Positions 1 through 64,000 of a stretch of 64,000 nt of DNA are shown one piece after another. A model generated the notes under the pieces. That model was not told the DNA's origin and did not search any database. It saw only the letters and a program-made list of their open reading frames with translations. The first letter of the stretch is position 1. Every line of letters begins with the position of its first letter. Position numbers and translations under genes: made by a program. The DNA lies in contig CALKGQ010000018.1 of NCBI GenBank assembly GCA_938085425.1, forward strand, positions 1 through 64,000. The letters are read 5' to 3'. The stretch is from an uncultured Flavobacteriales bacterium (GTDB lineage Bacteria; Bacteroidota; Bacteroidia; Flavobacteriales_D; Sanyastnellaceae).

Positions 1-1895
1 CCAAAAGGCTCCACAGATGGCAGGAAAATGCGTCCGTTCTGGCTGTTGATGGTGCCGCCATTCACCGCCGCGTCGTCCACGTAATCGTAGACGCCGTCTT
101 GGCTGGGCATGCCATTGATGTCGATGCGGTCCATGCCCAACACTTGGACCAGCAATTGTCCTTCCAATGGTGCCCGAGGGATGTAGTTCAAGTCCACGCC
201 CGAATTGGGGTCGTTGTACCAAATGTCCAATCGGAAATCTTCATTGCTCACCCCAAACGCCCCCATGGAGTAAACGTTTTTCATCATGGTCCGCCAAAGC
301 GGTGCCTGATCCCCATTGTCAAGCTTGACTTGGGTGACTGAAGACTTCAGCATTTTGAGCACAAGAGACCCAGGGGCGGCATACCCGTCCTGGCTGAGGG
401 TGCCCACTTGGTAGGTCTGGCCATCGACGGTGTACTCATAGGCCACCGCCAGCACCTCTGCATTGTTGAGCGATTGACGCAAGGAAATGAAGCCGAGGCG
501 GCTGTTGTAGGTGAATTCCGAAGCGGTCAGACGGCGGGCGTTGCCCACGCGCTCGTAGTGGACGCCCTGCTTCAGACCCTGGTTTCCACCGATGGCACCA
601 GAAATCGCTTCGTTGGCTCCTGTGAAATTCATCACCCCCTCATTCAGGGTCAAGCTCCTGAAGAGGTCGTTGTTGTAGTTGCTAGGGGCACGGCTCGGCA
701 CGACCTCGGTGGAGGGCTCGAGGGCAGCACCTCCAAAAATACTGGTGTTGTCTGCAAGATCAGATATTGGTAGGTTGGAGGAAATGAAGTCGGGGTGCTC
801 TCCCAAATCGGTGAATGCGACCACATTTCGCACATCCTGGGTGTTGGCCTGCGTGTTGACCACGTAAACCTCGATCCGGTTGATCACCACCCCCGAATTG
901 GGAACGGGCAAAGACCTCATCGCCTCGTCGTACTTGCCCACAAAGTATTGGGACAAGAAGTAGTGGCGGTTGGCCTCATAGTTGTCGGCTCGGATGTCAA
1001 ACTCCTGGGTTTGGGCGCCCCCCTCGACTTCAATCTCGCTACGCTCGCCTTTCTGTTGGCTGAAGACCGTGGTGTTGTAAAGACGCCCCCACTGGGTTTC
1101 CACCTTCAGGCCAAAAAGGCTTTGCGACCCCACAATCAAGCTGCTGTTCAGTGGCATGCTGATGTTTCCCGCTTCAATGTTTTTCAGGATGTCGTCTTCT
1201 TCTCCTTGGAAACCAATGTTCATTTGGTTTTCAAAGTCAAACAACGATTGGGTGTTGTATTGGGTCCCCAACTCAATCTTGTCGCCAATTTTTCCAGCGA
1301 TGTTCAACTGGATGCGCTGGTCAAAATCGACCGCGCCCGCCCTTCGCTGTCGCTCCGGAATGCGCGGGTTCTCAGTATTGTTCCACGTGTAGCCCAATGA
1401 GATTTCAGCCGTGCCTTGGGGCTTGATTTCAATCTCATTGCTGCCAAAAATCATCTCGAACAGCTCACTGTCGATTTCCAATTTGGGGGCAAACGCTTTG
1501 GATGCGGCATCTTCCTCCTGCTGCAATTCGTTCCAAAACTCGGAGAGGTTGCCCTCGATGTTGTAGTCGAGGTATTCGTCAAGGGTGAAGAGGCTCGCAG
1601 GGCGAAAGGCCAAAGTATCCCCAATCGTCTGCTGCACCTCGTACATGCCCGTCAAGGGGTTGTACACCACGCCATAGTTGAAGTTGCTTGGCCACTGAAG
1701 AGAGACCCCGCCAGGGAATTCGGAAGGGTTGAACATGTCCCCATTGTCATGGGGGAATGGAAGGTTGTAGGTCGTGGTGTCCGACGTTTGGGCCGACACA
1801 ACAGACACGGAAATCCCCCACCATGCCACAAGGGCAAGGCTGAGTGTCGCAAGGACCCGCCAAGGTGCGTGGTCTTCGGGAGAGGGGGTGGTCAT
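1..1895 (-). CDS. sprA: SprA, T9SS outer-membrane translocon (N-terminal part, truncated by window)
   Basis: The reading frame is open from the ATG at 1895 to the window edge, giving about 631 N-terminal residues of a protein that is normally well over 2000 aa. Residues 1-36 form a signal peptide ending in VSAQ. The frame contains typical SprA sequence, for example GDKIELGTQYNTQ near residue 205, followed by the NQMNIGFQG-type segment. SprA (Sov) is known as the very large outer-membrane beta-barrel through which type IX secretion cargo leaves the cell; in gliding species it is also needed for motility. It starts 30 bp downstream of ruvA on the same strand, as is usual in Bacteroidota. The C-terminal part is outside the window, so intactness cannot be judged. 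Confidence 0.95.
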   Translation of the reverse strand, partial: MTTPSPEDHAPWRVLATLSLALVAWWGISVSVVSAQTSDTTTYNLPFPHDNGDMFNPSEFPGGVSLQWPSNFNYGVVYNPLTGMYEVQQTIGDTLAFRPASLFTLDEYLDYNIEGNLSEFWNELQQEEDAASKAFAPKLEIDSELFEMIFGSNEIEIKPQGTAEISLGYTWNNTENPRIPERQRRAGAVDFDQRIQLNIAGKIGDKIELGTQYNTQSLFDFENQMNIGFQGEEDDILKNIEAGNISMPLNSSLIVGSQSLFGLKVETQWGRLYNTTVFSQQKGERSEIEVEGGAQTQEFDIRADNYEANRHYFLSQYFVGKYDEAMRSLPVPNSGVVINRIEVYVVNTQANTQDVRNVVAFTDLGEHPDFISSNLPISDLADNTSIFGGAALEPSTEVVPSRAPSNYNNDLFRSLTLNEGVMNFTGANEAISGAIGGNQGLKQGVHYERVGNARRLTASEFTYNSRLGFISLRQSLNNAEVLAVAYEYTVDGQTYQVGTLSQDGYAAPGSLVLKMLKSSVTQVKLDNGDQAPLWRTMMKNVYSMGAFGVSNEDFRLDIWYNDPNSGVDLNYIPRAPLEGQLLVQVLGMDRIDINGMPSQDGVYDYVDDAAVNGGTINSQNGRIFLPSVEPF

Positions 1896-1925
1896 GGTCG
1901 TGGCCAGTTCAATCGTCAGTGAAGG

Positions 1926-2522
1926 TCAAAGTTCGCGCAAAGCGGCCTTGATCAAACCCTCCAACGTGGCTGAATTTCCCATGGAGTTGATGAGATGGTC
2001 CAGCACTTTGTTGCATTTGGTTTTGTCGAAGCCGAGAGACGTCAAAGCCCCCAACGCATCGTTCTTGATTGTATTGTGCGAGACTTGAGAAGTTCCTGCA
2101 GGGACCGAACCCGCACCCCCTGTATCCATGACTTTGTCCTGCAGGTCCACAATGATCCGCTGGGCCGTCTTCGCCCCAATGCCTTTGACGCGCTTCATGG
2201 CATCGACATCGCCGGAGGCAATCGCCAAAGAAGCCGTGGCCGGGTCCATGGCACTCAGAATCAGCCTTGCCGTGTTGGCGCCCACCCCATTGACCCCTAG
2301 GAGCAACAGGAACAGCGTGCGCTCTTCCTCGGAGGCAAACCCAAACAGCAATTGGGCGTCTTCCCTCACCACCATGTGGGTGTGGATTTTGACAAGCTCG
2401 TTGTCGCCAAGCTGGTCAAAGGTGGTCAGACTGATGGCCACGTAGTAGCCCACCCCACCGCATTCCACCACAACGTAGGTGGGGTGCTTTTCAACGAGTC
2501 TACCGTGCAGATGATGGATCAC
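1926..2522 (-). CDS. ruvA: Holliday junction branch migration protein RuvA
   Basis: This 198-aa protein has normal RuvA length and domain order: an N-terminal OB-fold (about residues 1-62), two helix-hairpin-helix motifs (LLGVNGVGANTARLIL near 74 and VKGIGAKTAQRIIVDL near 111) and a small C-terminal domain after a Gly/Ser-rich linker that would contact RuvB. RuvA tetramers bind four-way junctions and load the RuvB motor during recombination repair. The start is GTG at 2522, and its first bases overlap the TGA of the upstream malic enzyme gene by 4 bp, which suggests translational coupling. ruvB and ruvC are not in the window. Confidence 0.96.
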   Translation of the reverse strand: MIHHLHGRLVEKHPTYVVVECGGVGYYVAISLTTFDQLGDNELVKIHTHMVVREDAQLLFGFASEEERTLFLLLLGVNGVGANTARLILSAMDPATASLAIASGDVDAMKRVKGIGAKTAQRIIVDLQDKVMDTGGAGSVPAGTSQVSHNTIKNDALGALTSLGFDKTKCNKVLDHLINSMGNSATLEGLIKAALREL

Positions 2523-4798
2523 GATTGCATGCCTTTGATTTGGGCATCCACCACCGCCAAACGAACCATGTCGAGGATCTCTTTGGCGCTGGAACCCATT
2601 TGCAAAATATGGACGCTCTTTCTCATGCCCAAGAGCACAGGGCCTTGTGCGTCCATCCCCGCCATTTCCTGCAGCAACTTGTAACTGATGTTGCCTGCGG
2701 ACAAGTTGGGGAAAATCAAGGTGTTCACGCGGCGCTTGTGCAATGCGCTGAAAGGAAAGCTTTCCCCCAATTTTTCTTGGTTCATGGCAAAGTTGGCCTG
2801 CACCTCTCCGTCGACGATGAGCTCCGGGTGGTGCACATGAAGATATCGCGCAGCTTCCGCCATTTTCTCTGCATCGTGGCCCTTGGAGCTGCCAAAGTTG
2901 GAGTAGCTCAGCAACGCGATGCGCGGCACAATGCGCAGGTTTCTGACCGCCTCGGCCGTGAGCAGGGTGATGTTCACAATGTCTTGGGCCGTTGGATTGG
3001 TGTTCACGGTGGTGTCCGCGAAGAACATCGGACCATTTTTGGTCTGCAAGATGTACATCCCGGCCACCTTGTCCACTCCTTGGGCCTTGCCAATGCTCTG
3101 AAGTGCTGGTCGGATCACGTTGGGGTAATTGCGCGTCAAGCCTGACACCAGCGCATCTGCCTCCCCTTGTTCCACCAACATGGAACCAAAGTAATTCCGC
3201 TGGCGCATTTGCCGTTCCGATTCAAGGGCGGTCAACCCATGGCGCTTCCGCTCTTCAAACAGCACCGCCCCAAAAGCCTTGCGGCGCTCCGCCTGGTCGT
3301 CGCCTCGGGGGTCCAAAATCGTGGCCCCTTCCAACTCCAAGTTGTTCTCTTCAATCAATGCGGTGATGTGCGCTTCGCGGCCCAACAAAATGGGGTGGGC
3401 GATGCCTTCGTCCATGGCCATTTCAGCAGCCTTGAGGACTTTGTAATGCTCTGCCTCGGCAAACACAACGCGCTTGGGAGACCGGGCCGCCCGCGTGGCG
3501 ATGTTGCGCGAGAAGGAGGAGTCGTTGCCCAAACGCATCTCGAGTTGCCGTTTGTAGCCTTCCCAATCGGTGATGGGTTCGCGGGCAACGCCAGATTCCA
3601 TCGCGGCCTTTGCCACTGCGGGCGCCACTGTGGTGATCAACCGAGGATCAAGTGGCTTGGGGATGATCAGGTCACGCCCAAAGGTGAGTGCCCCTTCACC
3701 GTACGCCTCACTTACTTCGTCTGGCACATTTTCTTCTGCCAAGGTGGCGATCGCGCGGACGGCTGCCAGCTTCATCGCATCGTTGATCCCTGTGGCGCGG
3801 ACGTCGAGGGCCCCCCGAAAGATGTAGGGAAAGCCCAGCACGTTGTTGACCTGGTTGGGATGGTCGCTGCGGCCCGTGGCCATCAGTACATCTTCCCTGG
3901 ACGACATGGCGTCGTCGTACCCAATTTCTGGGTCCGGATTGGCCAAGGCAAAGACGATGGGATTGGCCGCCATGGACTTCACCATGTCCGCCTCCACCAA
4001 TCCCCCTTTGCTCAGGCCCAAGAACACATCTGCGCCCTTCATGGCGTCCGCCAAGGAATCATATGCCTTCTCTGTCGCGTATTTCTGCTTGCTCACGTCG
4101 AGGGCACCACGGCCAGAATGGATGTGGCCCTTGCTGTCAAACACCGCCGCATTCGCTCGGCGCATGCCCAGCTGCTCATAGATGTCAAGGCAAGACATGG
4201 CTGCCGCCCCCGCTCCACTGACCACCACCCGGATGTCCTCCATTTTTTTGTCCGCCAGCTTGAGGGCATTCAGCAGCGCTGCCGCGCTGATGATGGCCGT
4301 GCCATGCTGGTCGTCGTGCATGAGCGGAATGTCGAGCTCTTCCTTGAGGCGCCGCTCGATTTCGAAGGCTTCTGGGGCCTTGATGTCCTCCAAGTTGATG
4401 CCGCCAAACGTGGGCGCAATCGCCTTCACCGTGGCCACGAATTGGTCCACATCGGTGGCGTCCACTTCAATGTCAAACACATCGATGTCCGCAAAAACCT
4501 TGAAGAGAACGCCCTTGCCTTCCATGACAGGCTTGCTCGCTTCGGGCCCAATGTCGCCCAAGCCAAGCACCGCCGTGCCATTGCTGATCACGGCGACGAG
4601 GTTGCCCTTGGCGGTGTACTTGTAGACGTCTTGCGGGTTTTCAGAAATCGCGATGCAAGGCTCCGCAACACCTGGACTGTACGCAAGGCTCAAGTCACGC
4701 TGCGTGCTGTAGGGTTTGGTGGGGACGACCTCAACCTTGCCACGGCGCTCTCGCGCATGGTATTCCAAGGCTTCTCTCTTCAGGTTGTTCTGTTGCAT
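2519..4798 (-). CDS. maeB: NADP-dependent malic enzyme fused to phosphotransacetylase domain
   Basis: This 759-aa protein is a two-domain MaeB-type enzyme. Residues 1 to about 420 form the malic enzyme, with YSPGVAEPC near 40, [17 protein letters not shown], the MHDDQHGTA active-site region near 160 and a Rossmann [11 protein letters not shown] near 190. From about 430 to the end it resembles phosphate acetyltransferase ([15 protein letters not shown]). The malic part makes pyruvate and reduced NADP from malate. In characterised fusions the PTA-like part is generally regulatory, binding acetyl-CoA, rather than catalytic. Length and order are standard. A weak -7-like GAACTTCG lies 7 nt before the ATG. 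The gene heads the maeB-ruvA-sprA unit, a linkage common in Flavobacteriales. Confidence 0.95.
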
Positions 4799-4891
4799 GG
4801 AAAAGCGAAGTTCACCATGAAATCTCGCCCGACCAGCGGACGAAGCGCCAAAGGATGCACAACTGCTCGTGCATATTGTGCAGAAGAAGGC

Positions 4892-5656
4892 TCAGTCCAC
4901 AAAAAGGCGTTGGGTGGACACCACGTGCCCTTCTGACCGGAAGCTGACCAGCCAAATCCCAGGCGCCAAATCCGACAGAGAAACTTCATGGCTTCGCGCC
5001 CCGGCAGGGATGCGCTCGCTTCGCTTCAACTGGCCCACCAAATTCCTGAACTCCAACTCTCCAACCACAGGTTGGCTCCACTGCAAGCGGACCATGTCCT
5101 GGGCGGGGTTGGGCCACAATTCAAAGCCATCGCGAGGCCGCATCACTGTCTCCCCCAACGACGCAGTTTCTACAGCGAAGTAAGTGACCTGATGGCACAC
5201 TCCAGAACTGATTTGGCCTGGAGGATGAAAACAGTACCGAATCGTCGTTGGACCTGTCACACCATATGGAACGTAATCTCCTCGGAAGGTTGTGTCCGTT
5301 TCTGCCGAATCCAGAGAAACGAAAAACGCCGGATTGTTGGGGGAAGCATCCGTGCCGTATTGGAAACATGACGGCCCCCAACAAAAGCGCTCATGTGCCC
5401 CTTCGTTCTCGTCGTCATAGGGGTAATTGAAAGGGGAAACCGTGTCCACCAAAAACCGGGTCACCATCAAGTCCAACGGGCCATTTCCGTTGTTCACGAC
5501 GTCCCAATGCACCTCCAATGCCCCTGTCCCTAACGTGTCTAGGGCCACATACACCGTGTCAGGCGGGTTGACAAACTCTATTTGAGCAGAGACTTGGAAC
5601 ACCATCATCCAGGAAAACAACAGTCCAAAAACCAAGGAAAAGGAGAGGTTCTTCAT
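4892..5656 (-). CDS. Secreted protein with T9SS type A sorting domain
   Basis: This 254-aa protein starts at the ATG at 5656, which gives a clean signal peptide (MKNLSFSLVFGLLFSW to VSAQ); the open frame extends further upstream but not as a plausible protein. The middle (EFVNPPDTVYVALDTLG) looks like an Ig-like or DUF1573-type beta-sandwich module and matches no enzyme I know. The last 80 or so residues are a T9SS type A C-terminal domain beginning FELWPNPAQDMVRLQW and ending VVSTQRLFVD. It should be exported by Sec, passed through the T9SS and left on the surface or released. It lies 93 bp upstream of maeB on the same strand and is probably transcribed from its own promoter. Function unknown. 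Confidence 0.85.
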   Translation of the reverse strand: MKNLSFSLVFGLLFSWMMVFQVSAQIEFVNPPDTVYVALDTLGTGALEVHWDVVNNGNGPLDLMVTRFLVDTVSPFNYPYDDENEGAHERFCWGPSCFQYGTDASPNNPAFFVSLDSAETDTTFRGDYVPYGVTGPTTIRYCFHPPGQISSGVCHQVTYFAVETASLGETVMRPRDGFELWPNPAQDMVRLQWSQPVVGELEFRNLVGQLKRSERIPAGARSHEVSLSDLAPGIWLVSFRSEGHVVSTQRLFVD

Positions 5657-5661
5657 GACCC

Positions 5662-5669
5662 CAAAGATA
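5662..5669 (-). promoter_or_regulatory. Putative -7 box TATCTTTG, leaderless spacing
   Basis: TATCTTTG is an exact match to the Bacteroidota -7 element TAnnTTTG. Only 5 nt separate it from the ATG at 5656, so transcription would begin at or beside the start codon. No clear -33 TTTG is visible. Confidence 0.55.
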
Positions 5670-5734
5670 CAAATCCTCTGAACTGTCTGTTGTCCGTCAC
5701 TTGGCCTATCCCATGGAATTGGTCCGCGGCGCCT

Positions 5735-5742
5735 TATTTTTG
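5735..5742 (+). promoter_or_regulatory. Putative -7 box TATTTTTG
   Basis: An exact TAnnTTTG match upstream of the TlpA-like gene. It would give a leader of about 40 nt to the ATG at 5790. Alternatively it sits 2 nt before an in-frame ATG at 5745, which would make a 15-residue longer protein. Confidence 0.4.
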
Positions 5743-5789
5743 GCATGGTCCATGTGTTCATTGGGCCACCACCTGACAACCACAAAACC

Positions 5790-6314
5790 ATGCATCCACG
5801 CCTTCCTTCCACCGCTCCATTCGCCCATTTGGGCTGGGCCTTTGTTGTTCTGTTGACTGGTGGATGGGTTGACCAAGCCCAAGGACAGGCCTTGCCCGAT
5901 GTGTCCTTGAAGGACATCCAAGGCAACGTCGTGTCCACCGCAGCCTCCTTGCAAGAGGAGGGGCCAACGGTCTTCTGCTTTTGGGCCACTTGGTGCAGTC
6001 CGTGCAAGCGGGAATTGAACAACTACGCGGAGCTTTACGACGACTGGGTGGATGATACTGGGGTCAAAATCGTGGCGGTGAGCATCGACGACCAGCGGTC
6101 CGTCAACCGTGTGGCGCCCTACGTCAACAGCGTTGGCTGGGAGTACGACATCCTCCTCGACCCCAACCGAGACTTCGCCAGGGCACTCAACGTCCAGAAT
6201 GTCCCTCACACCTTTGTGGTGGATGCTCAAGGCAACGTGGTGTGGTCCCACAACAACTACGCAGAGGGAGACGAATATGAACTCTACGAAGAGCTTCTCA
6301 AACTCGCCGAATGA
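5790..6314 (+). CDS. TlpA/ResA-like periplasmic thioredoxin
   Basis: This 174-aa protein has a hydrophobic N-terminus (about residues 1-33) followed by a thioredoxin-like fold with active site WCSPC at residues 68-72, and VPHTFVVDAQGNVVW, the usual cis-Pro strand of the TlpA family. Such proteins reduce disulfides or transfer electrons in the periplasm, often for cytochrome maturation or repair of secreted proteins. I chose ATG 5790 because it places the hydrophobic stretch like a signal peptide; an in-frame ATG at 5745 adds a hydrophilic extension. The stop overlaps the start of the next gene by 4 bp, so the two are probably cotranslated. Confidence 0.88.
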   Translation: MHPRLPSTAPFAHLGWAFVVLLTGGWVDQAQGQALPDVSLKDIQGNVVSTAASLQEEGPTVFCFWATWCSPCKRELNNYAELYDDWVDDTGVKIVAVSIDDQRSVNRVAPYVNSVGWEYDILLDPNRDFARALNVQNVPHTFVVDAQGNVVWSHNNYAEGDEYELYEELLKLAE

Positions 6315-8041
6315 TGCTGCCGACTCGGACCTTGGCCCTTGCCGCTGCTGTCGGCTTTTCTTCTCTTCTCTCCACGTCTTGGGCCCAATCGGAAGGAGGA
6401 AATGACCGACCCAACATCTCCGGAAACGTTGGGGTTTTGTGGCAATCCTACGCCGAAGACACCCTCATTGGCGCCCAAGTACCTCCCTCAAAAACGGGGT
6501 ACAATGCCTTCGCCAATGTCCTTTACAACCAAGGAGACTTCAGCGCGGGCATCCGCTACGAAAGCTACCTCAATTCCGTGCTTGGATTTCCTGGGAGATT
6601 TGACGGCAGCGGCATCGGGTACCGCTTTGCCAGGTATGCCGACAAGGACCGTGGCATCGATGTGACTGTGGGCAATTTCTACGACCAGTTTGGCAGCGGC
6701 CTTGTGTTCAGGTCCTACGAGGAGCGAAACTTGGGAATCGACAACGCCATGGACGGTTTCCGCTTGATCCTGACCCCCCTCGATGGGCTCCAAGTGAAGT
6801 TCATTTACGGCAAACAAAGGTTCGACTTTGACGACGGGCTCGTCAATGGGCCAGGCATCCTTCGGGCAGTGAATGCTGAGGCGGACCTCAATGCCCTCGT
6901 GGCGCGCTGGCAGGAGCGACCGACCAAGGTCACCCTTGGGGCAAGCTTTGTCAGCAAATTCCAGTCAGGAAGCGCCTTCAATGTCGACAGCCTTGTCCTC
7001 GGCATGCCACAAAATGTGGGGTCCTGGTCCTACCGCATCAATGCCGTGCGGAAAGGATGGATGGCCAGTGCGGAGTACGCGGGGAAAATCAACGATCCAA
7101 GCGCAGACAACGGGTACACCTTTCGAAACGGGGAGGCCTTCTTGGCGAACTTGGGTTACAGCCAAAAAGGGTTGGGGGTGTTGTTTACGGCCAAAATGGT
7201 GGACAACATGAGCTACCGATCCGACCGTGACCTCAGGCTCTTCGATCTTCCGATCAACTACATCCCCGCTGTGACCCAACAACACACGTACAACCTGGCC
7301 GCCACCCTCTACCCGTATGCCACGGTGATCACGGGAGAGACGAGCGCAAGTGCCGAAATTTTTTACACCCTGCCCAAGGGCAGCCAATGGGGAGGGAAAT
7401 ACGGCACGAAACTCAGCGCGAGCTTTTCCGCAGCGAACAGTTTGGACACCACCCGTTACAAAGACGGCGACTTGGACCAAGTGCGTTACGGTTACGAGCG
7501 CAACAGCTGGGGCCCAGGCGAAGAACTTTTTGTGCGTGACTTCAACGTCTCCGCCAGCCGAAAACTGAACAAATCATGGAAGGTGAAATACACCTATTTC
7601 CACTTTGATTTCAACACGCTCACCACGCCCGTCACGACGGACTACAAGGGGATTGTCAATGCCAACATCCATGTCTTGGAGACCCAATGGAAGGTCAAGC
7701 CCAAGCAAAGCCTCCGCACGGAGTTGCAGGGACTTTGGGTAGGAGAGGACAAGGAATCCCCGGGTCAGTTGCAGGACAAAGGACACTGGGCCACCGTTGT
7801 GGCCGAATACACTTGGAGCCCCCATTGGTTTGTCAGCGTGGTCGACCAGTACAATTTTGGGAACAACGATATGGACAAACGCATCCACTATTTGTACGGT
7901 GCGGCGGGTTACATCAACGGGCCCCACCGTTTGAGCGTGGGCTATGGCAAGCGCCGGGAAGGCATTTTTTGCGTGGGGGGAGTTTGCCGCGCTGTTCCAG
8001 CCTCCAATGGCTTCGAAATGACCTTCACCAGCAGCTTTTGA
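6311..8041 (+). CDS. Outer-membrane beta-barrel protein, DUF6029-like
   Basis: This 576-aa protein begins with a signal peptide (MLPTRTLALAAAVGFSSLL to SWAQ). ATG codons at 6311 and 6314 are both possible, and the first overlaps the TlpA-like stop. The rest is rich in alternating aromatic/polar strands (RYESYLNSV, FYDQFGSGLVFRSYEERN) and ends in an aromatic residue (FTSSF), as outer-membrane barrels do. From memory it matches the Bacteroidota family DUF6029, which is often found next to a TlpA-like thioredoxin, as here. Function is unknown; the pairing suggests the thioredoxin helps its folding, or that both serve one envelope process. The family name is less certain than the barrel call. Confidence 0.75.
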   Translation: MMLPTRTLALAAAVGFSSLLSTSWAQSEGGNDRPNISGNVGVLWQSYAEDTLIGAQVPPSKTGYNAFANVLYNQGDFSAGIRYESYLNSVLGFPGRFDGSGIGYRFARYADKDRGIDVTVGNFYDQFGSGLVFRSYEERNLGIDNAMDGFRLILTPLDGLQVKFIYGKQRFDFDDGLVNGPGILRAVNAEADLNALVARWQERPTKVTLGASFVSKFQSGSAFNVDSLVLGMPQNVGSWSYRINAVRKGWMASAEYAGKINDPSADNGYTFRNGEAFLANLGYSQKGLGVLFTAKMVDNMSYRSDRDLRLFDLPINYIPAVTQQHTYNLAATLYPYATVITGETSASAEIFYTLPKGSQWGGKYGTKLSASFSAANSLDTTRYKDGDLDQVRYGYERNSWGPGEELFVRDFNVSASRKLNKSWKVKYTYFHFDFNTLTTPVTTDYKGIVNANIHVLETQWKVKPKQSLRTELQGLWVGEDKESPGQLQDKGHWATVVAEYTWSPHWFVSVVDQYNFGNNDMDKRIHYLYGAAGYINGPHRLSVGYGKRREGIFCVGGVCRAVPASNGFEMTFTSSF

Positions 8042-8087
8042 GGCCCTGAATGGTGTGTTCAAGGGGGGTAAGCAACCTTGATTGTCA

Positions 8088-8095
8088 TATCTTCG
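8088..8095 (+). promoter_or_regulatory. Putative -7 box TATCTTCG
   Basis: TATCTTCG matches TAnnTT(T/C)G. It lies 43 nt before the ATG at 8139, so this transcript would have an ordinary short leader. Confidence 0.45.
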
Positions 8096-8138
8096 TCTTC
8101 TACCTGAATTTCCAATAAAGTTTCAAAAACCAACACCT

Positions 8139-9605
8139 ATGAAGCAATTTTTCGCTGTCATGGCAGCCGCCATGATTACTTTGAGTGCCTCTGCCCAACT
8201 TCCTGATGGCAGCATCGCTCCTGACTTCACCGCCACCGACATCGATGGTGTGGAGCACAATCTTTACGACCTTCTCGACGAGGGCTACCAAGTCATTCTC
8301 GACTTTTCTGCAACATGGTGCGGACCGTGCTGGAGCTACCACGAAGCTGGTACACTCGAAGATTTGTACGAAATGTACGGTCCTGATGGAACCAATGAAA
8401 TCCGTGTCTTTTACATCGAAAGCGATGACACCACAACAGACGCCGATTTGAACGGAACAGGTGGCAACACCCAAGGCGATTGGGTCACTGGAACCACGTA
8501 CCCCATCATCGACAATGCCTCGGACATCTTCGACAGCTACTCCAACACATACTACCCAACCATCTACACAGTTTGCCCCAGCCGCATCTTGTCCGAATCT
8601 GGTCAGGCGAGCATTGCAGGACACACTGAAGTGTTCCAATCCAACGCTTGCGCGGCAGCTTCCTTGCCCAACGACGCGGCCTTGGTGGGCTACACTGGAG
8701 AGACAGTGGCTTGTGGGGACTCCCCCATCACCCTTTCTGTGAACTTGATGAACCAAGGTTTGGACAACCTCACTTCTTGCACCATCACCGCGTACGACGG
8801 CGCCACAGCTGTCGGCAGCACCGACTGGAGTGGTTCTTTGGAGACCTATGCCATTGAAGACGTCGTGGTCACCACGACAGCGCTTGATGGTTCCACTGAC
8901 TTCGACTTCACCATCACATCTTCAGACGACAATGCAGCCAACAATTCTGCTGCGTCTGGCATGGTCAACGTCTCAGAGCAGACCACCAACAACATCCGGT
9001 TCACCCTTCTCACCGACGCTTACCCAGGTGAAATTTCTTGGGGCGTCTACGACGAAAACGGCAACGCTGTGGAAGAAGTGAATGGCTACGGCGATGTGGG
9101 TGCAGAGTTCATCTACGACATGAACCTGCCCTTCGGATGCTATGTCTTCCGCATCGCAGACTCTTTTGGCGATGGCTTGCACGCCAGCTGGTACAACGGC
9201 ACCGGCCCTGACGGAAGCTTCAGCTTGGACGCCATGGACGGCAACAACGTTGACCAAAACTTGATCACCTACGCGTCGCCTGACGAATATGTCTCCATCG
9301 AATTCCCATTTGAGGTGACTTCAGTCAGCTCTGTGGACGAAGCTTCTTTGATGGAGACAGTGGCCATGTTCCCCAACCCAACACAAGGCTTCACCAACGT
9401 GCAGTTCAGCAGCGCGAAAGCTGGCCGTGCCACGCTTGAGGTGCTCAACTTGATTGGAGAGCGCGTGATTTCACAAGACTTCGGCACGCTTCCTGCAGGT
9501 GAGCACCGTCTCGCGCTCGATTTGGGCAGCGTAAAAGCCGGTATCTACTTGGTGAACTTGAACGCCGGTGGCGAAACGTCTACCCTACGGGTGACGAAGC
9601 ACTGA
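8139..9605 (+). CDS. Secreted thioredoxin-like protein with T9SS sorting domain (copy 1)
   Basis: The protein has 488 aa. Residues 1-19 are a signal peptide (MKQFFAVMAAAMITLSASA). A thioredoxin domain follows (APDFTATDIDG, active site WCGPC at 60-64, and YYPTIYTVCP as the cis-Pro region, with an additional Cys). Residues from about 190 to 400 are beta-rich (CARDB-like and jelly-roll-like segments), and the last 80 are a T9SS type A domain (MFPNPTQGFTNVQFSS to STLRVTKH). It should be a surface or released thiol-disulfide protein. The next gene is a clear tandem paralogue. Start 8139 is chosen for the signal peptide. A terminator follows directly. Confidence 0.88.
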   Translation: MKQFFAVMAAAMITLSASAQLPDGSIAPDFTATDIDGVEHNLYDLLDEGYQVILDFSATWCGPCWSYHEAGTLEDLYEMYGPDGTNEIRVFYIESDDTTTDADLNGTGGNTQGDWVTGTTYPIIDNASDIFDSYSNTYYPTIYTVCPSRILSESGQASIAGHTEVFQSNACAAASLPNDAALVGYTGETVACGDSPITLSVNLMNQGLDNLTSCTITAYDGATAVGSTDWSGSLETYAIEDVVVTTTALDGSTDFDFTITSSDDNAANNSAASGMVNVSEQTTNNIRFTLLTDAYPGEISWGVYDENGNAVEEVNGYGDVGAEFIYDMNLPFGCYVFRIADSFGDGLHASWYNGTGPDGSFSLDAMDGNNVDQNLITYASPDEYVSIEFPFEVTSVSSVDEASLMETVAMFPNPTQGFTNVQFSSAKAGRATLEVLNLIGERVISQDFGTLPAGEHRLALDLGSVKAGIYLVNLNAGGETSTLRVTKH

Positions 9606-9620
9606 TTCCTCTTTTGAAGA

Positions 9621-9662
9621 AAGCCGGATGGTCCCCCTCTTGGGGAATCGTCCGGCTTTTTT
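9621..9662 (+). terminator. Rho-independent terminator
   Basis: An AAGCCGGA / TCCGGCTT stem with an inner CCCC/GGGG pairing is followed by a run of six T, 15 bp after the stop of the first thioredoxin-T9SS gene. Confidence 0.85.
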
Positions 9663-9686
9663 GTGTCCTTGTCGCCCATCTTGGAA

Positions 9687-9694
9687 TATCTTGG
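9687..9694 (+). promoter_or_regulatory. Putative -7 box TATCTTGG
   Basis: It lies just after the terminator and 22 nt before the ATG at 9717. The match to TAnnTTTG is 5 of 6 fixed positions. It would let the second paralogue be transcribed separately from the first. Confidence 0.4.
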
Positions 9695-9716
9695 GTTCTT
9701 ATCGAAACCAATCCTC

Positions 9717-11201
9717 ATGAAATCCATTCTGACTTCTCTTCTCTTGATGACCTGCCTGACCTCGTGGGCCCAGCTTCCCGAAGGAAGTTTTGCTCCTGAT
9801 TTCACAGCCTTGGACATCGATTCGGTGGAGCACAACCTCTACAGCTATCTGGATTCAGGGTACCAAGTGATCTTGGACTTCTCTGCAACATGGTGCGGTC
9901 CTTGTTGGAATTACCACACCAGTGGAGTCTTGGAAGAGTTGTACGAGGCCTATGGGCCAGATGGAACCAATGAGATTCGTGTGTTCTTCATCGAAGGCGA
10001 CGACTCCACCACCGCCGCAGATCTTCAAGGCACCGGACCCAGCACGGCAGGCGACTGGATCACCGGCACTTCTTACCCCATCATCGACAACGCTGGAGAT
10101 ATTTTTGCCTCCTTCGAGAACACCTACTACCCCACGATTTACACCGTATGTCCCAGTGGTTTGATCACCGAGTCAGGGCAAGCCACCGTGGTGGGGCACG
10201 AAGCAGTGCTCCAATCGGCCACATGTGCGCCGGCCTCCTTCCCCAACGATGGGCTCTTGGTGGGGTATGCTGGAGACGGCTACTCGTGCGGCGACAATTT
10301 GGCCAATCTGGCAGTGCGCCTCATGAACCAAGGACTGGACACCTTGACTTCTTGTTCCATCCAGGTTTCTCGACAACTGCCTTTCAACCAAACGGAGGTG
10401 GTTGGCACCTACGACTGGACCGGATCACTGGCCACCTACGAGGTCACCACAGCGGAATTGACGGGCTTGGCCATCGATGCGCAGACCCTTTTCAACTTCG
10501 ACATCGTTTCTGCTGACGACAACCCAGGCAACAACTCCACCATTGGAGAAGTCTTGAAGAGCGAGGAAATTGCGAACAACATCGAGATCCGGCTGTTCAC
10601 CGACATGAACCCCGAAGAGACCAGTTGGGTGCTGGAGAATGCAGCCGGTGACGTGATCACCGAAGTGGACGCAGGGACAGAAATCACCCAAGGACAAACA
10701 GAGTACATCTGGGACGTCACCCTTCCTGAATTGGGGTGCTACTCCCTGACGCTCATGGACCTTGCCGGCGACGGACACATCGGCGGGGCACTCAGTTTGG
10801 ACGGCGTGGGTTCCCTCACCGTATCGAGCATGGACGGAGAGACCACCTTGGAACAGGAGTTGTTTTTCCAAACGACAGATGAATTCTCGGAGGTCCGGTT
10901 TGAGTTTGAGGCCTCCTCCATCACCCATGTTTCCGAACTCGACTCGGACCTTGGACTTGTGTTGTATCCCAACCCTACCCATGGACCTTCCACCCTTGAG
11001 TTCCATGCTGCACAATCAGGAGCCGGTCACCTTTTCGTTCGCAACGTGTTGGGCGCATCCGTCTTGGAGCGGTCTTTGGGCAACCTCCCCGCAGGAACCC
11101 ATCGCTTGAACCTCGACTTGGGCTTCTTGGTCCCCGGAGCCTACATGGTGGACCTGCAAATGGACAATGTCGTTCACACCCTTCGCCTTCTCAAAGACTG
11201 A
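9717..11201 (+). CDS. Secreted thioredoxin-like protein with T9SS sorting domain (copy 2)
   Basis: This 494-aa tandem paralogue of the preceding gene has the same order: signal peptide MKSILTSLLLMTCLTSWA, thioredoxin domain with WCGPC near residue 60, YYPTIYTVCP, beta-rich middle and T9SS type A domain (LVLYPNPTHGPSTLEF to HTLRLLKD). The thioredoxin halves are much more alike (long shared stretches such as YQVILDFSATWCGPCW) than the middle and C-terminal parts, suggesting redox function is conserved while the carrier part has diverged. It is separated from copy 1 by a terminator and leads a unit continuing into the Omp28-like and barrel genes. Confidence 0.88.
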   Translation: MKSILTSLLLMTCLTSWAQLPEGSFAPDFTALDIDSVEHNLYSYLDSGYQVILDFSATWCGPCWNYHTSGVLEELYEAYGPDGTNEIRVFFIEGDDSTTAADLQGTGPSTAGDWITGTSYPIIDNAGDIFASFENTYYPTIYTVCPSGLITESGQATVVGHEAVLQSATCAPASFPNDGLLVGYAGDGYSCGDNLANLAVRLMNQGLDTLTSCSIQVSRQLPFNQTEVVGTYDWTGSLATYEVTTAELTGLAIDAQTLFNFDIVSADDNPGNNSTIGEVLKSEEIANNIEIRLFTDMNPEETSWVLENAAGDVITEVDAGTEITQGQTEYIWDVTLPELGCYSLTLMDLAGDGHIGGALSLDGVGSLTVSSMDGETTLEQELFFQTTDEFSEVRFEFEASSITHVSELDSDLGLVLYPNPTHGPSTLEFHAAQSGAGHLFVRNVLGASVLERSLGNLPAGTHRLNLDLGFLVPGAYMVDLQMDNVVHTLRLLKD

Positions 11202-11205
11202 TCCT

Positions 11206-12063
11206 GTGCGCGCACCAAACGTCGTTTCCTTTCTCTTTTGGGGCTGCCTCGCAGCGGCTTTGTGGTCCTCTTGTGACCAACTTGACGATCCCATCATCGA
11301 CATCATTCCTCCGTGTGAATCCGAGGATGCCCCGGTCTTTGAATCCATGAGTTCTGCGACACAAGGGGTACTCTTGGAAGACTTCACGGCCCACCAGTGT
11401 GGCAATTGCCCTCCTGCGGCCACAGAGGCTGGGATTTTGGCCTCTGCCCATCCGGGCATAGTGATTCCCTTGGCCATTCATGCCGGCGATTTGGCCAGCA
11501 CCAACGAGGAATACCCCAACGACTGGACATGTGCGGAAAGTGACATTTTTTGGGGTGACCTGCAATTCCAGGTCAATCCAGCGGGCAGGATCAACCGTCA
11601 AGACGACGAATCGGCCATTTTTTTCCAAGAAGAGTGGGAGGAGAAAATCAATGAGCAGTTGGCCCTCGTCGCAACGGCAGGTCTCCAAATGGAAGTGCAA
11701 TACAATCCCGAAGATGGGAAGACAGCCGTGCACGTGCACACCACTTGGTTCGACGACCAGCCTGGCCCTGTTCGGCTCGCCCTGCTGGTTGCAGAAAGTG
11801 CGTTGTTTGGACCTCAATTGTGGTACGGCAACAACCCCGAGTATGTTGAGGTGTATGAATTTGAACACCTTTTGCGAGGAAGCGTCACTGGGGCCAAAGG
11901 GCTCGTAGTGGCAGACAGCCCCAACGCCGGAGATGCCGATCAGTTTTGTTACGCCTTCGACTGGGAAGACAGTTGGGACGCGAACCACAGCGAGATCATT
12001 GCCGTTTTGACCCGTGACAACGGCAGCGTCATTCAAGTGCTCTCAGCCCACGTCGCAGAATGA
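11206..12063 (+). CDS. Omp28-like lipoprotein with thioredoxin-type CGNC motif
   Basis: About 285 aa. I favour the GTG at 11206, four nt after the previous stop, because it puts a hydrophobic segment directly before a possible lipobox (LWSSC, Cys 23); an in-frame ATG at 11167 lies inside the previous gene. The hallmark is LLEDFTAHQCGNCPPA, typical of Bacteroidota Omp28-related proteins, in which a CxxC pair sits in a thioredoxin-like fold. It is probably anchored in the outer membrane and may exchange thiols with, or help fold, surface proteins. Its stop overlaps the next start (ATGA). A redox role is an inference from the motif and the neighbouring thioredoxins. Confidence 0.78.
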   Translation: MRAPNVVSFLFWGCLAAALWSSCDQLDDPIIDIIPPCESEDAPVFESMSSATQGVLLEDFTAHQCGNCPPAATEAGILASAHPGIVIPLAIHAGDLASTNEEYPNDWTCAESDIFWGDLQFQVNPAGRINRQDDESAIFFQEEWEEKINEQLALVATAGLQMEVQYNPEDGKTAVHVHTTWFDDQPGPVRLALLVAESALFGPQLWYGNNPEYVEVYEFEHLLRGSVTGAKGLVVADSPNAGDADQFCYAFDWEDSWDANHSEIIAVLTRDNGSVIQVLSAHVAE

Positions 12064-12728
12064 TGGGAAAGTGGCTTCTTGTCTTGTTGGCGTGGTTGTC
12101 CTTGGCAACCGTTGCCTTTTCTCAAAATTCAGAAGAGGAATTGGCTTGGGAGTTCCGCGGTGGATTCACAGGCGGCTTTTCTGCTTCTCAGGTACGTGGC
12201 GATGGCATCGATGGATTCAACAAATTGGGGCTGTATGGCGGCCTCATCGTGGACGTCCGCAAGTACACCAATGTGGGACTTCAGTTGGGATTGCTCTACC
12301 ATGACAAAGGGAGCCGCAAGGTGGCCAATCCCAAAACAGGGGACTACACCACCTGGGCGTACAAGTTCACTTACATCGACATCCCCATCGTTGCTGTCGT
12401 TGACATCAAAGAGGGGTACACGGTGGGAACAGGCTTGCAACCTGGTGTTCTGCTGTCCGCCCAAGAAGACGGCCTGCTCAGCGGCGCCGCGACAGGCGAT
12501 TGGACAGAAAGCACGCTGCCAATCCGAAGCTGGGAGTTGAGTTGGGTCGTATGGGTCGGCATGAGAGCAGGAGACGCTGGAGAATGGTTTCTTCGCCACA
12601 GCCAAAGCCTTCCTGGCATCGTCCCCAAACCAGACAATCCGGGACCAAATGCCCGATGGGACGACCGGATGCAAAACATCACCCTGCAAGTGGGCTACAC
12701 CCGGTTGCTCGGTTCAGCTGACCGCTGA
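12060..12728 (+). CDS. Outer-membrane beta-barrel protein, PorT-like fold
   Basis: This 222-aa protein has a signal peptide (MGKWLLVLLAWLSLATVAFSQ) and a small barrel pattern typical of the PorT/OMP_b-brl_2 families: FRGGFTGGFSASQ, GLYGGLIVDVRKY, VGLQLGLLYHDKGS, YIDIPIVAVV and TLQVGYTRLL at the C-terminus. YIDIPI is a recurrent signature in these barrels. Specific function cannot be assigned; true PorT is a T9SS accessory protein, but this may be one of its many paralogues. It is the last gene of the unit and ends 14 bp from the convergent BNR-repeat gene. Confidence 0.75.
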   Translation: MMGKWLLVLLAWLSLATVAFSQNSEEELAWEFRGGFTGGFSASQVRGDGIDGFNKLGLYGGLIVDVRKYTNVGLQLGLLYHDKGSRKVANPKTGDYTTWAYKFTYIDIPIVAVVDIKEGYTVGTGLQPGVLLSAQEDGLLSGAATGDWTESTLPIRSWELSWVVWVGMRAGDAGEWFLRHSQSLPGIVPKPDNPGPNARWDDRMQNITLQVGYTRLLGSADR

Positions 12729-12742
12729 ACCCCTTCCAAGGC

Positions 12743-15700
12743 TCAATCTGTGCCACGCACTGCTTCGTAAAGCAGTGGCAAGGAAACATCCAACCCTTGG
12801 GCTTCCTCCATCAACGCCTGCCAAGGCCCATCGGTCCAATCTTGCACGGCCACTTCCACACGGTCCACTGCAGACGTTGCGATTTCAAGCTTGCGGCGGG
12901 CATTTGGGGTCTCCCCCTCTGCCACATCTGGCATGGCATCGTAGAGCTGGTCCATCACCCGAACGGTGACGTGGTCGTAGCCCACAAAGTCTTCCGGGGT
13001 CCACAGCATCGCCTGGATTTCTTCGATGCCCTCCAAAGCCTGGGCCGACAGTGAATCCAAGCCCGTTGTGGTGGAGTCCTCAAGGTGCATCCAAACCGCA
13101 TCCATAGACTCCATGGACACCTTGGCCTGGGCCAATTGCTGCATCAGCTTCGCCAATCGCACCACCTGGCCCTCGGACTCCTTCCGCAAGGCCACGCCGC
13201 GGGCATGCTTCTCCTCGTCAAACGGGCTTCTGGGGTCGGAATCCACCGTCATGCGCATCGTGTCCGAATGGTTGCCCATGGACAGCAAGGCGCGGTACGA
13301 TCCAGGGGCCACAGGCGCTCCTCCCCCAAAGGGTCCCTCTTCTTCGTCCAAAGAACGGCTTGGCCAACGCACCCCATCGGTGTCTCCACGCCATGTCAAG
13401 GTCTGCCAACCGGCCTCCACATCCTTCTCCATGCGTCGAAGTGTATCGCCCTCCAAGTTGACAATGGCCACCTCCATGGAGGTGTGAACTTCGGCAGTAT
13501 CGGGATGGACAAACACGTGCCCATGTGCACTTCGCATCCTGTTCTCTCCCTCCCACAAATGATCCGCCATGAATCGAGATCCTGCTGGACGGGCCCAAGG
13601 AACTTGGTAACCTGTCGCCGCATCAAAGGCGAGGAAAGAGGCTTGAAGCACGGCGGCACCATTTTGTGCCAACGCACGAAGTGGCGCCAAGTCTTCAATG
13701 ACGTAGGCCCCTCTGCCAAAGGTGCCCAAGACCAAATCTCCTTCGCGGGCCTGGATGGCCATGTCACGCACTGGCACAGTGGGCACCTCATGCGACCAAT
13801 GCCGCCAATTCACCCCCCTGTCCACACTGAAATAGAGGCCCTCTTCGGTTCCAAGGAACAACAAATCAGAAGCCTCGGGATCTTGCACCACGCACAAAGC
13901 ATGGGCCGGGATGTCCTCACCGTACACCAAACGCTTCCAAGACTTGCCGCCGTCACTGGTCCGGTACAAGTAGGCCGCCCAATCGTTGCGGCGGTAATTG
14001 TTGGCCACAACATAGACTTCGTCTGGATTGTGGGCACTCACATGAATTTGTGGGATCCACGACCCCTTGGGCAATCCCTTCAATTGTCCGCTGTGGTCGG
14101 TCCAAGTCTGCCCACGGTCCTTGGTGTGTTGCAGCCTTCCATCGTCCGTGCCCACCCAAATCTCATTGGGACGCTGCCCCACAGGCGCAATGCTCAAAAG
14201 GGTGCAATGGTTCTCAGCCTTTGTAGCATCAATGGTCAAACCCCCACTGGTGGCCTGATCGAGTTTGTCCGGATCGTTGGTGGTCAAATCACCACTCAAC
14301 GTCTCCCAAGACCGACCGCGGTCAGAACTGTAATGCAGCCTTTGTGACCCGAAGTACAACCCATCTCGATCATTGGGGTCGAGGGACATGGCACCGTTCC
14401 ATGCAAAACGCAAGGCGATGGAATCTGGCTCAGCGGGTTGAATGTCGGTGGTCCCCAAGGTGGCCACATCCACGCGTTGCACGGCGCCGCCCTGGTACAT
14501 GGCATACAGCTCGCCGTCGCCTGTGGGTTGGACGTCAAAGCCGTCTCCAAACAAGACTTCTTGCCAATCTTCGTTGCGGATGCCGCCAACATGCCAAACC
14601 GCAGAGGGGCCCTTCCAGGAGCCATTGTCCTGCATGCCACCGTACACATTGTACGGAACCTCATCGTCGACCGCAATGTGGTAAAATTGGCCCACTGGGA
14701 GGTTGTTCACAAAGGTCCAGTTCTTCCCTCCGTCTCGGCTGATGTTCAATCCCCCATCGTTTCCGTTGATGAGATATTGAGGGTCAGAGGGGTGGATGTA
14801 CAGCGCATGGTGATCGGGGTGGACCCCACTGTAGGGAAGGATGATGTCGAACGTGCGCCCGCCATCGGTCGACTTTGACACCATGCTCCAAAGGCTGTAG
14901 ACATGGTCCTCATTGAAGGGGTCTGCATGGATTTCTGCGTAGTAAAAAGGGCGGTTGCCAATCTCATTGTCGGTGGAACGGCGTGAGAAGCTTCGGCCTC
15001 CATCATCAGATCGGTAGAGGGCATAGTCTGAAGATTCCACCAAGGCATACACCACGTCTGGATTGGCAGGGCTGATGGCCAAGCCCATGCGCCCAAGCTC
15101 GCCTTCTGGAAGGCCATCCTCTGAAGTGCGCTCTTCCCAAGTGTTGCCCCCGTCATGGGTGACGTACAGCCCACTCCCCTCACCCCCACTTTTGAAGGTC
15201 CAAGGCTGTCGTCGAAAGGACCACATCGCTGCAAACAGCTTGTCGGGGTTGCTGGGGTCCATGACCAATTCTGCGCAACCTGTGCGCTCATCAATGCTCA
15301 ACACGTGCTCCCAGGTCGTTCCTCCATCTTGGGACTTGAATACGCCCCTTTGGGGACTGTCTCCCCATGCAGAACCTGTGGCGGCCACAAAGACCACATT
15401 GGGGTCACGGGGATGGATCAGAATGCGGTGCACATTGTGGGTTTCTTTCAGGCCCATGAAGGACCAAGTCGCACCTCCATCAATGCTCTTGTACACGCCA
15501 CGTCCACTCGAGTGACTGTTGCGCGGATTTCCTTCTCCAGTGCCCACCCAAATCAAATCAGGGTTCAGGCCGCTGAGGGCGACAGCACCGATGCTCTGGG
15601 TGGGTTGATCATCAAACAGTGGAGACCACGTGACGCCCGCACTTTCGCTCTTCCAAAGCCCGCCAGATGCGGTGCCCACATAAATTTCTTCTGGTGAATC

Positions 15701-15913
15701 GGAGGGCACCGCAATGGCCGTCACGCGGCCACTCATCGTTCCGGGACCAAGGTGCCGAACATTCATGGCCTCCACGAGGGCTTCCACAGGGTCCGTTTTC
15801 TGGTCCGAGGCTTCTTGAGCACGCAAGGAAAAAATCATCCCCACGGCGAGAAGAGCTCCGAAGAACCGCAAAGTCTGTGCGCGTGAGGGAAAGGTCAAGG
15901 AAAGGAGTGTCAT
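12743..15913 (-). CDS. Large exported BNR/Asp-box beta-propeller protein (sortilin/VPS10-like)
   Basis: 1056 aa with an N-terminal hydrophobic export signal (LRFFGALLAVGMIFSLRAQ). At least ten Asp-box motifs are visible, including SIDGGATW, SQDGGTTW, THDGGNTW, SDDGGRSF, STDGGRTF, SRDGGKNW, TKDRGQTW and TSDGGKSW; these mark the blades of one or two propellers over about residues 60-740. The last 250 residues are non-propeller (PVAPGSYRALLSMG, then helical) and carry no T9SS domain. Bacteroidota members are often annotated as glycosyl hydrolases or VPS10-domain proteins, but I see no catalytic residues that would prove an activity. Its start overlaps the upstream lipoprotein stop by 4 bp. Confidence 0.82.
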   Translation of the reverse strand: MTLLSLTFPSRAQTLRFFGALLAVGMIFSLRAQEASDQKTDPVEALVEAMNVRHLGPGTMSGRVTAIAVPSDSPEEIYVGTASGGLWKSESAGVTWSPLFDDQPTQSIGAVALSGLNPDLIWVGTGEGNPRNSHSSGRGVYKSIDGGATWSFMGLKETHNVHRILIHPRDPNVVFVAATGSAWGDSPQRGVFKSQDGGTTWEHVLSIDERTGCAELVMDPSNPDKLFAAMWSFRRQPWTFKSGGEGSGLYVTHDGGNTWEERTSEDGLPEGELGRMGLAISPANPDVVYALVESSDYALYRSDDGGRSFSRRSTDNEIGNRPFYYAEIHADPFNEDHVYSLWSMVSKSTDGGRTFDIILPYSGVHPDHHALYIHPSDPQYLINGNDGGLNISRDGGKNWTFVNNLPVGQFYHIAVDDEVPYNVYGGMQDNGSWKGPSAVWHVGGIRNEDWQEVLFGDGFDVQPTGDGELYAMYQGGAVQRVDVATLGTTDIQPAEPDSIALRFAWNGAMSLDPNDRDGLYFGSQRLHYSSDRGRSWETLSGDLTTNDPDKLDQATSGGLTIDATKAENHCTLLSIAPVGQRPNEIWVGTDDGRLQHTKDRGQTWTDHSGQLKGLPKGSWIPQIHVSAHNPDEVYVVANNYRRNDWAAYLYRTSDGGKSWKRLVYGEDIPAHALCVVQDPEASDLLFLGTEEGLYFSVDRGVNWRHWSHEVPTVPVRDMAIQAREGDLVLGTFGRGAYVIEDLAPLRALAQNGAAVLQASFLAFDAATGYQVPWARPAGSRFMADHLWEGENRMRSAHGHVFVHPDTAEVHTSMEVAIVNLEGDTLRRMEKDVEAGWQTLTWRGDTDGVRWPSRSLDEEEGPFGGGAPVAPGSYRALLSMGNHSDTMRMTVDSDPRSPFDEEKHARGVALRKESEGQVVRLAKLMQQLAQAKVSMESMDAVWMHLEDSTTTGLDSLSAQALEGIEEIQAMLWTPEDFVGYDHVTVRVMDQLYDAMPDVAEGETPNARRKLEIATSAVDRVEVAVQDWTDGPWQALMEEAQGLDVSLPLLYEAVRGTD

Positions 15914-16374
15914 CGTCGAATGTTCAGAGATTGGTCATGTCGGAGGGGCACATTGAATCGGACCCCAAAGGCTTTGCCCGTTACAGTTCCATTGGCAGAA
16001 AAGGGGACGGGTTCGCCCCTGAGCCACCGCATCAGATCATTTTTCAAAACCTTGCCCAATGCGCCTTCGTGGGTCTGCACAAAAAGTGGGACGGTGGACT
16101 GGGCTTGGGGACGGATGGCGTGGACTTTTGAAAGCGATACCACACCTACCTCTTGGTCCCCCACGGCCAACGATATGTCTGCACCCACAAGGTTCACTGC
16201 GTACGGATTGGGGTTGTACACCACCACATCCATTTGAGACTCGAGACCCTCCAAAGAAAGTTGGACGTCGGAAAAGTCACCCACCTCCAGCACCTCCAAA
16301 TCTTGGTACAAACAGCCTGTCCACCCCGCACAACAGGCAAGGAGGACCGCCCATTGCATCCACTGCTTACCCAT
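15910..16374 (-). CDS. LEA14-like (LEA type 2) lipoprotein
   Basis: 154 aa from ATG 16374. The N-terminus is a lipoprotein signal with lipobox WTGC (Cys 21). The rest matches the LEA type 2/WHy fold: a beta-sandwich with the characteristic VVVYNPNPYAVNLVGADISL, where NPNP marks the first strand pair, and a C-terminal FSANGTVTGKAFGVRFNVPL. Small lipoproteins of this type are common in Bacteroidota, and no biochemical role is established. It overlaps the upstream dipeptidase by 8 bp and the downstream BNR gene by 4 bp, so all three are one operon. Confidence 0.75.
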   Translation of the reverse strand: MGKQWMQWAVLLACCAGWTGCLYQDLEVLEVGDFSDVQLSLEGLESQMDVVVYNPNPYAVNLVGADISLAVGDQEVGVVSLSKVHAIRPQAQSTVPLFVQTHEGALGKVLKNDLMRWLRGEPVPFSANGTVTGKAFGVRFNVPLRHDQSLNIRR

Positions 16375-17752
16375 GACGCTGGGCAAACTCCGCATGGAAG
16401 TGAGGAATGGTTTCGATGCCTTTGAAGTAGTTGAAAAGTCCATAATGTTCGTTGGGGCTGTGGATGGCATCCGAGTCCAAACCAAAGCCCATCAACACGG
16501 TTTTCAACCCCAAAATTTGCTCAAAGCTTGCCACAATCGGAATGCTTCCGCCGCTTCGCACGGGCACAGGCACTTTGCCATAGGTCAAGGCCATGGCCGC
16601 TGACGCCGCCTGATAGGCGGGGCTGTCGGTGGGGGTCACCGCGGGCTGGCCGCCGTGCATTGCGGTGACCTTCAAGGAGACACTCTCCGGTGCGATCCGA
16701 TTGAAATGGGCCTCAAACTTGGCGGTGATGTCGTCGGGATCCTGGTGGGGCACCAACCGCATTGAAATTTTGGCATAGGCCTTGGATGCAATGACCGTCT
16801 TGGCCCCTTCCCCTTGGTATCCACCCCAAATCCCATTGACGTCCAGCGTGGGACGGATGCTCATCCGCTCTGGAGCACTGTACCCCCTCTCGCCTTCCAC
16901 TGCAGAAATGTCAATGCTCTTTTTGTAGGCTTCCTCACTGAACGGCGCCTCGGCCATGGCCGCACGTTCCGTCTCGCTGAGCTCCTCCACGTCGTCGTAA
17001 AATCCTTCCACCACAATCTGTTGGTGCTCGTCCTTCAAAGAGGCAATCATCTCGCACAAGATGTTGATGGGGTTGGGCGCTGCCCCTCCGTAAAGTCCAC
17101 TGTGAAGGTCGCGGTTGGGACCCGTCACCTCCACTTCCACATAGCTCAATCCCCGCAGCCCTGTCGTGATCGAGGGAACGTCGTTGGCAATGATGCCGGT
17201 GTCACTGACCAGCACCACATCTGCAGCCAAACGGTCTTTGTGCGCCCTTAGAAAGTCCTCCAAGTGAACGGACCCCACTTCTTCCTCCCCCTCGATCATG
17301 AATTTGATGTTGCACGGCACTTGCCCAGTGGCCACCATGGCCTCGAAGGCCTTCACGTGCATGAACATTTGGCCTTTGTCGTCGCATGCCCCTCGCGCAA
17401 AAATGGCCCCCTCAGGATGAAGTTCAGTGGATTTGATCACAGGTTCAAATGCAGGGCTGTCCCAGAGTTCGATGGGGTCGGCAGGCTGGACATCGTAGTG
17501 GCCGTAGACCAAGACAGTGGGCTTAGAAGGGTCAACTTGTTTCTCGCCAAACACCACGGGGTATCCTTTGGTGGCCACCACTTCCACGTTGTCGGCCCCG
17601 GCCTTTCGCAGGTGATCCGCCACGACTTCTGCACACCGAAAGGTGTCATCAGAAAATGCCGCATCGGCAGAAACGCTGGGGATTCGAAGCAATTCCAACA
17701 GCTCCTCAAGCATCCGCTCACGGTGCTCGTTCATGTATTCTCTCACGTCCAT
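16367..17752 (-). CDS. M20 family dipeptidase/metallopeptidase
   Basis: 461 aa from ATG 17752; upstream codons give only a basic, unlikely extension. It is a complete M20 peptidase with metal and catalytic residues in order: GHYDVQPAD (His 85, Asp 87), GACDDKGQ (Asp 124), the Glu pair in EGEEEVGS (156-158), SDTG and a C-terminal His in DAIHSPNEHY. A dimerisation/lid domain occupies about 195-350 (TGPNRDLHSGLYGG). Relatives hydrolyse dipeptides in the cytosol with two zinc or similar ions, and no signal peptide is seen here. It leads the three-gene unit dipeptidase-LEA14-BNR and is divergent from proline dehydrogenase, which fits peptide and proline catabolism. Confidence 0.93.
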   Translation of the reverse strand: MDVREYMNEHRERMLEELLELLRIPSVSADAAFSDDTFRCAEVVADHLRKAGADNVEVVATKGYPVVFGEKQVDPSKPTVLVYGHYDVQPADPIELWDSPAFEPVIKSTELHPEGAIFARGACDDKGQMFMHVKAFEAMVATGQVPCNIKFMIEGEEEVGSVHLEDFLRAHKDRLAADVVLVSDTGIIANDVPSITTGLRGLSYVEVEVTGPNRDLHSGLYGGAAPNPINILCEMIASLKDEHQQIVVEGFYDDVEELSETERAAMAEAPFSEEAYKKSIDISAVEGERGYSAPERMSIRPTLDVNGIWGGYQGEGAKTVIASKAYAKISMRLVPHQDPDDITAKFEAHFNRIAPESVSLKVTAMHGGQPAVTPTDSPAYQAASAAMALTYGKVPVPVRSGGSIPIVASFEQILGLKTVLMGFGLDSDAIHSPNEHYGLFNYFKGIETIPHFHAEFAQRHG

Positions 17753-17757
17753 GAGGG

Positions 17758-17765
17758 TGAAGGTA
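17758..17765 (-). promoter_or_regulatory. Putative -7 box TACCTTCA, leaderless spacing
   Basis: It lies five nt before the dipeptidase ATG at 17752 and matches TAnnTT(T/C)G except for the last base. It faces away from the putA box 21 bp further on. Confidence 0.4.
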
Positions 17766-17786
17766 CAACCTCGGTGTGCGCCCACG

Positions 17787-17794
17787 TATCTTCG
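17787..17794 (+). promoter_or_regulatory. Putative -7 box TATCTTCG for putA
   Basis: It matches TAnnTT(T/C)G and lies 24 nt before the ATG at 17819, giving a short leader. It shares the narrow intergenic region with the divergent dipeptidase promoter. Confidence 0.45.
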
Positions 17795-17818
17795 CGGTCG
17801 TCGACGTTTGTTCTTCCG

Positions 17819-19015
17819 ATGAGCCAATCACCTCTTCCGCGGTTCAATGACACCGCACAAGCCTTTCAGCACCTCTCCGATGCAGAGCTTCGGAGGGCCG
17901 TCGCGCTGTTTGCCCTGATTGGGAAGCCCTGGCTGGTGCATGTGGGAAGTGCGCTTGCCCATTTGGCCTTGAAGCTTCGCATTCCCCTTGGTTGGGCTGT
18001 CCGTCCGACTGTGTATGCGCACTTCTGCGGAGGCGAGTCCATTGCCGGTTCTGAGACCACGGTGTCCAAACTGGCAGAACACAACGTCCAGACCATCTTG
18101 GACTTCAGCGCCGAGGGCCAAACCGAAGAGGAACGTCTCGACGCCACCTGCGCGGAGGTGCTTGCCGCCATCCAAGCGGCAGATGGCGACAAGCGTCACG
18201 CATTTGCGGTGTTCAAGGTCAGCGGACTTTCTGACAACGGTCTCCTGGAGCGTGTGGGCAATTCCAAAGCCAAATCCTCTGCACTTTCACAAGAAGATGA
18301 ACTTGCATGGCAAAGGGTGCAATCAAGGGTTCGGGCCTTGTGCGAAGCCACAGCGCAAGCCCGTGGCCGGGTGCTGATCGATGCCGAAGAGAGTTGGATC
18401 CAAGACGCCATCGACGACTTGGCGGAAGACATGATGTCCGACCACAACAAGGAGCGCGTGGTCGTTTACAACACCGTTCAGCTGTACCGCCACGACAGGT
18501 TGGGCTACCTCAAAGACATGGCCTCAAGGGCTGACGAAGGAGGCTATCAATGCGGGGTCAAATTGGTGCGTGGGGCCTACATGGAGAAGGAGCGAGAACG
18601 TGCCGCCTCCCTTGGTTGTCCCTCGCCCATCCAACCCGACAAGGCGAGCAGCGACCGAGATTTTGATGCGGCCATGGAGTGGGTCCTCGACCGCATCGAC
18701 CGCATCCATCTCATAGCCGGGAGCCACAATGAAGCGAGCAACATGAAGCTTTGTGAGGGCATGAAGGCCAGAAATTTGGCGCCCAACGATCCGAGAGTTT
18801 GGTTTGCACAACTGTTGGGCATGAGTGACCCCATCACATTCAACTTGGCGGCCATGGGTTACAATGTGGCCAAATACGTGCCGTACGGCCCCATCCGCGA
18901 AGCCATTCCCTATCTCATCCGAAGGGCCCAAGAAAACACCTCCGTGGCAGGCCAGACTTCGAGGGAATTGGAATTGCTCAAGCAAGAGCAAATGCGGCGT
19001 CGCGGAACGTCCTGA
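17819..19015 (+). CDS. putA: Proline dehydrogenase (monofunctional)
   Basis: 398 aa, the usual length of stand-alone PRODH in Bacteroidota. The start at 17819 gives MSQSPLPRFNDT; the longer open frame upstream overlaps the divergent gene and is not credible. Barrel motifs include TILDFSAEG, VFKVSGLSDNGLLERV, VLIDAEESWIQDAIDDL, GVKLVRGAYMEKER, LIAGSHNEASN and YVPYGPIREAIPYLIRRAQEN, which cover the FAD and proline sites. It oxidises proline to pyrroline-5-carboxylate and feeds electrons to the respiratory quinone pool. The P5C dehydrogenase partner is not adjacent. It ends 1 bp before the convergent FecA-like receptor gene. Confidence 0.94.
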   Translation: MSQSPLPRFNDTAQAFQHLSDAELRRAVALFALIGKPWLVHVGSALAHLALKLRIPLGWAVRPTVYAHFCGGESIAGSETTVSKLAEHNVQTILDFSAEGQTEEERLDATCAEVLAAIQAADGDKRHAFAVFKVSGLSDNGLLERVGNSKAKSSALSQEDELAWQRVQSRVRALCEATAQARGRVLIDAEESWIQDAIDDLAEDMMSDHNKERVVVYNTVQLYRHDRLGYLKDMASRADEGGYQCGVKLVRGAYMEKERERAASLGCPSPIQPDKASSDRDFDAAMEWVLDRIDRIHLIAGSHNEASNMKLCEGMKARNLAPNDPRVWFAQLLGMSDPITFNLAAMGYNVAKYVPYGPIREAIPYLIRRAQENTSVAGQTSRELELLKQEQMRRRGTS

Positions 19016-19016
19016 C

Positions 19017-21287
19017 TCAGAATTCCACTGTGGCCCCGAAACGCCAGGCCCGCGGCATGGCAGGGCGCAAGCCATAAGGCCTACGAGCAACCACATACGT
19101 TTGGTCAGTGAGGTTGGTGGCGCCAGCAAACCAAGTCACGTATTCTCCCGGGAACCATCGCAACATGAGGTCAGCGACCTGACATGCATCGGTGCTTTGA
19201 TTGGGAAGCAGTTCGCCTTGGCCTGCAAGGGTGCGCATGGCTGACATGGCCCGAACATTGCCATCAACACTCCACGTGGGGCCTTGCCAACTGATGGAGG
19301 CGTTGAATTGATGTGGGGCCAAGTAGGGCAAGGCATCGCCCGATTCAACCGAGCCCCATGGGTCAAATTCACTTTCAAAAGCCTGGGTGAATTCTGCCTG
19401 TGTAAGCGTGTAGCTCAATCGCACAGGCATGTGGCTGTTTCCATCGAAAAACGCGTCTGCTCCCGTGATCTCCAGAAAGTCAGTGACCAACTCCAATTCC
19501 AATCCACGGGCCATGGAGGCTCCACCATTGAACAAATCTCCAGATCCGGTGCCTCCACTAGCTGTCAAATCGGCACCCAACAAGTTTTGGTGGTCGCTGT
19601 AAAACAACGTTGCTTGACCGCTGAATGCCGGGGAACTAATGCGCGTCCCAAGCTCAACATTCAGGCTGAATTCTGCCTGGGTATCAGGGGAGGAGCCTGG
19701 TGGGACAAAACCCCGATGCGCACCAGCAAACAGGGTCCATGTATCGTCCACAACATCCCAATGCGCTCCCAATCCAGGGAGCCAAACGTTCAAGCGATTT
19801 GTGCGCAATGCTCCGTCACCAGTTCGTTGAAGGTCGTCGCCAAAATCCAATCTCGACAAGGCAATTCGCTCATGACGCAATCCAGGGGTCAAAGTGAGAC
19901 GGCCCCAATGAAGCGCAGCTTGAACATGTCCGGCCAAGGCCTCAGCGGATTCAACTCTGTTCGAAGCCGATCCAGAATCACCCGCCAACATTAAAATCAT
20001 GTTCCCCTCGTCCATGGCATAACGGTCACGCCATTCGAACCGATCCATAAAATCCTCATGGACCCTCATTCCAAAAGTCAATCGGTGCTGTCTCTCCCCC
20101 CCCCAACTCACCCTGCCACGGTGCTGGATTCCTTGGGAACCGTAGACACGGTTGTTTGCTTTCACGTCCAATCCCGCACCTTGAGGTGTGTTCGCACCGC
20201 GAAGCCAACCCAACACTTCCTCAGAACCTCCTTCTAGCACACCACCAAGCGCAATCTTTTGACCCAAAGAGTCCACAGCACGATCCAATTTGTACCAGTT
20301 GCGCTCGAAACGGGTTTGATACGCCTCTGTGGTCAATTTCACGTGGTCAGATACTTTCCATTCATGGCCCAAAACGAAATGGTTGTGAGAAGTGGCCATC
20401 AAGTCCTGGGCAGAGGCTGCGTACCTGCGGTTGGGCGTTTCGTCAAAATCCGCCTGAAACAACCCCAAATACGTTTCCCTCGATTCCTCTTCGCTTGACA
20501 TCGCCTTCCCGCGAAGCAAGTGTTGGCCGTTTTCCGATGTCCACTGCAACTTGGCCACAAGGTCGGCCTTGTCAAATCCAGTGTTTCCTCCTCCGTCCAA
20601 CACCTTAAATCCATCGCTCGCAAGCTGCATCCACTCTAGATTGTACCCCCAAGATCTAGACTTTCCGCCAATGGCAGTGTGGGTTTGCTGGTTCCCAAAA
20701 CTGCCGGTTTCCATTCTCACCCGACCCGCGAGCTGCTCATCAGGGATGGCTGTAGACACCAAGTTCAGCGCACCTCCCGCAGTTTGTGGGCCAAAGGCAA
20801 TTTGACTTCCACCCTTGCGGACTTCGACACTTTCCATGCGTGCCATGGTTGGAAAATAATAGGCAGAGGGTGCGGCATATGGCGCTGGAGCCATCAAAAT
20901 GCCATCCTCCATTAGAGTGATTCTGGAGGAACGCTCGGACCCTGATCCTCGCATGCCCACATTAGGTCGAAGGCCAAATCCGTCTTCTTCCACCAAATTC
21001 AAACCCGCCAGTGCATGCAAGGTTTGCATGGGGTTCGCGTAAGACATCTTCGCCAACATCTTGGAAGAGAGCCTTTGCATCGAGCCCGGAATTTCACTCG
21101 GGTCAAGCGACCCAGCAGCCAATCCTACCTGACCCACCTCGGCCGCGGGCAGCGCGTGCCACATTTGGGTCATGAGGTCCAAACTGTCCTGGGGCTGCTG
21201 CATCAAGGGACCTTGTGCAGATGCCAAAACTGGAAACAAAAGCAAGGAGCATGTCAACCGGAAAGCAGAGCCAAAAGAAATATTCAT
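19017..21287 (-). CDS. TonB-dependent receptor, FecA-like (ferric siderophore/citrate)
   Basis: 756 aa from ATG 21287, with signal peptide MNISFGSAFRLTCSLLLF to ASAQ. The plug domain carries the FecA-family signature: GMRGSGSERSSRITLMEDG, then APAPYAAPSAYYFPTMARM, VRKGGSQI and GPQTAGGALNLVST. The barrel ends GATVEF with a terminal Phe. FecA-type receptors import ferric complexes using TonB energy. No N-terminal signalling domain or sigma/anti-sigma pair is seen, so it is not a FecIR-type transducer. It is divergent from the HmuY-type haem operon across 136 bp, which places iron and haem uptake together. Substrate is inferred from the plug motif only. Confidence 0.88.
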   Translation of the reverse strand: MNISFGSAFRLTCSLLLFPVLASAQGPLMQQPQDSLDLMTQMWHALPAAEVGQVGLAAGSLDPSEIPGSMQRLSSKMLAKMSYANPMQTLHALAGLNLVEEDGFGLRPNVGMRGSGSERSSRITLMEDGILMAPAPYAAPSAYYFPTMARMESVEVRKGGSQIAFGPQTAGGALNLVSTAIPDEQLAGRVRMETGSFGNQQTHTAIGGKSRSWGYNLEWMQLASDGFKVLDGGGNTGFDKADLVAKLQWTSENGQHLLRGKAMSSEEESRETYLGLFQADFDETPNRRYAASAQDLMATSHNHFVLGHEWKVSDHVKLTTEAYQTRFERNWYKLDRAVDSLGQKIALGGVLEGGSEEVLGWLRGANTPQGAGLDVKANNRVYGSQGIQHRGRVSWGGERQHRLTFGMRVHEDFMDRFEWRDRYAMDEGNMILMLAGDSGSASNRVESAEALAGHVQAALHWGRLTLTPGLRHERIALSRLDFGDDLQRTGDGALRTNRLNVWLPGLGAHWDVVDDTWTLFAGAHRGFVPPGSSPDTQAEFSLNVELGTRISSPAFSGQATLFYSDHQNLLGADLTASGGTGSGDLFNGGASMARGLELELVTDFLEITGADAFFDGNSHMPVRLSYTLTQAEFTQAFESEFDPWGSVESGDALPYLAPHQFNASISWQGPTWSVDGNVRAMSAMRTLAGQGELLPNQSTDACQVADLMLRWFPGEYVTWFAGATNLTDQTYVVARRPYGLRPAMPRAWRFGATVEF

Positions 21288-21292
21288 GGGGC

Positions 21293-21300
21293 CAAAGTTG
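21293..21300 (-). promoter_or_regulatory. Putative -7 box CAACTTTG, leaderless spacing
   Basis: It lies five nt before the ATG at 21287. It matches TAnnTTTG except for the first base. An iron-regulated operator would be expected nearby, but I cannot see a convincing Fur-type palindrome. Confidence 0.35.
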
Positions 21301-21411
21301 ATCTCTTTTCTGTCGTCCATACAATCCCCCAAACATGGTAATTTGGAATCGTTCTAAATAAAAAAACCTCCCGTTTGACATTTCGCTGACAGCTTTGGCG
21401 GGGTCTGTTGT

Positions 21412-21419
21412 GACCTTTG
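21412..21419 (+). promoter_or_regulatory. Putative -7 box GACCTTTG, leaderless spacing
   Basis: It lies four nt (AAAC) before the ATG at 21424. It matches TAnnTTTG except for the first base; the identical octamer with the same spacing precedes the gene at 30308. Confidence 0.4.
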
Positions 21420-21423
21420 AAAC

Positions 21424-22668
21424 ATGAACCGTTTCATCGCCATTTTTGTCGCGCCACTTGCGGCTTTTGGAAGTTTCTCATACGCCTCCGCCCAGGAAGT
21501 GACGTACGATCTCCTCTCCATGGGTCCAGGCAATGCCAATGCCCTCTTTTACAGCTTCAGTGAAGGTGTCGTTGGTGAAGCTCCTCTGGACGCTTGGGAA
21601 GTCTCCTTCGATGTGCGGTCCATGGGGAGTACGGCACGCATCAATGGTGCGCTGGGTTTGACATTGTACCCTTATGATGAAGTAGAAGGCTGGGACAGCG
21701 TCACGTTGGACAGCTGGGACATGGGCGAAGCCTACCTCAATGATCCTTCCGATTGGGGCCTTGGGGCTTTTGGCCAAGGTGGAGATGGACTCTTCGACCT
21801 CGGCTGGGGCAACTACGATTTGGTGACCCACATCGTGACCGCGGACAGCATGTACCTCATGCAAATGGGGGATGGCACATGGAAAAAGGTGGCCTTGTTG
21901 GGTTTGCAAGGGGGAACGTACACATTTAGACACGCTAATCTTGATGGCTCCAACGACATCACGCTCGAAATCGACAAGGACGACCACGAAGGAAAGTTGC
22001 AAGCCTATTACAACTTGACAACGAATGAAATGGTGGACTTTGAACCCAGTGCTCCTTGGGACATGGTGTTCACCAAATACATCGAATACGTCGTCCTCCC
22101 GGGCTTCGGTGAACAAGCATATCCTGTGACCGGATGCATGACCCACCCCAATGTTGGTGTCCTTCAAAGAGATGGATTGACCAACCCCGCTGTGGACGGA
22201 ACCTTCACGACGGAAGAAATGTCGTTTGCCAGCAATGAAGTGGGGCATGACTGGAAGACGTGGACAGGGGTGGAATATGTCATTGCTTCAGACCGATGCT
22301 ACTTCGTGCAGTCCCAAACGGGCGACGTTTGGCGTCTTTTCTTCACTGGGTACGGCGGGTCGGCCACTGGCGACATTGAATTGGGCAAGATCCTCGAGTC
22401 AGGGGCAAATGTTTCGGAGGAAATTGGCATGGTCCAACGGTTGGAGGTCTTCCCCAACCCCGTCGAGGCCCATGGCACCGTCACCTTGAGAGGCGACCTT
22501 CCCATCCTCGACATTCAATGCTGGAACATGGCAGGACAACGAGTCCATCCCCATGTTCAAGGTTTGCGGTCTCCTTTGGCAACGATGTCCGGGTTGGATT
22601 CGGGGCTCTACGTTGCCCAAGTGCTGACATCCGGGGGTTCTTCTCGCATCCGTATTCTCGTTCAATGA
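21424..22668 (+). CDS. HmuY-family haem-binding protein carried by a T9SS sorting domain
   Basis: 414 aa. A signal peptide (MNRFIAIFVAPLAAFGSFSYASAQ) without a lipobox leads into an HmuY-like region: the early segment LDAWEVSFDVRS, then a second WDMVFTKYIEYVV, YPVTGCMTHPNVGV and YFVQSQTGDVWRLFFTGY, the order seen in HmuY proteins. From about 335 to the end is a T9SS type A domain (LEVFPNPVEAHGTVTL). HmuY proteins take haem from host or environmental proteins and hand it to a TonB receptor. Classical HmuY is a lipoprotein; this one should instead be secreted by T9SS. Its stop overlaps the start of the receptor gene (ATGA). Confidence 0.8.
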   Translation: MNRFIAIFVAPLAAFGSFSYASAQEVTYDLLSMGPGNANALFYSFSEGVVGEAPLDAWEVSFDVRSMGSTARINGALGLTLYPYDEVEGWDSVTLDSWDMGEAYLNDPSDWGLGAFGQGGDGLFDLGWGNYDLVTHIVTADSMYLMQMGDGTWKKVALLGLQGGTYTFRHANLDGSNDITLEIDKDDHEGKLQAYYNLTTNEMVDFEPSAPWDMVFTKYIEYVVLPGFGEQAYPVTGCMTHPNVGVLQRDGLTNPAVDGTFTTEEMSFASNEVGHDWKTWTGVEYVIASDRCYFVQSQTGDVWRLFFTGYGGSATGDIELGKILESGANVSEEIGMVQRLEVFPNPVEAHGTVTLRGDLPILDIQCWNMAGQRVHPHVQGLRSPLATMSGLDSGLYVAQVLTSGGSSRIRILVQ

Positions 22669-24692
22669 GCGTCCCGCGCCGGTCATTTGGTCGAATCTCC
22701 ATGCTAGGCTGTCTCCTCGGGGCAGCCTCGCTTGTCCATGGCCAAACCACTGAGCGCGACAGCATCACTTGGAAGGCTGACTTGACAGAAGCCGTCGTTA
22801 CTGGAGAAAGACAGGCGGTGAAGGCGCACAATGCGATGCGGGTGATCCGCAAAATGGACTTGAAGGATGCTGCCTATGCCTCCTCACAAACCCTTCAAGA
22901 TGCCCTCCGTTTGCAGAATGGCATCCGCATGAGCCAGGACCCAGCCTTGGGCGCGGCACTGACCATGAATGGACTGGGGGGGCAAAACGTGAAAATCATG
23001 ATCGACGGGGTGCCGCTGGCAGGCCGCCTTGGCGACGACATCGATCTGGCCCAGATCCGACTGGACAACATTGCATCCATTGAAATCGTGGAAGGCCCCA
23101 TGGCGGTGGAATACGGCACCAACTCGCTCGCTGGGACCATCCATTTGATTTCCAAAAAGGGACAGGGAACGGGCACAAGTGCTGAGGGTTCGGTGCGGTA
23201 CGAAAGTGTCGGAGACTACACCCAATCGGCAGGGCTGACTTGGCGTGGCGAGGGGCATACGACGACCGTCCAAATGTCGCACCACGCCTTTGACGGATGG
23301 TCTCCTTCCGACCCCGGTGTCGATTGGATCCAAGACTTTGTCGCGGACAGCGGACGCGTCAGCGATTGGAACCCGAAGCGCCAAGGACAGTTCAGTTTGA
23401 CCTCAAGGTGGACCACCAAGCATTGGAACCTCACCCCAAAGGTCACGGTCTTGGGCGAGCGGATCCACAACCGGGGGTTGCCGCGCAGCCCTTATGGCAC
23501 GACGGCATTCGACGATGTGTACCACACCACGAGGTGGTTGCCGTCTTTCCATGCCAAACGCTTTGGTGCGGATGGCGTGCAATGGGACATCGTCGCCTCT
23601 TGGCAGCGTTACGAAAGACGAAAGGAGGCGGTGGTGACCGATTTGACCACCCTTTCGCAAACGCCCCAATCTGACGCCCAACAAGACACCACACGCGTCC
23701 TGGCTTCCATGACCCGTGGGACGCGCCACTTGGCCTTGCCTGGAAGATGGGGCGGCCGCTTGGGATGGGATGCGCAACACGAGCGCTACGTTTCAGGTCG
23801 CGTGGAAGAGAGGCGGCAGGACATGTTGGATGCCGCTGCTTTTGGCATCCTTTCCTACAGCGGAAGGAATGCAGAAGGCCAAGTGGGCCTACGACAAGCT
23901 TGGAATTCTTCCTTTGGCAGTCCTCTGCTGCCCAGTGCTAATGTGCTGTTGAAGCGTGGCGAGCATCGCGTGCGCGCTTCCTACGCCAGAGGGTTCCGCG
24001 CCCCAACCTTGAAGGAGCTTCATTTCCGGTTCGTGGACATCAACCATCTGCTGTTTGGGAACGAAAACCTCGATGCAGAAGCCTCGCATTACGGGGAAGT
24101 CAGCTGGACATGGGCAGGCCAAGGATGGCGTCTCCAAGGCCGTGGCTTTGTGAACAGTGTCGAAGACCAAATCACCTTGGTGGACCAGCTCGATGGAACG
24201 TTCCGCTATGACAACGTCGAGTACTTTCAAGCGCATGGCCTCGGGCTTCAAGTCGGGTTCAACCAACCCAAATGGTCCGTCCAATCAGGCTTTTTGGTCA
24301 CAGGGCAGAGACAAGGCATCTCCACCCTCGTGTTGCCCTCCAAATCTCTGTACACTCCGGAAGCGACCTTCTCTGGCACTTGGGTGGCCTCTGAGCACTG
24401 GCGCGTGAATGCCAATGCCAAGATCCACGGCACTCGGCCCCGCTACGTGGCAGGGGACAGCGGCGGCATTGAGGTGGCTGAGACGGAAGCGTACACTTTG
24501 CTCGATGCACAAATCACCTACCTGCGGGGCCCTTGGAGCCTGAACGTGGGTTGGAACAACCTGTTGGACGTGACCGCCTTGAATGCCACCACAGCCTCTG
24601 GTCCTCATGCTGGAGGCACAGGTTGGGTTGCCTGGGGTCGAAGTGTGGCCCTGACGCTCAAGTACAACCTTCAACGCCCTTCCGCCTCATGA
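22665..24692 (+). CDS. TonB-dependent receptor, HmuR-like (haem uptake)
   Basis: 675 aa from ATG 22665, with signal peptide MSVPRRSFGRISMLGCLLG to VHGQ. A TonB-box-like DLTEAVVTGE precedes the plug (LQDALRLQNGIRMSQD, MIDGVPLAGRLGDDIDL, IEIVEGPMAVEYGTNSLAG, IHLISKKG). The barrel includes ASYARGFRAPTLKELHFRF, which contains the FRAP box typical of haem and haemophore receptors, and ends in LTLKYNL. It is flanked by two HmuY-type genes with 4-bp overlaps on both sides, which is the main reason to call it the haem receptor. Ligand specificity is inferred from context and the FRAP region. Confidence 0.85.
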   Translation: MSVPRRSFGRISMLGCLLGAASLVHGQTTERDSITWKADLTEAVVTGERQAVKAHNAMRVIRKMDLKDAAYASSQTLQDALRLQNGIRMSQDPALGAALTMNGLGGQNVKIMIDGVPLAGRLGDDIDLAQIRLDNIASIEIVEGPMAVEYGTNSLAGTIHLISKKGQGTGTSAEGSVRYESVGDYTQSAGLTWRGEGHTTTVQMSHHAFDGWSPSDPGVDWIQDFVADSGRVSDWNPKRQGQFSLTSRWTTKHWNLTPKVTVLGERIHNRGLPRSPYGTTAFDDVYHTTRWLPSFHAKRFGADGVQWDIVASWQRYERRKEAVVTDLTTLSQTPQSDAQQDTTRVLASMTRGTRHLALPGRWGGRLGWDAQHERYVSGRVEERRQDMLDAAAFGILSYSGRNAEGQVGLRQAWNSSFGSPLLPSANVLLKRGEHRVRASYARGFRAPTLKELHFRFVDINHLLFGNENLDAEASHYGEVSWTWAGQGWRLQGRGFVNSVEDQITLVDQLDGTFRYDNVEYFQAHGLGLQVGFNQPKWSVQSGFLVTGQRQGISTLVLPSKSLYTPEATFSGTWVASEHWRVNANAKIHGTRPRYVAGDSGGIEVAETEAYTLLDAQITYLRGPWSLNVGWNNLLDVTALNATTASGPHAGGTGWVAWGRSVALTLKYNLQRPSAS

Positions 24693-25693
24693 CGCCACAG
24701 CACACTTGTCCTTGGTGGTGTGCCCTGCTGGCCTGCGTGGGGATTCTCACAGGGTGCATCGAGCATGAGTTGCCCATCCCGGCCAGACCGCCTGGAGACG
24801 CCGTGGTGCGCGCCTTGGACATGGGGTCCGACTATGGGGTGCAACTTCATGTGGACTTGGCAAGTGGCGACATTGTGGCCGCCCACCCCAAGTCGGCTTG
24901 GTGCCTTCGCATCCACCACGGCGCCGACACCGTGTGGATGGACCTGAACAGCAGTCGATTGATGCAGTTCACCATGTTGAACGGCCCGCTGGTGTCCATG
25001 GACTCCACCACTCCTTTGTCGTGGGAAGTGTTTTCCTCCGAGGGGCGAGACGAAAGGAATGCCTTGAGTGTGGGACAAACATGGGCCTTGGATTTGGGAA
25101 GAGACCCACTCGATCCAGCAGCCTCGCTTGGGTTCCTTCGAATGGAAATCCTCGAAGTTGGAGGCAACTCGGTGAGCGTTCGCGTCGCGGACCTTTATGC
25201 GGACCCCCAAGAAGGTCTGGATTGGGACACGCTGGACGTGGCACAAAACCCGCTGGTGTCCAACACCCACGTGAGCCTGCTGGCCCGTGAGGTGGTCGAC
25301 ATTGAACCCCACGTGGGCCTCTGGGATGTTTACTTCACACAATTCACCGCATTGGTGCAAGAGGAGCCCGGAAGCACCATCCCCCCGATCCCTTATTTGG
25401 TCACTGGGGTCCTAAGCCACTCGGAGGGCACCCAAGTGATGCAGCCCCAAGAAGGGGATTGGGACGACTGGATCGAATGGACATGGCCAGAGGAAGAACT
25501 CTCCAGCGATTGGGACGTTGTGGGATTTGATTGGAAAATCTACGACCTCGACGAAGGCTCGTATGAGGTGAACCCCAATGACATTTATGGCATCCGGACC
25601 GCTGACGGAAGGGAATTCTTGCTCAGGTTTTTGGACTTCTACGACGACCAAGGCAACACCGGGCGGTTCACCTACGAGATCTTGGAACGCTGA
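24689..25693 (+). CDS. HmuY-family haem-binding lipoprotein
   Basis: 334 aa from ATG 24689, which overlaps the receptor stop by 4 bp. The N-terminus is a lipoprotein signal with a perfect lipobox LTGC (Cys 23). The HmuY pattern is clear in the second half: VGLWDVYFTQFTAL, PYLVTGVLSHSEG, IYGIRTADGREFLLRFL and the closing DFYDDQGNTGRFTYEILE. It should sit on the outer membrane and shuttle haem to the adjacent TonB receptor. The two HmuY-type proteins share the family pattern but little exact sequence, so they are not a recent duplication. The gene ends 6 bp from the convergent DUF4249 gene, with no obvious terminator between. Confidence 0.82.
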   Translation: MTPQHTCPWWCALLACVGILTGCIEHELPIPARPPGDAVVRALDMGSDYGVQLHVDLASGDIVAAHPKSAWCLRIHHGADTVWMDLNSSRLMQFTMLNGPLVSMDSTTPLSWEVFSSEGRDERNALSVGQTWALDLGRDPLDPAASLGFLRMEILEVGGNSVSVRVADLYADPQEGLDWDTLDVAQNPLVSNTHVSLLAREVVDIEPHVGLWDVYFTQFTALVQEEPGSTIPPIPYLVTGVLSHSEGTQVMQPQEGDWDDWIEWTWPEEELSSDWDVVGFDWKIYDLDEGSYEVNPNDIYGIRTADGREFLLRFLDFYDDQGNTGRFTYEILER

Positions 25694-25699
25694 CCCGTC

Positions 25700-26659
25700 T
25701 CACGGGATGGTGACCACCACTTTGTTGGTGACCCCAAACACGCCAAAGCCGTCAGGGATGTTCCCTTGGATGCTTGTAGGCTCCGCAAAAGGATTGCCCG
25801 ACGCATTTTCGTAGGCATGGACACTGTCGAAGTACCGAACCAGATCTTCGGTGGGCCGTTGGACCACAAGGCGGTACTCTCCTGACCATTCGGTGATGTC
25901 TTCGTCCTCCTCTCCGGCGTACATGTCAAACACAAGGTTGGCCATGGAGACATTGTCCGATCCGTTGTCTTGGGCCAGCCAGCAGGCACAGCCGCTGTTG
26001 TAATCGACCCTAGGGTCTGGGTAAGACAGGTCCCCTGCATTGTACCAATCTTTGCCGGTCAACGTGTCCCTGAATTGCAATTGAATCAGGTAATCGTCGC
26101 GCTCACTTGGTCGGTTTTCCAGGTCCACAGTGAGGCGATGGTAGTAGAAAACATACCCCCACCCTTCGTCCACAGAATCGGCAAAGGCTTCAAAGGTGCT
26201 TTCCACCACAGGACGCTCAGGCAGTGGTTGGACCAGGGACAGCGGTTCAAAGTGCGGAGAGGCATCCACCTCGAGGGACAGCGGCCCTTCTTCTAGGACC
26301 AAAGCATTTGGCAATGGGATTTTCATGAAGGGGCCTGAATACCATGCGTTCCATGGATCGGCCTCCACCCAATGGGCGGAATCACCCTGTGCAAGGACGA
26401 CCTCTCCTTGGCGCAAGGACAAGGTCGCATCGCGCAAGGGCGTGCTCCCGCCCACCGACAACACTCCTGCAGATTGGTAGACGCTGGCGTACAATGCCGT
26501 ATCACCTGGTGACACAAACATGGTGACTGCAAGACGGGGATCATGCTCCGGAAACTCGATTTCACGGACCACTCCGCTCTCCAGTTTTTGGCATGACATG
26601 CACATCACAAAGAGGGCAAGGATGCCCAAGGGCGTGTGCCGAAGACGGGGGGAAGGCAT
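25700..26659 (-). CDS. DUF4249 lipoprotein, partner of TonB receptor
   Basis: 319 aa. The ATG at 26659 shares its A with the upstream TGA (TGATG), so translation is probably coupled to the receptor. The N-terminus is a lipoprotein signal (Cys 23 in CMSC). DUF4249 features include an early DPRLAVTMFVSPGDTALYA, DATLSLRQGEVVL, an extended YYHRLTVDL strand region, and the C-terminal SGNPFAEPTSIQGNIPDG that leads to a GVFG strand. DUF4249 proteins occur next to a carboxypeptidase-regulatory TonB receptor in Bacteroidota and are thought to be surface binding partners. The substrate is unknown. Confidence 0.85.
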   Translation of the reverse strand: MPSPRLRHTPLGILALFVMCMSCQKLESGVVREIEFPEHDPRLAVTMFVSPGDTALYASVYQSAGVLSVGGSTPLRDATLSLRQGEVVLAQGDSAHWVEADPWNAWYSGPFMKIPLPNALVLEEGPLSLEVDASPHFEPLSLVQPLPERPVVESTFEAFADSVDEGWGYVFYYHRLTVDLENRPSERDDYLIQLQFRDTLTGKDWYNAGDLSYPDPRVDYNSGCACWLAQDNGSDNVSMANLVFDMYAGEEDEDITEWSGEYRLVVQRPTEDLVRYFDSVHAYENASGNPFAEPTSIQGNIPDGFGVFGVTNKVVVTIP

Positions 26660-29049
26660 CAGAAGTGGAAGCGCCATGCGATGGAGGGGATGACTGGAAA
26701 CAAACCGTACTCTCGAATGACGCGGGAACCGTCCGGCTCCTCCTCGGCGAGTGCAAAGAATGGATTCAGGTTGTTGTAAGCATTGTAAAGGCTGAAGATG
26801 AGCGCACGGTTCCCGTCGGTGTCCGGTTTCACCCGCGTCATGCTGACGTCCAGTCGATGGTAGGGACTCATGCGGTAGGCGTTCCTTTCGCTGGGCACCT
26901 CGTAGGACGGGGCCGCCAAGGCTCCAAACTCCACGCCGTTGTAAATGCTCTCTGTCAGGGTCACAGCTCGGCCTGTCCCGTACACCCATGCCGCGGAGGC
27001 GCTCCACATCTCATTGATGTCTTGGGTCAACACGACGCTCACGTCATGGCGTCGATCGTAGGTGAAAGGAAACCACTCCCCACTGTTCAAATCGTCAAAC
27101 TGCCGGTTGCTCCAACTCAACGTGTACCCGATCCATCCCGCGGTCGATCCTCGTTTCTTTTGGAAGAGGACTTCCATGCCATAGCTGTTGCCGATGCCCT
27201 GCGTCACTTGGCTTTCCCAATTGCCATCCAAGTCCGCCAAAAAACCCCCACCCTCACGGTAGCTCAAAAGGCCATCCATTTCCTTGTAGTACCCCTCTAC
27301 ACTGCATTCGACATCTCCATTGCCGAAGGATGTCGCCAAACCGGCTGCCACCTGCCAGCTCTGCTGGGGTCGAATGTTTTGTGTCGACGGCAACCAAAGG
27401 TCCGTCGGGAGACTGAGTCCCTCATTGGTCAAAAGATTCACGAATTGGGTCATCTCGGCATAACTCGCTTTGAATGCCCACCCTTCGGCAAATTTCCAAT
27501 TCAAGGCCAGTCGAGGCTGCACACTCGCATAGGTGGTGTCCTGTACACTCAGCAAAGAGAGGTGGCTGCCGACGTTCAGGCTGACATTGGGGCCCAACCT
27601 GAGTTCATCCTCCGCGTAGAGATACCGCTCCGTGCTGGACAAATTTCCCTGGCCAATCAACGTGTCCAATGGGTTTTCCTGGCCAAAGTCCAGGGCCAAT
27701 TGCAGGGCCCCTGGAGAAAAGGTATGTCGGGTGATGTTGGCCCCGAATCGAATGAAATGGCGGGCGTTGGGTGCAAAATCCACATCCACCTTTGCAGAGT
27801 GGTCTTCGATGCCCGATTGGTACAAGGAAGCAAAGCGGGTGGCGTTGGTGTCTCCATTCTCAATGATCTCCGTGCTCAAGTCCACCCCTGTGTTGAAGTT
27901 GTAGACACTGTGCGTCAAAGACACATTGGAGAACATCCTTGGGCCCACCTCATGGTTCCAACGAAGGGCTTGGATCTGGTTTTGCCAATCCAACCCGAAG
28001 GACAAATCCTCCTTGATGGAGCGTCCTTGGTCGGCATCCCTGTTGGAGGAGGTCACCCCAAAGTCATCCATTCCCGAGAAGGCACTGAGGTAGAGGCGGT
28101 CTTTGGGCCCCACCTTCCAATTGAGCTTCCCATTGAGGTCGTAAAAGAAATAGGCTGGGTTGGTGCTGAAATCCGGATCGTTGCTCGTGGCCGAACGGAT
28201 GATCGGGTTGAGCAAAAGGTCGAGGTACGTCCGTCGCGCACTGAGCATAAAGCTGGCTTTGTCCTTCACAATGGGGCCCTCCACTGTCAGCTTCGAAGCG
28301 ATGATGCTGATGTTGCCGTCGCCATGGTATTCCCTCATGTTCCCGTCCTTCATGTTGATCTCCAGCACGGACGAGAGCCTGCCGCCAAAGCGCGCGGGAA
28401 ATCCGCCTTTGGTGATGGCCATGTTCTTCACCGCATCGGCGTTGAACACACTGAAGAAGCCAAACAAATGACTTACACTGTACAGTGGAACTCCGTCAAG
28501 CAGCATCAGGTTTTGGTCTGGACTGCCTCCCCGAACGTACAACCCACTTGTCCCTTCGCCTCCCGACTGCACCCCCGGCAGCAATTGAAGCGACTTGAGC
28601 AAGTCCACTTCCCCGCCGATGGCTGGCAAAGACTTGATTTGATCGATGGGGATTTCCATCTTGGACATCTGCACTTGCTCCTCGATGCGGCTTTCATTTT
28701 CACCCGTCACAACAGCCTCTCCCAGCTTCGTACCGGGCACCATGGCCAAATTGAATTTGACATTTTCCCCGGACAAATCGACCTCCAAACGTTGCCGTTC
28801 GTAACCAATGTAGGCCACCTGCAAATTGTAGGTCTTGGCAGGAAGCGTGAGGGTGTAAAACCCATAGAGGTTGCTCACGACGCCAACAGAAGCGTCCTCA
28901 GACCACACCGTGGCACCAATCAAGGTTTCTCCCGTGGCCGCATCTGTGATGTATCCACTCAGGGTGAATTGCGGCACACTTTGGCCCCAAAAAGACAATG
29001 AAGCACTGCTGAGCCAGAGGATGCTGAAGCAAAGAAACGTTGATCTCAT
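26659..29049 (-). CDS. TonB-dependent receptor with carboxypeptidase-regulatory-like domain
   Basis: 796 aa. Signal peptide (MRSTFLCFSILWLSSASLSF), a CarboxypepD_reg-like domain at about 27-105 (SGYITDAATGETLIGATV, GFYTLTLPAKTYNLQVAYIG), then the plug (GEVDLLKSLQLLPGVQS, LYVRGGSPDQNLMLLDGVP, FPARFGGRLSSVLEI) and a barrel ending IAWRFHF. This layout is the standard partner of DUF4249 lipoproteins, and that gene follows with a 1-bp overlap. The system is SusC-like in principle but lacks SusD and any carbohydrate enzymes, so the imported substrate cannot be named. Another barrel gene lies 10 bp upstream and is probably cotranscribed. Confidence 0.9.
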   Translation of the reverse strand: MRSTFLCFSILWLSSASLSFWGQSVPQFTLSGYITDAATGETLIGATVWSEDASVGVVSNLYGFYTLTLPAKTYNLQVAYIGYERQRLEVDLSGENVKFNLAMVPGTKLGEAVVTGENESRIEEQVQMSKMEIPIDQIKSLPAIGGEVDLLKSLQLLPGVQSGGEGTSGLYVRGGSPDQNLMLLDGVPLYSVSHLFGFFSVFNADAVKNMAITKGGFPARFGGRLSSVLEINMKDGNMREYHGDGNISIIASKLTVEGPIVKDKASFMLSARRTYLDLLLNPIIRSATSNDPDFSTNPAYFFYDLNGKLNWKVGPKDRLYLSAFSGMDDFGVTSSNRDADQGRSIKEDLSFGLDWQNQIQALRWNHEVGPRMFSNVSLTHSVYNFNTGVDLSTEIIENGDTNATRFASLYQSGIEDHSAKVDVDFAPNARHFIRFGANITRHTFSPGALQLALDFGQENPLDTLIGQGNLSSTERYLYAEDELRLGPNVSLNVGSHLSLLSVQDTTYASVQPRLALNWKFAEGWAFKASYAEMTQFVNLLTNEGLSLPTDLWLPSTQNIRPQQSWQVAAGLATSFGNGDVECSVEGYYKEMDGLLSYREGGGFLADLDGNWESQVTQGIGNSYGMEVLFQKKRGSTAGWIGYTLSWSNRQFDDLNSGEWFPFTYDRRHDVSVVLTQDINEMWSASAAWVYGTGRAVTLTESIYNGVEFGALAAPSYEVPSERNAYRMSPYHRLDVSMTRVKPDTDGNRALIFSLYNAYNNLNPFFALAEEEPDGSRVIREYGLFPVIPSIAWRFHF

Positions 29050-29059
29050 TTCTCAGGCC

Positions 29060-30166
29060 TCAAAATTCCAAGGTGAAGGAAAACCACGGCACGGGGAACC
29101 CTTCTCCATCTGCAAAGACGCCTGCAAGTCCATAGTCCCAAAGCCAGCCTGAACGCTGGTTGTAACTCCGGATGCCCAAGGAAATCGCGCCACCCGGATT
29201 GGAACTGCCGAAGTAGTTCTGGGACCAATAAGGGAGTGGCGCAGTGCTGCCATCGTAACTGTTGTACGACAGTTGCACAGTCGGGTCAAGCTCATTCCGT
29301 GTCGTTCGTTGCCAAGGAACCACCAAATAGTTCTCCGTGATGAACCAGCGGTTGGCGGTCAATGGCCTCATCGCACTCACATTCAAAAGCACAGGCACAC
29401 TGCGGTTTTCAATTTCGTGGGTTGCTGTAAAATAGTTTGTCTGATAGCTATTGTTGGCGCTGACGATGGTACTGTCCAATGAAAGAGCATTGAAGTCAAG
29501 TGATGTCCCATTGAGAATGCTGTTGCCAATGCCAAGGTTGATGGTCACGTTTTTGTCTTCATCGCCAAAAGTCACATTGGCAAACCCGAGCACCAATGGC
29601 CGGTCCAAGTTGCCGTAATAGTCCATGCCCGCCACACCGCCGACAGACACATGGACATTCTCGCGCACCTCGCCCCCAAACTTGGCTGTGATCCCAGCAC
29701 CAACAACAGAGAGGAGAACACCGCCGGTGAACCGATCACTGAATCCATAGCTGATGGAGTTGAGCGCCACGTTGGACTGAAAATAGCCCTCTCCCTTTTT
29801 CAATTGGATGCCTGACGGCGCAAAAAAGTAGCGGCTGGGCTGGTTGCTGATGTAGCCAAAACCGCGTTCTTGATCTGCCTCGCTTAGCATTTCTGAAGTC
29901 AAAGCCTGGACCAAATACTTTGGGATTCTGGTGATGCCCAATCCCATGATTTCAAGCACGACCTCACTTTCTGTGATCTCAATGAGTTGTCCAAACTTGA
30001 GGGTTCCATCGTTCATGGTCAATTGCACAAATCGAGAACCATCGGCATTGGCGGCGCCAACCGCACTTGTTGTTGTGGATTCTTGCGACAACGAGACACA
30101 TGGTGAGAAAGCCCATAGGCTGCACAACAAAGTCAAAAAGGCGATATGGTGGATTGTCTTTTTCAT
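29060..30166 (-). CDS. Outer-membrane barrel-like protein of unknown function
   Basis: 368 aa from ATG 30166, which gives signal peptide MKKTIHHIAFLTLLCSLWAF. After it comes a short Sm-like beta segment (VQLTMNDGTLKFGQLIEI) then a barrel pattern with Gly/aromatic alternation: YISNQPSRYFFAPSGIQL, YFQSNVALNSISYGFSDRF and a C-terminal WFSFTLEF. SRYFFAPSGIQLKKGEGYFQ is a segment I recall from unnamed Bacteroidota barrel proteins. I cannot assign a function. It leads the unit that continues into the TonB receptor and DUF4249 genes, 10 bp away, so it may belong to the same uptake system. The longer open frame upstream is not a plausible protein. Confidence 0.72.
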   Translation of the reverse strand: MKKTIHHIAFLTLLCSLWAFSPCVSLSQESTTTSAVGAANADGSRFVQLTMNDGTLKFGQLIEITESEVVLEIMGLGITRIPKYLVQALTSEMLSEADQERGFGYISNQPSRYFFAPSGIQLKKGEGYFQSNVALNSISYGFSDRFTGGVLLSVVGAGITAKFGGEVRENVHVSVGGVAGMDYYGNLDRPLVLGFANVTFGDEDKNVTINLGIGNSILNGTSLDFNALSLDSTIVSANNSYQTNYFTATHEIENRSVPVLLNVSAMRPLTANRWFITENYLVVPWQRTTRNELDPTVQLSYNSYDGSTAPLPYWSQNYFGSSNPGGAISLGIRSYNQRSGWLWDYGLAGVFADGEGFPVPWFSFTLEF

Positions 30167-30180
30167 AAGGTCAATTCGTG

Positions 30181-30188
30181 CAAAGGTA
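30181..30188 (-). promoter_or_regulatory. Putative -7 box TACCTTTG
   Basis: An exact TAnnTTTG match, 14 nt before the ATG at 30166. It would give the unit ending in DUF4249 a very short leader. Confidence 0.5.
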
Positions 30189-30295
30189 GGCCTACCACGG
30201 ACACCCCTATTTCTGCGCTGCGGTGACCTATGATCCGCCAAGGCCAGATCGTATTTCTCATTCCAAAAAGAACAGGTCCATACCCTTTCGGACCC

Positions 30296-30303
30296 GACCT
30301 TTG
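30296..30303 (+). promoter_or_regulatory. Putative -7 box GACCTTTG, leaderless spacing
   Basis: It lies four nt (GCAC) before the ATG at 30308. It is the same octamer and spacing as before the HmuY-T9SS gene at 21424. Confidence 0.4.
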
Positions 30304-30307
30304 GCAC

Positions 30308-31549
30308 ATGGATTCTTTGTCTCAAATCGTGTTGGGGGCGGCGGTGGGAGAAGCGGTCTTGGGACGTCGCATTGGCAACCGAGCAATGGTTTGGGGCGCC
30401 GTCGCTGGGACCCTCCCAGACATGGACGTCCTGGGCAAGTATTTCTTGAGCGAGCTCGACAACCTCGCCTTCCACCGCGGCATCAGCCACTCGCTGCTGT
30501 TTTGCGTCTTGGGGGCCTTGGCATTGGGTTGGATGACCCATCGTTTGTACCAAAGCCCACACCACGCAAAGGTGGCCATAGGGACCAAGGTCCTTGCTGC
30601 AGTGGTGATTGGGTTTGTGTTGAATTTCTTGACCCAAATCTTTGCTCCAGGCACATGGTGGCCCATCGCGGTCTATATTCCCTTGGTTGGGGCTTGGGGC
30701 GGGAGACACGCCCAAAAGAGGTACTTCAAAGGGCGATGGGAAGCGCCCAACGCGGACCTCAAAGGTTGGGTGTTGCTGTTTTTTGGTGGATTTCTCACCC
30801 ACACCCTGCTTGATTGCTTCACCACCTACGGCACGCAGCTCTTCGCCCCTTTTTCAGACCAACGTGTGGCGTGGGGCACCGTGGCCGTGGCCGACCCCCT
30901 CTACACCCTTCCTTTTTTGTTGTGCCTTTTGGTGGCCGCCCGTTGTTCAAGGGAAGATCCAAGGCGCCGGGTTTGGAATGCGGTGGGTTTGGGTTGGAGC
31001 TGTCTTTACTTGGCGTTGACCGTGGTCAACCACCAGCGCGTCCAACGGACCTTCTCCGAGGCCCTTGAGGCACAAGGGAGCGCCCATGTGGATTTCATGA
31101 TCACCCCCACCATCTTCAACAACCTGCTTTGGAATGCGGTGGTGGATACGGGAGATGGGTTCCTGTTGGCCCAGCATTCCATCTTGGACGAAGTCCCCAT
31201 TTCCTTTCACCCTGTGGCGCAAGGCCATGAATTGCTGCACAACCTCGACACGGACGAGACCCTCCAAGTTCTTCGATGGTTCAGTGCAGGTTACTTCAAT
31301 GCTGTGCGTCGCGACGACGGCAGCCTCCAGCTCAATGACTTGCGCTTTGGCACCTTTTCAGGCCGCGGGGAAGATGCGGACGATTACATCTTTCGGTTCA
31401 AACTAACGGACCGTGGTCCGGACCAAGCCTACGGCTTTGAACGGGCCCAAGGTGGACCCCCCGACGACAAGGCAGAAGACATGATGATGGACCTGTTTGA
31501 GCGCGCCTGTGGGCTGTCCTTTGAAGATGTGAAAGGAGCGGCCAATTGA
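30308..31549 (+). CDS. YdjM/DUF457-type membrane-bound metal-dependent hydrolase
   Basis: 413 aa from ATG 30308; upstream in-frame codons give a charged extension before the conserved start MDSLSQIVLGAAVGEAVLG. The family signature is present: GTLPDMDVL, then FHRGISHSL (His-rich HRGxSHS motif) and a later GGFLTHTLLDCFTTYGTQL (THxxxDxxxxYGT). These His/Asp residues are presumed metal ligands. Four to five membrane segments cover about 60-240, and a soluble C-terminal half follows. The related YdjM/YfhO-type proteins are induced in SOS responses in some bacteria, but a substrate is not known. It is convergent with the membrane protein at 31645. Confidence 0.88.
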   Translation: MDSLSQIVLGAAVGEAVLGRRIGNRAMVWGAVAGTLPDMDVLGKYFLSELDNLAFHRGISHSLLFCVLGALALGWMTHRLYQSPHHAKVAIGTKVLAAVVIGFVLNFLTQIFAPGTWWPIAVYIPLVGAWGGRHAQKRYFKGRWEAPNADLKGWVLLFFGGFLTHTLLDCFTTYGTQLFAPFSDQRVAWGTVAVADPLYTLPFLLCLLVAARCSREDPRRRVWNAVGLGWSCLYLALTVVNHQRVQRTFSEALEAQGSAHVDFMITPTIFNNLLWNAVVDTGDGFLLAQHSILDEVPISFHPVAQGHELLHNLDTDETLQVLRWFSAGYFNAVRRDDGSLQLNDLRFGTFSGRGEDADDYIFRFKLTDRGPDQAYGFERAQGGPPDDKAEDMMMDLFERACGLSFEDVKGAAN

Positions 31550-31644
31550 AATGGCAATGCCAATTTCGCACTTGGGTCGATGTGGCAGACAATGAAAGCA
31601 AAAGACCTTTGGGCATTCGTCCAAATCCTGACCGATGAATGGAA

Positions 31645-32097
31645 TCAGGACCGCTTGTTCAGCCAAATGGCAATGGCAATTGAAATTGGCACTGCGGTCC
31701 ATCCAAGGAAGGCGAGACTGAAAAGTGCGTAGCCAAACGCCATTGGAACCGCCTCCAAAGGGGTGGCTGGATCTGCGAAAGATGTCGAGCCTGCCAAACC
31801 CTTTGTGTAACCCACCAAAAGCAACAGGTACCAGCAACACCAGTGGCTCAAAAGCGCAATGAGGGTGCCCACGGTCACCAACCGCATGGTGCTGCAGTCG
31901 GCCCTGCGCTCGATCGAGAAGTAGGACAGTCCCCAGGCCACAAGAAAAGAACCTGAGCCGGAATACATCCAAAAATTCTCCCAATCCTCTCCCATCGCAC
32001 TTGCTGTAAAGAGCCATCCTGCGAGTGCGCTCGTTCCTCCAAAAAGGACCGCATACCTCAACGAAAAACCCAACTTGAAGAACTGAACCTGTTTCAT
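31645..32097 (-). CDS. Small four-helix membrane protein, unknown
   Basis: 150 aa from ATG 32097 (a further in-frame ATG at 32142 would overlap the upstream gene by 19 bp). Hydropathy by eye shows four membrane segments: AVLFGGTSALAGWLF, FLVAWGLSYFSI, LIALLSHWCCWYLLLLVGY and YALFSLAFLGWTAVPISI. No motif I recognise is present. It follows the SH3-like lipoprotein gene by 26 bp on the same strand and probably shares its transcript. The convergent neighbour is 95 bp away; that gap has only a weak inverted repeat. Function unknown. Confidence 0.65.
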   Translation of the reverse strand: MKQVQFFKLGFSLRYAVLFGGTSALAGWLFTASAMGEDWENFWMYSGSGSFLVAWGLSYFSIERRADCSTMRLVTVGTLIALLSHWCCWYLLLLVGYTKGLAGSTSFADPATPLEAVPMAFGYALFSLAFLGWTAVPISIAIAIWLNKRS

Positions 32098-32123
32098 GCT
32101 GCTTTCATCTTCACTCGTTGATG

Positions 32124-33086
32124 TCACCCGGACGGCTGACAACCAATTTTCAGCAAGTCATCCATGCCCTTGACCCAGCCGGTTTGACCTGCCACCTCAA
32201 TCTGAATCCAATGATTTTGAGCATCCAAAAATCGACCTGATCCTACTCCGTCTGTCGCCATATGAATCATTTTGACGCTGTCCTCCGGGTGAATCGTCAA
32301 GGAGGTGACGGTGGGTGCGGATGCGAAAGGATTGTCCACGAGCTCCAAAAGGCTCGATGTCGGAGGTCTTCTGTTTCCATCCAGAATCCTCAAGAGTTGG
32401 CCCTGGACATGCCGCTGCAGACGCGATGTGTCAACACTCAGTGTGAGGTCTTTCCCGCTTTCATTCAGGCGATAAGGCCATTCGACTGCGAAAAACCCGG
32501 TCCAACGAATGCCATCTACGCCCCATGGCCTGTTCTCAAAACGACCCTCAATGTGGAAGAGGTCAGAAGTTTGGATTTGGTCAGGACGCAACTGCACCAA
32601 GGCGATGACCTCCTGCCCTGGCGCAGAGGGAGAATATTCACAGTCCAACCGAAACAAAATTCGAGACGAATCTGAATCAAGGCGCTCGCTGTGCACCTCA
32701 CTTCCCCCCTCCAAGAGGTCCTGAACGGAAACGAAAAACTCCTTTTGGTACAACGACAACTGAAGCTCTCCGTCACGTTCAATGGAAATGCCTTCCACCG
32801 ACCAACCATAGGCCTTCGAGGTGTCCCTGCCCCTGCTGATCAGGTCTGCATAAATCGCATAACTCGTGTTTTCAAAGCTTGCTTCTTCCAACAACGATCT
32901 TTTCCGAGGAACAGTGTCCCTCTGAGCCTCAATGGGCAACGAAGGCATCGCATCAAAACCGCTGTGCAACTCAGGCTGATTGACGTCCTTGCCTGAGCCC
33001 AAGCAACCCGCCAGCCAAATTGGCCCCGCGAGGAGAAGCCAATTGGCCTTCCTTGCCGAACGGATGAATGTGATCGTCCGTTCCAT
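32124..33086 (-). CDS. Lipoprotein with C-terminal SH3-like segment
   Basis: 320 aa from ATG 33086, chosen because it puts a good lipobox (IWLAGC, Cys 28) after a basic, hydrophobic N-terminus. The body is beta-rich and contains GVDGIRWTGFFAVEWPYRL and a DLLEGGSEV region; the last 40 residues (HWIQIEVAGQTGWVKG) resemble bacterial SH3-like domains, in which W...V...GWV is the core. I do not recognise the main domain. A weak -7-like AACGTTCG lies 6 nt before the start. It is followed by the small membrane protein at 31645. Function unknown; location is probably the periplasmic face of the inner or outer membrane. Confidence 0.68.
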   Translation of the reverse strand: MERTITFIRSARKANWLLLAGPIWLAGCLGSGKDVNQPELHSGFDAMPSLPIEAQRDTVPRKRSLLEEASFENTSYAIYADLISRGRDTSKAYGWSVEGISIERDGELQLSLYQKEFFVSVQDLLEGGSEVHSERLDSDSSRILFRLDCEYSPSAPGQEVIALVQLRPDQIQTSDLFHIEGRFENRPWGVDGIRWTGFFAVEWPYRLNESGKDLTLSVDTSRLQRHVQGQLLRILDGNRRPPTSSLLELVDNPFASAPTVTSLTIHPEDSVKMIHMATDGVGSGRFLDAQNHWIQIEVAGQTGWVKGMDDLLKIGCQPSG

Positions 33087-33208
33087 CTGTTCCGAACGTT
33101 TGCCAATGCTGAACATCGTGAGGAAAGCTAGTGCATTCGATGCAACTTTCTCCAGAGCACTTGCTTCAATGACTGGGACTTCTTGTGCTGGCCAATCTTG
33201 AGGGCGCG

Positions 33209-34141
33209 TCAGCTTACTGATTGAGGCTCCTCTTCGAACCAAGCCGCCCGCTCTTCTTTGGAAAGAAAGGTCCAAGCCAAAATCCGAGTGGACTTGTTCC
33301 CTGTGCCCATGGGCATGGTTTTGACCTCCTTCGGGCCCACCGCGTTCAACGCAGCGTAGAAACCCTTCATGTGAGATTGCTTGGACACCAAGGTGCTGAA
33401 CCACATCACCTGGGCCGCGTGGTCCAGGCTCTCCTTCATGAGGTCCCGGATGAACTGCACCTCCCCTCCCTCACAAATCAATTCGTCAGACACACCGCCA
33501 AAATTCAGCATGGGGCGCCGGGTCTTGCGGCCCTTGAGGTTGCGGGTCTTGCGCATGGTGCCCGACATGGCTTCTTGGGCACTGGCGTGAAAAGGTGGGT
33601 TGCACATGGTGAAGGCAAACCGCTCGGACGGTGCAACGATGCCAGCAAATTTCCGCTCTACATGAGGCTGGTGACGGCATTCCAATTGGCCTTGAAGCTT
33701 GGGGTTGGAGGCCAAAATCGAAGCGCTTGACGCGAGGGATTCCTCTGAAATGTCGCACCCCACAAAGGACCAGCCGTATTCCACAATGCCCACGATGGGG
33801 TAAATCGCCGTGGCACCGACCCCTACGTCCAAAACTCGGACAGCCTTGCCCTCGGGAACTTTGCCGTCTGTGGCGCCCGACAGCAAGTCGGCCATGTGAT
33901 GCAGGTAGTCCGCCCTTCCAGGAACAGGAGGGCACAGGTGCGCCTCTGGAAAGTCCCAATGGTCCAGTCCGTAATCGCTCAACACCAATGCCCTGTTGAG
34001 GAGTTTGACCGCTTCTGGTTGTGAAAAATCAATGGTGTCCTCCCCTGATTTGGAGGGCTGCACAAACGCCCCCAAGTCGGGCAATCGCCTGACCAAGGCG
34101 GGGATGTCGTACCGTCCAATGTTGCGGTTTCGGGGATGCAT
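33209..34141 (-). CDS. rlmF: 23S rRNA (adenine(1618)-N(6))-methyltransferase RlmF
   Basis: 310 aa from ATG 34141. The start MHPRNRNIGRYDIPAL matches the conserved beginning of RlmF. An upstream in-frame ATG would add a Pro-rich tail; many RlmF proteins do have a short extension, so the exact start is uncertain. Further hallmarks are PEAHLCPPVPGRADYLHHMA, the SAM-binding VLDVGVGAT (103-111) and the N6-adenine catalytic NPPF at 181-184, followed by a conserved late FSTLVSKQSHMKGFYAAL. RlmF methylates A1618 (E. coli numbering) of 23S rRNA in the cytoplasm. The GNAT gene upstream is on the same strand, 162 bp away. Confidence 0.93.
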   Translation of the reverse strand: MHPRNRNIGRYDIPALVRRLPDLGAFVQPSKSGEDTIDFSQPEAVKLLNRALVLSDYGLDHWDFPEAHLCPPVPGRADYLHHMADLLSGATDGKVPEGKAVRVLDVGVGATAIYPIVGIVEYGWSFVGCDISEESLASSASILASNPKLQGQLECRHQPHVERKFAGIVAPSERFAFTMCNPPFHASAQEAMSGTMRKTRNLKGRKTRRPMLNFGGVSDELICEGGEVQFIRDLMKESLDHAAQVMWFSTLVSKQSHMKGFYAALNAVGPKEVKTMPMGTGNKSTRILAWTFLSKEERAAWFEEEPQSVS

Positions 34142-34303
34142 TCTCGGACCCTTGGGTCCAGTCGCGGAGGAAGGAGGAAATGGAGGCACGGCGCAAGGTA
34201 CGCTGCCGCACGAGGATCTTGCTGACATGCGCCATCGATTCTCTGGAGTTGGTCGCCCCCGGCACCGTGTTTTGGAAGGGCAGAGCCACCCATCCATGGC
34301 CAC

Positions 34304-34786
34304 TCAGCCCCTGAAGACCATCCGTATGTTGGCCCGTTCATAAACGCAATCCTTCGGAAGCGGCGTTTCCACAAAGCCAAACTTGCGGTACAGATGAATC
34401 GCACTGCCCAATTTGGTGTGGGAATAAAGCTCAAGAGAAGCGAGGCCCATGGCTTTGCAATGGTCCACCACGAAAGTCATGAGCTGGTGCCCGAAACCCC
34501 GTGATCTGTGGTCTTTGTGAACCGCCATTTTGTTCAGCTCCATGGTGCCATTTCCACGAGGGGTGAGCGCGAAGGTGGCCACCGCTTGTCCCTCCAAGAG
34601 TCCAAAGAAGATTTGACCGCCCCCTTCCAAGACCATCGACTCAGGTTCGCTTAGTACCTGGAGGTCATAGGGCTCCATCAGGAAGAGCTCCTCCAGCCAT
34701 GCACGGTTGAGGTCCAAAAAGGCCTGCCTGTGGTCAGCGTGAAAAGGAACAATGGTCAGGGTCTCCAAGGGTTGGGGTGTTGGCAT
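34304..34786 (-). CDS. GNAT family N-acetyltransferase
   Basis: 160 aa. The acetyl-CoA binding motif is visible as HKDHRSRGFGHQLM (RxxGxG type, about residues 90-103), preceded by MELNKMAVH and followed by LELYSHTKLGSAIHLYRKFG, the usual GNAT end. It transfers an acetyl group to an amine; the acceptor cannot be predicted. The called ATG at 34786 lies directly against the T-run of a strong terminator hairpin of the upstream gene, leaving no room for a normal leader. Either the true start is internal, or the gene is read from readthrough or an unseen promoter. No other ATG lies close enough to give a complete domain. Confidence 0.85.
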   Translation of the reverse strand: MPTPQPLETLTIVPFHADHRQAFLDLNRAWLEELFLMEPYDLQVLSEPESMVLEGGGQIFFGLLEGQAVATFALTPRGNGTMELNKMAVHKDHRSRGFGHQLMTFVVDHCKAMGLASLELYSHTKLGSAIHLYRKFGFVETPLPKDCVYERANIRMVFRG

Positions 34787-34813
34787 GAAAAAGGCGGGCC
34801 TCGGCCCGCCTTT
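34787..34813 (-). terminator. Rho-independent terminator directly before GNAT start codon
   Basis: A perfect AAAGGCGGGCC / GGCCCGCCTTT hairpin followed on the minus strand by a five-T run that ends 1 nt before the GNAT ATG. It terminates the gene at 34838-35242. Confidence 0.85.
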
Positions 34814-34837
34814 GATGCATTTTCAAAGACGAGGGCT

Positions 34838-35242
34838 TCAGGCTTGCTTCGCGTTGTAGGCGCCAATCGCGGCACCACCGAGAATGCCGTGGACAATCCC
34901 CACCACCCATTCAATCAGGGCAAACTGAATGTCAAACATCTTGAATTGTGCAAGCATGAAGGCTTGAAAAAATGCCCAAACAATGGCAAAAATCATCGCT
35001 CCTTGGTAGGCGCCAGCCTTGGCGTCGTTGACGCCCATTTTGTCAAACGCATAGACCAGCAAGTAGGCCATCATGACGTTGCCAAACAAAATGTAGGCCA
35101 TGTTGGGGGCTTCCAGCATGCAACTGGCGTTGGCTGCAGCCATTGCTGCGGCCGAGTCTGCCGTCAAAATGCCGTAGTAAATCGCGCCAAATCCGAAAAG
35201 GGCCAAGAACCCGAGTAAGGTTCCAATCAATCGCTTCTTCAT
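34838..35242 (-). CDS. Small four-helix membrane protein (DUF1761-like)
   Basis: 134 aa. By eye there are four membrane segments: MKKRLIGTLLGFLALFGFGA followed by IYYGILT, MAYILFGNVMMAYLLVYAF, YQGAMIFAIVWAFFQAFML and IEWVVGIVHGILGGAAIGAY. The short hydrophilic region after helix 1 contains ANASCMLEAPN. Size and layout are reminiscent of DUF1761-type proteins, but I am not sure of the family. It has its own strong terminator and lies 144 bp downstream of the poly-Asp gene, so it is probably a single-gene transcript. Function unknown. Confidence 0.72.
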   Translation of the reverse strand: MKKRLIGTLLGFLALFGFGAIYYGILTADSAAAMAAANASCMLEAPNMAYILFGNVMMAYLLVYAFDKMGVNDAKAGAYQGAMIFAIVWAFFQAFMLAQFKMFDIQFALIEWVVGIVHGILGGAAIGAYNAKQA

Positions 35243-35386
35243 AACGTAAGGGTTTTGTTGTTGCGCAATTACGCGAGTGCCATGGCTCGCTTTTGACGGC
35301 GACCCAACACTTGTTCACAGCTCAATGGTGAATGGTCCGATGCAAAAAGTCCCTTCACAGAGGCCTTGCGCCTAGTCGGTCACAAG

Positions 35387-36277
35387 TCAATGTTCTTCGA
35401 TTTCTTCGCAAGTCTTGCCATAAACACTCAACAAGTCGAGCAAGTCGTTCAATTGCACGATGCCGTCAAAGTTGAGATCGCCAGTGCAAGAAGAAAGACA
35501 CACACATTTGTGGGCTTCGCCGTCCCAAACCGTGCCGTCTCCACAAAATGAGGATGGATCGGGACAGTTGTCGTCGTCATCGTCGTCGTCGTCGTCATCG
35601 TCGTCGTCGTCGTCATCGTCGTCATCGTCGTCGTCATCGTCGTCATCGTCGTCGTCATCGTCGTCATCGTCGTCCATGCTGTAGCTGAATCCTCGCAAGA
35701 AAGTATGGCCCTCCGTTTCCCTGACCACCACTTGGTCCACCAGGTCGACATCGGCCAAATTGATCCAGTCCCCAATCCTGACCAACCCCGCTTCCTCGGA
35801 ATCCAAGACAGAGGCGAAATCTTGTCCCATCAACGTGTGCCAAACTCCCGTGAGCGAATGGATGAAAATCACAGGCACATCGTCCTCCAAATCCAAATCG
35901 CCGAGTGTCACAGCCAGCCCGACAGTGGACACTGGAGCATTCCATGTAAGCACGATCTCCTCGTCCTCATCGCCTCCGCCCCCTGAAATTCCTGAGGATC
36001 CATGGCAATGGTCGTTGTGCACTCGCTCCACACCCCACCCATCACCATCTGCATGGATCGCTCCCAAAATGGACTCGGAGTCAATGGCGAAAGGATCCTC
36101 AATTCTCGATCGTGCAGTCAATGTTGGACCAGTCTCTGCGGTGGAAGTCAATATGGGCTGCACCACATGCATGCATTCGCCTTGCACTTGAACATCGGGA
36201 GAGTACAACGCCGTCTGGGAGTGGGCGAGTTGGGCCATGCACAGACCCAATGAAACAAACAGAGTAAATATTTTCAT
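35387..36277 (-). CDS. Exported protein with 35-residue poly-Asp tract and dockerin-like C-terminus
   Basis: 296 aa from ATG 36277, signal peptide MKIFTLFVSLGLCMAQLAHS. Residues about 20-200 form a beta-rich domain (TWNAPVSTVGLAVTLGDLDL, PVIFIHSLTGVWHTLMG) that looks like a PEP-CTERM-neighbour or carbohydrate-binding type sandwich, without a firm family. Residues 202-236 are an uninterrupted run of 35 Asp encoded by mixed GAC/GAT. A Cys-rich linker (CPDPSSFCGDGTVWDG) leads to GDLNFDGIVQLNDLLDLL and an ending YGKTCEEIEEH, an EF-hand/dockerin-like module. No T9SS type A domain is present. It is presumably a surface protein binding Ca or other cations; that is inference. Confidence 0.72.
   Translation of the reverse strand: MKIFTLFVSLGLCMAQLAHSQTALYSPDVQVQGECMHVVQPILTSTAETGPTLTARSRIEDPFAIDSESILGAIHADGDGWGVERVHNDHCHGSSGISGGGGDEDEEIVLTWNAPVSTVGLAVTLGDLDLEDDVPVIFIHSLTGVWHTLMGQDFASVLDSEEAGLVRIGDWINLADVDLVDQVVVRETEGHTFLRGFSYSMDDDDDDDDDDDDDDDDDDDDDDDDDDDDDDDDDDDNCPDPSSFCGDGTVWDGEAHKCVCLSSCTGDLNFDGIVQLNDLLDLLSVYGKTCEEIEEH
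35570..35674 (-). repeat. In-frame trinucleotide tract (35 x GAC/GAT)
   Basis: 105 bp of uninterrupted Asp codons, GAC with interspersed GAT. Length changes by whole codons would keep the frame, so it is a candidate for repeat-length variation between strains. Confidence 0.97.
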
Positions 36278-36318
36278 AACAGTGTGATGATTCGGTTGAC
36301 AGACCTTGGCAAGGTAGT

Positions 36319-36326
36319 CAAACATA
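36319..36326 (-). promoter_or_regulatory. Putative -7 box TATGTTTG
   Basis: An exact TAnnTTTG match 41 nt before the ATG at 36277. A second candidate, TACCTTGC, lies at 36309-36316. Confidence 0.4.
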
Positions 36327-36369
36327 ACGCACTGAGAAGCAAAGGCCCACGCTGCCTACGAAAGCACCA

Positions 36370-36954
36370 TCAGAACCGCCAACCCAACCCAATGGAAGGT
36401 TGCGGCCAGCGGGTGAATGCGTCATCTACGCCCTCTCCTGAACGTTGGATGACTTGCTGAGAAACATTCAACGCAATCCCCAAATCGACTGTCAAACCAA
36501 AGCCTGTGTTGAATTGATAACCCGTCTCAAACCCAAACCCAAGACCGCTCACCACTTCGTTCCACTTGTATTCAACCTCTTCATCTTCACCCACGGGTTC
36601 ATCCCCATCAGGCACCATCTCAGCAATGGACCCCCTGTACATTCTAGGACCGATGTAGAACCCCTTGGGCGCATTGCCCAAAGCTTGAATCGGGTACATC
36701 CGATAAGAGAGGGCAAAGAAACTGGCCGCGAGAGAATCTTCTTCCAACACCACCCCGCGGATGCTCATCGAACTCCGCTCGTTCAGTCCCGCCTCAAAAC
36801 GAAGGTCAGAGACCCCTCCAGCCACACTCAAAAGATCCACCTGAAGAAGGTGGTTCTTGACATCAGCATTGCCCTGATCCAATCCAAGATTGCCCTCTTG
36901 GGCAGAAGCCGAAAGCAGAAAAAAGCACGAAAGAAAAAGAGAGAATGACCTCAT
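36370..36954 (-). CDS. Small outer-membrane barrel protein (DUF3575-like)
   Basis: 194 aa from ATG 36954, with signal peptide MRSFSLFLSCFFLLSASAQ. Strand-like segments include LLQVDLLSVAGGVSDLRFE, AASFFALSYRMYPIQAL, GFYIGPRMYRGS, GLGFGFETGYQF and the terminal PSIGLGWRF ending in Phe. The pattern fits an eight-stranded barrel of the DUF3575 type, common in Bacteroidota. An acidic loop (PDGDEPVGEDEEVEYKW) is inserted between strands. It is separated from the upstream gene by a terminator, so it is a single-gene unit. Function unknown. Confidence 0.72.
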   Translation of the reverse strand: MRSFSLFLSCFFLLSASAQEGNLGLDQGNADVKNHLLQVDLLSVAGGVSDLRFEAGLNERSSMSIRGVVLEEDSLAASFFALSYRMYPIQALGNAPKGFYIGPRMYRGSIAEMVPDGDEPVGEDEEVEYKWNEVVSGLGFGFETGYQFNTGFGLTVDLGIALNVSQQVIQRSGEGVDDAFTRWPQPSIGLGWRF

Positions 36955-37075
36955 GGGAATTGAAAGATTTGTGTCCACCCAATTTCTTGGACGTTGTGGT
37001 TGTTTGGAAGGCTTGGAAGGAGATGTTTTCAACAGACCAAGTCGATACTTCTGCCTGACAAATACCTGGTAAGGC

Positions 37076-37121
37076 AAAAAAACGAGGGCATGCGGCGGAC
37101 AAAAGCCCGGCGCATGCCCTC
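37076..37121 (-). terminator. Rho-independent terminator
   Basis: An 11-bp GAGGGCATGCG / CGCATGCCCTC stem is followed by a seven-T run on the minus strand. It ends the T9SS cargo gene at 37159-38493. Confidence 0.88.
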
Positions 37122-37158
37122 TTTCTGAAGGTCTAGCATCTCCTCAACTGCGCATCAA

Positions 37159-38493
37159 TCAGCGAATGACCTGAATGGTGGTGCTCGATGTGGTCGACGC
37201 CGAGCGCATCTTCAACACATAGGAGCCGGCTGGCAAGTCAAGGTCGAGAGTGGTTTCTCTGACCACCTGACGAAGCCCCATGATTTGGCGCCCCTTGATG
37301 TCGAATACAGCCACGTCTGCCACAGCATCCGCTCCCGGCCAAGACAAGGTCAGTTTCCCGTCGGAAATGGGGTTGGGGAAGACCTCCATCGTCACAACTT
37401 CAAGAGATTCTACAGCGTTCACATTGCCCTCAAATGCCTGCAAACAAAATGCTCCATTTGCCGTCCATTCGACGCCATTGTTGGTCCAATGAAATCCATC
37501 AAAACGGAGGTAATATTCCTCCCCTTCTTCACTGTCAAAGCCCACCTCGGCCCAGAATCCATTGTTGTCCGTGTCAAAATCTTCATAGCAACCGACCGGC
37601 ACCATTTCACCGCATGAACCTTTGTAAAGTGCCATTTGCGAGTCCCAAGCAAACATGTAGGCCAAGTTGTCGTCGTCGCAGTAAGTGTGGGTGATGGTGT
37701 AAGAGTTTCCATCTCCGGTGAATTTGAACCACACAGAGCCATCTTCCGTGGGGCCGTCTTCCCAGCATTCTATGCCCGAGGTCTCTGCATTTGGGTTGGG
37801 GACGATGCCACTCCCTGCCGGAGTGTTGTCAAAGGGGCCGACAAAAGAAAGGCCCGCTCCGCTCGGCTCAAAAATGTCGTCGATGCTGAGTGCGCCACTG
37901 CAGGCATTGTGCCCACCCATGTTGGTGGTTTGCATCACCGTCAAGCAAAAGTTTCCCTGGGCCACCCCTTGAAAGTTGTCTCCATCGTTCCAGTTGTAAC
38001 CATCCACCATCAGGAAATACGTTTCTCCCTCATCCAACTTGGCATCCGTCCACGAATAATACCACCCGTAATTGACATCCCAAAAGGGCTGCAAGTCGTC
38101 ATTTGCTGCGACAAGCGTCAATGTGTCACAATTGCCCCGGTACAGGGCCATTTGTGTGTCATCGCTGTAAAGGGCAGCACCTGCACAGTTGATGGTCATG
38201 AACTGGTAAGTATTTCCATCTCCTTCCATTCGAAACCAAACCGACTGGTCCACACTTACATCGTTGCCGTCCGCATCAGCGTCAAACCAGTACCCCTGCA
38301 ATCCTTCTGCGAGCTCCGGTTCACCTGTCGCATCGACATTACTGTATGAATCAGTGGTTTGTTTCTGGCCAATACCCTGACCCAAAAGCGCGGACAGATC
38401 TGCGGCATCAGCACATAGATCATTGAACGGTGCTTGCGCCAACGCCTGCACGCTGCATGCGGCAAGAAGAAGGAAGGTGTTAAAATGTTTCAT
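37159..38493 (-). CDS. T9SS-secreted protein with two PPC-like repeats
   Basis: 444 aa, signal peptide MKHFNTFLLLAACSVQALAQ. Two homologous beta modules follow (about 21-190 and 195-355). Each begins with an N-A/D-x-C pattern (NDLCADAADL; HNACSGALSI), contains SVWFRMEGDGNTY or SVWFKFTGDGNSY, then TQMALYRGNC or SQMALYKGSC, and ends with a Trp-rich YYLRFDGFHW-type strand; this is the layout of bacterial pre-peptidase C-terminal (PPC-like) domains. The last 80 residues are a T9SS type A domain (MEVFPNPISDGKLTLSW to STTIQVIR). It should be a surface or released adhesive or binding protein; no enzyme domain is present. Confidence 0.85.
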   Translation of the reverse strand: MKHFNTFLLLAACSVQALAQAPFNDLCADAADLSALLGQGIGQKQTTDSYSNVDATGEPELAEGLQGYWFDADADGNDVSVDQSVWFRMEGDGNTYQFMTINCAGAALYSDDTQMALYRGNCDTLTLVAANDDLQPFWDVNYGWYYSWTDAKLDEGETYFLMVDGYNWNDGDNFQGVAQGNFCLTVMQTTNMGGHNACSGALSIDDIFEPSGAGLSFVGPFDNTPAGSGIVPNPNAETSGIECWEDGPTEDGSVWFKFTGDGNSYTITHTYCDDDNLAYMFAWDSQMALYKGSCGEMVPVGCYEDFDTDNNGFWAEVGFDSEEGEEYYLRFDGFHWTNNGVEWTANGAFCLQAFEGNVNAVESLEVVTMEVFPNPISDGKLTLSWPGADAVADVAVFDIKGRQIMGLRQVVRETTLDLDLPAGSYVLKMRSASTTSSTTIQVIR

Positions 38494-38596
38494 AAAGTAT
38501 TTGAGTAAAGGTGATTTAGTCAGGCCAAGAAAATCACTCGCTTTGCTTTTACCATGTGGGAGGCGAGCAAGATGTCAGACTCTTTTCCACAAACCC

Positions 38597-38604
38597 TAAC
38601 TTGG
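38597..38604 (+). promoter_or_regulatory. Putative -7 box TAACTTGG, leaderless spacing
   Basis: It lies four nt (GAAC) before the alkB ATG at 38609 and matches TAnnTTTG at all fixed positions but one. Confidence 0.45.
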
Positions 38605-38608
38605 GAAC

Positions 38609-39685
38609 ATGAACCAGTCCCCTGGGCTTTCCCCTTGGCGCGTTTTGAAGTACGCTGCAGGCTTCACGATTCCTGCCGTTGTGGCGCTCTCGTTTTTGTC
38701 CGACGGGCCGTTCACATGGTGGGCCATCGCCTACGGATTTGGCGTACTGCCTTTGCTTGAAATGGTGCTGCCACCCTCGTCCAAAAACCTCAGCAAGGCG
38801 GAGCGCGAATGGGTGTCCGCGGACAAAACCTACGACATGATGTTGTGGTCCATGGTCCTCATTCAGTATGCCCTGCTTGCCTGGTTTCTGTGGGACATGT
38901 CGCACGGAACAAGGGAACTTTGGTCCGGGGAATGGTGGGGCGTGGTGATGGCCATGGGGTTTTCTTGCAGCATTTTGGGCATCAACGTGGCACACGAGTT
39001 GGGGCACCGCCCTGAAAAGCACCACCAAAGGCTGTCACAAGCCTTGTTGGTGACCTCTCTGTACACCCATTTCTTCATCGAACACAACCAAGGTCACCAC
39101 CGCAACGTGGCCACCAAAGACGATCCTGCCACCGCCCGTCGAAACGAATGGTTGCAGGTGTTTTGGTTCCGGGCTGTTTTTGTCGCCTGGTGGTCGGCCT
39201 GGAAGATTGAGGCCAAGAACATGCGCCGCAAGGGACACTCCCCATGGCATGTCTCCAATGTCTTTCTCCGCCTCCAGGCCCTTCAATGGGGATTGCTTCT
39301 GGCCGCGGGAATGTTCTTGGGTTGGCAGGCTGCCCTGGGTTGGCTCATCGCCGGAGCCTTTGGTGGTTTCCTCTTGGAAGTTGTGAACTACGTGGAGCAC
39401 TATGGTTTGGAGCGCAAGCGGGTGAATGAACACCGCTATGAGCGTGTGATGCCTCAGCACAGCTGGAACTCCAACCATCCGCTGGGTCGATTGATGTTGT
39501 TCGAATTGACGCGGCATTCAGACCACCATCACCAACCTGCGAAGCCCTACCAAACCTTGGATTCCATCGAAAATGCCCCCCAATTGCCCACGGGTTATCC
39601 AGGAATGATGTTGCTGAGTTTGATTCCCCCGCTATACTTCGCTGTCATGAACCCTCGCGTCGACGCGCTCTCATCGGAGGGTTGA
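38609..39685 (+). CDS. alkB: Alkane 1-monooxygenase-like membrane di-iron hydroxylase
   Basis: 358 aa, polytopic membrane protein with all AlkB histidine boxes: HELGHR (129-134), EHNQGHHRNVATKDDP (159-174), the NYVEHYGLER motif near 268 and RHSDHHHQ near 313. These bind the di-iron centre that hydroxylates terminal carbons of alkanes or related hydrophobic chains in the inner membrane. AlkB-type enzymes usually read HELxHK in box 1; here the last residue is Arg. Five to six hydrophobic segments fit the fold. No rubredoxin or rubredoxin reductase gene is adjacent, so electron donors must be elsewhere. A bidirectional terminator follows. Confidence 0.9.
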   Translation: MNQSPGLSPWRVLKYAAGFTIPAVVALSFLSDGPFTWWAIAYGFGVLPLLEMVLPPSSKNLSKAEREWVSADKTYDMMLWSMVLIQYALLAWFLWDMSHGTRELWSGEWWGVVMAMGFSCSILGINVAHELGHRPEKHHQRLSQALLVTSLYTHFFIEHNQGHHRNVATKDDPATARRNEWLQVFWFRAVFVAWWSAWKIEAKNMRRKGHSPWHVSNVFLRLQALQWGLLLAAGMFLGWQAALGWLIAGAFGGFLLEVVNYVEHYGLERKRVNEHRYERVMPQHSWNSNHPLGRLMLFELTRHSDHHHQPAKPYQTLDSIENAPQLPTGYPGMMLLSLIPPLYFAVMNPRVDALSSEG

Positions 39686-39705
39686 GCCGCCTTGGAAGAC
39701 AGCAC

Positions 39706-39738
39706 AAAAAAAGGCCACATCGATTGTGGCCTTTTTTT
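39706..39738. terminator. Bidirectional rho-independent terminator
   Basis: Seven A, the inverted repeat GGCCACA-ATCGA-TGTGGCC and seven T lie between the convergent alkB and Cys-rich repeat gene. It can serve both strands. Confidence 0.9.
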
Positions 39739-39756
39739 GCTTGAAAATCATCTGGT

Positions 39757-40944
39757 TCAATCCAGACAAATCTCACCATAGTCCGCCAAGAAAATGAGCA
39801 AATCAGAAGTGGCCACAGCACCATCGTTGTCAAAATCCGTGTCGCACGAGGTCCCTTCAAAGGTGCATGTGCCGTCATCATGCGTTGCAAGGCTGCTGTA
39901 ATTGTCGGCATTGGCATAGGTGCAACCATGGACCGTACAGGACGTCCATTCGCAACTGCCATCGTCCACATTGGCCGAAACCAAATAATTGCAAGCCTGC
40001 TCATAGGTGCAACCCAGCAGTTCACACGATGCATTCCACAACGGATTGAATTGAGGATTGGAGAGCATGCCCAAGCCCACCCAAATGTCTTCACACTCTG
40101 ACTCGGCCATTGTTTCATAATTGTGGGAAACAGGGTCATAGCAGAAAGGAAGCTGGCATGCCTCGCAATCGTCCAACATGCCACAAGTTCCATCGTCTTC
40201 TGTGGCTTGGGGGTCGAAGTTGCATGCCAAGGGATCGGTGCAACCCAAGACGGAGGCACAACTTGCGCCCCAAAGCGGGTTTTGTGGGCTGTCGGGCAAA
40301 ACCACGATTTCATTTGGGCCAGCCACCGCATCCGCAGCAACTTCGATGTACGTCACTTGATGCGTGATGAAATTGTAGAGGTAGGCCTGCTGACAACCTC
40401 CACACTCATCGGTCAATGCAGAGCCATTGAGGACCCCTGCGCAGTCTGAACACGATGCATTCCACAACGGATTGAATTGAGGATTGGAGAGCATGCCCAA
40501 GCCCACCCAAATGTCTTCACACTCTGACTCGGCCACTGTTTCATAATTGTGGGAAACAGGGTCATAGCAGAAAGGAAGCTGGCATGCCTCGCAATCGTCC
40601 AAAATGCCGCAAGTTCCATCGTCTTCTGTGGCCAGGAAATTGAAGTTGCAAGCTGCAGGATCCGTGCAACCCGGGGAACTCGTGCAAGACTGGTTCCAGT
40701 AGGGGTTTAGAGGATCACTGGGCAGCACCAGCAAGTCTGTTGGGCCCACCACCGCTTCGGCAGCGATGTCCACAAAAAACACTTGATGCGTGATGAAGTT
40801 GTAGACATAGGCCTGCTGGCAGTCGCCGCAGTCGTCCACCATGGCAGATCCACCGTCAACACCTGCGCAATCCGATTGTGCCGAGATCCAAGGGGAACCG
40901 CAGAGGGCAAAGAGGAGAAGAAAAAAAGTTGTTCCGTTGTTCAT
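39757..40944 (-). CDS. Cys-rich exported repeat protein with dockerin-like C-terminus
   Basis: 395 aa from ATG 40944, signal peptide MNNGTTFFLLLFALCGSPWISAQ. The body is two long repeats of about 142 aa. Each has CAGVxxGSAxxDxCGxCQQAY, YNFITHQV, a GCTDPxACNF-type unit ending DDGTC, then CEACQLPFCYDPVSHNYET and NPLWNASC. Two further short GCTYExACNY/DDGSC-like units follow. The C-terminus is TDFDNDGAVATSDLLIFL followed by YGEIC, a dockerin/EF-hand-like module, not a T9SS type A domain. The many paired Cys suggest disulfides in an extracellular protein. Enzymatic activity is not expected; adhesion or metal binding is possible. The promoter region is unclear. Confidence 0.78.
   Translation of the reverse strand: MNNGTTFFLLLFALCGSPWISAQSDCAGVDGGSAMVDDCGDCQQAYVYNFITHQVFFVDIAAEAVVGPTDLLVLPSDPLNPYWNQSCTSSPGCTDPAACNFNFLATEDDGTCGILDDCEACQLPFCYDPVSHNYETVAESECEDIWVGLGMLSNPQFNPLWNASCSDCAGVLNGSALTDECGGCQQAYLYNFITHQVTYIEVAADAVAGPNEIVVLPDSPQNPLWGASCASVLGCTDPLACNFDPQATEDDGTCGMLDDCEACQLPFCYDPVSHNYETMAESECEDIWVGLGMLSNPQFNPLWNASCELLGCTYEQACNYLVSANVDDGSCEWTSCTVHGCTYANADNYSSLATHDDGTCTFEGTSCDTDFDNDGAVATSDLLIFLADYGEICLD
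40024..40206 (-). repeat. 183-bp direct repeat, copy A (inside Cys-rich gene)
   Basis: It differs from the copy at 40450-40632 by about 3 positions in 183. The period is 426 bp (142 codons), so the duplication is in frame. Confidence 0.93.
40450..40632 (-). repeat. 183-bp direct repeat, copy B (inside Cys-rich gene)
   Basis: The partner of 40024-40206. The flanking parts of each 142-codon unit are clearly more diverged than this core. Confidence 0.93.
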
Positions 40945-41064
40945 GATTGAAATGTTTGGGGCAAAATTCCAAACCACAACGGAGGGTTTCGTCATCCGAA
41001 TGTCCCAAGACCGTCAGAAAAATGTCAGACGGGAACTTTCTCAAAGTCAGAGTGTTGTACTGAC

Positions 41065-41931
41065 ATGATCACCACGAGATTCGAACGCCTTGCGGAGTCC
41101 ATTTTGCACCCCAAAGTCAGGCGACGGGTGGAGAGAAGCTTGGTCACTTTGGCCTTGATGATGTTTGGGGTGCACCTTGCCTTGTACGGGCTTCAGCAAG
41201 TTTGGGACTTGGGACTTCCAACCAGTCTGTTCTCCCATCCGCTCCAAACACTGTACACCCCCTTCTCGATCATTTTGATCGCCGAGGTGTACCTCCTGGT
41301 CTATTACCTCCCCACCTCCTTCGCGCGTTCGCTTGGAAAGCAAGTGGAAATTGTGGCGCTGATTGAAATCCGATCGGTGTTCAAAGACTTGGACACCACC
41401 TCCAATTGGCCTTGGGAGTCTGCCTTCTTCCCACACATGCTTTCTGCCTTGGTCTTGGGGGGATCCTTGGTGCTGTTCTACCACCTTCTTCCAAGGAGGC
41501 ATGCGCGCATGGAAGAATTGGAACTCGCACAATTCGTTCGTTTCAAAACCGGGCTCGCCGGTTTGCTTTCCGTCGGTTTGGTGGTGCTGAGTGTCTATTC
41601 CCTGGGCACCTGGATCTGGGAATTGGTCGCGTACCCGGAGCACATGCATTCCGACCTCAACCACATCTTCTACAACGAATTTTTCACGGCATTGATCTTG
41701 GTCGACGTCCTGCTGCTCGTCGTATCGTTCCGGTACTGGGACGACTTTGGTTTGGTGCTGCGGAATTCCGGATTTGTGGTGGCCACCATTTTGTTGCGGA
41801 GGGCATTGGGCATTGAACCTTGGCACGCCCTTGCCTATGAAACCACGGCAGCAGCCCTCGCTGTGGGCATGCTTCTTCTTCAGCGCGGTCTCAATGCCAG
41901 GGGCAAGGAGCCTTTTCCTTCGGAATCTTGA
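41065..41931 (+). CDS. Polytopic membrane protein, unknown
   Basis: 288 aa with about six hydrophobic segments: LVTLALMMFGVHLALYGL, FSIILIAEVYLLVYYL, HMLSALVLGGSLVLFYHLL, TGLAGLLSVGLVVLSVYSL, FFTALILVDVLLLVVSF and WHALAYETTAAALAVGMLLL. A charged cytosolic stretch lies between helices 2 and 3 (LGKQVEIVALIEIRSVFKDL). It matches no family I can name, though close-looking genes occur in other Flavobacteriales genomes. It stands alone between the Cys-rich protein (divergent) and GapN, 53 bp downstream on the same strand. Confidence 0.72.
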   Translation: MITTRFERLAESILHPKVRRRVERSLVTLALMMFGVHLALYGLQQVWDLGLPTSLFSHPLQTLYTPFSIILIAEVYLLVYYLPTSFARSLGKQVEIVALIEIRSVFKDLDTTSNWPWESAFFPHMLSALVLGGSLVLFYHLLPRRHARMEELELAQFVRFKTGLAGLLSVGLVVLSVYSLGTWIWELVAYPEHMHSDLNHIFYNEFFTALILVDVLLLVVSFRYWDDFGLVLRNSGFVVATILLRRALGIEPWHALAYETTAAALAVGMLLLQRGLNARGKEPFPSES

Positions 41932-41984
41932 AGCCGACTTCCGCCCGCAGGTGAACAACTCTTGAAATCGTTGGTTTTCAGAAT

Positions 41985-43562
41985 ATGACCCACCCGACCC
42001 CCCTTTCCAGCACGCCCCCCCTCCTCCATGGGAATTCTTACCTCATCGACGGCAAGCTCCATCCATGGACCGGGCCGCAATCGGAGGTCCGAAGCCCCCT
42101 GACGGTGGAAGGGGACCAAGGTCCTGAGCGGGTCTTGCTCGGCTCCGTCCCGGAACTTGGTGAAAAGGAAGGCTTGGCTGCTCTCGACTCGGCCGTGCGG
42201 GCCTACGACCACGGACGTGGCGATTGGCCTACGGCACCTGCGGGAGAGCGGATTGCTGCCCTTGAGAAGTTCATTCACAACATGCAGCCAAGAAGGGACC
42301 AAGTGGTGGATTTGTTGATGTGGGAGATTGGCAAAAAGCGCGCCGACTCGGAGAAAGAATTCGACCGGACGGTGCAGTACTTGAAGGACACCATTGCCGA
42401 ATACAAGGACCTTCAAAGGGAGGGCAGTCACATCAATGTCGTCGAAGGCACCATGGCCCAAATCCGCCGGGGACCCCTTGGCGTGGTCCTTTGCCTCGGA
42501 CCATTCAACTACCCATTGAACGAGACGTTTTGTGTCCTGCTTCCCGCCATCTTGATGGGCAACACCTGTGTGTTCAAGCCTGCCAAATACGGGGTACTCC
42601 TCATGACACCCTTGCTTGAAGCCTTTGCAGAGAGCTTCCCTCCCGGGGTCGTGAATATTGTGTTCGGAAGGGGTCGGACCCTCGCCTCGCCCATCATGAA
42701 ATCGGGCAAGGTGGATGTCTTGGCCCTGATTGGCAACAGCAAAAGCAGCAATGCACTGATTTCTCAGCACCCCAAGCCCAACCGCGTCCGTCAGGTCCTA
42801 GGGTTGGAGGCCAAAAACCCGGCAATTGTGTTCCCGGATGCGGACCTCGAAGTGGCCGTCAAAGAATGCGTCAAAGGAGCCTGGAGTTTCAACGGGCAGC
42901 GATGCACGGCGCTCAAGGTGGTGTATGTTCACCGCGACATCCGTGAGGCGTTCCTTGAAGCCTTTGCCAAAGCCACAGATGCACTCACTTGGGGTTCACC
43001 CCTGGACAATGCCGACATCACCCCCTTGCCCGAGTTGGGCAAGGTGGACACCATGCAATCGTACCTTCAGGAAGCCGTGGACAAGGGTGCCACCGTGGTC
43101 AATGCACGTGGTGGCGATGTGGAGGGCAACATGATGTTCCCCGCGATCCTGCACCCCGTCGACCGCGACACTCAACTCTTCCGAGAAGAACAATTTGGCC
43201 CACTTTGTCCTGTGCTCGATTTTGATTCCTTCGAGGAGGTCCTCGCCGACATCGCCCAGAGCGATTATGGTCAGCAGGTCAGCCTCTTCACCCAAGACGC
43301 CGCCACCGCAGGCATGTGCATCGACCGCCTGGTGAACCAAGTGTGCCGCGTCAACCTGAATGCCTCTTGCCAGAGAGGCCCTGATTCACTCCCATTCACC
43401 GGCCGCAAGGACAGTGCCGTAAGCACGTTGAGTGTCAAGGCCGCCCTACGATCGTTCAGCATCCGCACCTTGGTGGCCTGTCCGGAAGGACAAAAAGAAC
43501 TTGTGGAACAGGTCATTGGAGGCGGGCATTCCGCCTTCTCCAACATGAACTATCTGCTCTGA
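41985..43562 (+). CDS. gapN: NADP-dependent non-phosphorylating glyceraldehyde-3-phosphate dehydrogenase
   Basis: 525 aa aldehyde dehydrogenase. The catalytic Glu is in VLGLEAKNP (Glu 275), the nucleophile in NGQRCTALK (Cys 307), and the cofactor region includes GPFNYPLNE and VFKPAKYG. The C-terminal QRGPDSLPFTGRKDSAVST segment is characteristic of the GapN branch, which oxidises glyceraldehyde-3-phosphate directly to 3-phosphoglycerate and makes NADPH, bypassing substrate-level ATP formation. The N-terminal Pro-rich 15 residues are unusual but short. Subfamily assignment rests on the motif and length, not on a tree. The hairpin after the stop may serve both this gene and the convergent neighbour. 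Confidence 0.85.
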   Translation: MTHPTPLSSTPPLLHGNSYLIDGKLHPWTGPQSEVRSPLTVEGDQGPERVLLGSVPELGEKEGLAALDSAVRAYDHGRGDWPTAPAGERIAALEKFIHNMQPRRDQVVDLLMWEIGKKRADSEKEFDRTVQYLKDTIAEYKDLQREGSHINVVEGTMAQIRRGPLGVVLCLGPFNYPLNETFCVLLPAILMGNTCVFKPAKYGVLLMTPLLEAFAESFPPGVVNIVFGRGRTLASPIMKSGKVDVLALIGNSKSSNALISQHPKPNRVRQVLGLEAKNPAIVFPDADLEVAVKECVKGAWSFNGQRCTALKVVYVHRDIREAFLEAFAKATDALTWGSPLDNADITPLPELGKVDTMQSYLQEAVDKGATVVNARGGDVEGNMMFPAILHPVDRDTQLFREEQFGPLCPVLDFDSFEEVLADIAQSDYGQQVSLFTQDAATAGMCIDRLVNQVCRVNLNASCQRGPDSLPFTGRKDSAVSTLSVKAALRSFSIRTLVACPEGQKELVEQVIGGGHSAFSNMNYLL

Positions 43563-43568
43563 AACGAC

Positions 43569-43604
43569 AAACGGACGCCGGCCCGAGGCCAACGTCCGTT
43601 TCTT
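43569..43604. terminator. Inverted repeat between convergent genes, possible terminator
   Basis: AAACGGAC pairs with GTCCGTTT across a GC-rich loop (GCCGGCCCGAGGCC). The T-run is short (TTTCTT), so strength is uncertain. It lies between gapN and the convergent small membrane gene. Confidence 0.6.
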
Positions 43605-43619
43605 CCAAAAAGTTTGAGG

Positions 43620-44069
43620 TCAGTCGTTGGTCCCCACAGGAATCCGGTCGGTCGCCATCAAGAACAAGGCGACCATGGGAAGGAAGGCCAAGATGCTGTG
43701 GTACACCACCACAATGGTCTTCGAAGACTCGGCAAACTCAAGGCTCACAGGCATCGACTGCACCAAGAGCACACCAAAAACGTTGACCAAGGACAGCGTC
43801 AAGAAGGTCTTGATGCCAAATGACTTGAAGACCTTGCTTCCGTCGTAGTTCAACTTGTTGGGAAAGGCCATGATGGCCTGCACCAACCACAAGAACGCGT
43901 AGGCCAAGTGGGCCATGTCGCCATTCGATTGGTAGGTGGTCCATTCGTTGGGCACCACAATCAAGGCGTACAAAAAGTAGCCCAGCAAAAAGAAAAAACG
44001 CTTCCTGCGGATGACGCCAAACAGCGCAACGGCCACAGGAATGCCAGCAACAATGATCAAAGGATCCAT
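43620..44069 (-). CDS. Small four-helix membrane protein, unknown
   Basis: 149 aa. Hydrophobic segments: PLIIVAGIPVAVALFGVI, FFFLLGYFLYALIVV, LAYAFLWLVQAIMAF and a final VVVYHSILAFLPMVALFLM, with a fifth partial one at TFLTLSLVNVFGVLLV. Charged residues cluster between helices 2 and 3 (NEWTTYQSNGD) and before helix 4. No recognised motif. It is a single-gene unit between gapN (convergent) and the S8 protease operon (divergent, 90 bp). No convincing -7 box is seen. Function unknown. Confidence 0.68.
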   Translation of the reverse strand: MDPLIIVAGIPVAVALFGVIRRKRFFFLLGYFLYALIVVPNEWTTYQSNGDMAHLAYAFLWLVQAIMAFPNKLNYDGSKVFKSFGIKTFLTLSLVNVFGVLLVQSMPVSLEFAESSKTIVVVYHSILAFLPMVALFLMATDRIPVGTND

Positions 44070-44147
44070 GGGTAAAAATTTTGAGGTTCGTAAAGCGGTG
44101 CCAACCTACTCAAGAAATCCAACTCGAGCAAATGACGCGTTGCCGCT

Positions 44148-44155
44148 TACTTTCG
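44148..44155 (+). promoter_or_regulatory. Putative -7 box TACTTTCG, leaderless spacing
   Basis: It matches TAnnTT(T/C)G and lies 4 nt (CTTT) before the protease ATG at 44160. Confidence 0.5.
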
Positions 44156-44159
44156 CTTT

Positions 44160-46373
44160 ATGCTACGTTCTTTGCTCCTTCTTTTAGCTCTTTCGAGCAC
44201 CTGCTCTATGTGGGGCCAAACCATGGCCATGCACGACCAATTGGCGTTGCAAGATTTGGACGTTTTGGTCCGTTCCCACCCCCAACCGGAGGATTTGCTC
44301 GAGGTCGCTGGAGGCCATCCTTTGGCCATGGTTCGAGGAAGGGCGACGGTGGGGTTCATCGGCGCGTTGCACCCTTCTCTCTCGGCGAGCGATTGGATGG
44401 CGTGGGCGCACGATCAACCCCACGTCTTCCCCGGCGCTTGTCGTCATGGGATTGCTTCTTTTCGCGTGGATGCTTACGCGCTCGACCTGCTGTCCGACCT
44501 GCCCATGACTTTGGTCGAATTGGCCTCCCGTGCGGTGCCCGATTTGAACAAAGCCCGCTACGGCACCCGGGTGGACAGCGTCCACGCCGGCTTGAACCTT
44601 CCACAGGCCTACCACGGGGAAGGCGTGTTGATCGGGGTGTTGGATTGGGGATTTGATTGCACCCACCCCATGTTTTACGACACCACCCTCACCCAGTCGC
44701 GCATCCGAGGCATTTGGGACCAATACCGTCAAGCAGGACCCGCGCCAAGCGCGTTTGGCTACGGCACCGTCGCTGAAACGCCATGGGAAATCCAACTGAT
44801 GGGCAGCGACACCTCCAATGTCTATGGCTACTCCACCCATGGGACCCATGTGGCAGGCATTGCTGCAGGGGGCGGAGCAGGGGTCGGATTGACCGGCATG
44901 GCCCCTGCCGCCGAATTGCTGTTTGCTTCCTTGATGGTGGACGAAGCCGCCGCACTGGATGCCTTCGCCTGGATGCAGGATGTGGCAGAGGCGGACAACA
45001 AACGTCTGGTCATCAACAACAGCTGGGGGCTTCCACAATGGGGCACCCCAGATGGCACTTCCCTTAGCAACGTGTTCATCGATCAGTTGTCGGAAGAAGG
45101 TGTGGTTTTTGTCAGCTCCAACGGCAACAATGGGGACAGCAATTTCCACATCGAACACGCTTTCGAGGCCGCAACGGACACGGCACGCAGCAGGGTGCAG
45201 TTTTATCCTTTGTCTTCCCATCCCAACGCGTGGGGACAAAACCTGACCCTTTGGGGGGAGCCAGGAGCATCTTTTGGGGCCAACTTTGCCTTGACGGTGG
45301 GGGCCAGCAACGTCGTGGGCACAAGTCCATGGTTTGACACCTCGGCGGGGCCTTTCCTGCTCGACACGCTCCAAACGGCCAACGGCGACACCATCGTTTA
45401 CGATGTGGTGGCCGAAGCCTCCCACCCCAACAATGGACGGCCGTTCCTTCAAATCCGGGTCCACAAGGGCAACTCTGGCCTGGGGGTGGTCCTCCAGTTC
45501 AATGCCGAATCCGGGACTGTACATGCCTGGAACCACACCCACCTCTCCAACGACGTGGGAAACTGGGGACAAGATTTCCAGGCGGCCCAACCCACTTGGC
45601 TTCAAGGCAACCCTTACTACGGCATCCAACAACCGGCATGCAGCAACAGTGTCATCGCCATTGGAGCGTATTCCTCCGAGTCACTGAATTCTGTGGGCAC
45701 AGAGGTGGGCGGAACGCTCGCCTATTTTTCTTCCTACGGACCTACGTTGGATGGCCGACTCAAACCCAACGTATCGGCCCCAGGAGTGAGCGTTGAATCC
45801 TCCCTCAGTTCATTCCGCGACGGCACCTACACGGTGACAAACACCGCGGAATTCGATGGGATGACCTACGACTTTGCCAAACTTTCTGGAACGAGCATGA
45901 GCAGTCCGGCCACCGCTGGTGTGGTGGCCTTGATGCTCGAGGCCAACCCAACGTTGACCGCAGGGGATGTGCGGGATTTGTTGGAGCAAACTGCGCGTGA
46001 AGACAACGACACGGGGGCGTTGCCCTCGGAAGGCGATTGGGTCTGGGGGCATGGCAAGGTCACGGCCTCCCAAGCGGTGTTGGCCGCGGCAAACATGGCT
46101 TCGCTTGTTCAAGAGTTTGGGTCATCTGGAGGGCAAACAAGTTTGCGGTGCGCACCCAATCCCGTGGAGCAGTTCTTTTGGGTGACTGGCGAAAGACCCC
46201 AGCACGTGAAATGGATGCTTTTGGATTTGCACGGGCATACATGTCGAAAGGGGAATGGCTCGACTCCTTTTGTGGTTGACATGGACGCGCTCACCTCAGG
46301 GGTCTATTTCTTTCGCGCGCTTGGAGAGGATGGGAAATTGGAAGTCACACGGATCGTGAAGCTTGGCCAATAG
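44160..46373 (+). CDS. Secreted S8 (subtilisin-like) serine protease with T9SS sorting domain
   Basis: 737 aa. Signal peptide MLRSLLLLLALSSTCSMWGQ; a short pro-region to about 150; then the S8 catalytic set: Asp 162 in VLDWGFDCTHP, His 227 in HGTHVAG, the oxyanion Asn in NNSWG (near 285) and Ser 581 in GTSMSSPATAG. An insert of about 150 residues lies between Asn and Ser regions (ASFGANFALTVGASN onwards), as in other flavobacterial subtilases. The C-terminus is a T9SS type A domain (CAPNPVEQFFWVTGE to VTRIVKLGQ). It should be an extracellular protease. It leads an operon with a polytopic membrane protein, a glycosyltransferase and another T9SS protein. Confidence 0.92.
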   Translation: MLRSLLLLLALSSTCSMWGQTMAMHDQLALQDLDVLVRSHPQPEDLLEVAGGHPLAMVRGRATVGFIGALHPSLSASDWMAWAHDQPHVFPGACRHGIASFRVDAYALDLLSDLPMTLVELASRAVPDLNKARYGTRVDSVHAGLNLPQAYHGEGVLIGVLDWGFDCTHPMFYDTTLTQSRIRGIWDQYRQAGPAPSAFGYGTVAETPWEIQLMGSDTSNVYGYSTHGTHVAGIAAGGGAGVGLTGMAPAAELLFASLMVDEAAALDAFAWMQDVAEADNKRLVINNSWGLPQWGTPDGTSLSNVFIDQLSEEGVVFVSSNGNNGDSNFHIEHAFEAATDTARSRVQFYPLSSHPNAWGQNLTLWGEPGASFGANFALTVGASNVVGTSPWFDTSAGPFLLDTLQTANGDTIVYDVVAEASHPNNGRPFLQIRVHKGNSGLGVVLQFNAESGTVHAWNHTHLSNDVGNWGQDFQAAQPTWLQGNPYYGIQQPACSNSVIAIGAYSSESLNSVGTEVGGTLAYFSSYGPTLDGRLKPNVSAPGVSVESSLSSFRDGTYTVTNTAEFDGMTYDFAKLSGTSMSSPATAGVVALMLEANPTLTAGDVRDLLEQTAREDNDTGALPSEGDWVWGHGKVTASQAVLAAANMASLVQEFGSSGGQTSLRCAPNPVEQFFWVTGERPQHVKWMLLDLHGHTCRKGNGSTPFVVDMDALTSGVYFFRALGEDGKLEVTRIVKLGQ

Positions 46374-46377
46374 AGAT

Positions 46378-48615
46378 ATGATGTCCGCATCCAAAGTCCA
46401 ATCTTCTTTCATGCGCCTGCAGCGTCAACTTGAAAAACCGGGATCTTGGCTGCCTGTTCTTCTCGCCTCGCTGTGGCTGGTGTTCTTTTGGGGAGAGTGG
46501 TTGTTCCATGCTGGGTCATCCATGCTGACACAAGGTGGAGTTGATGGCATCAAAAATTACTACGCCTTGTCATGGTATCTCGAGCACAACGAGTCTTGGA
46601 CTCAATTCGAAGGGATGAACCATCCAAATGGTGATTTGGTCGTCTTCACGGACGGACACCCCCTTCTTGCATGGCTTCTCAGATGTGTCGGCATTGGCGG
46701 ATGCGCGGCCGTGGGCGTACTCAATCTGCTGATCTTGCTGTCCATTCTCCCCGCAACTTGGTTCACCTCACGGATTCTTCAAGCGGAAAACATTTCGCCC
46801 GTACCTGCAGCATTTTTGGCGCTTTTGGTGGTGGTGGTCTTGCCACAATGGGAGCGTTTGGGTGGGCATTTCTCATTGTCACATATGTGGGTCATCCCCT
46901 TGCTGGTTTGGCTCTTGTACAAGACCCTTCAAAGCGCGCCAAGTGCCCGAAGAAATGCCTTGTTTGCACTTGCAAGTCTGGCGCTCTATTTCACTCATCC
47001 CTATTTGGGCCTCATGGCATCCGGGCTGGCTTTGGGGGTCGGCTTCTGGGCGGTTCTTTTGACAACGACCCAAAAGAACAAGTGGTTGGGTTTCGCTTTC
47101 GGCGCTGGCATCCTCCCCATTTTGATTTTTCAAGGTTGGATTTGGGTGTTTGACACACACCTGGACCGACCCACCGACCCCTCTGGATTTTGGCAGAACC
47201 ACAGCCACATTGCCGCATTGCTGACCCCTCAACATGGACCATTGGCCCGTTTGCTTCAAGGAGTGTTCAACGGGGGAAACATTCGCTGGGAAGTTCGAGC
47301 TTACATTGGTTTTGCGGCACTCGCATTGGGTGTCGTCCGAGCTGCCCTATTCATTCGAGAACGAAAGGTCTCAGCTGACCCAACCAACGCTGCGATGAAC
47401 GTTCTATTGGGTTCGACGAGCTTGTTGGCTTTGTTTTCTCTGGGCTGGATTTTCCAAGCCTTTCCTGCGCTCGTAGACTGGTTCTCTCCCGTCAAGAACT
47501 TTCGGGTCTTGGGGCGGTTCGCATGGCCATGGGTTTATTTCGTCAATTTGGCACTTTTGGGGTGGGCTTGGAAGCAATCATTCGCTTCCAAACTGTCTAG
47601 GAAGGTGCTCTTGGCGGTCTTGCTTTTGGGCTTTTGGGAAGCCGGCGAGTGGCATTGGGCACTGGGTCGCGAAAGCATCAAAACCGCCAACAAGTTTTCA
47701 GAACCGCTAGGCGAAGCAATGCAAGACGTTATTGAATTCGCTGCACAGCATGGCTGCACTTCCATCCTCCCGCTTCCTTATTTCCACAAAGGTTCAGAGT
47801 TTTGGGACACCCCTGCAGACGAGCTTTTGGTGGAACAAACCATGATGGCATCCTTTCATTCAGGCTTGCCCATGCTTTCCTCCATCATGAGTCGCACTTC
47901 CATCGAAGAGACGCGCACCCACCTGTCATGGCGCTCTCCCTTTCCATATGAGAAAAATGGCCTTCATGCGTTGGAAGTTGAAGGCAATCTGCTCGTGGCG
48001 ATGCGCAAAGACTTGTTGTCCCCCCAGGAGGGTTGGTTGCACGACCAGTGCAAGGAAAGAATGGATGCCAATGGATGCACTTGGGGGGTGTTGTCTCCTC
48101 ATTTCCTTCGGAATCAACCTCTTCTAGAAACTGGCATACCCATGGTTTCGGCAACCTCCAGCTCGGTCAAGAAAAAATGGTACAATGGGCCTCCTTCAGG
48201 GGCAATCGAAGAGTATACGACGCTCTGGTCCTTCGCTCCTGGAGAACTGAACATTGGGGAAGAAGTGGAATGCTCCTTCTGGTTTGAACAACAAGAGCGC
48301 AAAAGACCAACTGAAGCATTTTTTGTAGTCGTCAAGGGTGCCAATGGTGATTCTTGGGAGGCATTCAACACGATCAATCGAAGTTGTCATTTTTCCGGAG
48401 ACAGCATTCGCTTTTCGGCCCGTTTCACCCCTTTGAATCTTGAAGCAGAACATCGCTTTGTCGTGAAGCGTCCCAAAAACGGCTTGAACAATGTTGCGTT
48501 GCACCATGCTATGCTGCGCCCCACATCCGTCAACGTTGTCGATTCCCTGAAGGATGGGTTCTACAGAGTCAACAACCATATCCCGTCATCGACAGTGTTA
48601 CCTTCGTCCCCATGA
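46378..48615 (+). CDS. Large polytopic membrane protein, GT-C-like, possible glycosyltransferase or polymerase
   Basis: 745 aa from ATG 46378, five nt after the protease stop; an earlier in-frame TTG would overlap the protease. About ten hydrophobic segments cover residues 25-450 (WLPVLLASLWLVFFWG, AFLALLVVVVLPQWE, WVIPLLVWLLYKTL, ALFALASLALYF), with a large soluble C-terminal part that has beta strands. The acidic loop after helix 1 (GGVDGIKNYYALSWYLEHN) resembles the first periplasmic loop of GT-C enzymes, and the size fits. I see no decisive motif, so GT-C is a suggestion. It overlaps the GT2 gene start by 4 bp, which supports a glycan role. Confidence 0.65.
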   Translation: MMSASKVQSSFMRLQRQLEKPGSWLPVLLASLWLVFFWGEWLFHAGSSMLTQGGVDGIKNYYALSWYLEHNESWTQFEGMNHPNGDLVVFTDGHPLLAWLLRCVGIGGCAAVGVLNLLILLSILPATWFTSRILQAENISPVPAAFLALLVVVVLPQWERLGGHFSLSHMWVIPLLVWLLYKTLQSAPSARRNALFALASLALYFTHPYLGLMASGLALGVGFWAVLLTTTQKNKWLGFAFGAGILPILIFQGWIWVFDTHLDRPTDPSGFWQNHSHIAALLTPQHGPLARLLQGVFNGGNIRWEVRAYIGFAALALGVVRAALFIRERKVSADPTNAAMNVLLGSTSLLALFSLGWIFQAFPALVDWFSPVKNFRVLGRFAWPWVYFVNLALLGWAWKQSFASKLSRKVLLAVLLLGFWEAGEWHWALGRESIKTANKFSEPLGEAMQDVIEFAAQHGCTSILPLPYFHKGSEFWDTPADELLVEQTMMASFHSGLPMLSSIMSRTSIEETRTHLSWRSPFPYEKNGLHALEVEGNLLVAMRKDLLSPQEGWLHDQCKERMDANGCTWGVLSPHFLRNQPLLETGIPMVSATSSSVKKKWYNGPPSGAIEEYTTLWSFAPGELNIGEEVECSFWFEQQERKRPTEAFFVVVKGANGDSWEAFNTINRSCHFSGDSIRFSARFTPLNLEAEHRFVVKRPKNGLNNVALHHAMLRPTSVNVVDSLKDGFYRVNNHIPSSTVLPSSP

Positions 48616-49571
48616 AAGTGAGTCTCGTCGTCTCTGTCTTCAATGAACAAGAGGTACTCCCCTTGTTTTGGAAGGAAATTCAAAAGGTGGGCACCAATTG
48701 GGACATCGAGGCGCTAGAGGTGGTTTGGGTCAACGACGGCTCCAACGATGGGAGTCTGTCCTTTGTACAATCCATCCTCAAGGAGTCTCATGCAACGGAC
48801 AAGTGGTCCCATCAGTCCATCGAATTCAGTAGAAATTTTGGACATGAGGCAGCAATGATCGCGGGCATAGATTACGCCACGGGAGATGTCGTTGTTTGTC
48901 TCGATGCGGACCTTCAGCACCCGCCAGAATTGCTCCCGGCCATGTTGCAGAAACATCTAGACGGATATGACATCGTCACGATGTCGCGCAAATCCAGAAC
49001 GGACAAAAGGTTGATGCAGAAGGCAAGTGCATTGTTCTACCGCTTTCTGAACGCTCTTTCTGATTTCCATTTTGAACAAAACGCATCTGATTTCTTCCTG
49101 ATTTCTGCAAGAGTTGCCGATATCCTTCGAAAGAATTTCCGAGAGCGCAACCGATTTCTCCGAGGGTATGTGCAAGCTCTTGGGTTCGACAAGACATCCC
49201 TTTCTTACGATGCGGGGACTCGAGGTGCGGGACAAAGCAAATACCATTTGTCCAGCTTGTTCAGCCTTGCCGTCGTGGCAATCTTCTCATTCTCGCGGAA
49301 ACCTCTCTACGCGGCCATGACCATGTCGGCATTTTTTTTCCTTTTCACACTGGGACTCGGTGGGTACAGTTTTTGGGTGTACTTGTTTGGAGACACACCC
49401 CCTCCAGGCTACACCTCAATCATCTTGTTTTTAAGTGTCAGCTTTACCATGCTCTTTTTTGTCCTGGCAGTCCTCTCGATGTACATCGGCAAAGGGGTGG
49501 AAGAGATGCAAGAACGCCCGATTTATCTCGTCAAAGAACGACTCAGTTCAAAAATCCAAAACCAAGCCTGA
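48612..49571 (+). CDS. Polyprenyl-phosphate glycosyltransferase, GT2 (GtrB/DPM1-like)
   Basis: 319 aa. A GT2 domain (about 1-225) has VSVFNEQEVLP at the start, VNDGSNDGS, the DxD in CLDADLQHPPE, and a characteristic GYVQALGFDKTSLSYDAG followed by GAGQSKY. Two C-terminal membrane helices (MSAFFFLFTLGLGGYSFWVY; SIILFLSVSFTMLFFVLAV) complete the GtrB/DPM1-like plan. These enzymes put a sugar from a nucleotide donor onto a polyprenyl phosphate, which a partner GT-C protein then uses. The upstream polytopic gene overlaps by 4 bp and is the natural candidate partner. The sugar cannot be predicted. Confidence 0.9.
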   Translation: MKVSLVVSVFNEQEVLPLFWKEIQKVGTNWDIEALEVVWVNDGSNDGSLSFVQSILKESHATDKWSHQSIEFSRNFGHEAAMIAGIDYATGDVVVCLDADLQHPPELLPAMLQKHLDGYDIVTMSRKSRTDKRLMQKASALFYRFLNALSDFHFEQNASDFFLISARVADILRKNFRERNRFLRGYVQALGFDKTSLSYDAGTRGAGQSKYHLSSLFSLAVVAIFSFSRKPLYAAMTMSAFFFLFTLGLGGYSFWVYLFGDTPPPGYTSIILFLSVSFTMLFFVLAVLSMYIGKGVEEMQERPIYLVKERLSSKIQNQA

Positions 49572-51025
49572 TGCGTCTCCTGCCATTCTTGTTGTTGGTC
49601 TTTGTCTCTGAAGGCCTTTGGGGGCAGGCTGAGTTTCGCGCTGTTGGAGGTCCCGGTGCCGAATTGGGGAAAGCTGTCGTTCCACATGCCGAAGGGGCCT
49701 TTCTTGTGGCCACGAGCAAATTGGAAGGAAGCAACGTTTTGCGGGGTTACGTCGCACATTTCGACGCCGATTTGGAAGTGGATTGGACGTTGTTGATTCC
49801 CACTTCATCCCTACAAGAACAAGTGATCGACGCATGGTCGAGTTCGGCAGGAGTGGTCTCTATTCTGACCCAAACACTTGACCCCACCAACGGCTACACC
49901 ACGGTCATTCATCAGCTGGATTCGACTGGCACTTTTGGAGATGTTGTCGAGCCACCAACGCCTCCAAATTTCTTGCCGATCAAGCATGTCAAGTGGCAGG
50001 GAGAAATGTGGTTGGTTGGACAAATGGGAAATCACCCCGGCGCAATCAACCTCTACTCAGGGGAGGAGAGGCCATGGGGCGGGGTGCCTGGGACCTATGA
50101 CAAAATAAACGATGCGATGGTGGTCAATGGAGTGCTCGTCTCAGTGGGCTCAAGGTCCCAAGGAGACTCCACGTCCACTGCAATTTGGGGCATGTATCCT
50201 CTGGGACAATTGGCCTTTGAAAGGATCGATCCTGATCCTCAGGCTGGCCAATGGAGCGAGGCGACAGCGTTGGATCTTGGCGAGGAGGTCATCCGGGTGA
50301 TTCATTCCTACGAAACCCAAAATGACGACGATTCCTCATTGTTGCATAGCCTTATTTCGCTCCATCCCACCACAGGTGCCGTCACTGGCATCCTAGAAGG
50401 ACCAGTGAGTGGACAGCGCCCCGGGAGAGACATCCTCTGGACACCCAGCGGTTGGGTCAAACTTTCACAAACAGATGGTTTCACGAGTTTGGACCAAAGC
50501 GTCTTGGTCACCCATTACAGCGAAAATGGGACGTACCTGAGGCAAGGAGCATGGGGTACGCCCTTTGAAGAAGACCCCTCCCAAGTGGTCTTGCATTCAG
50601 ATGGCTCCATTTGGATTGCGGGCAGCACTCGAGGCGTCATAGATCCTTCCTGGAATGCATTCATTTTGCGGCTTGACAGTGTCGGCGCATTTGATGTTTG
50701 GGCAGAATCTTCCTGGGGGGTTGGCATCTACAACGACCCTCTTTTTGACGATGCATTGGGTCTTGACGAGCTCCCTGGCCCCAATCGACACCATTGGAAT
50801 TGCACGCCCAACCCAACTTCCGGCAAGACCCAGATCTCGAGCGATTTGCCCTTGGCAGAAGTGGCATTTCAACCCTTTGCTTGGAAGCTGTTGGACTGCA
50901 CTGGGAGAGAAGTGAGGCAGGGGCGAGGGACCGAGGTCGACTGCAATGGGTTGGATCCTGGGGTTCACCACCTCATCGGTGAAGTCAGGCAGTCCCCATT
51001 CCAAATAACTTTGGTTGTGGAATAA
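49571..51025 (+). CDS. T9SS-secreted beta-propeller-like protein
   Basis: 484 aa from ATG 49571, which shares its A with the previous TGA (TGATG). Signal peptide MRLLPFLLLVFVSEGLWGQ. The middle is a series of repeating beta segments (AFLVATSKLEGSNVLRGYVA, VTHYSENGTYLRQGAWG, SDGSIWIAGSTRG and NAFILRLDSVGAFD) like the SBBP/delta-60 repeats of propellers. The final 80 residues are a T9SS type A domain (NCTPNPTSGKTQISSDL to SPFQITLVVE). Presumably a surface or released protein; no catalytic site is visible. It is the last gene of the protease/glycosyltransferase operon and is followed by a terminator-like hairpin. Confidence 0.8.
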   Translation: MRLLPFLLLVFVSEGLWGQAEFRAVGGPGAELGKAVVPHAEGAFLVATSKLEGSNVLRGYVAHFDADLEVDWTLLIPTSSLQEQVIDAWSSSAGVVSILTQTLDPTNGYTTVIHQLDSTGTFGDVVEPPTPPNFLPIKHVKWQGEMWLVGQMGNHPGAINLYSGEERPWGGVPGTYDKINDAMVVNGVLVSVGSRSQGDSTSTAIWGMYPLGQLAFERIDPDPQAGQWSEATALDLGEEVIRVIHSYETQNDDDSSLLHSLISLHPTTGAVTGILEGPVSGQRPGRDILWTPSGWVKLSQTDGFTSLDQSVLVTHYSENGTYLRQGAWGTPFEEDPSQVVLHSDGSIWIAGSTRGVIDPSWNAFILRLDSVGAFDVWAESSWGVGIYNDPLFDDALGLDELPGPNRHHWNCTPNPTSGKTQISSDLPLAEVAFQPFAWKLLDCTGREVRQGRGTEVDCNGLDPGVHHLIGEVRQSPFQITLVVE

Positions 51026-51026
51026 G

Positions 51027-51073
51027 CCAGGTGGGATTTGGATGGATGACCCTCCAAACTCTCTGGTTTTTTT
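51027..51073 (+). terminator. Probable rho-independent terminator
   Basis: A nested CCAG..TTTGGA..TCCAAA..CTGG hairpin is followed by a seven-T run. It closes the four-gene protease operon. The stem is interrupted, so confidence is moderate. Confidence 0.55.
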
Positions 51074-51447
51074 CAATTCAAATGATCGTCGATGGTCACG
51101 GCACGTACCACACTCGCCGTGTCCAACATCACCACTTCTATCTGCACCAAAGACGTGCCTTCCACCTCGCCGGAAAGGACATACCACTGTGGCGTTTCGC
51201 GTGGGCCACTGGCCCCAAAGTCCACCCCAGCAGCGCCTACATAAGTGAGAATCTCGGAAACCGTAAGGTCCGGATGGGACCTTTGCATGTCTGCGGACAA
51301 CTGAAGCCCTGCTTCGACCATGCTGGTCCTGATTTGGGCGGACGGCAACCATGAACTGCAACCCCGGCCACCAAAAAAGTACAGGGACAAAGCAGTGCCG
51401 AGGAAAATACCGATGCCAAACCGGCCGAGACGTTGCCAAAAATTCAT
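51073..51447 (-). CDS. Small membrane-anchored protein, DUF4258-like
   Basis: 124 aa. A single N-terminal membrane helix (IGIFLGTALSLYFFGGRGC) is followed by a soluble domain (LPSAQIRTSMVEAGLQLSAD, YVLSGEVEGTSLVQIEVVML). The start QRLGRFGIGIFLG and the Cys after the helix resemble a family of short Bacteroidota proteins that carry a DUF4258-type domain, but this member is divergent and I am not sure. It is divergent from the ABC transporter set, with its -7 box 26 bp from theirs. Function unknown. Confidence 0.68.
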   Translation of the reverse strand: MNFWQRLGRFGIGIFLGTALSLYFFGGRGCSSWLPSAQIRTSMVEAGLQLSADMQRSHPDLTVSEILTYVGAAGVDFGASGPRETPQWYVLSGEVEGTSLVQIEVVMLDTASVVRAVTIDDHLN

Positions 51448-51466
51448 GAATGTCGTGCTTGTGGTG

Positions 51467-51474
51467 CGAAGCTA
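51467..51474 (-). promoter_or_regulatory. Putative -7 box TAGCTTCG
   Basis: It matches TAnnTT(T/C)G and lies 19 nt before the ATG at 51447, giving a short leader. It is back to back with the box at 51500. Confidence 0.45.
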
Positions 51475-51499
51475 CGTTCAATGGCACATCCCCCCTGCT

Positions 51500-51507
51500 T
51501 ACCTTCG
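51500..51507 (+). promoter_or_regulatory. Putative -7 box TACCTTCG, leaderless spacing
   Basis: It matches TAnnTT(T/C)G and lies 4 nt (GAAC) before the ATG of the ABC ATPase at 51512. Confidence 0.5.
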
Positions 51508-51511
51508 GAAC

Positions 51512-52159
51512 ATGGTCAACATCCAAGGGGTCAAGTTTCAATATGGAACGAATGGGGCAGCCATGGCGTTCCCCGACTTCCAATGCGAACCTGGGGGTCG
51601 GATGCTTCTTTTGGGCAGCAGTGGTACAGGCAAGACCACCCTGCTTCATCTGCTTTGCGGCATGCTGCGTCCGACGTCGGGCGAGGTGCATGTGGCAGGG
51701 AAACATGTGGCGTCTGCCTCCGACCGTGACTTGGACGTTTGGCGTGGCCAATCCTTGGGCATTGTCTTTCAACAGGCCCACTTCGTGCACAGCCTGACCG
51801 TCGAGGAAAATTTGGCCTTGCCCCACCAGCTGACGCACGGCCACGTGCCCACAGATTTGCCTGGTCGCATGGATTCCATGTTGGAACGGCTGGACATTGC
51901 GCACCGAAGCCACGCCTTCCCACACGAACTCAGTGTTGGGGAGCAGCAACGGGCCTCCATCGCGCGCGCCCTCCTGCATCGACCCCAAGTGGTCTTCGCC
52001 GATGAACCCACCTCGGCTTTGGACGATGCGAACGCCCATGCCGTCATGGACCTCCTCGACCGCGAAGCGGCCGACGCCGCCTTGGTGGTGGTCACCCACG
52101 ACCAACGCATACGGGACAGGTACCCCAATTGTGTCACCCTTCACCGACCTGCGCCATGA
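51512..52159 (+). CDS. ABC transporter ATP-binding protein (LolD/MacB type)
   Basis: 215 aa from ATG 51512; the open frame extends upstream through the intergenic region but not credibly. Walker A is GSSGTGKTT (35-43), the Q-loop region is VFQQAHFVHSLTVEENL, the signature is LSVGEQQR, Walker B is VVFADEPTSALDD, and the H-loop is VVVTHD. In the signature, Val replaces the second position Gly of the usual LSGGE/Q. Length and EQQR order are typical of type VII (MacB/LolD) ATPases. It overlaps the permease gene by 4 bp. Together with the DUF3299 gene this resembles the Zrg-type zinc transporter set of Vibrio. Confidence 0.88.
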   Translation: MVNIQGVKFQYGTNGAAMAFPDFQCEPGGRMLLLGSSGTGKTTLLHLLCGMLRPTSGEVHVAGKHVASASDRDLDVWRGQSLGIVFQQAHFVHSLTVEENLALPHQLTHGHVPTDLPGRMDSMLERLDIAHRSHAFPHELSVGEQQRASIARALLHRPQVVFADEPTSALDDANAHAVMDLLDREAADAALVVVTHDQRIRDRYPNCVTLHRPAP

Positions 52160-53343
52160 AGCTCGGATCGACTTACCAAGCATGGCGGAACCTTCGTGCC
52201 AAACCCCTGCAAACTGCCCTGAGTCTGGCCTTGTTGGCCTTTGGCGTGGGGATGGTCAGCCTGATGTTGCTGACAGAAAAGCAAGTCAACGACGCATTTG
52301 AGCGGAACATCAAGGACATCGATTTGGTGCTCGGTGCCAAGGGCAGTCCCCTGCAACTCATCCTCGCCAACGTCTACCACATCGACGCACCGACCGGCAA
52401 CATCCTGCTTTCGGAGGCCCAAAAAGTGGTCCGACACCCCTACATCGAATCCGGCATCCCTCTTGCGTATGGAGACAACCATGAAGGGTACCGTATTGTC
52501 GGCACTGAGCACAGCTATGCGGAGCATTACGGGGTGGAAGTGGCCCAGGGGAAATTGTGGGAAGCACCCTTTGAGGCGACCGTAGGGTCCAAGGTGGCAC
52601 AGGCCCTTGAATTGACATTGGGCGACACGTTTTACAGCGCCCATGGCTTGACGGACCAAACGGACATCCACAAAGACAAGGTCTTCACTGTGGTGGGCAT
52701 TTTGGAGCCGAGCCAATCCGTGGTCGACCAGCTCATTTTGACCCCCATGCAAAGCATTTGGGATGTCCACTTGAAAGAGGGAGAGGTGGGCGATCCGAGC
52801 GCACGTGAAATCACCGCAATGTTGCTCAAGAAGCGGAATCCATTGGCCGTCTTGACCATTCCCAACACGCTCCGCGAGTCCAACATGCAGGTTGCCTTGC
52901 CCGCGATCGAAGTCAACCGCATGACCCAACAGTTTGGGCTGGGCACCGCCGCGCTGCGGGCCATCGCCATGCTCATCATGGCACTCAGTTTCGCGAGCAT
53001 CTTCATTTCCGTCCTCGACAACATCCGGTCGAGAAGGCACGAATTGGCCTTGATGCGCACCATGGGAGGCACCCCAAGAACCCTTTACCTGTTGCTTCTT
53101 CAGGAGGGCGGCTTGCTGAGTTTGGTGGGCACCGGAATGGGCCTTTTGTTGAGCAGAATGGGGCTTTGGACCCTCTCCAATTTGGTGGAGCAACAATTCC
53201 ATTACGAGCTGGCAGAGATGGCCTTGTTGCCCTCGGAGTGGATGCTTGCTGCAGCCGCCATTGGAGTGGGCCTGTTGGCCTCGGCGGTGCCGGCACGAGG
53301 AAGTCTGCGCCTCGACATCAGTCAGACCCTCCGTGAATCGTAA
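52156..53343 (+). CDS. ABC transporter permease, FtsX/MacB type
   Basis: 395 aa from ATG 52156 (ATGA overlap with the ATPase stop). One N-terminal membrane helix (LSLALLAFGVGMVSLMLL) is followed by a long extracytoplasmic domain (about 40-280, with NVYHIDAPTGNILLSE and a VVGILEPSQS segment), then three C-terminal helices (AIAMLIMALSFASIFISVL, LLSLVGTGMGLLLS, LAAAAIGVGLLASAVPA). RRHELALMRTMGG after helix 2 is the classic FtsX-family coupling loop. Four helices plus a large periplasmic domain is the type VII plan, whose members move substrates mechanically rather than through a channel. The next gene follows after 10 bp. Confidence 0.87.
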   Translation: MKLGSTYQAWRNLRAKPLQTALSLALLAFGVGMVSLMLLTEKQVNDAFERNIKDIDLVLGAKGSPLQLILANVYHIDAPTGNILLSEAQKVVRHPYIESGIPLAYGDNHEGYRIVGTEHSYAEHYGVEVAQGKLWEAPFEATVGSKVAQALELTLGDTFYSAHGLTDQTDIHKDKVFTVVGILEPSQSVVDQLILTPMQSIWDVHLKEGEVGDPSAREITAMLLKKRNPLAVLTIPNTLRESNMQVALPAIEVNRMTQQFGLGTAALRAIAMLIMALSFASIFISVLDNIRSRRHELALMRTMGGTPRTLYLLLLQEGGLLSLVGTGMGLLLSRMGLWTLSNLVEQQFHYELAEMALLPSEWMLAAAAIGVGLLASAVPARGSLRLDISQTLRES

Positions 53344-53348
53344 CTTTG
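53341..53348 (+). promoter_or_regulatory. Putative -7 box TAACTTTG sharing the permease stop codon
   Basis: An exact TAnnTTTG match whose first three bases are the TAA stop of the permease gene. It lies 5 nt (ACGCG) before the ATG at 53354. Confidence 0.45.
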
Positions 53349-53353
53349 ACGCG

Positions 53354-53926
53354 ATGAAGCATTCTCCTCTGTTGACCTTTCTCTTGTCAGCCGGTGCCTT
53401 GGCCGCGGTGTCCATGATGGATTGGAGCAGCATGTGTCATCCTTCCAGGGAGGCCCAGGCCACCCAAGACCAAATCCGCCATGCCGGAGAAGCCAAAATG
53501 GCCAGCCTCGACCCCAAGCCAATGCCTCGGTTGGAGGTCGCTTTGGAAGAGCTCACGTGGCAAGCCTTGAGCGATGTGGAATTCACGGACGTCTACTTGG
53601 AGGAATTGGATGCGTACTACTGGATGCCTGCCTTTGGGCCCGCCGTGTTGGCCTCTGAAGGGAAAGATTTCTACATCACCGGGTACATGATCCCTGTCGA
53701 TGTCGACGAGGACTTTTACGTCCTCAGCCGTTACCCGTTCGCCAATTGTTTCTTCTGCGGGGGCGCGGGGCCGGAGTCGGTCGTCGACCTGAGGTTTCCC
53801 GACAAAGGCGAACGATCTTACCAAACCGACGACCGCCTCACGTTCAAGGGCACTTTGCGCCTGAACTCCGACGACGTGTACCAGATGAACTACATCTTGG
53901 AAGGCGCCGTGGAGCACACCCCTTGA
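53354..53926 (+). CDS. DUF3299-like exported protein of ABC transporter set
   Basis: 190 aa from ATG 53354. It has an N-terminal hydrophobic export signal (LLTFLLSAGALAAVSMM) and the DUF3299 pattern: LTWQALSDVEFTDVYLEEL, MPAFGPAVLASEGKDFYITG, YMIPVDVDEDFYVLSRY and NCFFCGGAGPESVVDL. CFFCGG(A)GPE is the family hallmark, and Cys residues there may bind metal. In Vibrio a DUF3299 protein (ZrgE) belongs to a zinc transporter whose ATPase and FtsX-type permease resemble the genes just upstream, so a metal role is plausible. The zinc-binding DUF2796 protein of that system is not present here. It can be transcribed with the transporter or alone. Confidence 0.8.
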   Translation: MKHSPLLTFLLSAGALAAVSMMDWSSMCHPSREAQATQDQIRHAGEAKMASLDPKPMPRLEVALEELTWQALSDVEFTDVYLEELDAYYWMPAFGPAVLASEGKDFYITGYMIPVDVDEDFYVLSRYPFANCFFCGGAGPESVVDLRFPDKGERSYQTDDRLTFKGTLRLNSDDVYQMNYILEGAVEHTP

Positions 53927-53942
53927 ATCCGTTGAAGCCCGC

Positions 53943-55712
53943 TCAGTCGAGGCTTGTGGCCTTGAGCCACTTTCGGTAGGCATTGAACATCCTCGACCTC
54001 GAGACAAAGCCCACGTACTTCCCTCCCTCCACCACAGGCAAATTCCACGCGCCACAGTTCTCAAACTTGGCCATGACATCGTCCATCTTGTCTTCCCATT
54101 GCACCTCCGCCAAGGGCAAGGTCATGACGTCCACCACGCGCAGAGACAGGTATTGGTCGCGGTCAAACATGACCTGCCGAATGTCCTGCAAATCCACAAT
54201 GCCCAGCAAGTGGCCCTGTTGGTCGACCACGGGATGAAGGTTGCGTTGGCTCTGGGCCACCACTTCCACGAGCTGTCCCAAGTTCCAGTGGGCCTGGACC
54301 GGCAAGAAGTCTTGCTCGAGCTCTTCTTTCAAGGTCATCAAGGTCAACACCGTTTGGTCTTTGTCATGGGTCAGCAGCTCGCCTCGCTCTGCCAATTCAC
54401 GCGTGTAAATGTTGTGACGCATCAATGCCCGAGAGGTGGAGAAGGCAATGGCAGAAGTCAGCATCAAGGGCACAAACAGTCCATACCCCCCACTCAGTTC
54501 TGTGGCCAAGAAAATGGCGGTCAGTGGAGCGTGGAGCACCCCCGCCATCATGCCGCAAAGTCCGGCAAGCACGGAGTTGCCAATGGGCATCGCGGTGGGG
54601 TTGATCCAACCGTTGATGCCCAACGCAAAAGCAAAGCCCACCAAGGCCCCTGAGAACAATGCCGGTGCAAAAATGCCCGCCACCCCTCCGGCGCCCACCG
54701 TGAAGCCCGTCAGCATGGGCTTGAGGCAACAGGCAAGCACCAGCCAACCCAGCAAACTGGGCAAGGCGAGCTTGCCACCAAGCATCCAAACGTCTTCGAT
54801 CAAGACATCAGAATACCCCAAGAAAAGGGAGTTGATGACCTCATAGCCCTCCCCAAAGAGAGGGGGCAAGGCCGCAACTGCCCCACCGATGAGCACACCA
54901 GCCAACACCATCCGTGTTTTGGGGTTCTTGAACCGGCTGATGGCCAAATGGCTCCAGAGATAAAGCTTTGAAAACACCACAGAACCGATCCCAGTCACCA
55001 CCCCCAAAGCGATGTACCAAGGCAATCGGCTCGCTTGGAATGCCGCAAGCATGGGCACTGTCAAGATGTCTTCTCCCTCAAAGAAGACGAAGGCGGTCAA
55101 CAGTGAGGCAAGGGACGCGAGCAAGATGGGGACCAACGACGAGGCCGTGAGGTCGATCATGATGACTTCCACGGCAAAAACGATGGCCGCCACCGGGGCC
55201 TTGAACATGGCGGCCAAAGACCCTGCTGCAGCGCAACCAATCAACAAAAGACGCCGCCGGAAATGTCGCCGGGTTTGCGAGGCCACTTCTGAACCAATGG
55301 CCGCCCCGGCCTGCACAGCAGGCGCCTCCAAACCGCCAGAACCTCCAAACCCAACAGACAAGATGCTGGTGACCACAGGGGCGAACATCCAAGTGCGCTT
55401 CATGCGGCCTCGCCTTGTGGAAATGGCGTGCAACGTCGAAGGGATGCCAGGTCCGGGGTGGTCGTTGTGGAGGAGCCTTCGCACGACGGTGGCTGTGGCC
55501 ACCAACCCCAAGATAGGGCCCAACGCCAGAAACCAAGAACCACCAAACCAACCTTGGATGGCAAACATTCCGGCCCGAAGGCCAGCCACCGATTGCTTCA
55601 TCAGGACAGCCAACAGTCCAGACGCAATGCCGACCACAACTGCCCAAAGCATGAGCCCTTGGTCCGACTTCATCCAATCCCATGCGCGTTGGACTGCCTC
55701 CCTTGCACTCAT
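53943..55712 (-). CDS. ClC chloride channel/transporter with C-terminal CBS domains
   Basis: 589 aa. Residues about 20-440 form the ClC membrane domain: GPGIPSTLHAIS (GSGIP-like anion motif), GSGGLEAPAVQAGAAIGS (equivalent to GREGPTVQ, with the gating Glu retained), GVAGIFAPALFSGALVG (the GxFxP motif) and LAGLCGMMAGVLHAPLTAIF. A CBS pair occupies about 455-589 (PVQAHWNLGQLVEVVA, HPVVDQQGHLLGIVDLQDI, WNLPVVEGGKYVGFVSRSR). It moves chloride, as a channel or H+/Cl- exchanger, and CBS domains usually bind nucleotides. It is the last gene of the operon with the SpoIIE phosphatase, TPR, YfiR and ferritin genes, overlapping the phosphatase by 4 bp. Confidence 0.93.
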   Translation of the reverse strand: MSAREAVQRAWDWMKSDQGLMLWAVVVGIASGLLAVLMKQSVAGLRAGMFAIQGWFGGSWFLALGPILGLVATATVVRRLLHNDHPGPGIPSTLHAISTRRGRMKRTWMFAPVVTSILSVGFGGSGGLEAPAVQAGAAIGSEVASQTRRHFRRRLLLIGCAAAGSLAAMFKAPVAAIVFAVEVIMIDLTASSLVPILLASLASLLTAFVFFEGEDILTVPMLAAFQASRLPWYIALGVVTGIGSVVFSKLYLWSHLAISRFKNPKTRMVLAGVLIGGAVAALPPLFGEGYEVINSLFLGYSDVLIEDVWMLGGKLALPSLLGWLVLACCLKPMLTGFTVGAGGVAGIFAPALFSGALVGFAFALGINGWINPTAMPIGNSVLAGLCGMMAGVLHAPLTAIFLATELSGGYGLFVPLMLTSAIAFSTSRALMRHNIYTRELAERGELLTHDKDQTVLTLMTLKEELEQDFLPVQAHWNLGQLVEVVAQSQRNLHPVVDQQGHLLGIVDLQDIRQVMFDRDQYLSLRVVDVMTLPLAEVQWEDKMDDVMAKFENCGAWNLPVVEGGKYVGFVSRSRMFNAYRKWLKATSLD

Positions 55713-57547
55713 GGCACCCGAACGCTCACCACCAACACGTCGTCGACCTGTTCCTCTTCGCCACGCCAGGCATCAAACCTCGAACGCAAATGCGGCTCAT
55801 GCTCGACCAAAGGCAAGGAAGCCGTTTCAATGAGCAATTCGCGAAAGCGTCTGCGCATGAATTTCTTGCCGTGGGGACCGCCAAATTGATCCACAAAGCC
55901 ATCGGTGGCGAGGAACACCGTGTCCCCGGATTGAAGTTCCAAGGTTTGCACTTCGTAATTCTTGGTTCCTGGCTCGAAGGAACAAATCGCAAACTTGTCC
56001 GATTTCCGTTCTTGCAATTCTCCCTGCCGAACCACATAAAGCGGACTGTTCGCTCCTGCAAATTCGAGCGTCATCGTCTCCCAATTCACGGCCACCATTC
56101 CGAGGTCCATCCCGTCTTGGCTTCCGATGTAAGGCGCCTGCTCGGAGGCACCGTCCGTGGCCAATGACAAATCGCGCAACAAGTCCTTGGGGATGCCTGC
56201 CACCGCACGAATGTCCTTTCTGAGAAGGGACAGCACATGGGTGTTCATTTGGTCCAACACCTTGTGCGGCTCTGTGTAAACCTTGGTGATGCGGTCCAAG
56301 GCATTGTGGCCCACCAGGCTCAGAAACGCCCCAGGCACCCCATGCCCGGTGCAATCAATGGCTGAAAACATGCGCCGGCTGCCCACGGACTTGAACCAAA
56401 AAAAGTCACCCGAGACCACATCACGGGGCTGGTAAAACACGGCGCTCTCTTGCAAGACCTCCCTCCTTTCTTGCTCGGAAGGCAGGATGGCCTGTTGGAT
56501 GCGCAAGGCATAGCTGATGCTGTCTTGAAGGTCGCCAAGCACGTCCTCCACCTTGGCCTTTTCTTGCGCCAATTCCTCCGTACGCTGCTTCACTTTCCCC
56601 TCCAATTCCCTCTCGTTTTCCTCCAAGGAACTCCGCATTTGAAGCAAGGCCTTGCCCAAAGCGTCTTCATCGCTCAGTGGCTCGTAGGGGGTGCCAAAGT
56701 CCCCTCCTCCAACTTCTTGGGAGAACTTTTGGGTGCGGGACAAGCCTTGGGAAAGTCGGTTGACCGCAAGGGCCATGTCGCCGATTTCATCGGGGGTGAC
56801 ACGGACTTCCTTCTCTGGAAGCACCCCACGTCCCATGTGCAAAAGCGCACGTTTCAGTTCCTTGACTGGCTGGACGATGCTGCGGGTGACGATGATCCCC
56901 AGGACCACGCCCAAGATGACCACCACCCAGGCCACACGGCCTGCGTACATGCCGAGTTGGGCCCCCAATTGGTCCATTTGGGTGGTGTGGTTGCGCAGCG
57001 CTTCATTCTGGGCACGGGTCAACACCACCAACCGCAGCTGCACGGCTGAAGTGAAACGCTCGAGCTCGCCTCCGTCCACCGCATAGCGCTCAGCCTCCAT
57101 CACCTTGCTTGGCTGGTCGTAGCTTCTGAAATCTGGAAGCAAATCCATGATGTACCCATACAGAATGCGCAGCCGATCCAATTCTTGACGAAGGGTGTCC
57201 ACATGGGCCTGAGCTTGAGGGGTCCAGGCCTCATCCAGTCCCTGCAGCGCCTGCAACTGGTTGGGGAATTCTCTGTCCACCATGCGTCGAAGCCTGACCT
57301 TCTCTTCGTCCTCCGCCCGGCTCTGCCTTGTCAACCAATGGTTGATGTACACCCTGGACTCCGCGACGGTTTGGTCCAGCTCCTCCAGTGCGCCCAAACT
57401 CGGGACCAAAACATGGTCGATCTCTTCTCCAAGGGCGCGGCTTTCCGCCAGATTGATCCGGGTGATCACCAACAGCACGGTCACTGCCAAGATGAAGACC
57501 CCAAAGCCCAAACCCATGCGCCACGCGATGTTCCAACGCCACTTCAT
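55709..57547 (-). CDS. Membrane HAMP sensor with C-terminal SpoIIE-type PP2C phosphatase
   Basis: 612 aa. One N-terminal helix (GLGFGVFILAVTVLLVI), a periplasmic sensor of about 180 residues (Gln/Glu/Arg-rich helices, DQTVAESRVYINHWLTRQ), a second helix (VAWVVVILGVVLGIIV), a HAMP domain (VQPVKELKRALLHMG, then DEIGDMALAVNRL), a coiled coil (EENERELEGKVKQRTEELAQ) and a SpoIIE phosphatase domain from about 355. The catalytic Asp set is present: DVVSGDFFWF, DCTGHGVPGAF, SQDGMDLG, ATDGFVDQ and VDDVLVV. Such proteins dephosphorylate Ser/Thr on regulators in response to external signals. The YfiR-type protein in the same operon is a natural periplasmic partner. Confidence 0.93.
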   Translation of the reverse strand: MKWRWNIAWRMGLGFGVFILAVTVLLVITRINLAESRALGEEIDHVLVPSLGALEELDQTVAESRVYINHWLTRQSRAEDEEKVRLRRMVDREFPNQLQALQGLDEAWTPQAQAHVDTLRQELDRLRILYGYIMDLLPDFRSYDQPSKVMEAERYAVDGGELERFTSAVQLRLVVLTRAQNEALRNHTTQMDQLGAQLGMYAGRVAWVVVILGVVLGIIVTRSIVQPVKELKRALLHMGRGVLPEKEVRVTPDEIGDMALAVNRLSQGLSRTQKFSQEVGGGDFGTPYEPLSDEDALGKALLQMRSSLEENERELEGKVKQRTEELAQEKAKVEDVLGDLQDSISYALRIQQAILPSEQERREVLQESAVFYQPRDVVSGDFFWFKSVGSRRMFSAIDCTGHGVPGAFLSLVGHNALDRITKVYTEPHKVLDQMNTHVLSLLRKDIRAVAGIPKDLLRDLSLATDGASEQAPYIGSQDGMDLGMVAVNWETMTLEFAGANSPLYVVRQGELQERKSDKFAICSFEPGTKNYEVQTLELQSGDTVFLATDGFVDQFGGPHGKKFMRRRFRELLIETASLPLVEHEPHLRSRFDAWRGEEEQVDDVLVVSVRVP

Positions 57548-58464
57548 GGACGTTGGATTTTTTCGAGTTCGGCGCGGTACTTGTCGCGCTCGGAGTCGTT
57601 GTGCAAGGCATGATGCACGGTCATCAGTCCCCGGAGGATGGGCACGCGCCCTGGTTGAAACGCCAAAGCTTGTTCAAATGCGGGCAAGGCCTCCGAGAAG
57701 TACCCACGGCTCTGGGCCTGCTTTTCCATGACCTCCCCAAGGGAAGTCTCCACGCCCAGCGTCCGCATCACGGCCACCCCTCGGTTGTACACGTGCACTG
57801 CAAGGTTGTACCAAGCTGTCGCGTCGTCTGGACTCCACTCGGTCGCCAACTCATATTGACGCACCAGGCCTTGGTAATGCCTCTCTTCCCCAGTGGCCTC
57901 ATACAATTGCCAGTATGCATGGGCAATGTTCTTGTGGAATGCGGTGCGCTCCTGCTTCGCCTCCAAGGGGCCTTCCACCGATTTGGCGAGTCTGACATGG
58001 GCATCGAAGGCCTTGAAAATGGCCTCTTCGTCCCCGGGCTGAAAGGAGTTCACTCCTTCAAGGGCTTCGTTGAAATACGTCCTGCCCAAATAACTCAAGG
58101 CCTGTCTTGCGGATGAATGCCACGATGCCCTTCCCCGGACATCCAAAGACAATGCTGTTTCAATTTCGCGCACCGCCGCTTGGCGGTCCATGTCGACGGC
58201 TGAGGTCTTGAACCTCTCCTTGTGCAGGAACCCCGCCACATACCAAGCGCGTGCATGAGGTCCAACGGGAGGGTCAGAAAGGAAAGGCTCAAGCAAGCGA
58301 AGGCCGGCCTCAAAGTCCCCTAGTTTGCCCTGGATGACCGCTCGCTCCACAGCTTGCGTCAAGGCCTGAGGTTCAGGGTTGGACGGAGACTGGGCCTGGA
58401 TTTGGAGCGCAGCCGCCAGCATCCCAAAAAGGATGGATCCAAATGCTTTCCAAGGGAGGTTCAT
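57544..58464 (-). CDS. Exported TPR-repeat protein
   Basis: 306 aa from ATG 58464, which overlaps the YfiR stop (ATGA), deciding this start over 58479. Signal peptide MNLPWKAFGSILFGMLAAAL. After it are helical repeats typical of TPRs: LRLLEPFLSDPPVGPHARAW, LSLDVRGRASWHSSARQALS, YNLAVHVYNRGVAVM and FEQALAFQPGRVPILRGLMT. It should work in the periplasm as a scaffold for protein-protein contact. It lies between the YfiR-like and SpoIIE phosphatase genes and overlaps both, so it is probably a third component of the same signalling set. Confidence 0.8.
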   Translation of the reverse strand: MNLPWKAFGSILFGMLAAALQIQAQSPSNPEPQALTQAVERAVIQGKLGDFEAGLRLLEPFLSDPPVGPHARAWYVAGFLHKERFKTSAVDMDRQAAVREIETALSLDVRGRASWHSSARQALSYLGRTYFNEALEGVNSFQPGDEEAIFKAFDAHVRLAKSVEGPLEAKQERTAFHKNIAHAYWQLYEATGEERHYQGLVRQYELATEWSPDDATAWYNLAVHVYNRGVAVMRTLGVETSLGEVMEKQAQSRGYFSEALPAFEQALAFQPGRVPILRGLMTVHHALHNDSERDKYRAELEKIQRP

Positions 58465-59030
58465 CGTTCGACTGCCCATGATGCAATTCTGTTGCCCACC
58501 AATAGGCCGCGGTTCTCGGCATCGGGGTGGTTGAGTTCGTAACGAAGGAGCCCGTCATGGACCATCAAGTTCACGGTCACGCCACTCTCCAGGGCATCGA
58601 GGTCCCGGGTCATGACAAGGGTCGGCGCAGCGCCCAGGGACTTCAATTGCTGGGCAAGGTCCTCGTCCTTGGCGTCGGTGTAGAAGATGTGAAGACCCTT
58701 CGTGGCATCTCCACTTTCCACGGAGAGGAATTGAAGCGGCTGGTCCCCAATGGGTGGGGCCCCGTAGTTGTCGGCAAACACCTTGACCAGCGCAGGGTTG
58801 TCGTGCACCCCAATGAGGAATGGGCCTGTCTTGCTGGAAGCGGGCCAATCGTTGTCCTTGGCAAAGTGGTAGAGGTATTGGGCCGTGGTCAACAAATGGG
58901 GGTCCGTCGTGTCCAATTTGGGGTCCTGCGGCATGGCTTGAAACGCCCATGTCAAGAACGCACCTCCCAGGAGCATCCAACCCAGCGTCAGCCGTTTGGG
59001 CACAAAGCGAAAGGAGCGTTTGGGGTCCAT
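58461..59030 (-). CDS. YfiR family (DUF4154) periplasmic regulator
   Basis: 189 aa. N-terminal membrane segment (LTLGWMLLGGAFLTWAF) followed by the YfiR domain: a hydrophobic start TTAQYLYHFAKDNDWPASS, then PFLIGVHDNPALVKVF, LHIFYTDAKDEDLAQQL and VTVNLMVHDGLLRYELNHPD, with a C-terminal NRIASWAVER. In Pseudomonas, YfiR represses the membrane cyclase YfiN in the periplasm. In Bacteroidota YfiR-like proteins are often linked to HAMP or 7TM sensor proteins, here the SpoIIE phosphatase two genes down. The start is 2 bp after the ferritin stop. Cys pairs used for redox control in Pseudomonas YfiR are absent. Confidence 0.82.
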   Translation of the reverse strand: MDPKRSFRFVPKRLTLGWMLLGGAFLTWAFQAMPQDPKLDTTDPHLLTTAQYLYHFAKDNDWPASSKTGPFLIGVHDNPALVKVFADNYGAPPIGDQPLQFLSVESGDATKGLHIFYTDAKDEDLAQQLKSLGAAPTLVMTRDLDALESGVTVNLMVHDGLLRYELNHPDAENRGLLVGNRIASWAVER

Positions 59031-59032
59031 GA

Positions 59033-59548
59033 TCAGCCCGCGTGCGATCCCTGGGCGGGGGTTTGGAAACTCAAAATGTCCCGGTCGAAGAGGTACAATG
59101 CACCCTGGTCATTGCCGGCAAGGGCCAGCTTGTCCAAAATCCTTCGCGCCAAACCTTCCTCTTCGATTTGCTCGCTAACGTACCACTGCATGAAATGGTG
59201 GGTGGTGTAGTCCTTGGCTTGCAAACACACATCCACCACGTGGTTGATGCTCTCCGTGACCTTGGTTTCGTGGGCCAAAATGCTCTCAAAAACCTCCTTC
59301 AATCCCCCATATTCCGTGGGGCCAGCCTCCACCGTTGGCACTTGCGCGATGCCGCCGCGCTCGTTCACAAAACGCATCAGTTTGAGCATGTGCTCCCGCT
59401 CCTCCTCGGAGTGGGCGTAGAGGAATTCCGCCACCCCATCGAATCCTTGGGTCTCGGCCCAAACGGCCATGGTGAGGTAAGTGTGGGAGCTTTGGCCTTC
59501 CAACAAAATTTGCTGGTTCAAGGCATGGGCAATGGTGTCGTGCAGCAT
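59033..59548 (-). CDS. ftnA: Ferritin (FtnA type)
   Basis: 171 aa from ATG 59548. Residues 1-150 form the four-helix ferritin bundle with a complete ferroxidase centre: Glu 17 (LLEGQSS), Glu 50 and His 53 (HSEEEREHM), Glu 93 (AHETKVTES) and Gln 126/Glu 129 (VSEQIEEEG). The tail LSFQTPAQGSHAG is longer than usual by about 10 residues. Ferritins oxidise Fe(II) and store it as a mineral in a 24-mer cage. It heads the operon with the YfiR-like, TPR, phosphatase and ClC genes, a mix without an obvious common role. Iron control is likely but no operator was found. Confidence 0.94.
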   Translation of the reverse strand: MLHDTIAHALNQQILLEGQSSHTYLTMAVWAETQGFDGVAEFLYAHSEEEREHMLKLMRFVNERGGIAQVPTVEAGPTEYGGLKEVFESILAHETKVTESINHVVDVCLQAKDYTTHHFMQWYVSEQIEEEGLARRILDKLALAGNDQGALYLFDRDILSFQTPAQGSHAG

Positions 59549-59552
59549 GTTC

Positions 59553-59560
59553 CTAAAGTA
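59553..59560 (-). promoter_or_regulatory. Putative -7 box TACTTTAG, leaderless spacing
   Basis: It lies four nt (GAAC) before the ferritin ATG at 59548 and matches TAnnTTTG at all fixed positions but one. Confidence 0.45.
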
Positions 59561-59609
59561 GCACAAGGGCCTGTGCACACGCGGCCTCGGGCCCAGGGTT
59601 AAGAACAGC

Positions 59610-60716
59610 TCAATCTTGGAAACGTTCCCGCACCGCTTTGAAGCGTGACAGGTCCATTTCCTCGGGGATGGGGACGCCATCCATCCACCAACGCACCAAG
59701 GCCAAAGCCGCGGAAGGGCCCACCAAAACGCCCCGGGTGCCCAGGCCATTGAGCATGAGAACGCCCTTGGGTTGACCGGGCCATGGCCCCACCATGGGAC
59801 GCCGGTCGGGAGAGGCCGGCCGCAAACCTGCTTCGTGCTTTTCCAACTGGGCATTGCCCCATGCTTCGCGGGATGCACCGTCCCATACTTTGGACATGTG
59901 CTTCCTGAGTTCATCGGCCGCATGACCGTCTGGGCTGGCCTTTGTTTTGTGCCATGCGTAGGTCGCACCGAGCCGCCAATGCTGCCTGCCCGCATGCTGG
60001 TGGGTGGGCAAGAGCCATTTCCCGTTGTTGATGGTGTGTCCGCCCGAGTCCAAGGCATGTGGGCCTTCCAAAGGGGTGCTGAGGGTCAAGACATCTCCGT
60101 GGTTGGGGTGGATTTGCACACCCACCTCGGACAATTCATCTGCCGCCCCCACCCCCCGACAATCCACCAGGGCATCGGCCCCTGAAGGCAGGCCATCGTC
60201 GACGTTCCACGTTTGGTGTTCCACGTTGTGGTGCACCTCAAAATGCGCCTCCATGGCCTGGAGGAGGGCAGGCACATCCACCCATCCTGCAGCATGGACC
60301 TTCCCCACCCCTGCAGGTCCTTGGACATGGGGGAGTTGCGCACCAGCAATGTCTTCGCCAAGGCTCGCCCATTGACAAACGCCATGACCTTCTGCCCATC
60401 TGGCATCCCATGTGTCGCGGTATTCTCCGTTGGCAAAGACCTTGGCCACGGGAACATCGTGCAGCAACTCGCCTTGCAGTCCGAGCGTTTCTTCCATGTC
60501 GGACAACGTGGCGCGCATCTCCGTCAAATGCTGGCCCGCGTTCCAGACTTCCACGATGCGCCGGAAGGACACCGGATTGAACATGCCCGCCGCGACTTCC
60601 GAAGCCCGATGTTGGCCGCCAGACCACCAAGATATTTGGCATCCACGTCGCGCGAATTTCCATGCGACCATGGCACCTGCCAGGCCCCTTCCTACGACGA
60701 CGATGCGTGGTGTCAT
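59610..60716 (-). CDS. FAD-dependent oxidoreductase (DAO family)
   Basis: 368 aa. The N-terminal FAD motif IVVVGRGLAGAMVAWKFARRG (GxGxxG at about 9-14) is followed by the DAO fold: WWSGGQHRASEVAAGMFNP, DALVDCRGVGAADELSE, and a C-terminal GLRPASPDRRPMVGPWPGQ with LNGLGTRGVLVGP, which is the second FAD-contact region (GxGxxG-like). The GMFNPVSFRR and GTRG parts resemble MnmC C-terminal-like and glycine/D-amino-acid oxidases. The substrate cannot be fixed. It overlaps the kbl stop by 4 bp, so threonine/glycine metabolism is a reasonable guess. Confidence 0.85.
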   Translation of the reverse strand: MTPRIVVVGRGLAGAMVAWKFARRGCQISWWSGGQHRASEVAAGMFNPVSFRRIVEVWNAGQHLTEMRATLSDMEETLGLQGELLHDVPVAKVFANGEYRDTWDARWAEGHGVCQWASLGEDIAGAQLPHVQGPAGVGKVHAAGWVDVPALLQAMEAHFEVHHNVEHQTWNVDDGLPSGADALVDCRGVGAADELSEVGVQIHPNHGDVLTLSTPLEGPHALDSGGHTINNGKWLLPTHQHAGRQHWRLGATYAWHKTKASPDGHAADELRKHMSKVWDGASREAWGNAQLEKHEAGLRPASPDRRPMVGPWPGQPKGVLMLNGLGTRGVLVGPSAALALVRWWMDGVPIPEEMDLSRFKAVRERFQD

Positions 60717-61909
60717 GCGGTCACCCCCAGCTCACGCCCCACCTTTTCAAAGGCTGCAAGGGCGCGGTCCAACTGGGCCTTGGTGTGCGCTGCACTGAGC
60801 TGGACACGGATGCGCGCCTCGTTCTTGGGCACCACGGGGTAGAAAAACCCAATGACGTAAATCCCTTCCTGGAGCAACGCATTGGCCATGACTTGGGAGA
60901 GCTTGGCATCCCCGAGCATGACGGGAACAATCGCCGACTCCCCATCCTTGAAAGGCAAGCCCGCCTTGGTCAAGCCTGCTTTGAAGTAATCGGTGTTGGC
61001 CTCCAACTGGTCCCTCAACGTGGTGTCTTCGTCCAACATCTTGAACACTTCAATCGAGGCCCCCACAATGCTTGGCGCAAGAGAGTTGGAAAACAAGTAA
61101 GGCCGGCTCCGTTGACGGAGGATCTCGATGATTTCGCGTTTCCCCGTGGTGAAGCCACCCATGGCGCCACCCATCGCCTTGCCCAATGTGCCTGTGATGA
61201 TGTCCACACGGCCCATGGCATTCCGCAATTCGATGGAACCCCGTCCAGTGGCCCCAATGAATCCCGTGGCATGGCATTCGTCCACCATGACCATGGCTTC
61301 ATGGGCTTCTGCGAGGTCGCAGATCTTGTCGATTTGGGCCACGTAACCGTCCATGGAAAACACACCATCGGTCACCACAATGATGTTTCTGGCTCCCTCC
61401 GCCCTCGCTTGCTTGAGGCATGCCTCCAGCTCGTCCATGTTGTTGTTGGCGTACCGGTACCTCTTCGCTTTGCACAACCGCACACCGTCGATGATCGAGG
61501 CATGGTTGAGGCTGTCGCTGACAATGGCGTCTTCTTTCGAAAGCAAAGGCTCAAACACCCCACCATTGGCGTCAAAGGCCGCAGCGTAAAGGATGGTGTC
61601 TTCCGTCTCGTGGAATGCGGCAATCCGCTCCTCCAGCTCCTTGTGGATGTCTTGCGTGCCACAAATGAATCGGACACTCGACATCCCAAATCCATGGGTG
61701 TCAATGGCCCTTTTGGCAGCGTCCACCACCCTTGGGTGCGAACTGAGGCCGAGGTAGTTGTTGGCGCAGAAATTCAGCACCTTGCTGCCGTCGTCCAGCG
61801 TGATTTCCGCATCCTGTGCGGAGACGATCACACGCTCACTCTTGTACAAACCCGCTGCTTCAATCTCTGCGAGCTCCTGGGTCAATTGGTCTTTGATGCT
61901 TCCAAACAT
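60713..61909 (-). CDS. kbl: Glycine C-acetyltransferase (2-amino-3-ketobutyrate CoA ligase)
   Basis: 398 aa from ATG 61909; this start is supported by the promoter box directly before it and matches the usual family length. PLP-dependent alpha-oxoamine synthase with the Kbl signatures SSVRFICGTQDIHKELE, FDANGGVFEPLL, DECHATGFIGATGRGS and the Schiff-base Lys in TGTLGKAMGGAMGGF (near 244). It cleaves 2-amino-3-ketobutyrate with CoA to glycine and acetyl-CoA, the second step of threonine breakdown. Threonine dehydrogenase (tdh) is not in the window. Cotranscribed with the FAD oxidoreductase. Confidence 0.95.
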   Translation of the reverse strand: MFGSIKDQLTQELAEIEAAGLYKSERVIVSAQDAEITLDDGSKVLNFCANNYLGLSSHPRVVDAAKRAIDTHGFGMSSVRFICGTQDIHKELEERIAAFHETEDTILYAAAFDANGGVFEPLLSKEDAIVSDSLNHASIIDGVRLCKAKRYRYANNNMDELEACLKQARAEGARNIIVVTDGVFSMDGYVAQIDKICDLAEAHEAMVMVDECHATGFIGATGRGSIELRNAMGRVDIITGTLGKAMGGAMGGFTTGKREIIEILRQRSRPYLFSNSLAPSIVGASIEVFKMLDEDTTLRDQLEANTDYFKAGLTKAGLPFKDGESAIVPVMLGDAKLSQVMANALLQEGIYVIGFFYPVVPKNEARIRVQLSAAHTKAQLDRALAAFEKVGRELGVTA

Positions 61910-61914
61910 GGGGC

Positions 61915-61922
61915 CCAAGGTA
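61915..61922 (-). promoter_or_regulatory. Putative promoter: TTG -33 and -7 box TACCTTGG, leaderless spacing
   Basis: The -7-like TACCTTGG lies 5 nt (GCCCC) before the kbl ATG. This is the one leaderless candidate with a well-placed TTG, 18 bp further upstream (61941-61943), as in known Bacteroidota -33/-7 promoters. Confidence 0.5.
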
Positions 61923-61957
61923 CAGCCCATGGGTCCATCCCAACAGGCGAAATGCCC

Positions 61958-62803
61958 CTACCCCAAGACCCAGGGCATGTTGCGCTTCCCGTGCCCCGTG
62001 GGAATGTCCCAGCGGACTTCACAGTCCTTGAGGTGCGAGGCCAAAATCTCACGGGGAGTTGCGCCAAAGGGGTTGTCGGTCTTTTGGCCAAACGCCAACG
62101 TGTTGTCCCGCATTCCAGTGAAGGACCCCACAAGGACCCCTTCCACGTCCTGCCAGACCCCGGCTTGGCCCATGGCCGTCAACATCCTGTCAAGGTGGTA
62201 GAGGTATTCATCGAGATCCTCCAGCAGCAACCACTTGCCCTTCAAGGATGGCATGTAAGGCGTCCCGAGCATGGCATAAAGCACCGAAAGATTGCCGCCC
62301 ACCACGCGCATGGCCCCTTGTTCAGGCGAACGCATGCCCGTGGTGAGAAGCGTCCGGAGGGCGTCGACGTCGCGTGCGTCCGTTTGGGCCATCGTCCCCA
62401 CCACTGGGCCATGGATCGAGGCAACACCGAGGTTGGAAGCCCAACCGTGCAAGGCTGTGACGTCGGAAAACCCCAGCAGCCAGGTGGGGTCGGATTGAAA
62501 GGCGCTCGCCTCCAAAGCAGGCAACAACCGGGTGCATCCGTAGCCTCCTCGAAGGGCCCAAACGGCGCGGATGGAAGGGTCTCGAAAGGCGGCATTGAGG
62601 GCCTCTGCACGTTGTTCATCTGTCCCCCCCCATTGGTGGTGCCGCATGCTTGTGGAGGGATGGACGACGGGCGTCAACCCCCAATCTTCGAGCAGGGACA
62701 TGCCCTTGTCGAGCAGATCCTTCGACGCAAAACGGGCCGGGGCCACCAACGCCACCCGCGATCCTCGTGAGAGCGCAGGGGGGGTGAGCAACGGCAATTC
62801 CAT
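61958..62803 (-). CDS. ldcA: LD-carboxypeptidase, S66 family
   Basis: 281 aa, normal for S66. The nucleophile is Ser 113 in GFSDVTALH, the Glu is in LLLEDLDEYLYHLDRML, and the His is in PTGHGKRN near 270. VALVAPARFASKDLLDKG at the N-terminus and ALRGGYGCTRLLP are further family marks. These enzymes remove the terminal D-Ala from murein tetrapeptides in recycling. No signal peptide is present, so it is cytosolic, as LdcA is. It follows a small gene by 12 bp on the same strand. Confidence 0.92.
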   Translation of the reverse strand: MELPLLTPPALSRGSRVALVAPARFASKDLLDKGMSLLEDWGLTPVVHPSTSMRHHQWGGTDEQRAEALNAAFRDPSIRAVWALRGGYGCTRLLPALEASAFQSDPTWLLGFSDVTALHGWASNLGVASIHGPVVGTMAQTDARDVDALRTLLTTGMRSPEQGAMRVVGGNLSVLYAMLGTPYMPSLKGKWLLLEDLDEYLYHLDRMLTAMGQAGVWQDVEGVLVGSFTGMRDNTLAFGQKTDNPFGATPREILASHLKDCEVRWDIPTGHGKRNMPWVLG

Positions 62804-62815
62804 GGATTCAGTCGA

Positions 62816-63034
62816 TCAGAGGACTTTGCCTTTTTGAGGTCTCAAGGCTGCCTCTGCCGCCGTTCGGACGCCTCGGGCAAACTCATGTTCCTGTTGTCCC
62901 CAAATTTTCTTTTGGAAGAAAGCTTCCAGGATGTCGCGCTTTTCTTCCGGGCTCTGAAGCGGGAGATCCTCCTTGCTGTCTGCGGTGTTGGTCACCTTCT
63001 CTTTTGCTGTTGCCTCTTTTGCTGTTGCACTCAT
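62816..63034 (-). CDS. Small hydrophilic protein, unknown
   Basis: 72 aa from ATG 63034; the frame stays open further upstream, but that part overlaps metG and is not credible. The first 30 residues are Ala/Lys/Glu-rich with a repeated ATAKE (MSATAKEATAKEKV), followed by a more ordered helical part (EKRDILEAFFQKKIWGQQEH, FARGVRTAAEAALRP). No family is recognised. It may form a helix for contact with nucleic acid or protein; that is only a guess. It is 12 bp before the S66 peptidase gene and likely cotranscribed with it. Confidence 0.55.
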   Translation of the reverse strand: MSATAKEATAKEKVTNTADSKEDLPLQSPEEKRDILEAFFQKKIWGQQEHEFARGVRTAAEAALRPQKGKVL

Positions 63035-63217
63035 GTCGCAGGTATAAGTCAGATGCAGGTCATTGCCTGCTCCCCAAAGAAAGGAACCTCGAAAGTCCTC
63101 GGGAAGGGAACGCCTCGGCAGTTCTTCACAATGCCTCTGTGGCCAACCCTTGAAAAGTCGCACACAGCACCGTGTCCTTTGGACGAGGCTTGGGCCTCGA
63201 CAAATGGCCCATCCAAC

Positions 63218-63225
63218 TACCTTTG
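63218..63225 (+). promoter_or_regulatory. Putative -7 box TACCTTTG, leaderless spacing
   Basis: An exact TAnnTTTG match 5 nt (TCCCC) before the metG ATG at 63231. Confidence 0.55.
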
Positions 63226-63230
63226 TCCCC

Positions 63231-64000
63231 ATGCCAAAGCACGCCCCGTCCCGGAGGATGATCACCTCTGCGCTTCCTTACGCCAACGGGCCCATCCACT
63301 TGGGGCACATCGCAGGTGCGTACCTGCCTGCCGACATCTATGTTCGGCACTTGCGCAGTGCGGGAGAAGACGTGCTTTGGATTTGTGGGAGCGATGAACA
63401 CGGTGCGGCGATCACGCTTCGTGCAAAAAAAGAAGGCACGACCCCCCGGGACATCGTGGACACCTACCATGCGGAGATGCAGAAAGCCTTCGAGGGGCTG
63501 GACATCAGCTTCGACCACTACAGCCGCACCTCCTCTCCCAAGCACCACCAAGTGGCCCAGGACTTTTTCCTGACGTTGCTTGACAAAGGGGCCTTTGAAG
63601 TCAAAACCGACGAACAGTTTTTCGACGAAGAGGCCCAACAGTTTTTGGCCGACCGCTACATCCAAGGCACCTGCCCCTCGTGTGGGCACGACGGTGCGTA
63701 CGGCGACCAGTGCGAGAAATGCGGCAAGACCTTGAGTCCCACCGAGCTCGTCAACCCGCGCTCCACCCTCAGCGGCTCCACACCGGTGCTCCGGCCCACG
63801 ACGCTGTGGTACCTCCCCATGGGACGGCACGAAGATTGGCTCCGCGACTACATCGTCGAGGGCACGTTGGACGGCCAGGCGCATCACAACCCCAAGGAAT
63901 GGAAGGCCCATGTGTTGGGACAGTGCCGCTCTTGGATCGACGGTGGACTGGAAAGCCGTGCCATGACCCGTGACCTCGATTGGGGGGTGCCTGTGCCCGT
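63231..64000 (+). CDS. metG: Methionyl-tRNA synthetase (N-terminal part, truncated by window)
   Basis: The frame is open from ATG 63231 to the window edge (about 256 residues). The catalytic class I HIGH motif appears as HLGH within [14 protein letters not shown]. The connective peptide has a four-Cys zinc knuckle [30 protein letters not shown] and [18 protein letters not shown] are further MetRS marks. It charges tRNA(Met) with methionine. The start matches the family, with a short MPKHAPSRR before the conserved [11 protein letters not shown]. The KMSKS motif and anticodon-binding domain lie beyond the window. Confidence 0.96.

Follow-up and report, generated by a model that had tools for sequence, protein, structure and literature searches.

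A gene triplet joining T9SS-tailed and lipoprotein relatives of HmuY to a TonB receptor: a probable haem-acquisition unit in an uncultured Flavobacteriales bacterium

The described systems closest to the locus examined here are the Hmu system of Porphyromonas gingivalis (HmuY-HmuR-HmuSTUV), the HmuY protein of Flavobacterium columnare, and the Hfp system of F. psychrophilum (hfpR-1813-hfpY). The axial ligand His166 of P. gingivalis HmuY and Met149/169 of Tfo occupy an equivalent loop (PMC6200708). The F. columnare protein (C6N29_01035) is described as T9SS-secreted, and deletion of hmuY in that species did not impair growth in any of the media tested (PMC9618737). A T9SS-secreted HmuY has thus been published, while a triplet that combines two export routes with an asymmetry in candidate ligands was not found in the open-licence literature searched. 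Such a triplet, Y1-R-Y2, lies in the window, i.e., the whole 64,000-nucleotide stretch of contig CALKGQ010000018.1 that was analysed. We assign a probability of roughly 0.64 to the reading that it is a haem-acquisition unit in which Y1 captures haem and Y2 is a docking or capping subunit of the receptor R.

The three genes follow one another on the forward strand (Table 1), and the 4-bp overlaps reported in the original prediction, which was made from the sequence alone, are seen as ATGA at both the Y1/R and the R/Y2 junctions. That prediction had also given the two HmuY relatives different delivery signals, namely a T9SS type A domain on the first and an LTGC lipobox on the second, and had placed a TonB receptor with a FRAP region between them; each of these assignments is borne out. 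The tail of Y1 scores 23.9 bits against the NCBIfam T9SS type A model TIGR04183 (cut-off 23), and 16.8 bits against Pfam Por_Secre_tail, below the cut-off of 27; residues 338-414 of its AF2 model resemble the C-terminal domain of a T9SS cargo (8gl6_D, Z 10.0). R contains plug and barrel domains, with FRAP at residues 444-447, and the lipobox cysteine of Y2 is invariant in its alignment. The FecA-like receptor said to diverge from the operon is found at 19017-21332 (siderophore/FecA-like; TIGR01783 120 bits, below the cut-off of 223.5). On the 3' side of Y2 are opposite-strand genes for a DUF4249 protein and a TonB-linked receptor. No hmuSTUV genes, as in the P. gingivalis-type hmuYRSTUV layout, occur downstream of R in the window operon.

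Table 1. Features of the Y1-R-Y2 locus, in window coordinates
Feature	Position	Strand	Basis
Y1, T9SS-tailed tandem-HmuY protein, 414 a.a.	21424..22668	+	ORF, fold, TIGR04183 tail
Y1 HmuY repeat 1, residues 25-186	21496..21981	+	HmuY profile match; repeat 1 vs repeat 2
His136 codon, WGxYxxxTH motif, candidate axial haem ligand	21829..21831	+	invariance; same loop as HmuY His166
Y1 HmuY repeat 2, residues 187-336	21982..22431	+	HmuY profile match; lacks ligand-loop His
T9SS type A C-terminal sorting domain of Y1	22447..22665	+	TIGR04183, 27.4 bits in genome search; CTD fold
R, TonB-dependent receptor, 675 a.a.	22665..24692	+	plug and barrel
R segment from FRAP to His461 (FRAP...NH), part of the FRAP/NxxL region	23994..24047	+	residue conservation
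Y2, lipoprotein related to HmuY, two HmuY repeats, 334 a.a.	24689..25693	+	ORF, fold, profile matches to Y1 and HmuY
Lipobox Cys23 codon (LTGC) of Y2	24755..24757	+	56/56 aligned

As single sequences, Y1 and Y2 score 22.0 and 24.7 bits, respectively, against Pfam HmuY (PF14064), both below the cut-off of 27, and the HmuY label therefore rests on profiles and on fold. Profiles built from relatives match HmuY entries of the PDB with E-values of 1.7e-4 (Y1) and 3.3e-4 (Y2), the latter profile reaching 6.8e-9 with 8b6a. According to the AF2 models (pLDDT 91.5 for Y1 and 91.9 for Y2), both proteins have the HmuY fold: Y1 superimposes on 6r2h with Z 13.6 (rmsd 2.9, 131 residues), as anticipated for the T9SS-tailed protein, and Y2 on 3h8t with Z 15.5 (rmsd 2.3, 134 residues), where Z drops to 5.7 at the first non-family row. 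When the complete Y1 model was searched by Foldseek, Ig-like matches were interspersed with HmuY ones and the top rows were not HmuY; the VIA rows separated the two (for the models, the VIA ranges span both repeats, from the first residue region of repeat 1 through the end of repeat 2). Single-sequence phmmer searches against the PDB were uninformative, and a Pfam HmuY profile search of the host's own genome, which returned neither a hit nor a control match, is superseded by the profile and fold evidence.

Y1 is a tandem HmuY protein, and Y2 likewise, though less clearly. Residues 35-172 of Y1 match a profile of 18 single-domain HmuY proteins (those among 30 loci with an ORF of at most 262 a.a.) with an E-value of 1.1e-12; repeat 2 matches the HmuY profile at 2.1e-5 (probability 76.6), and the two repeats match each other at 1.5e-7 in a profile comparison. 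The haem-ligand check that had been proposed for this protein points to His136, which is invariant in 55/55 aligned Y1 sequences (alignment A4, 54 relatives out of the 80 nearest loci plus the window) and lies in a WGxYxxxTH motif present in 79/80 Y1 ORFs. In the profile alignment, His136 sits in the loop equivalent to that of the P. gingivalis HmuY axial ligand His166. His166 aligns three columns before the His136 column, and thus the loop is shared and the column is not. The insertion bearing His134 of HmuY is absent from profile A7, of which Y1 repeat 1 is a member. The ligand loop of repeat 2 has no conserved histidine or methionine, and one of its columns holds a methionine in 18/55 sequences. 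HmuY haem binders use two axial ligands (His134/His166 or Met/Met), and His136 is put forward as a candidate for one of them in Y1.

Y2 matches the Y1 profile with an E-value of 5.8e-47 and the profile of the 18 single-domain proteins with 2e-11, and two HmuY matches lie within it. Compared directly, its own halves match weakly (25 columns, probability 58.6, E-value 9.5e-5), so that the duplication in Y2 rests on the match to Y1 and on the two HmuY profile matches. Across the 56 aligned sequences (alignment A5, 55 relatives plus the window), repeat 1 lacks the ligand loop, the loop of repeat 2 has no conserved histidine or methionine, and neither residue is invariant anywhere in the protein. 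Possible ligands are still present, namely Met92, a methionine in 39/56 sequences including that of the window, and position 221, a histidine in 32/56 and an alanine in the window. These residues, together with Tyr49 and Tyr236, both invariant and both possible ligands, could serve the relay of the original prediction, in which released Y1 would hand haem to anchored Y2 and Y2 to R, with haem bound by both; the shared fold of Y1 and Y2 and their usual company with R are in keeping with it. The missing loop ligands weaken this relay, and with it the proposal that the lipoprotein, too, carries haem, since they leave a transfer from released to anchored HmuY with no positive evidence, and we regard it as unlikely. 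For want of a conserved ligand, a simple haem receiver was likewise rejected as the first choice for Y2.

Relatives were sought by a single peptide pattern, Nx[VI]G[YHN]DWKx[YFL], and the 80 nearest loci are the best 80 of 297 relatives. All three genes are present in 68/80 of these Y1 loci, the other 12 being interrupted by contig ends; the arrangement is therefore not due to chance, and the conservation on which the original prediction had depended extends to 4/7 Y1 loci of a more distant sample. The triplet is also present in 21/34 fetched stretches of the family, and it is found across many Bacteroidota. The remaining three distant Y1 loci are without one partner within the 16-kb stretch, R in L226 and Y2 in L222 and L224. 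Y2 is therefore dispensable in some loci, which counts to some extent against the preferred reading, and also against the relay and against a reading that makes Y2 the principal capture protein and Y1 an accessory, such as a surface-bound haem reservoir or a hemoprotein binder. Such a division of labor would suit 7/20 distant stretches (L217-L221, L223, L228), where R is accompanied by a Y2-like protein but the 16-kb stretch has no Y1, so that R-Y2 can stand alone; the sole invariant ligand-loop histidine found belongs to Y1, however, and a leading role for Y2 is rather improbable.

The setting of the triplet is consistent with haem as its substrate, as had been supposed. The host genome (97.8% complete) is predicted to be that of a haem auxotroph, because hemB, hemE, and hemH were not found in it while the haem-copper oxidase gene COX1 is kept. 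Haem genes were tabulated for 50 of the 114 family genomes, those with completeness of 90% or more and contamination of 5% or less (completeness was rounded, G067 standing at 90); the 12 carriers were hand-picked and include the host itself, and the non-carrier counts are tallies. G104, at 6% contamination, was excluded, and G048, with a partial Y2 match only and neither R nor Y1 in its 16-kb stretch (L091), was scored as a non-carrier. By a Fisher statistic that ignores kinship, hemH is missing more often in carriers (6/12) than in non-carriers (3/38; p 0.0033), as is hemB (6/12 vs. 5/38; p 0.014); the other 6/12 carriers retain hemH. For import, the host has one FecCD importer with a gene of the ChaN haem-binding family close to it. 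A search for SprA of the T9SS translocon gave a match of 560.6 bits that is confined to model positions 3-543 of 2319 and lies at a contig end.

R itself carries the HmuR-type combination of FRAP and NxxL with a histidine between them. Among 72 R proteins (that of the window and 71 complete ORFs above 400 bits), Arg445, Pro447, and His461 are each conserved in 72/72, Leu469 in 71/72, Asn466 in 69/72, and Ala446 in 58/72. The best NCBIfam name for R is TonB-B12, at 95.6 bits and far below the cut-off, and the match to TonB-hemin (TIGR01785) is 69.6 bits, under the cut-off of 316.85. Between Y1 and R, 26 loci hold 58 ORFs, among them 13 for CbiX(-like) chelatases, 11 for PepSY_TM_like_2, and 7 for DUF6607, and in L111 and L171 genes for a periplasmic binding protein, a FecCD permease, an ABC ATPase, and HemS/ChuX are inserted there. 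A substrate other than haem, for instance cobalamin, a further porphyrin, or some different tetrapyrrole or metal complex, would account for the TonB-B12 name and the chelatases, but is very unlikely given the HemS/ChuX and ABC-importer genes in two operons, FRAP and His461 counted as invariant in R (with the exception at Ala446), the more common loss of hemH in carriers, and the lack of any Rfam match at the gathering threshold in 18500-27500, and hence of a cobalamin riboswitch there.

In the haem-acquisition reading that we prefer, Y1 would pass the outer membrane via T9SS, to be either released or surface-attached, and its repeat 1 could capture external haem by means of a gate-like loop bearing His136. 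R would then move the haem over the outer membrane, energized by TonB, through its FRAP/NxxL loop with His461. Y2, a lipoprotein paralogue of Y1 whose ligand loop was presumably lost, would most probably serve to dock haem-loaded Y1 onto R at the cell surface or to cap R, and not as a haem carrier itself, and the unit would supply a host cell apparently unable to synthesize haem. More tentatively, a duplicated tandem HmuY may have given rise to a T9SS-borne catcher that kept the gate-loop histidine and to a lipoprotein that exchanged its ligand for a docking or lid function, with two outer-membrane export routes converging on one capture machine that is widespread in Bacteroidota and on which haem-auxotrophic lineages depend. 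If true, this would explain the haem supply of uncultured, small-genome Bacteroidota without haem synthesis, and it would mean that HmuY paralogues divide haem capture from receptor docking over two surface-export pathways. His136 and the Y2-R pair are the directly testable points.

Like the P. gingivalis Hmu system, the locus encodes the HmuY fold beside a TonB receptor that carries FRAP/NxxL and a loop histidine, and has a candidate ligand in the His166 loop. It differs in having two paralogous HmuY relatives of two repeats each, one of them sent through T9SS, and in lacking both hmuSTUV in the window operon and the His134 insertion. The F. columnare protein similarly joins an HmuY domain to a Por_Secre_tail and uses the T9SS route, whereas no lipoprotein partner or receptor triplet is described in the available part of that report (PMC9618737). 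The F. psychrophilum Hfp system likewise pairs a receptor, which is iron-regulated, with the HmuY-like haem-binding protein HfpY, and BfpR of the same organism has FRAP/NxxL and a loop histidine as R does; on the other hand, the Hfp operon encodes a single HmuY-like protein together with a DoxX-family membrane protein, and the motifs of HfpR are partly conserved (PMC9331221). Pairs in other Bacteroidota (L233, L234) differ in having a single protein with a single HmuY domain, and no T9SS partner was seen within their stretch. They resemble the R-Y2 part of the locus in that the receptor is followed by an HmuY protein with a lipoprotein-like start, and the loop motif of L234, GWYNYNPETH, is the counterpart of WGNYDLVTH in Y1.

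The three genes, Y1 (an HmuY relative with a T9SS tail), R (a FRAP-type TonB receptor) and Y2 (an HmuY-related lipoprotein), lie on the same strand and overlap by 4 bp (ATGA) at both the Y1/R and the R/Y2 junctions, as was originally read from the sequence. The export signals were likewise borne out: Y1 has a signal-peptide-like start (judged by eye) and ends in a T9SS type A sorting domain (23.9 bits, NCBIfam cut-off 23; 27.4 bits in a genome search), and Y2 contains the LTGC lipobox. The Pfam T9SS tail model scores 16.8 bits on Y1, under its cut-off of 27. R consists of a TonB plug and barrel. The host genome (G000) is small (2.07 Mb) and T9SS-rich, with 49 matches to the type A sorting domain, 46 of them above the cut-off. 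Through their shared upstream region, Y1 and the divergent receptor could possibly be under common iron control.

Coordinates of the triplet, its neighbors and the importer locus
Feature	Location	Strand	Description
Y1	window 21424-22668	+	414 aa
R	window 22665-24692	+	675 aa
Y2	window 24689-25693	+	334 aa
Siderophore/FecA-like TonB receptor, divergent	window 19017-21332	-	upstream region shared with Y1
Convergent pair beyond Y2	window 25700-29049	-	DUF4249 protein and TonB-linked receptor with SusC/RagA-like N-terminal match
FecCD importer set and ChaN family gene	G000 C49:11500-20500 (L236)		

As single sequences, both Y1 (22.0 bits) and Y2 (24.7 bits) fall under the Pfam HmuY cut-off of 27, so the HmuY label needed stronger evidence. 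AlphaFold2 models, built with relatives' sequences as alignment rows, have a mean pLDDT of 91.5 for Y1 (55 sequences) and 91.9 for Y2 (56 sequences). In structure comparison (VIA), the first eight matches of the Y2 model are all HmuY-family proteins, the best being 3h8t (Z 15.5, rmsd 2.3, 134 residues), and the following match has Z 5.7. The first seven matches of Y1 are HmuY-family structures (6r2h: Z 13.6, rmsd 2.9, 131 residues; 3h8t: Z 13.3, rmsd 2.9, 130 residues). Next in the ranking come T9SS cargo tails, which match residues 338-414 (8gl6_D, Z 10.0). The label is also upheld by a profile built from 18 single-domain HmuY proteins that came from a phylum-wide search. By profile comparison, Y1 is a tandem HmuY, because this profile matches it twice (E 1.1e-12, and E 2.1e-5 at probability 76.6) and its halves are related to each other (E 1.5e-7). 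Y2 also gives two hits, one at E 2e-11 and one, covering 36 columns, at E 1.7e-6; between its own halves the match is short and weak (25 columns, E 9.5e-5). Y2 is related to Y1 along its length (E 5.8e-47), and by this homology it too is most likely a tandem HmuY; we infer that the two are paralogues. Clearer tandem HmuY proteins, with two matches of 101-111 bits each, occur in three distant loci (L227, L229, L230), where a receptor is followed by a lipoprotein-like protein with the two strong HmuY domains.

Within the window's GTDB family (114 genomes), the whole triplet was found in 21 of 34 fetched stretches; the others are mostly cut by contig ends, and L091 holds a Y2-like fragment only. 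One genome (G051) carries the triplet twice, on separate contigs (L065, L066). A scan of the species-genome collection, from which the best 80 of 297 Y1 relatives were kept, gave the triplet in 68 of 80 loci, 66 ordered Y1-R-Y2 and two R-Y2-Y1. All 12 incomplete loci are at a contig end (11 with <2.5 kb downstream of Y1; L152 upstream, inside Y2). Y1 and R are at most 250 nt apart in 41 of the 66 Y1-R-Y2 loci, and otherwise 0.7-4 kb. Record titles of Y1 relatives include Flavobacteriales, Crocinitomicaceae, Cryomorphaceae, Saprospirales, Sphingobacteriales, Cytophagaceae, Chitinophagaceae, and Marinilabiliales. A more distant sample comprised 20 stretches of Bacteroidota genomes, each 16 kb long and surrounding a Pfam HmuY match. 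Y1 is present in seven, four of which have the whole triplet (L215, L216, L231, L232), with Y1 divergent from R-Y2 in L215, L216, and L232. Within their 16 kb, L222 and L224 have Y1 and R without Y2, and L226 has Y1 and Y2 without R. R accompanies a Y2-like protein without Y1 in 7/20 stretches, and a protein matching the single-domain HmuY profile in 6/20. R is thus the partner found most consistently, and Y1 and Y2 are each absent from some stretches. The unit sought in related genomes is well conserved in near relatives and less strictly in distant ones.

HmuY binds haem through His134 and His166, the latter on a loop that closes on the haem, and Met120/Met149 (Met140/Met169 in the full-length protein) are the proposed ligands of Tfo (PMC6200708). 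When a profile of single-domain HmuY proteins plus Y1 repeat 1 was compared with PDB sequences, the His166 loop was placed a few residues past a Trp that is conserved: HmuY has GGWLEFSH (chain position 141, which would correspond to residue 166 with residue 26 as the first of the chain), Tfo has TWIVENPM (position 149), and BVU_2192 has KWLNVDKSNM. The loop of Y1 repeat 1 reads WGNYDLVTH, ending in His136 (H136). HmuY His166 falls about three columns before the H136 column, the Tfo Met about two before, and the BVU_2192 Met within it; the 18 single-domain proteins have His (12), Met (2), Asn (3), or Gln (1) there, as read by eye. H136 is His in 55/55 aligned Y1 sequences, no other column having His in half or more, and the motif recurs in 79/80 Y1 ORFs (best 80 of 297 relatives), the exception (L145) being a shortened ORF. 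The T9SS copy, originally cast as the haemophore, has a candidate haem ligand, invariant and in a loop matching that of His166. HmuY His134 sits in an insertion without counterpart in the profile. In Y1 repeat 2, the 11 residues after the matching Trp hold His in 0/55 and Met in 22/55 (best single column 18). The ligand loop is absent from Y2 repeat 1 in the Y1-Y2 profile alignment, the Y1 motif occurs in 0/68 Y2 ORFs, and the corresponding part of Y2 repeat 2 has His in 5/56 and Met in 1/56. A ligand-free Y2 is, however, argued against by M92 (Met in 39/56), position 221 (His in 32/56, Ala in the window), and the invariant Tyr49 and Tyr236.

The FRAP region attributed to R is genuine: FRAP, NxxL, and the intervening His are kept (R445, P447, and H461 in 72/72; L469 in 71/72), a motif set documented in haem/haemoglobin receptors (PMC9331221). 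Against haem, the best NCBIfam name for R is TonB-B12, at 95.6 bits far under its cut-off of 599.7; TonB-hemin gives 69.6 bits (cut-off 316.85). No Rfam family, and hence no cobalamin riboswitch, exceeds threshold at 18500-27500. In L111 and L171, the DNA between Y1 and R encodes a FecCD permease with an ABC ATPase and a periplasmic binding protein, together with a HemS/ChuX protein for haem degradation, and in L230 a HemS/ChuX gene directly follows the tandem HmuY gene. We conclude that R is probably the haem receptor of the unit. Among 58 mechanically called, partly spurious ORFs between Y1 and R (26 loci), 13 match CbiX chelatase, 11 PepSY_TM_like_2, and seven DUF6607. A CbiX-domain protein, with a lipoprotein-like start in several loci (by eye), precedes a PepSY transmembrane protein in L119, L122, L131, L141, L157, and others; it could be an extracytoplasmic chelatase acting on haem. 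DUF6607 proteins recur inside the operon (L168:10261-11238, L110:4724-5668, and five further ORFs), which suggests that this family has a function connected with haem.

The host genome (97.8% complete) has a haem-copper oxidase, and no match was found in it for ferrochelatase (hemH), ALAD/hemB, or URO-D/hemE, searches positive in 8, 11, and 8 of 14 control genomes, respectively. In the 50 family genomes of good quality, 6/12 triplet carriers vs. 3/38 others lack hemH (Fisher p 0.0033), and 6/12 vs. 5/38 lack hemB (p 0.014), kinship being ignored in both comparisons. The six hemH-less carriers are spread over five genera; the other six, including one of the window's own genus (G072), have hemH. 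The single FecCD importer, encoded together with an ATPase and a binding protein on a different contig, and a nearby gene of the ChaN haem-binding family are a candidate inner-membrane haem route in this genome without hemB, hemE, and hemH.

Taken as a unit, Y1 is likely a T9SS-exported haem catcher, and for Y2 a role as docking or lid subunit of R is more probable than one as a second carrier. The relay originally proposed, from released Y1 to anchored Y2 to R, is possible and gained no positive support.

T9SS delivery of HmuY is already known. The HmuY of F. columnare, with HmuY and Por_Secre_tail domains, is described as T9SS-secreted, and its deletion left growth unaffected in the media that were tried (PMC9618737). 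In F. psychrophilum, HfpY is a haem-binding protein with 1:1 stoichiometry, whose gene accompanies those for HfpR and a DoxX-family protein (PMC9331221). In P. intermedia, a gene for a T9SS-domain protein continues one hmuY locus (PMC10434189). T. maritimum HmuY and HmuR are among its major secretome proteins (PMC10288586), their genes lying in tandem (PMC5561996). The hmu operons of Porphyromonas are variable, with two or three HmuY homologues in some species (PMC12106395). In searches of the open-licence PMC literature, no description was found of tandem HmuY proteins, or of a single receptor flanked by one HmuY with a T9SS tail and one HmuY lipoprotein. Relative to these systems, the new elements are that two paired tandem-HmuY paralogues carry signals for separate routes, that one of the two has lost the ligand loop, and that the unit is linked to predicted haem auxotrophy.
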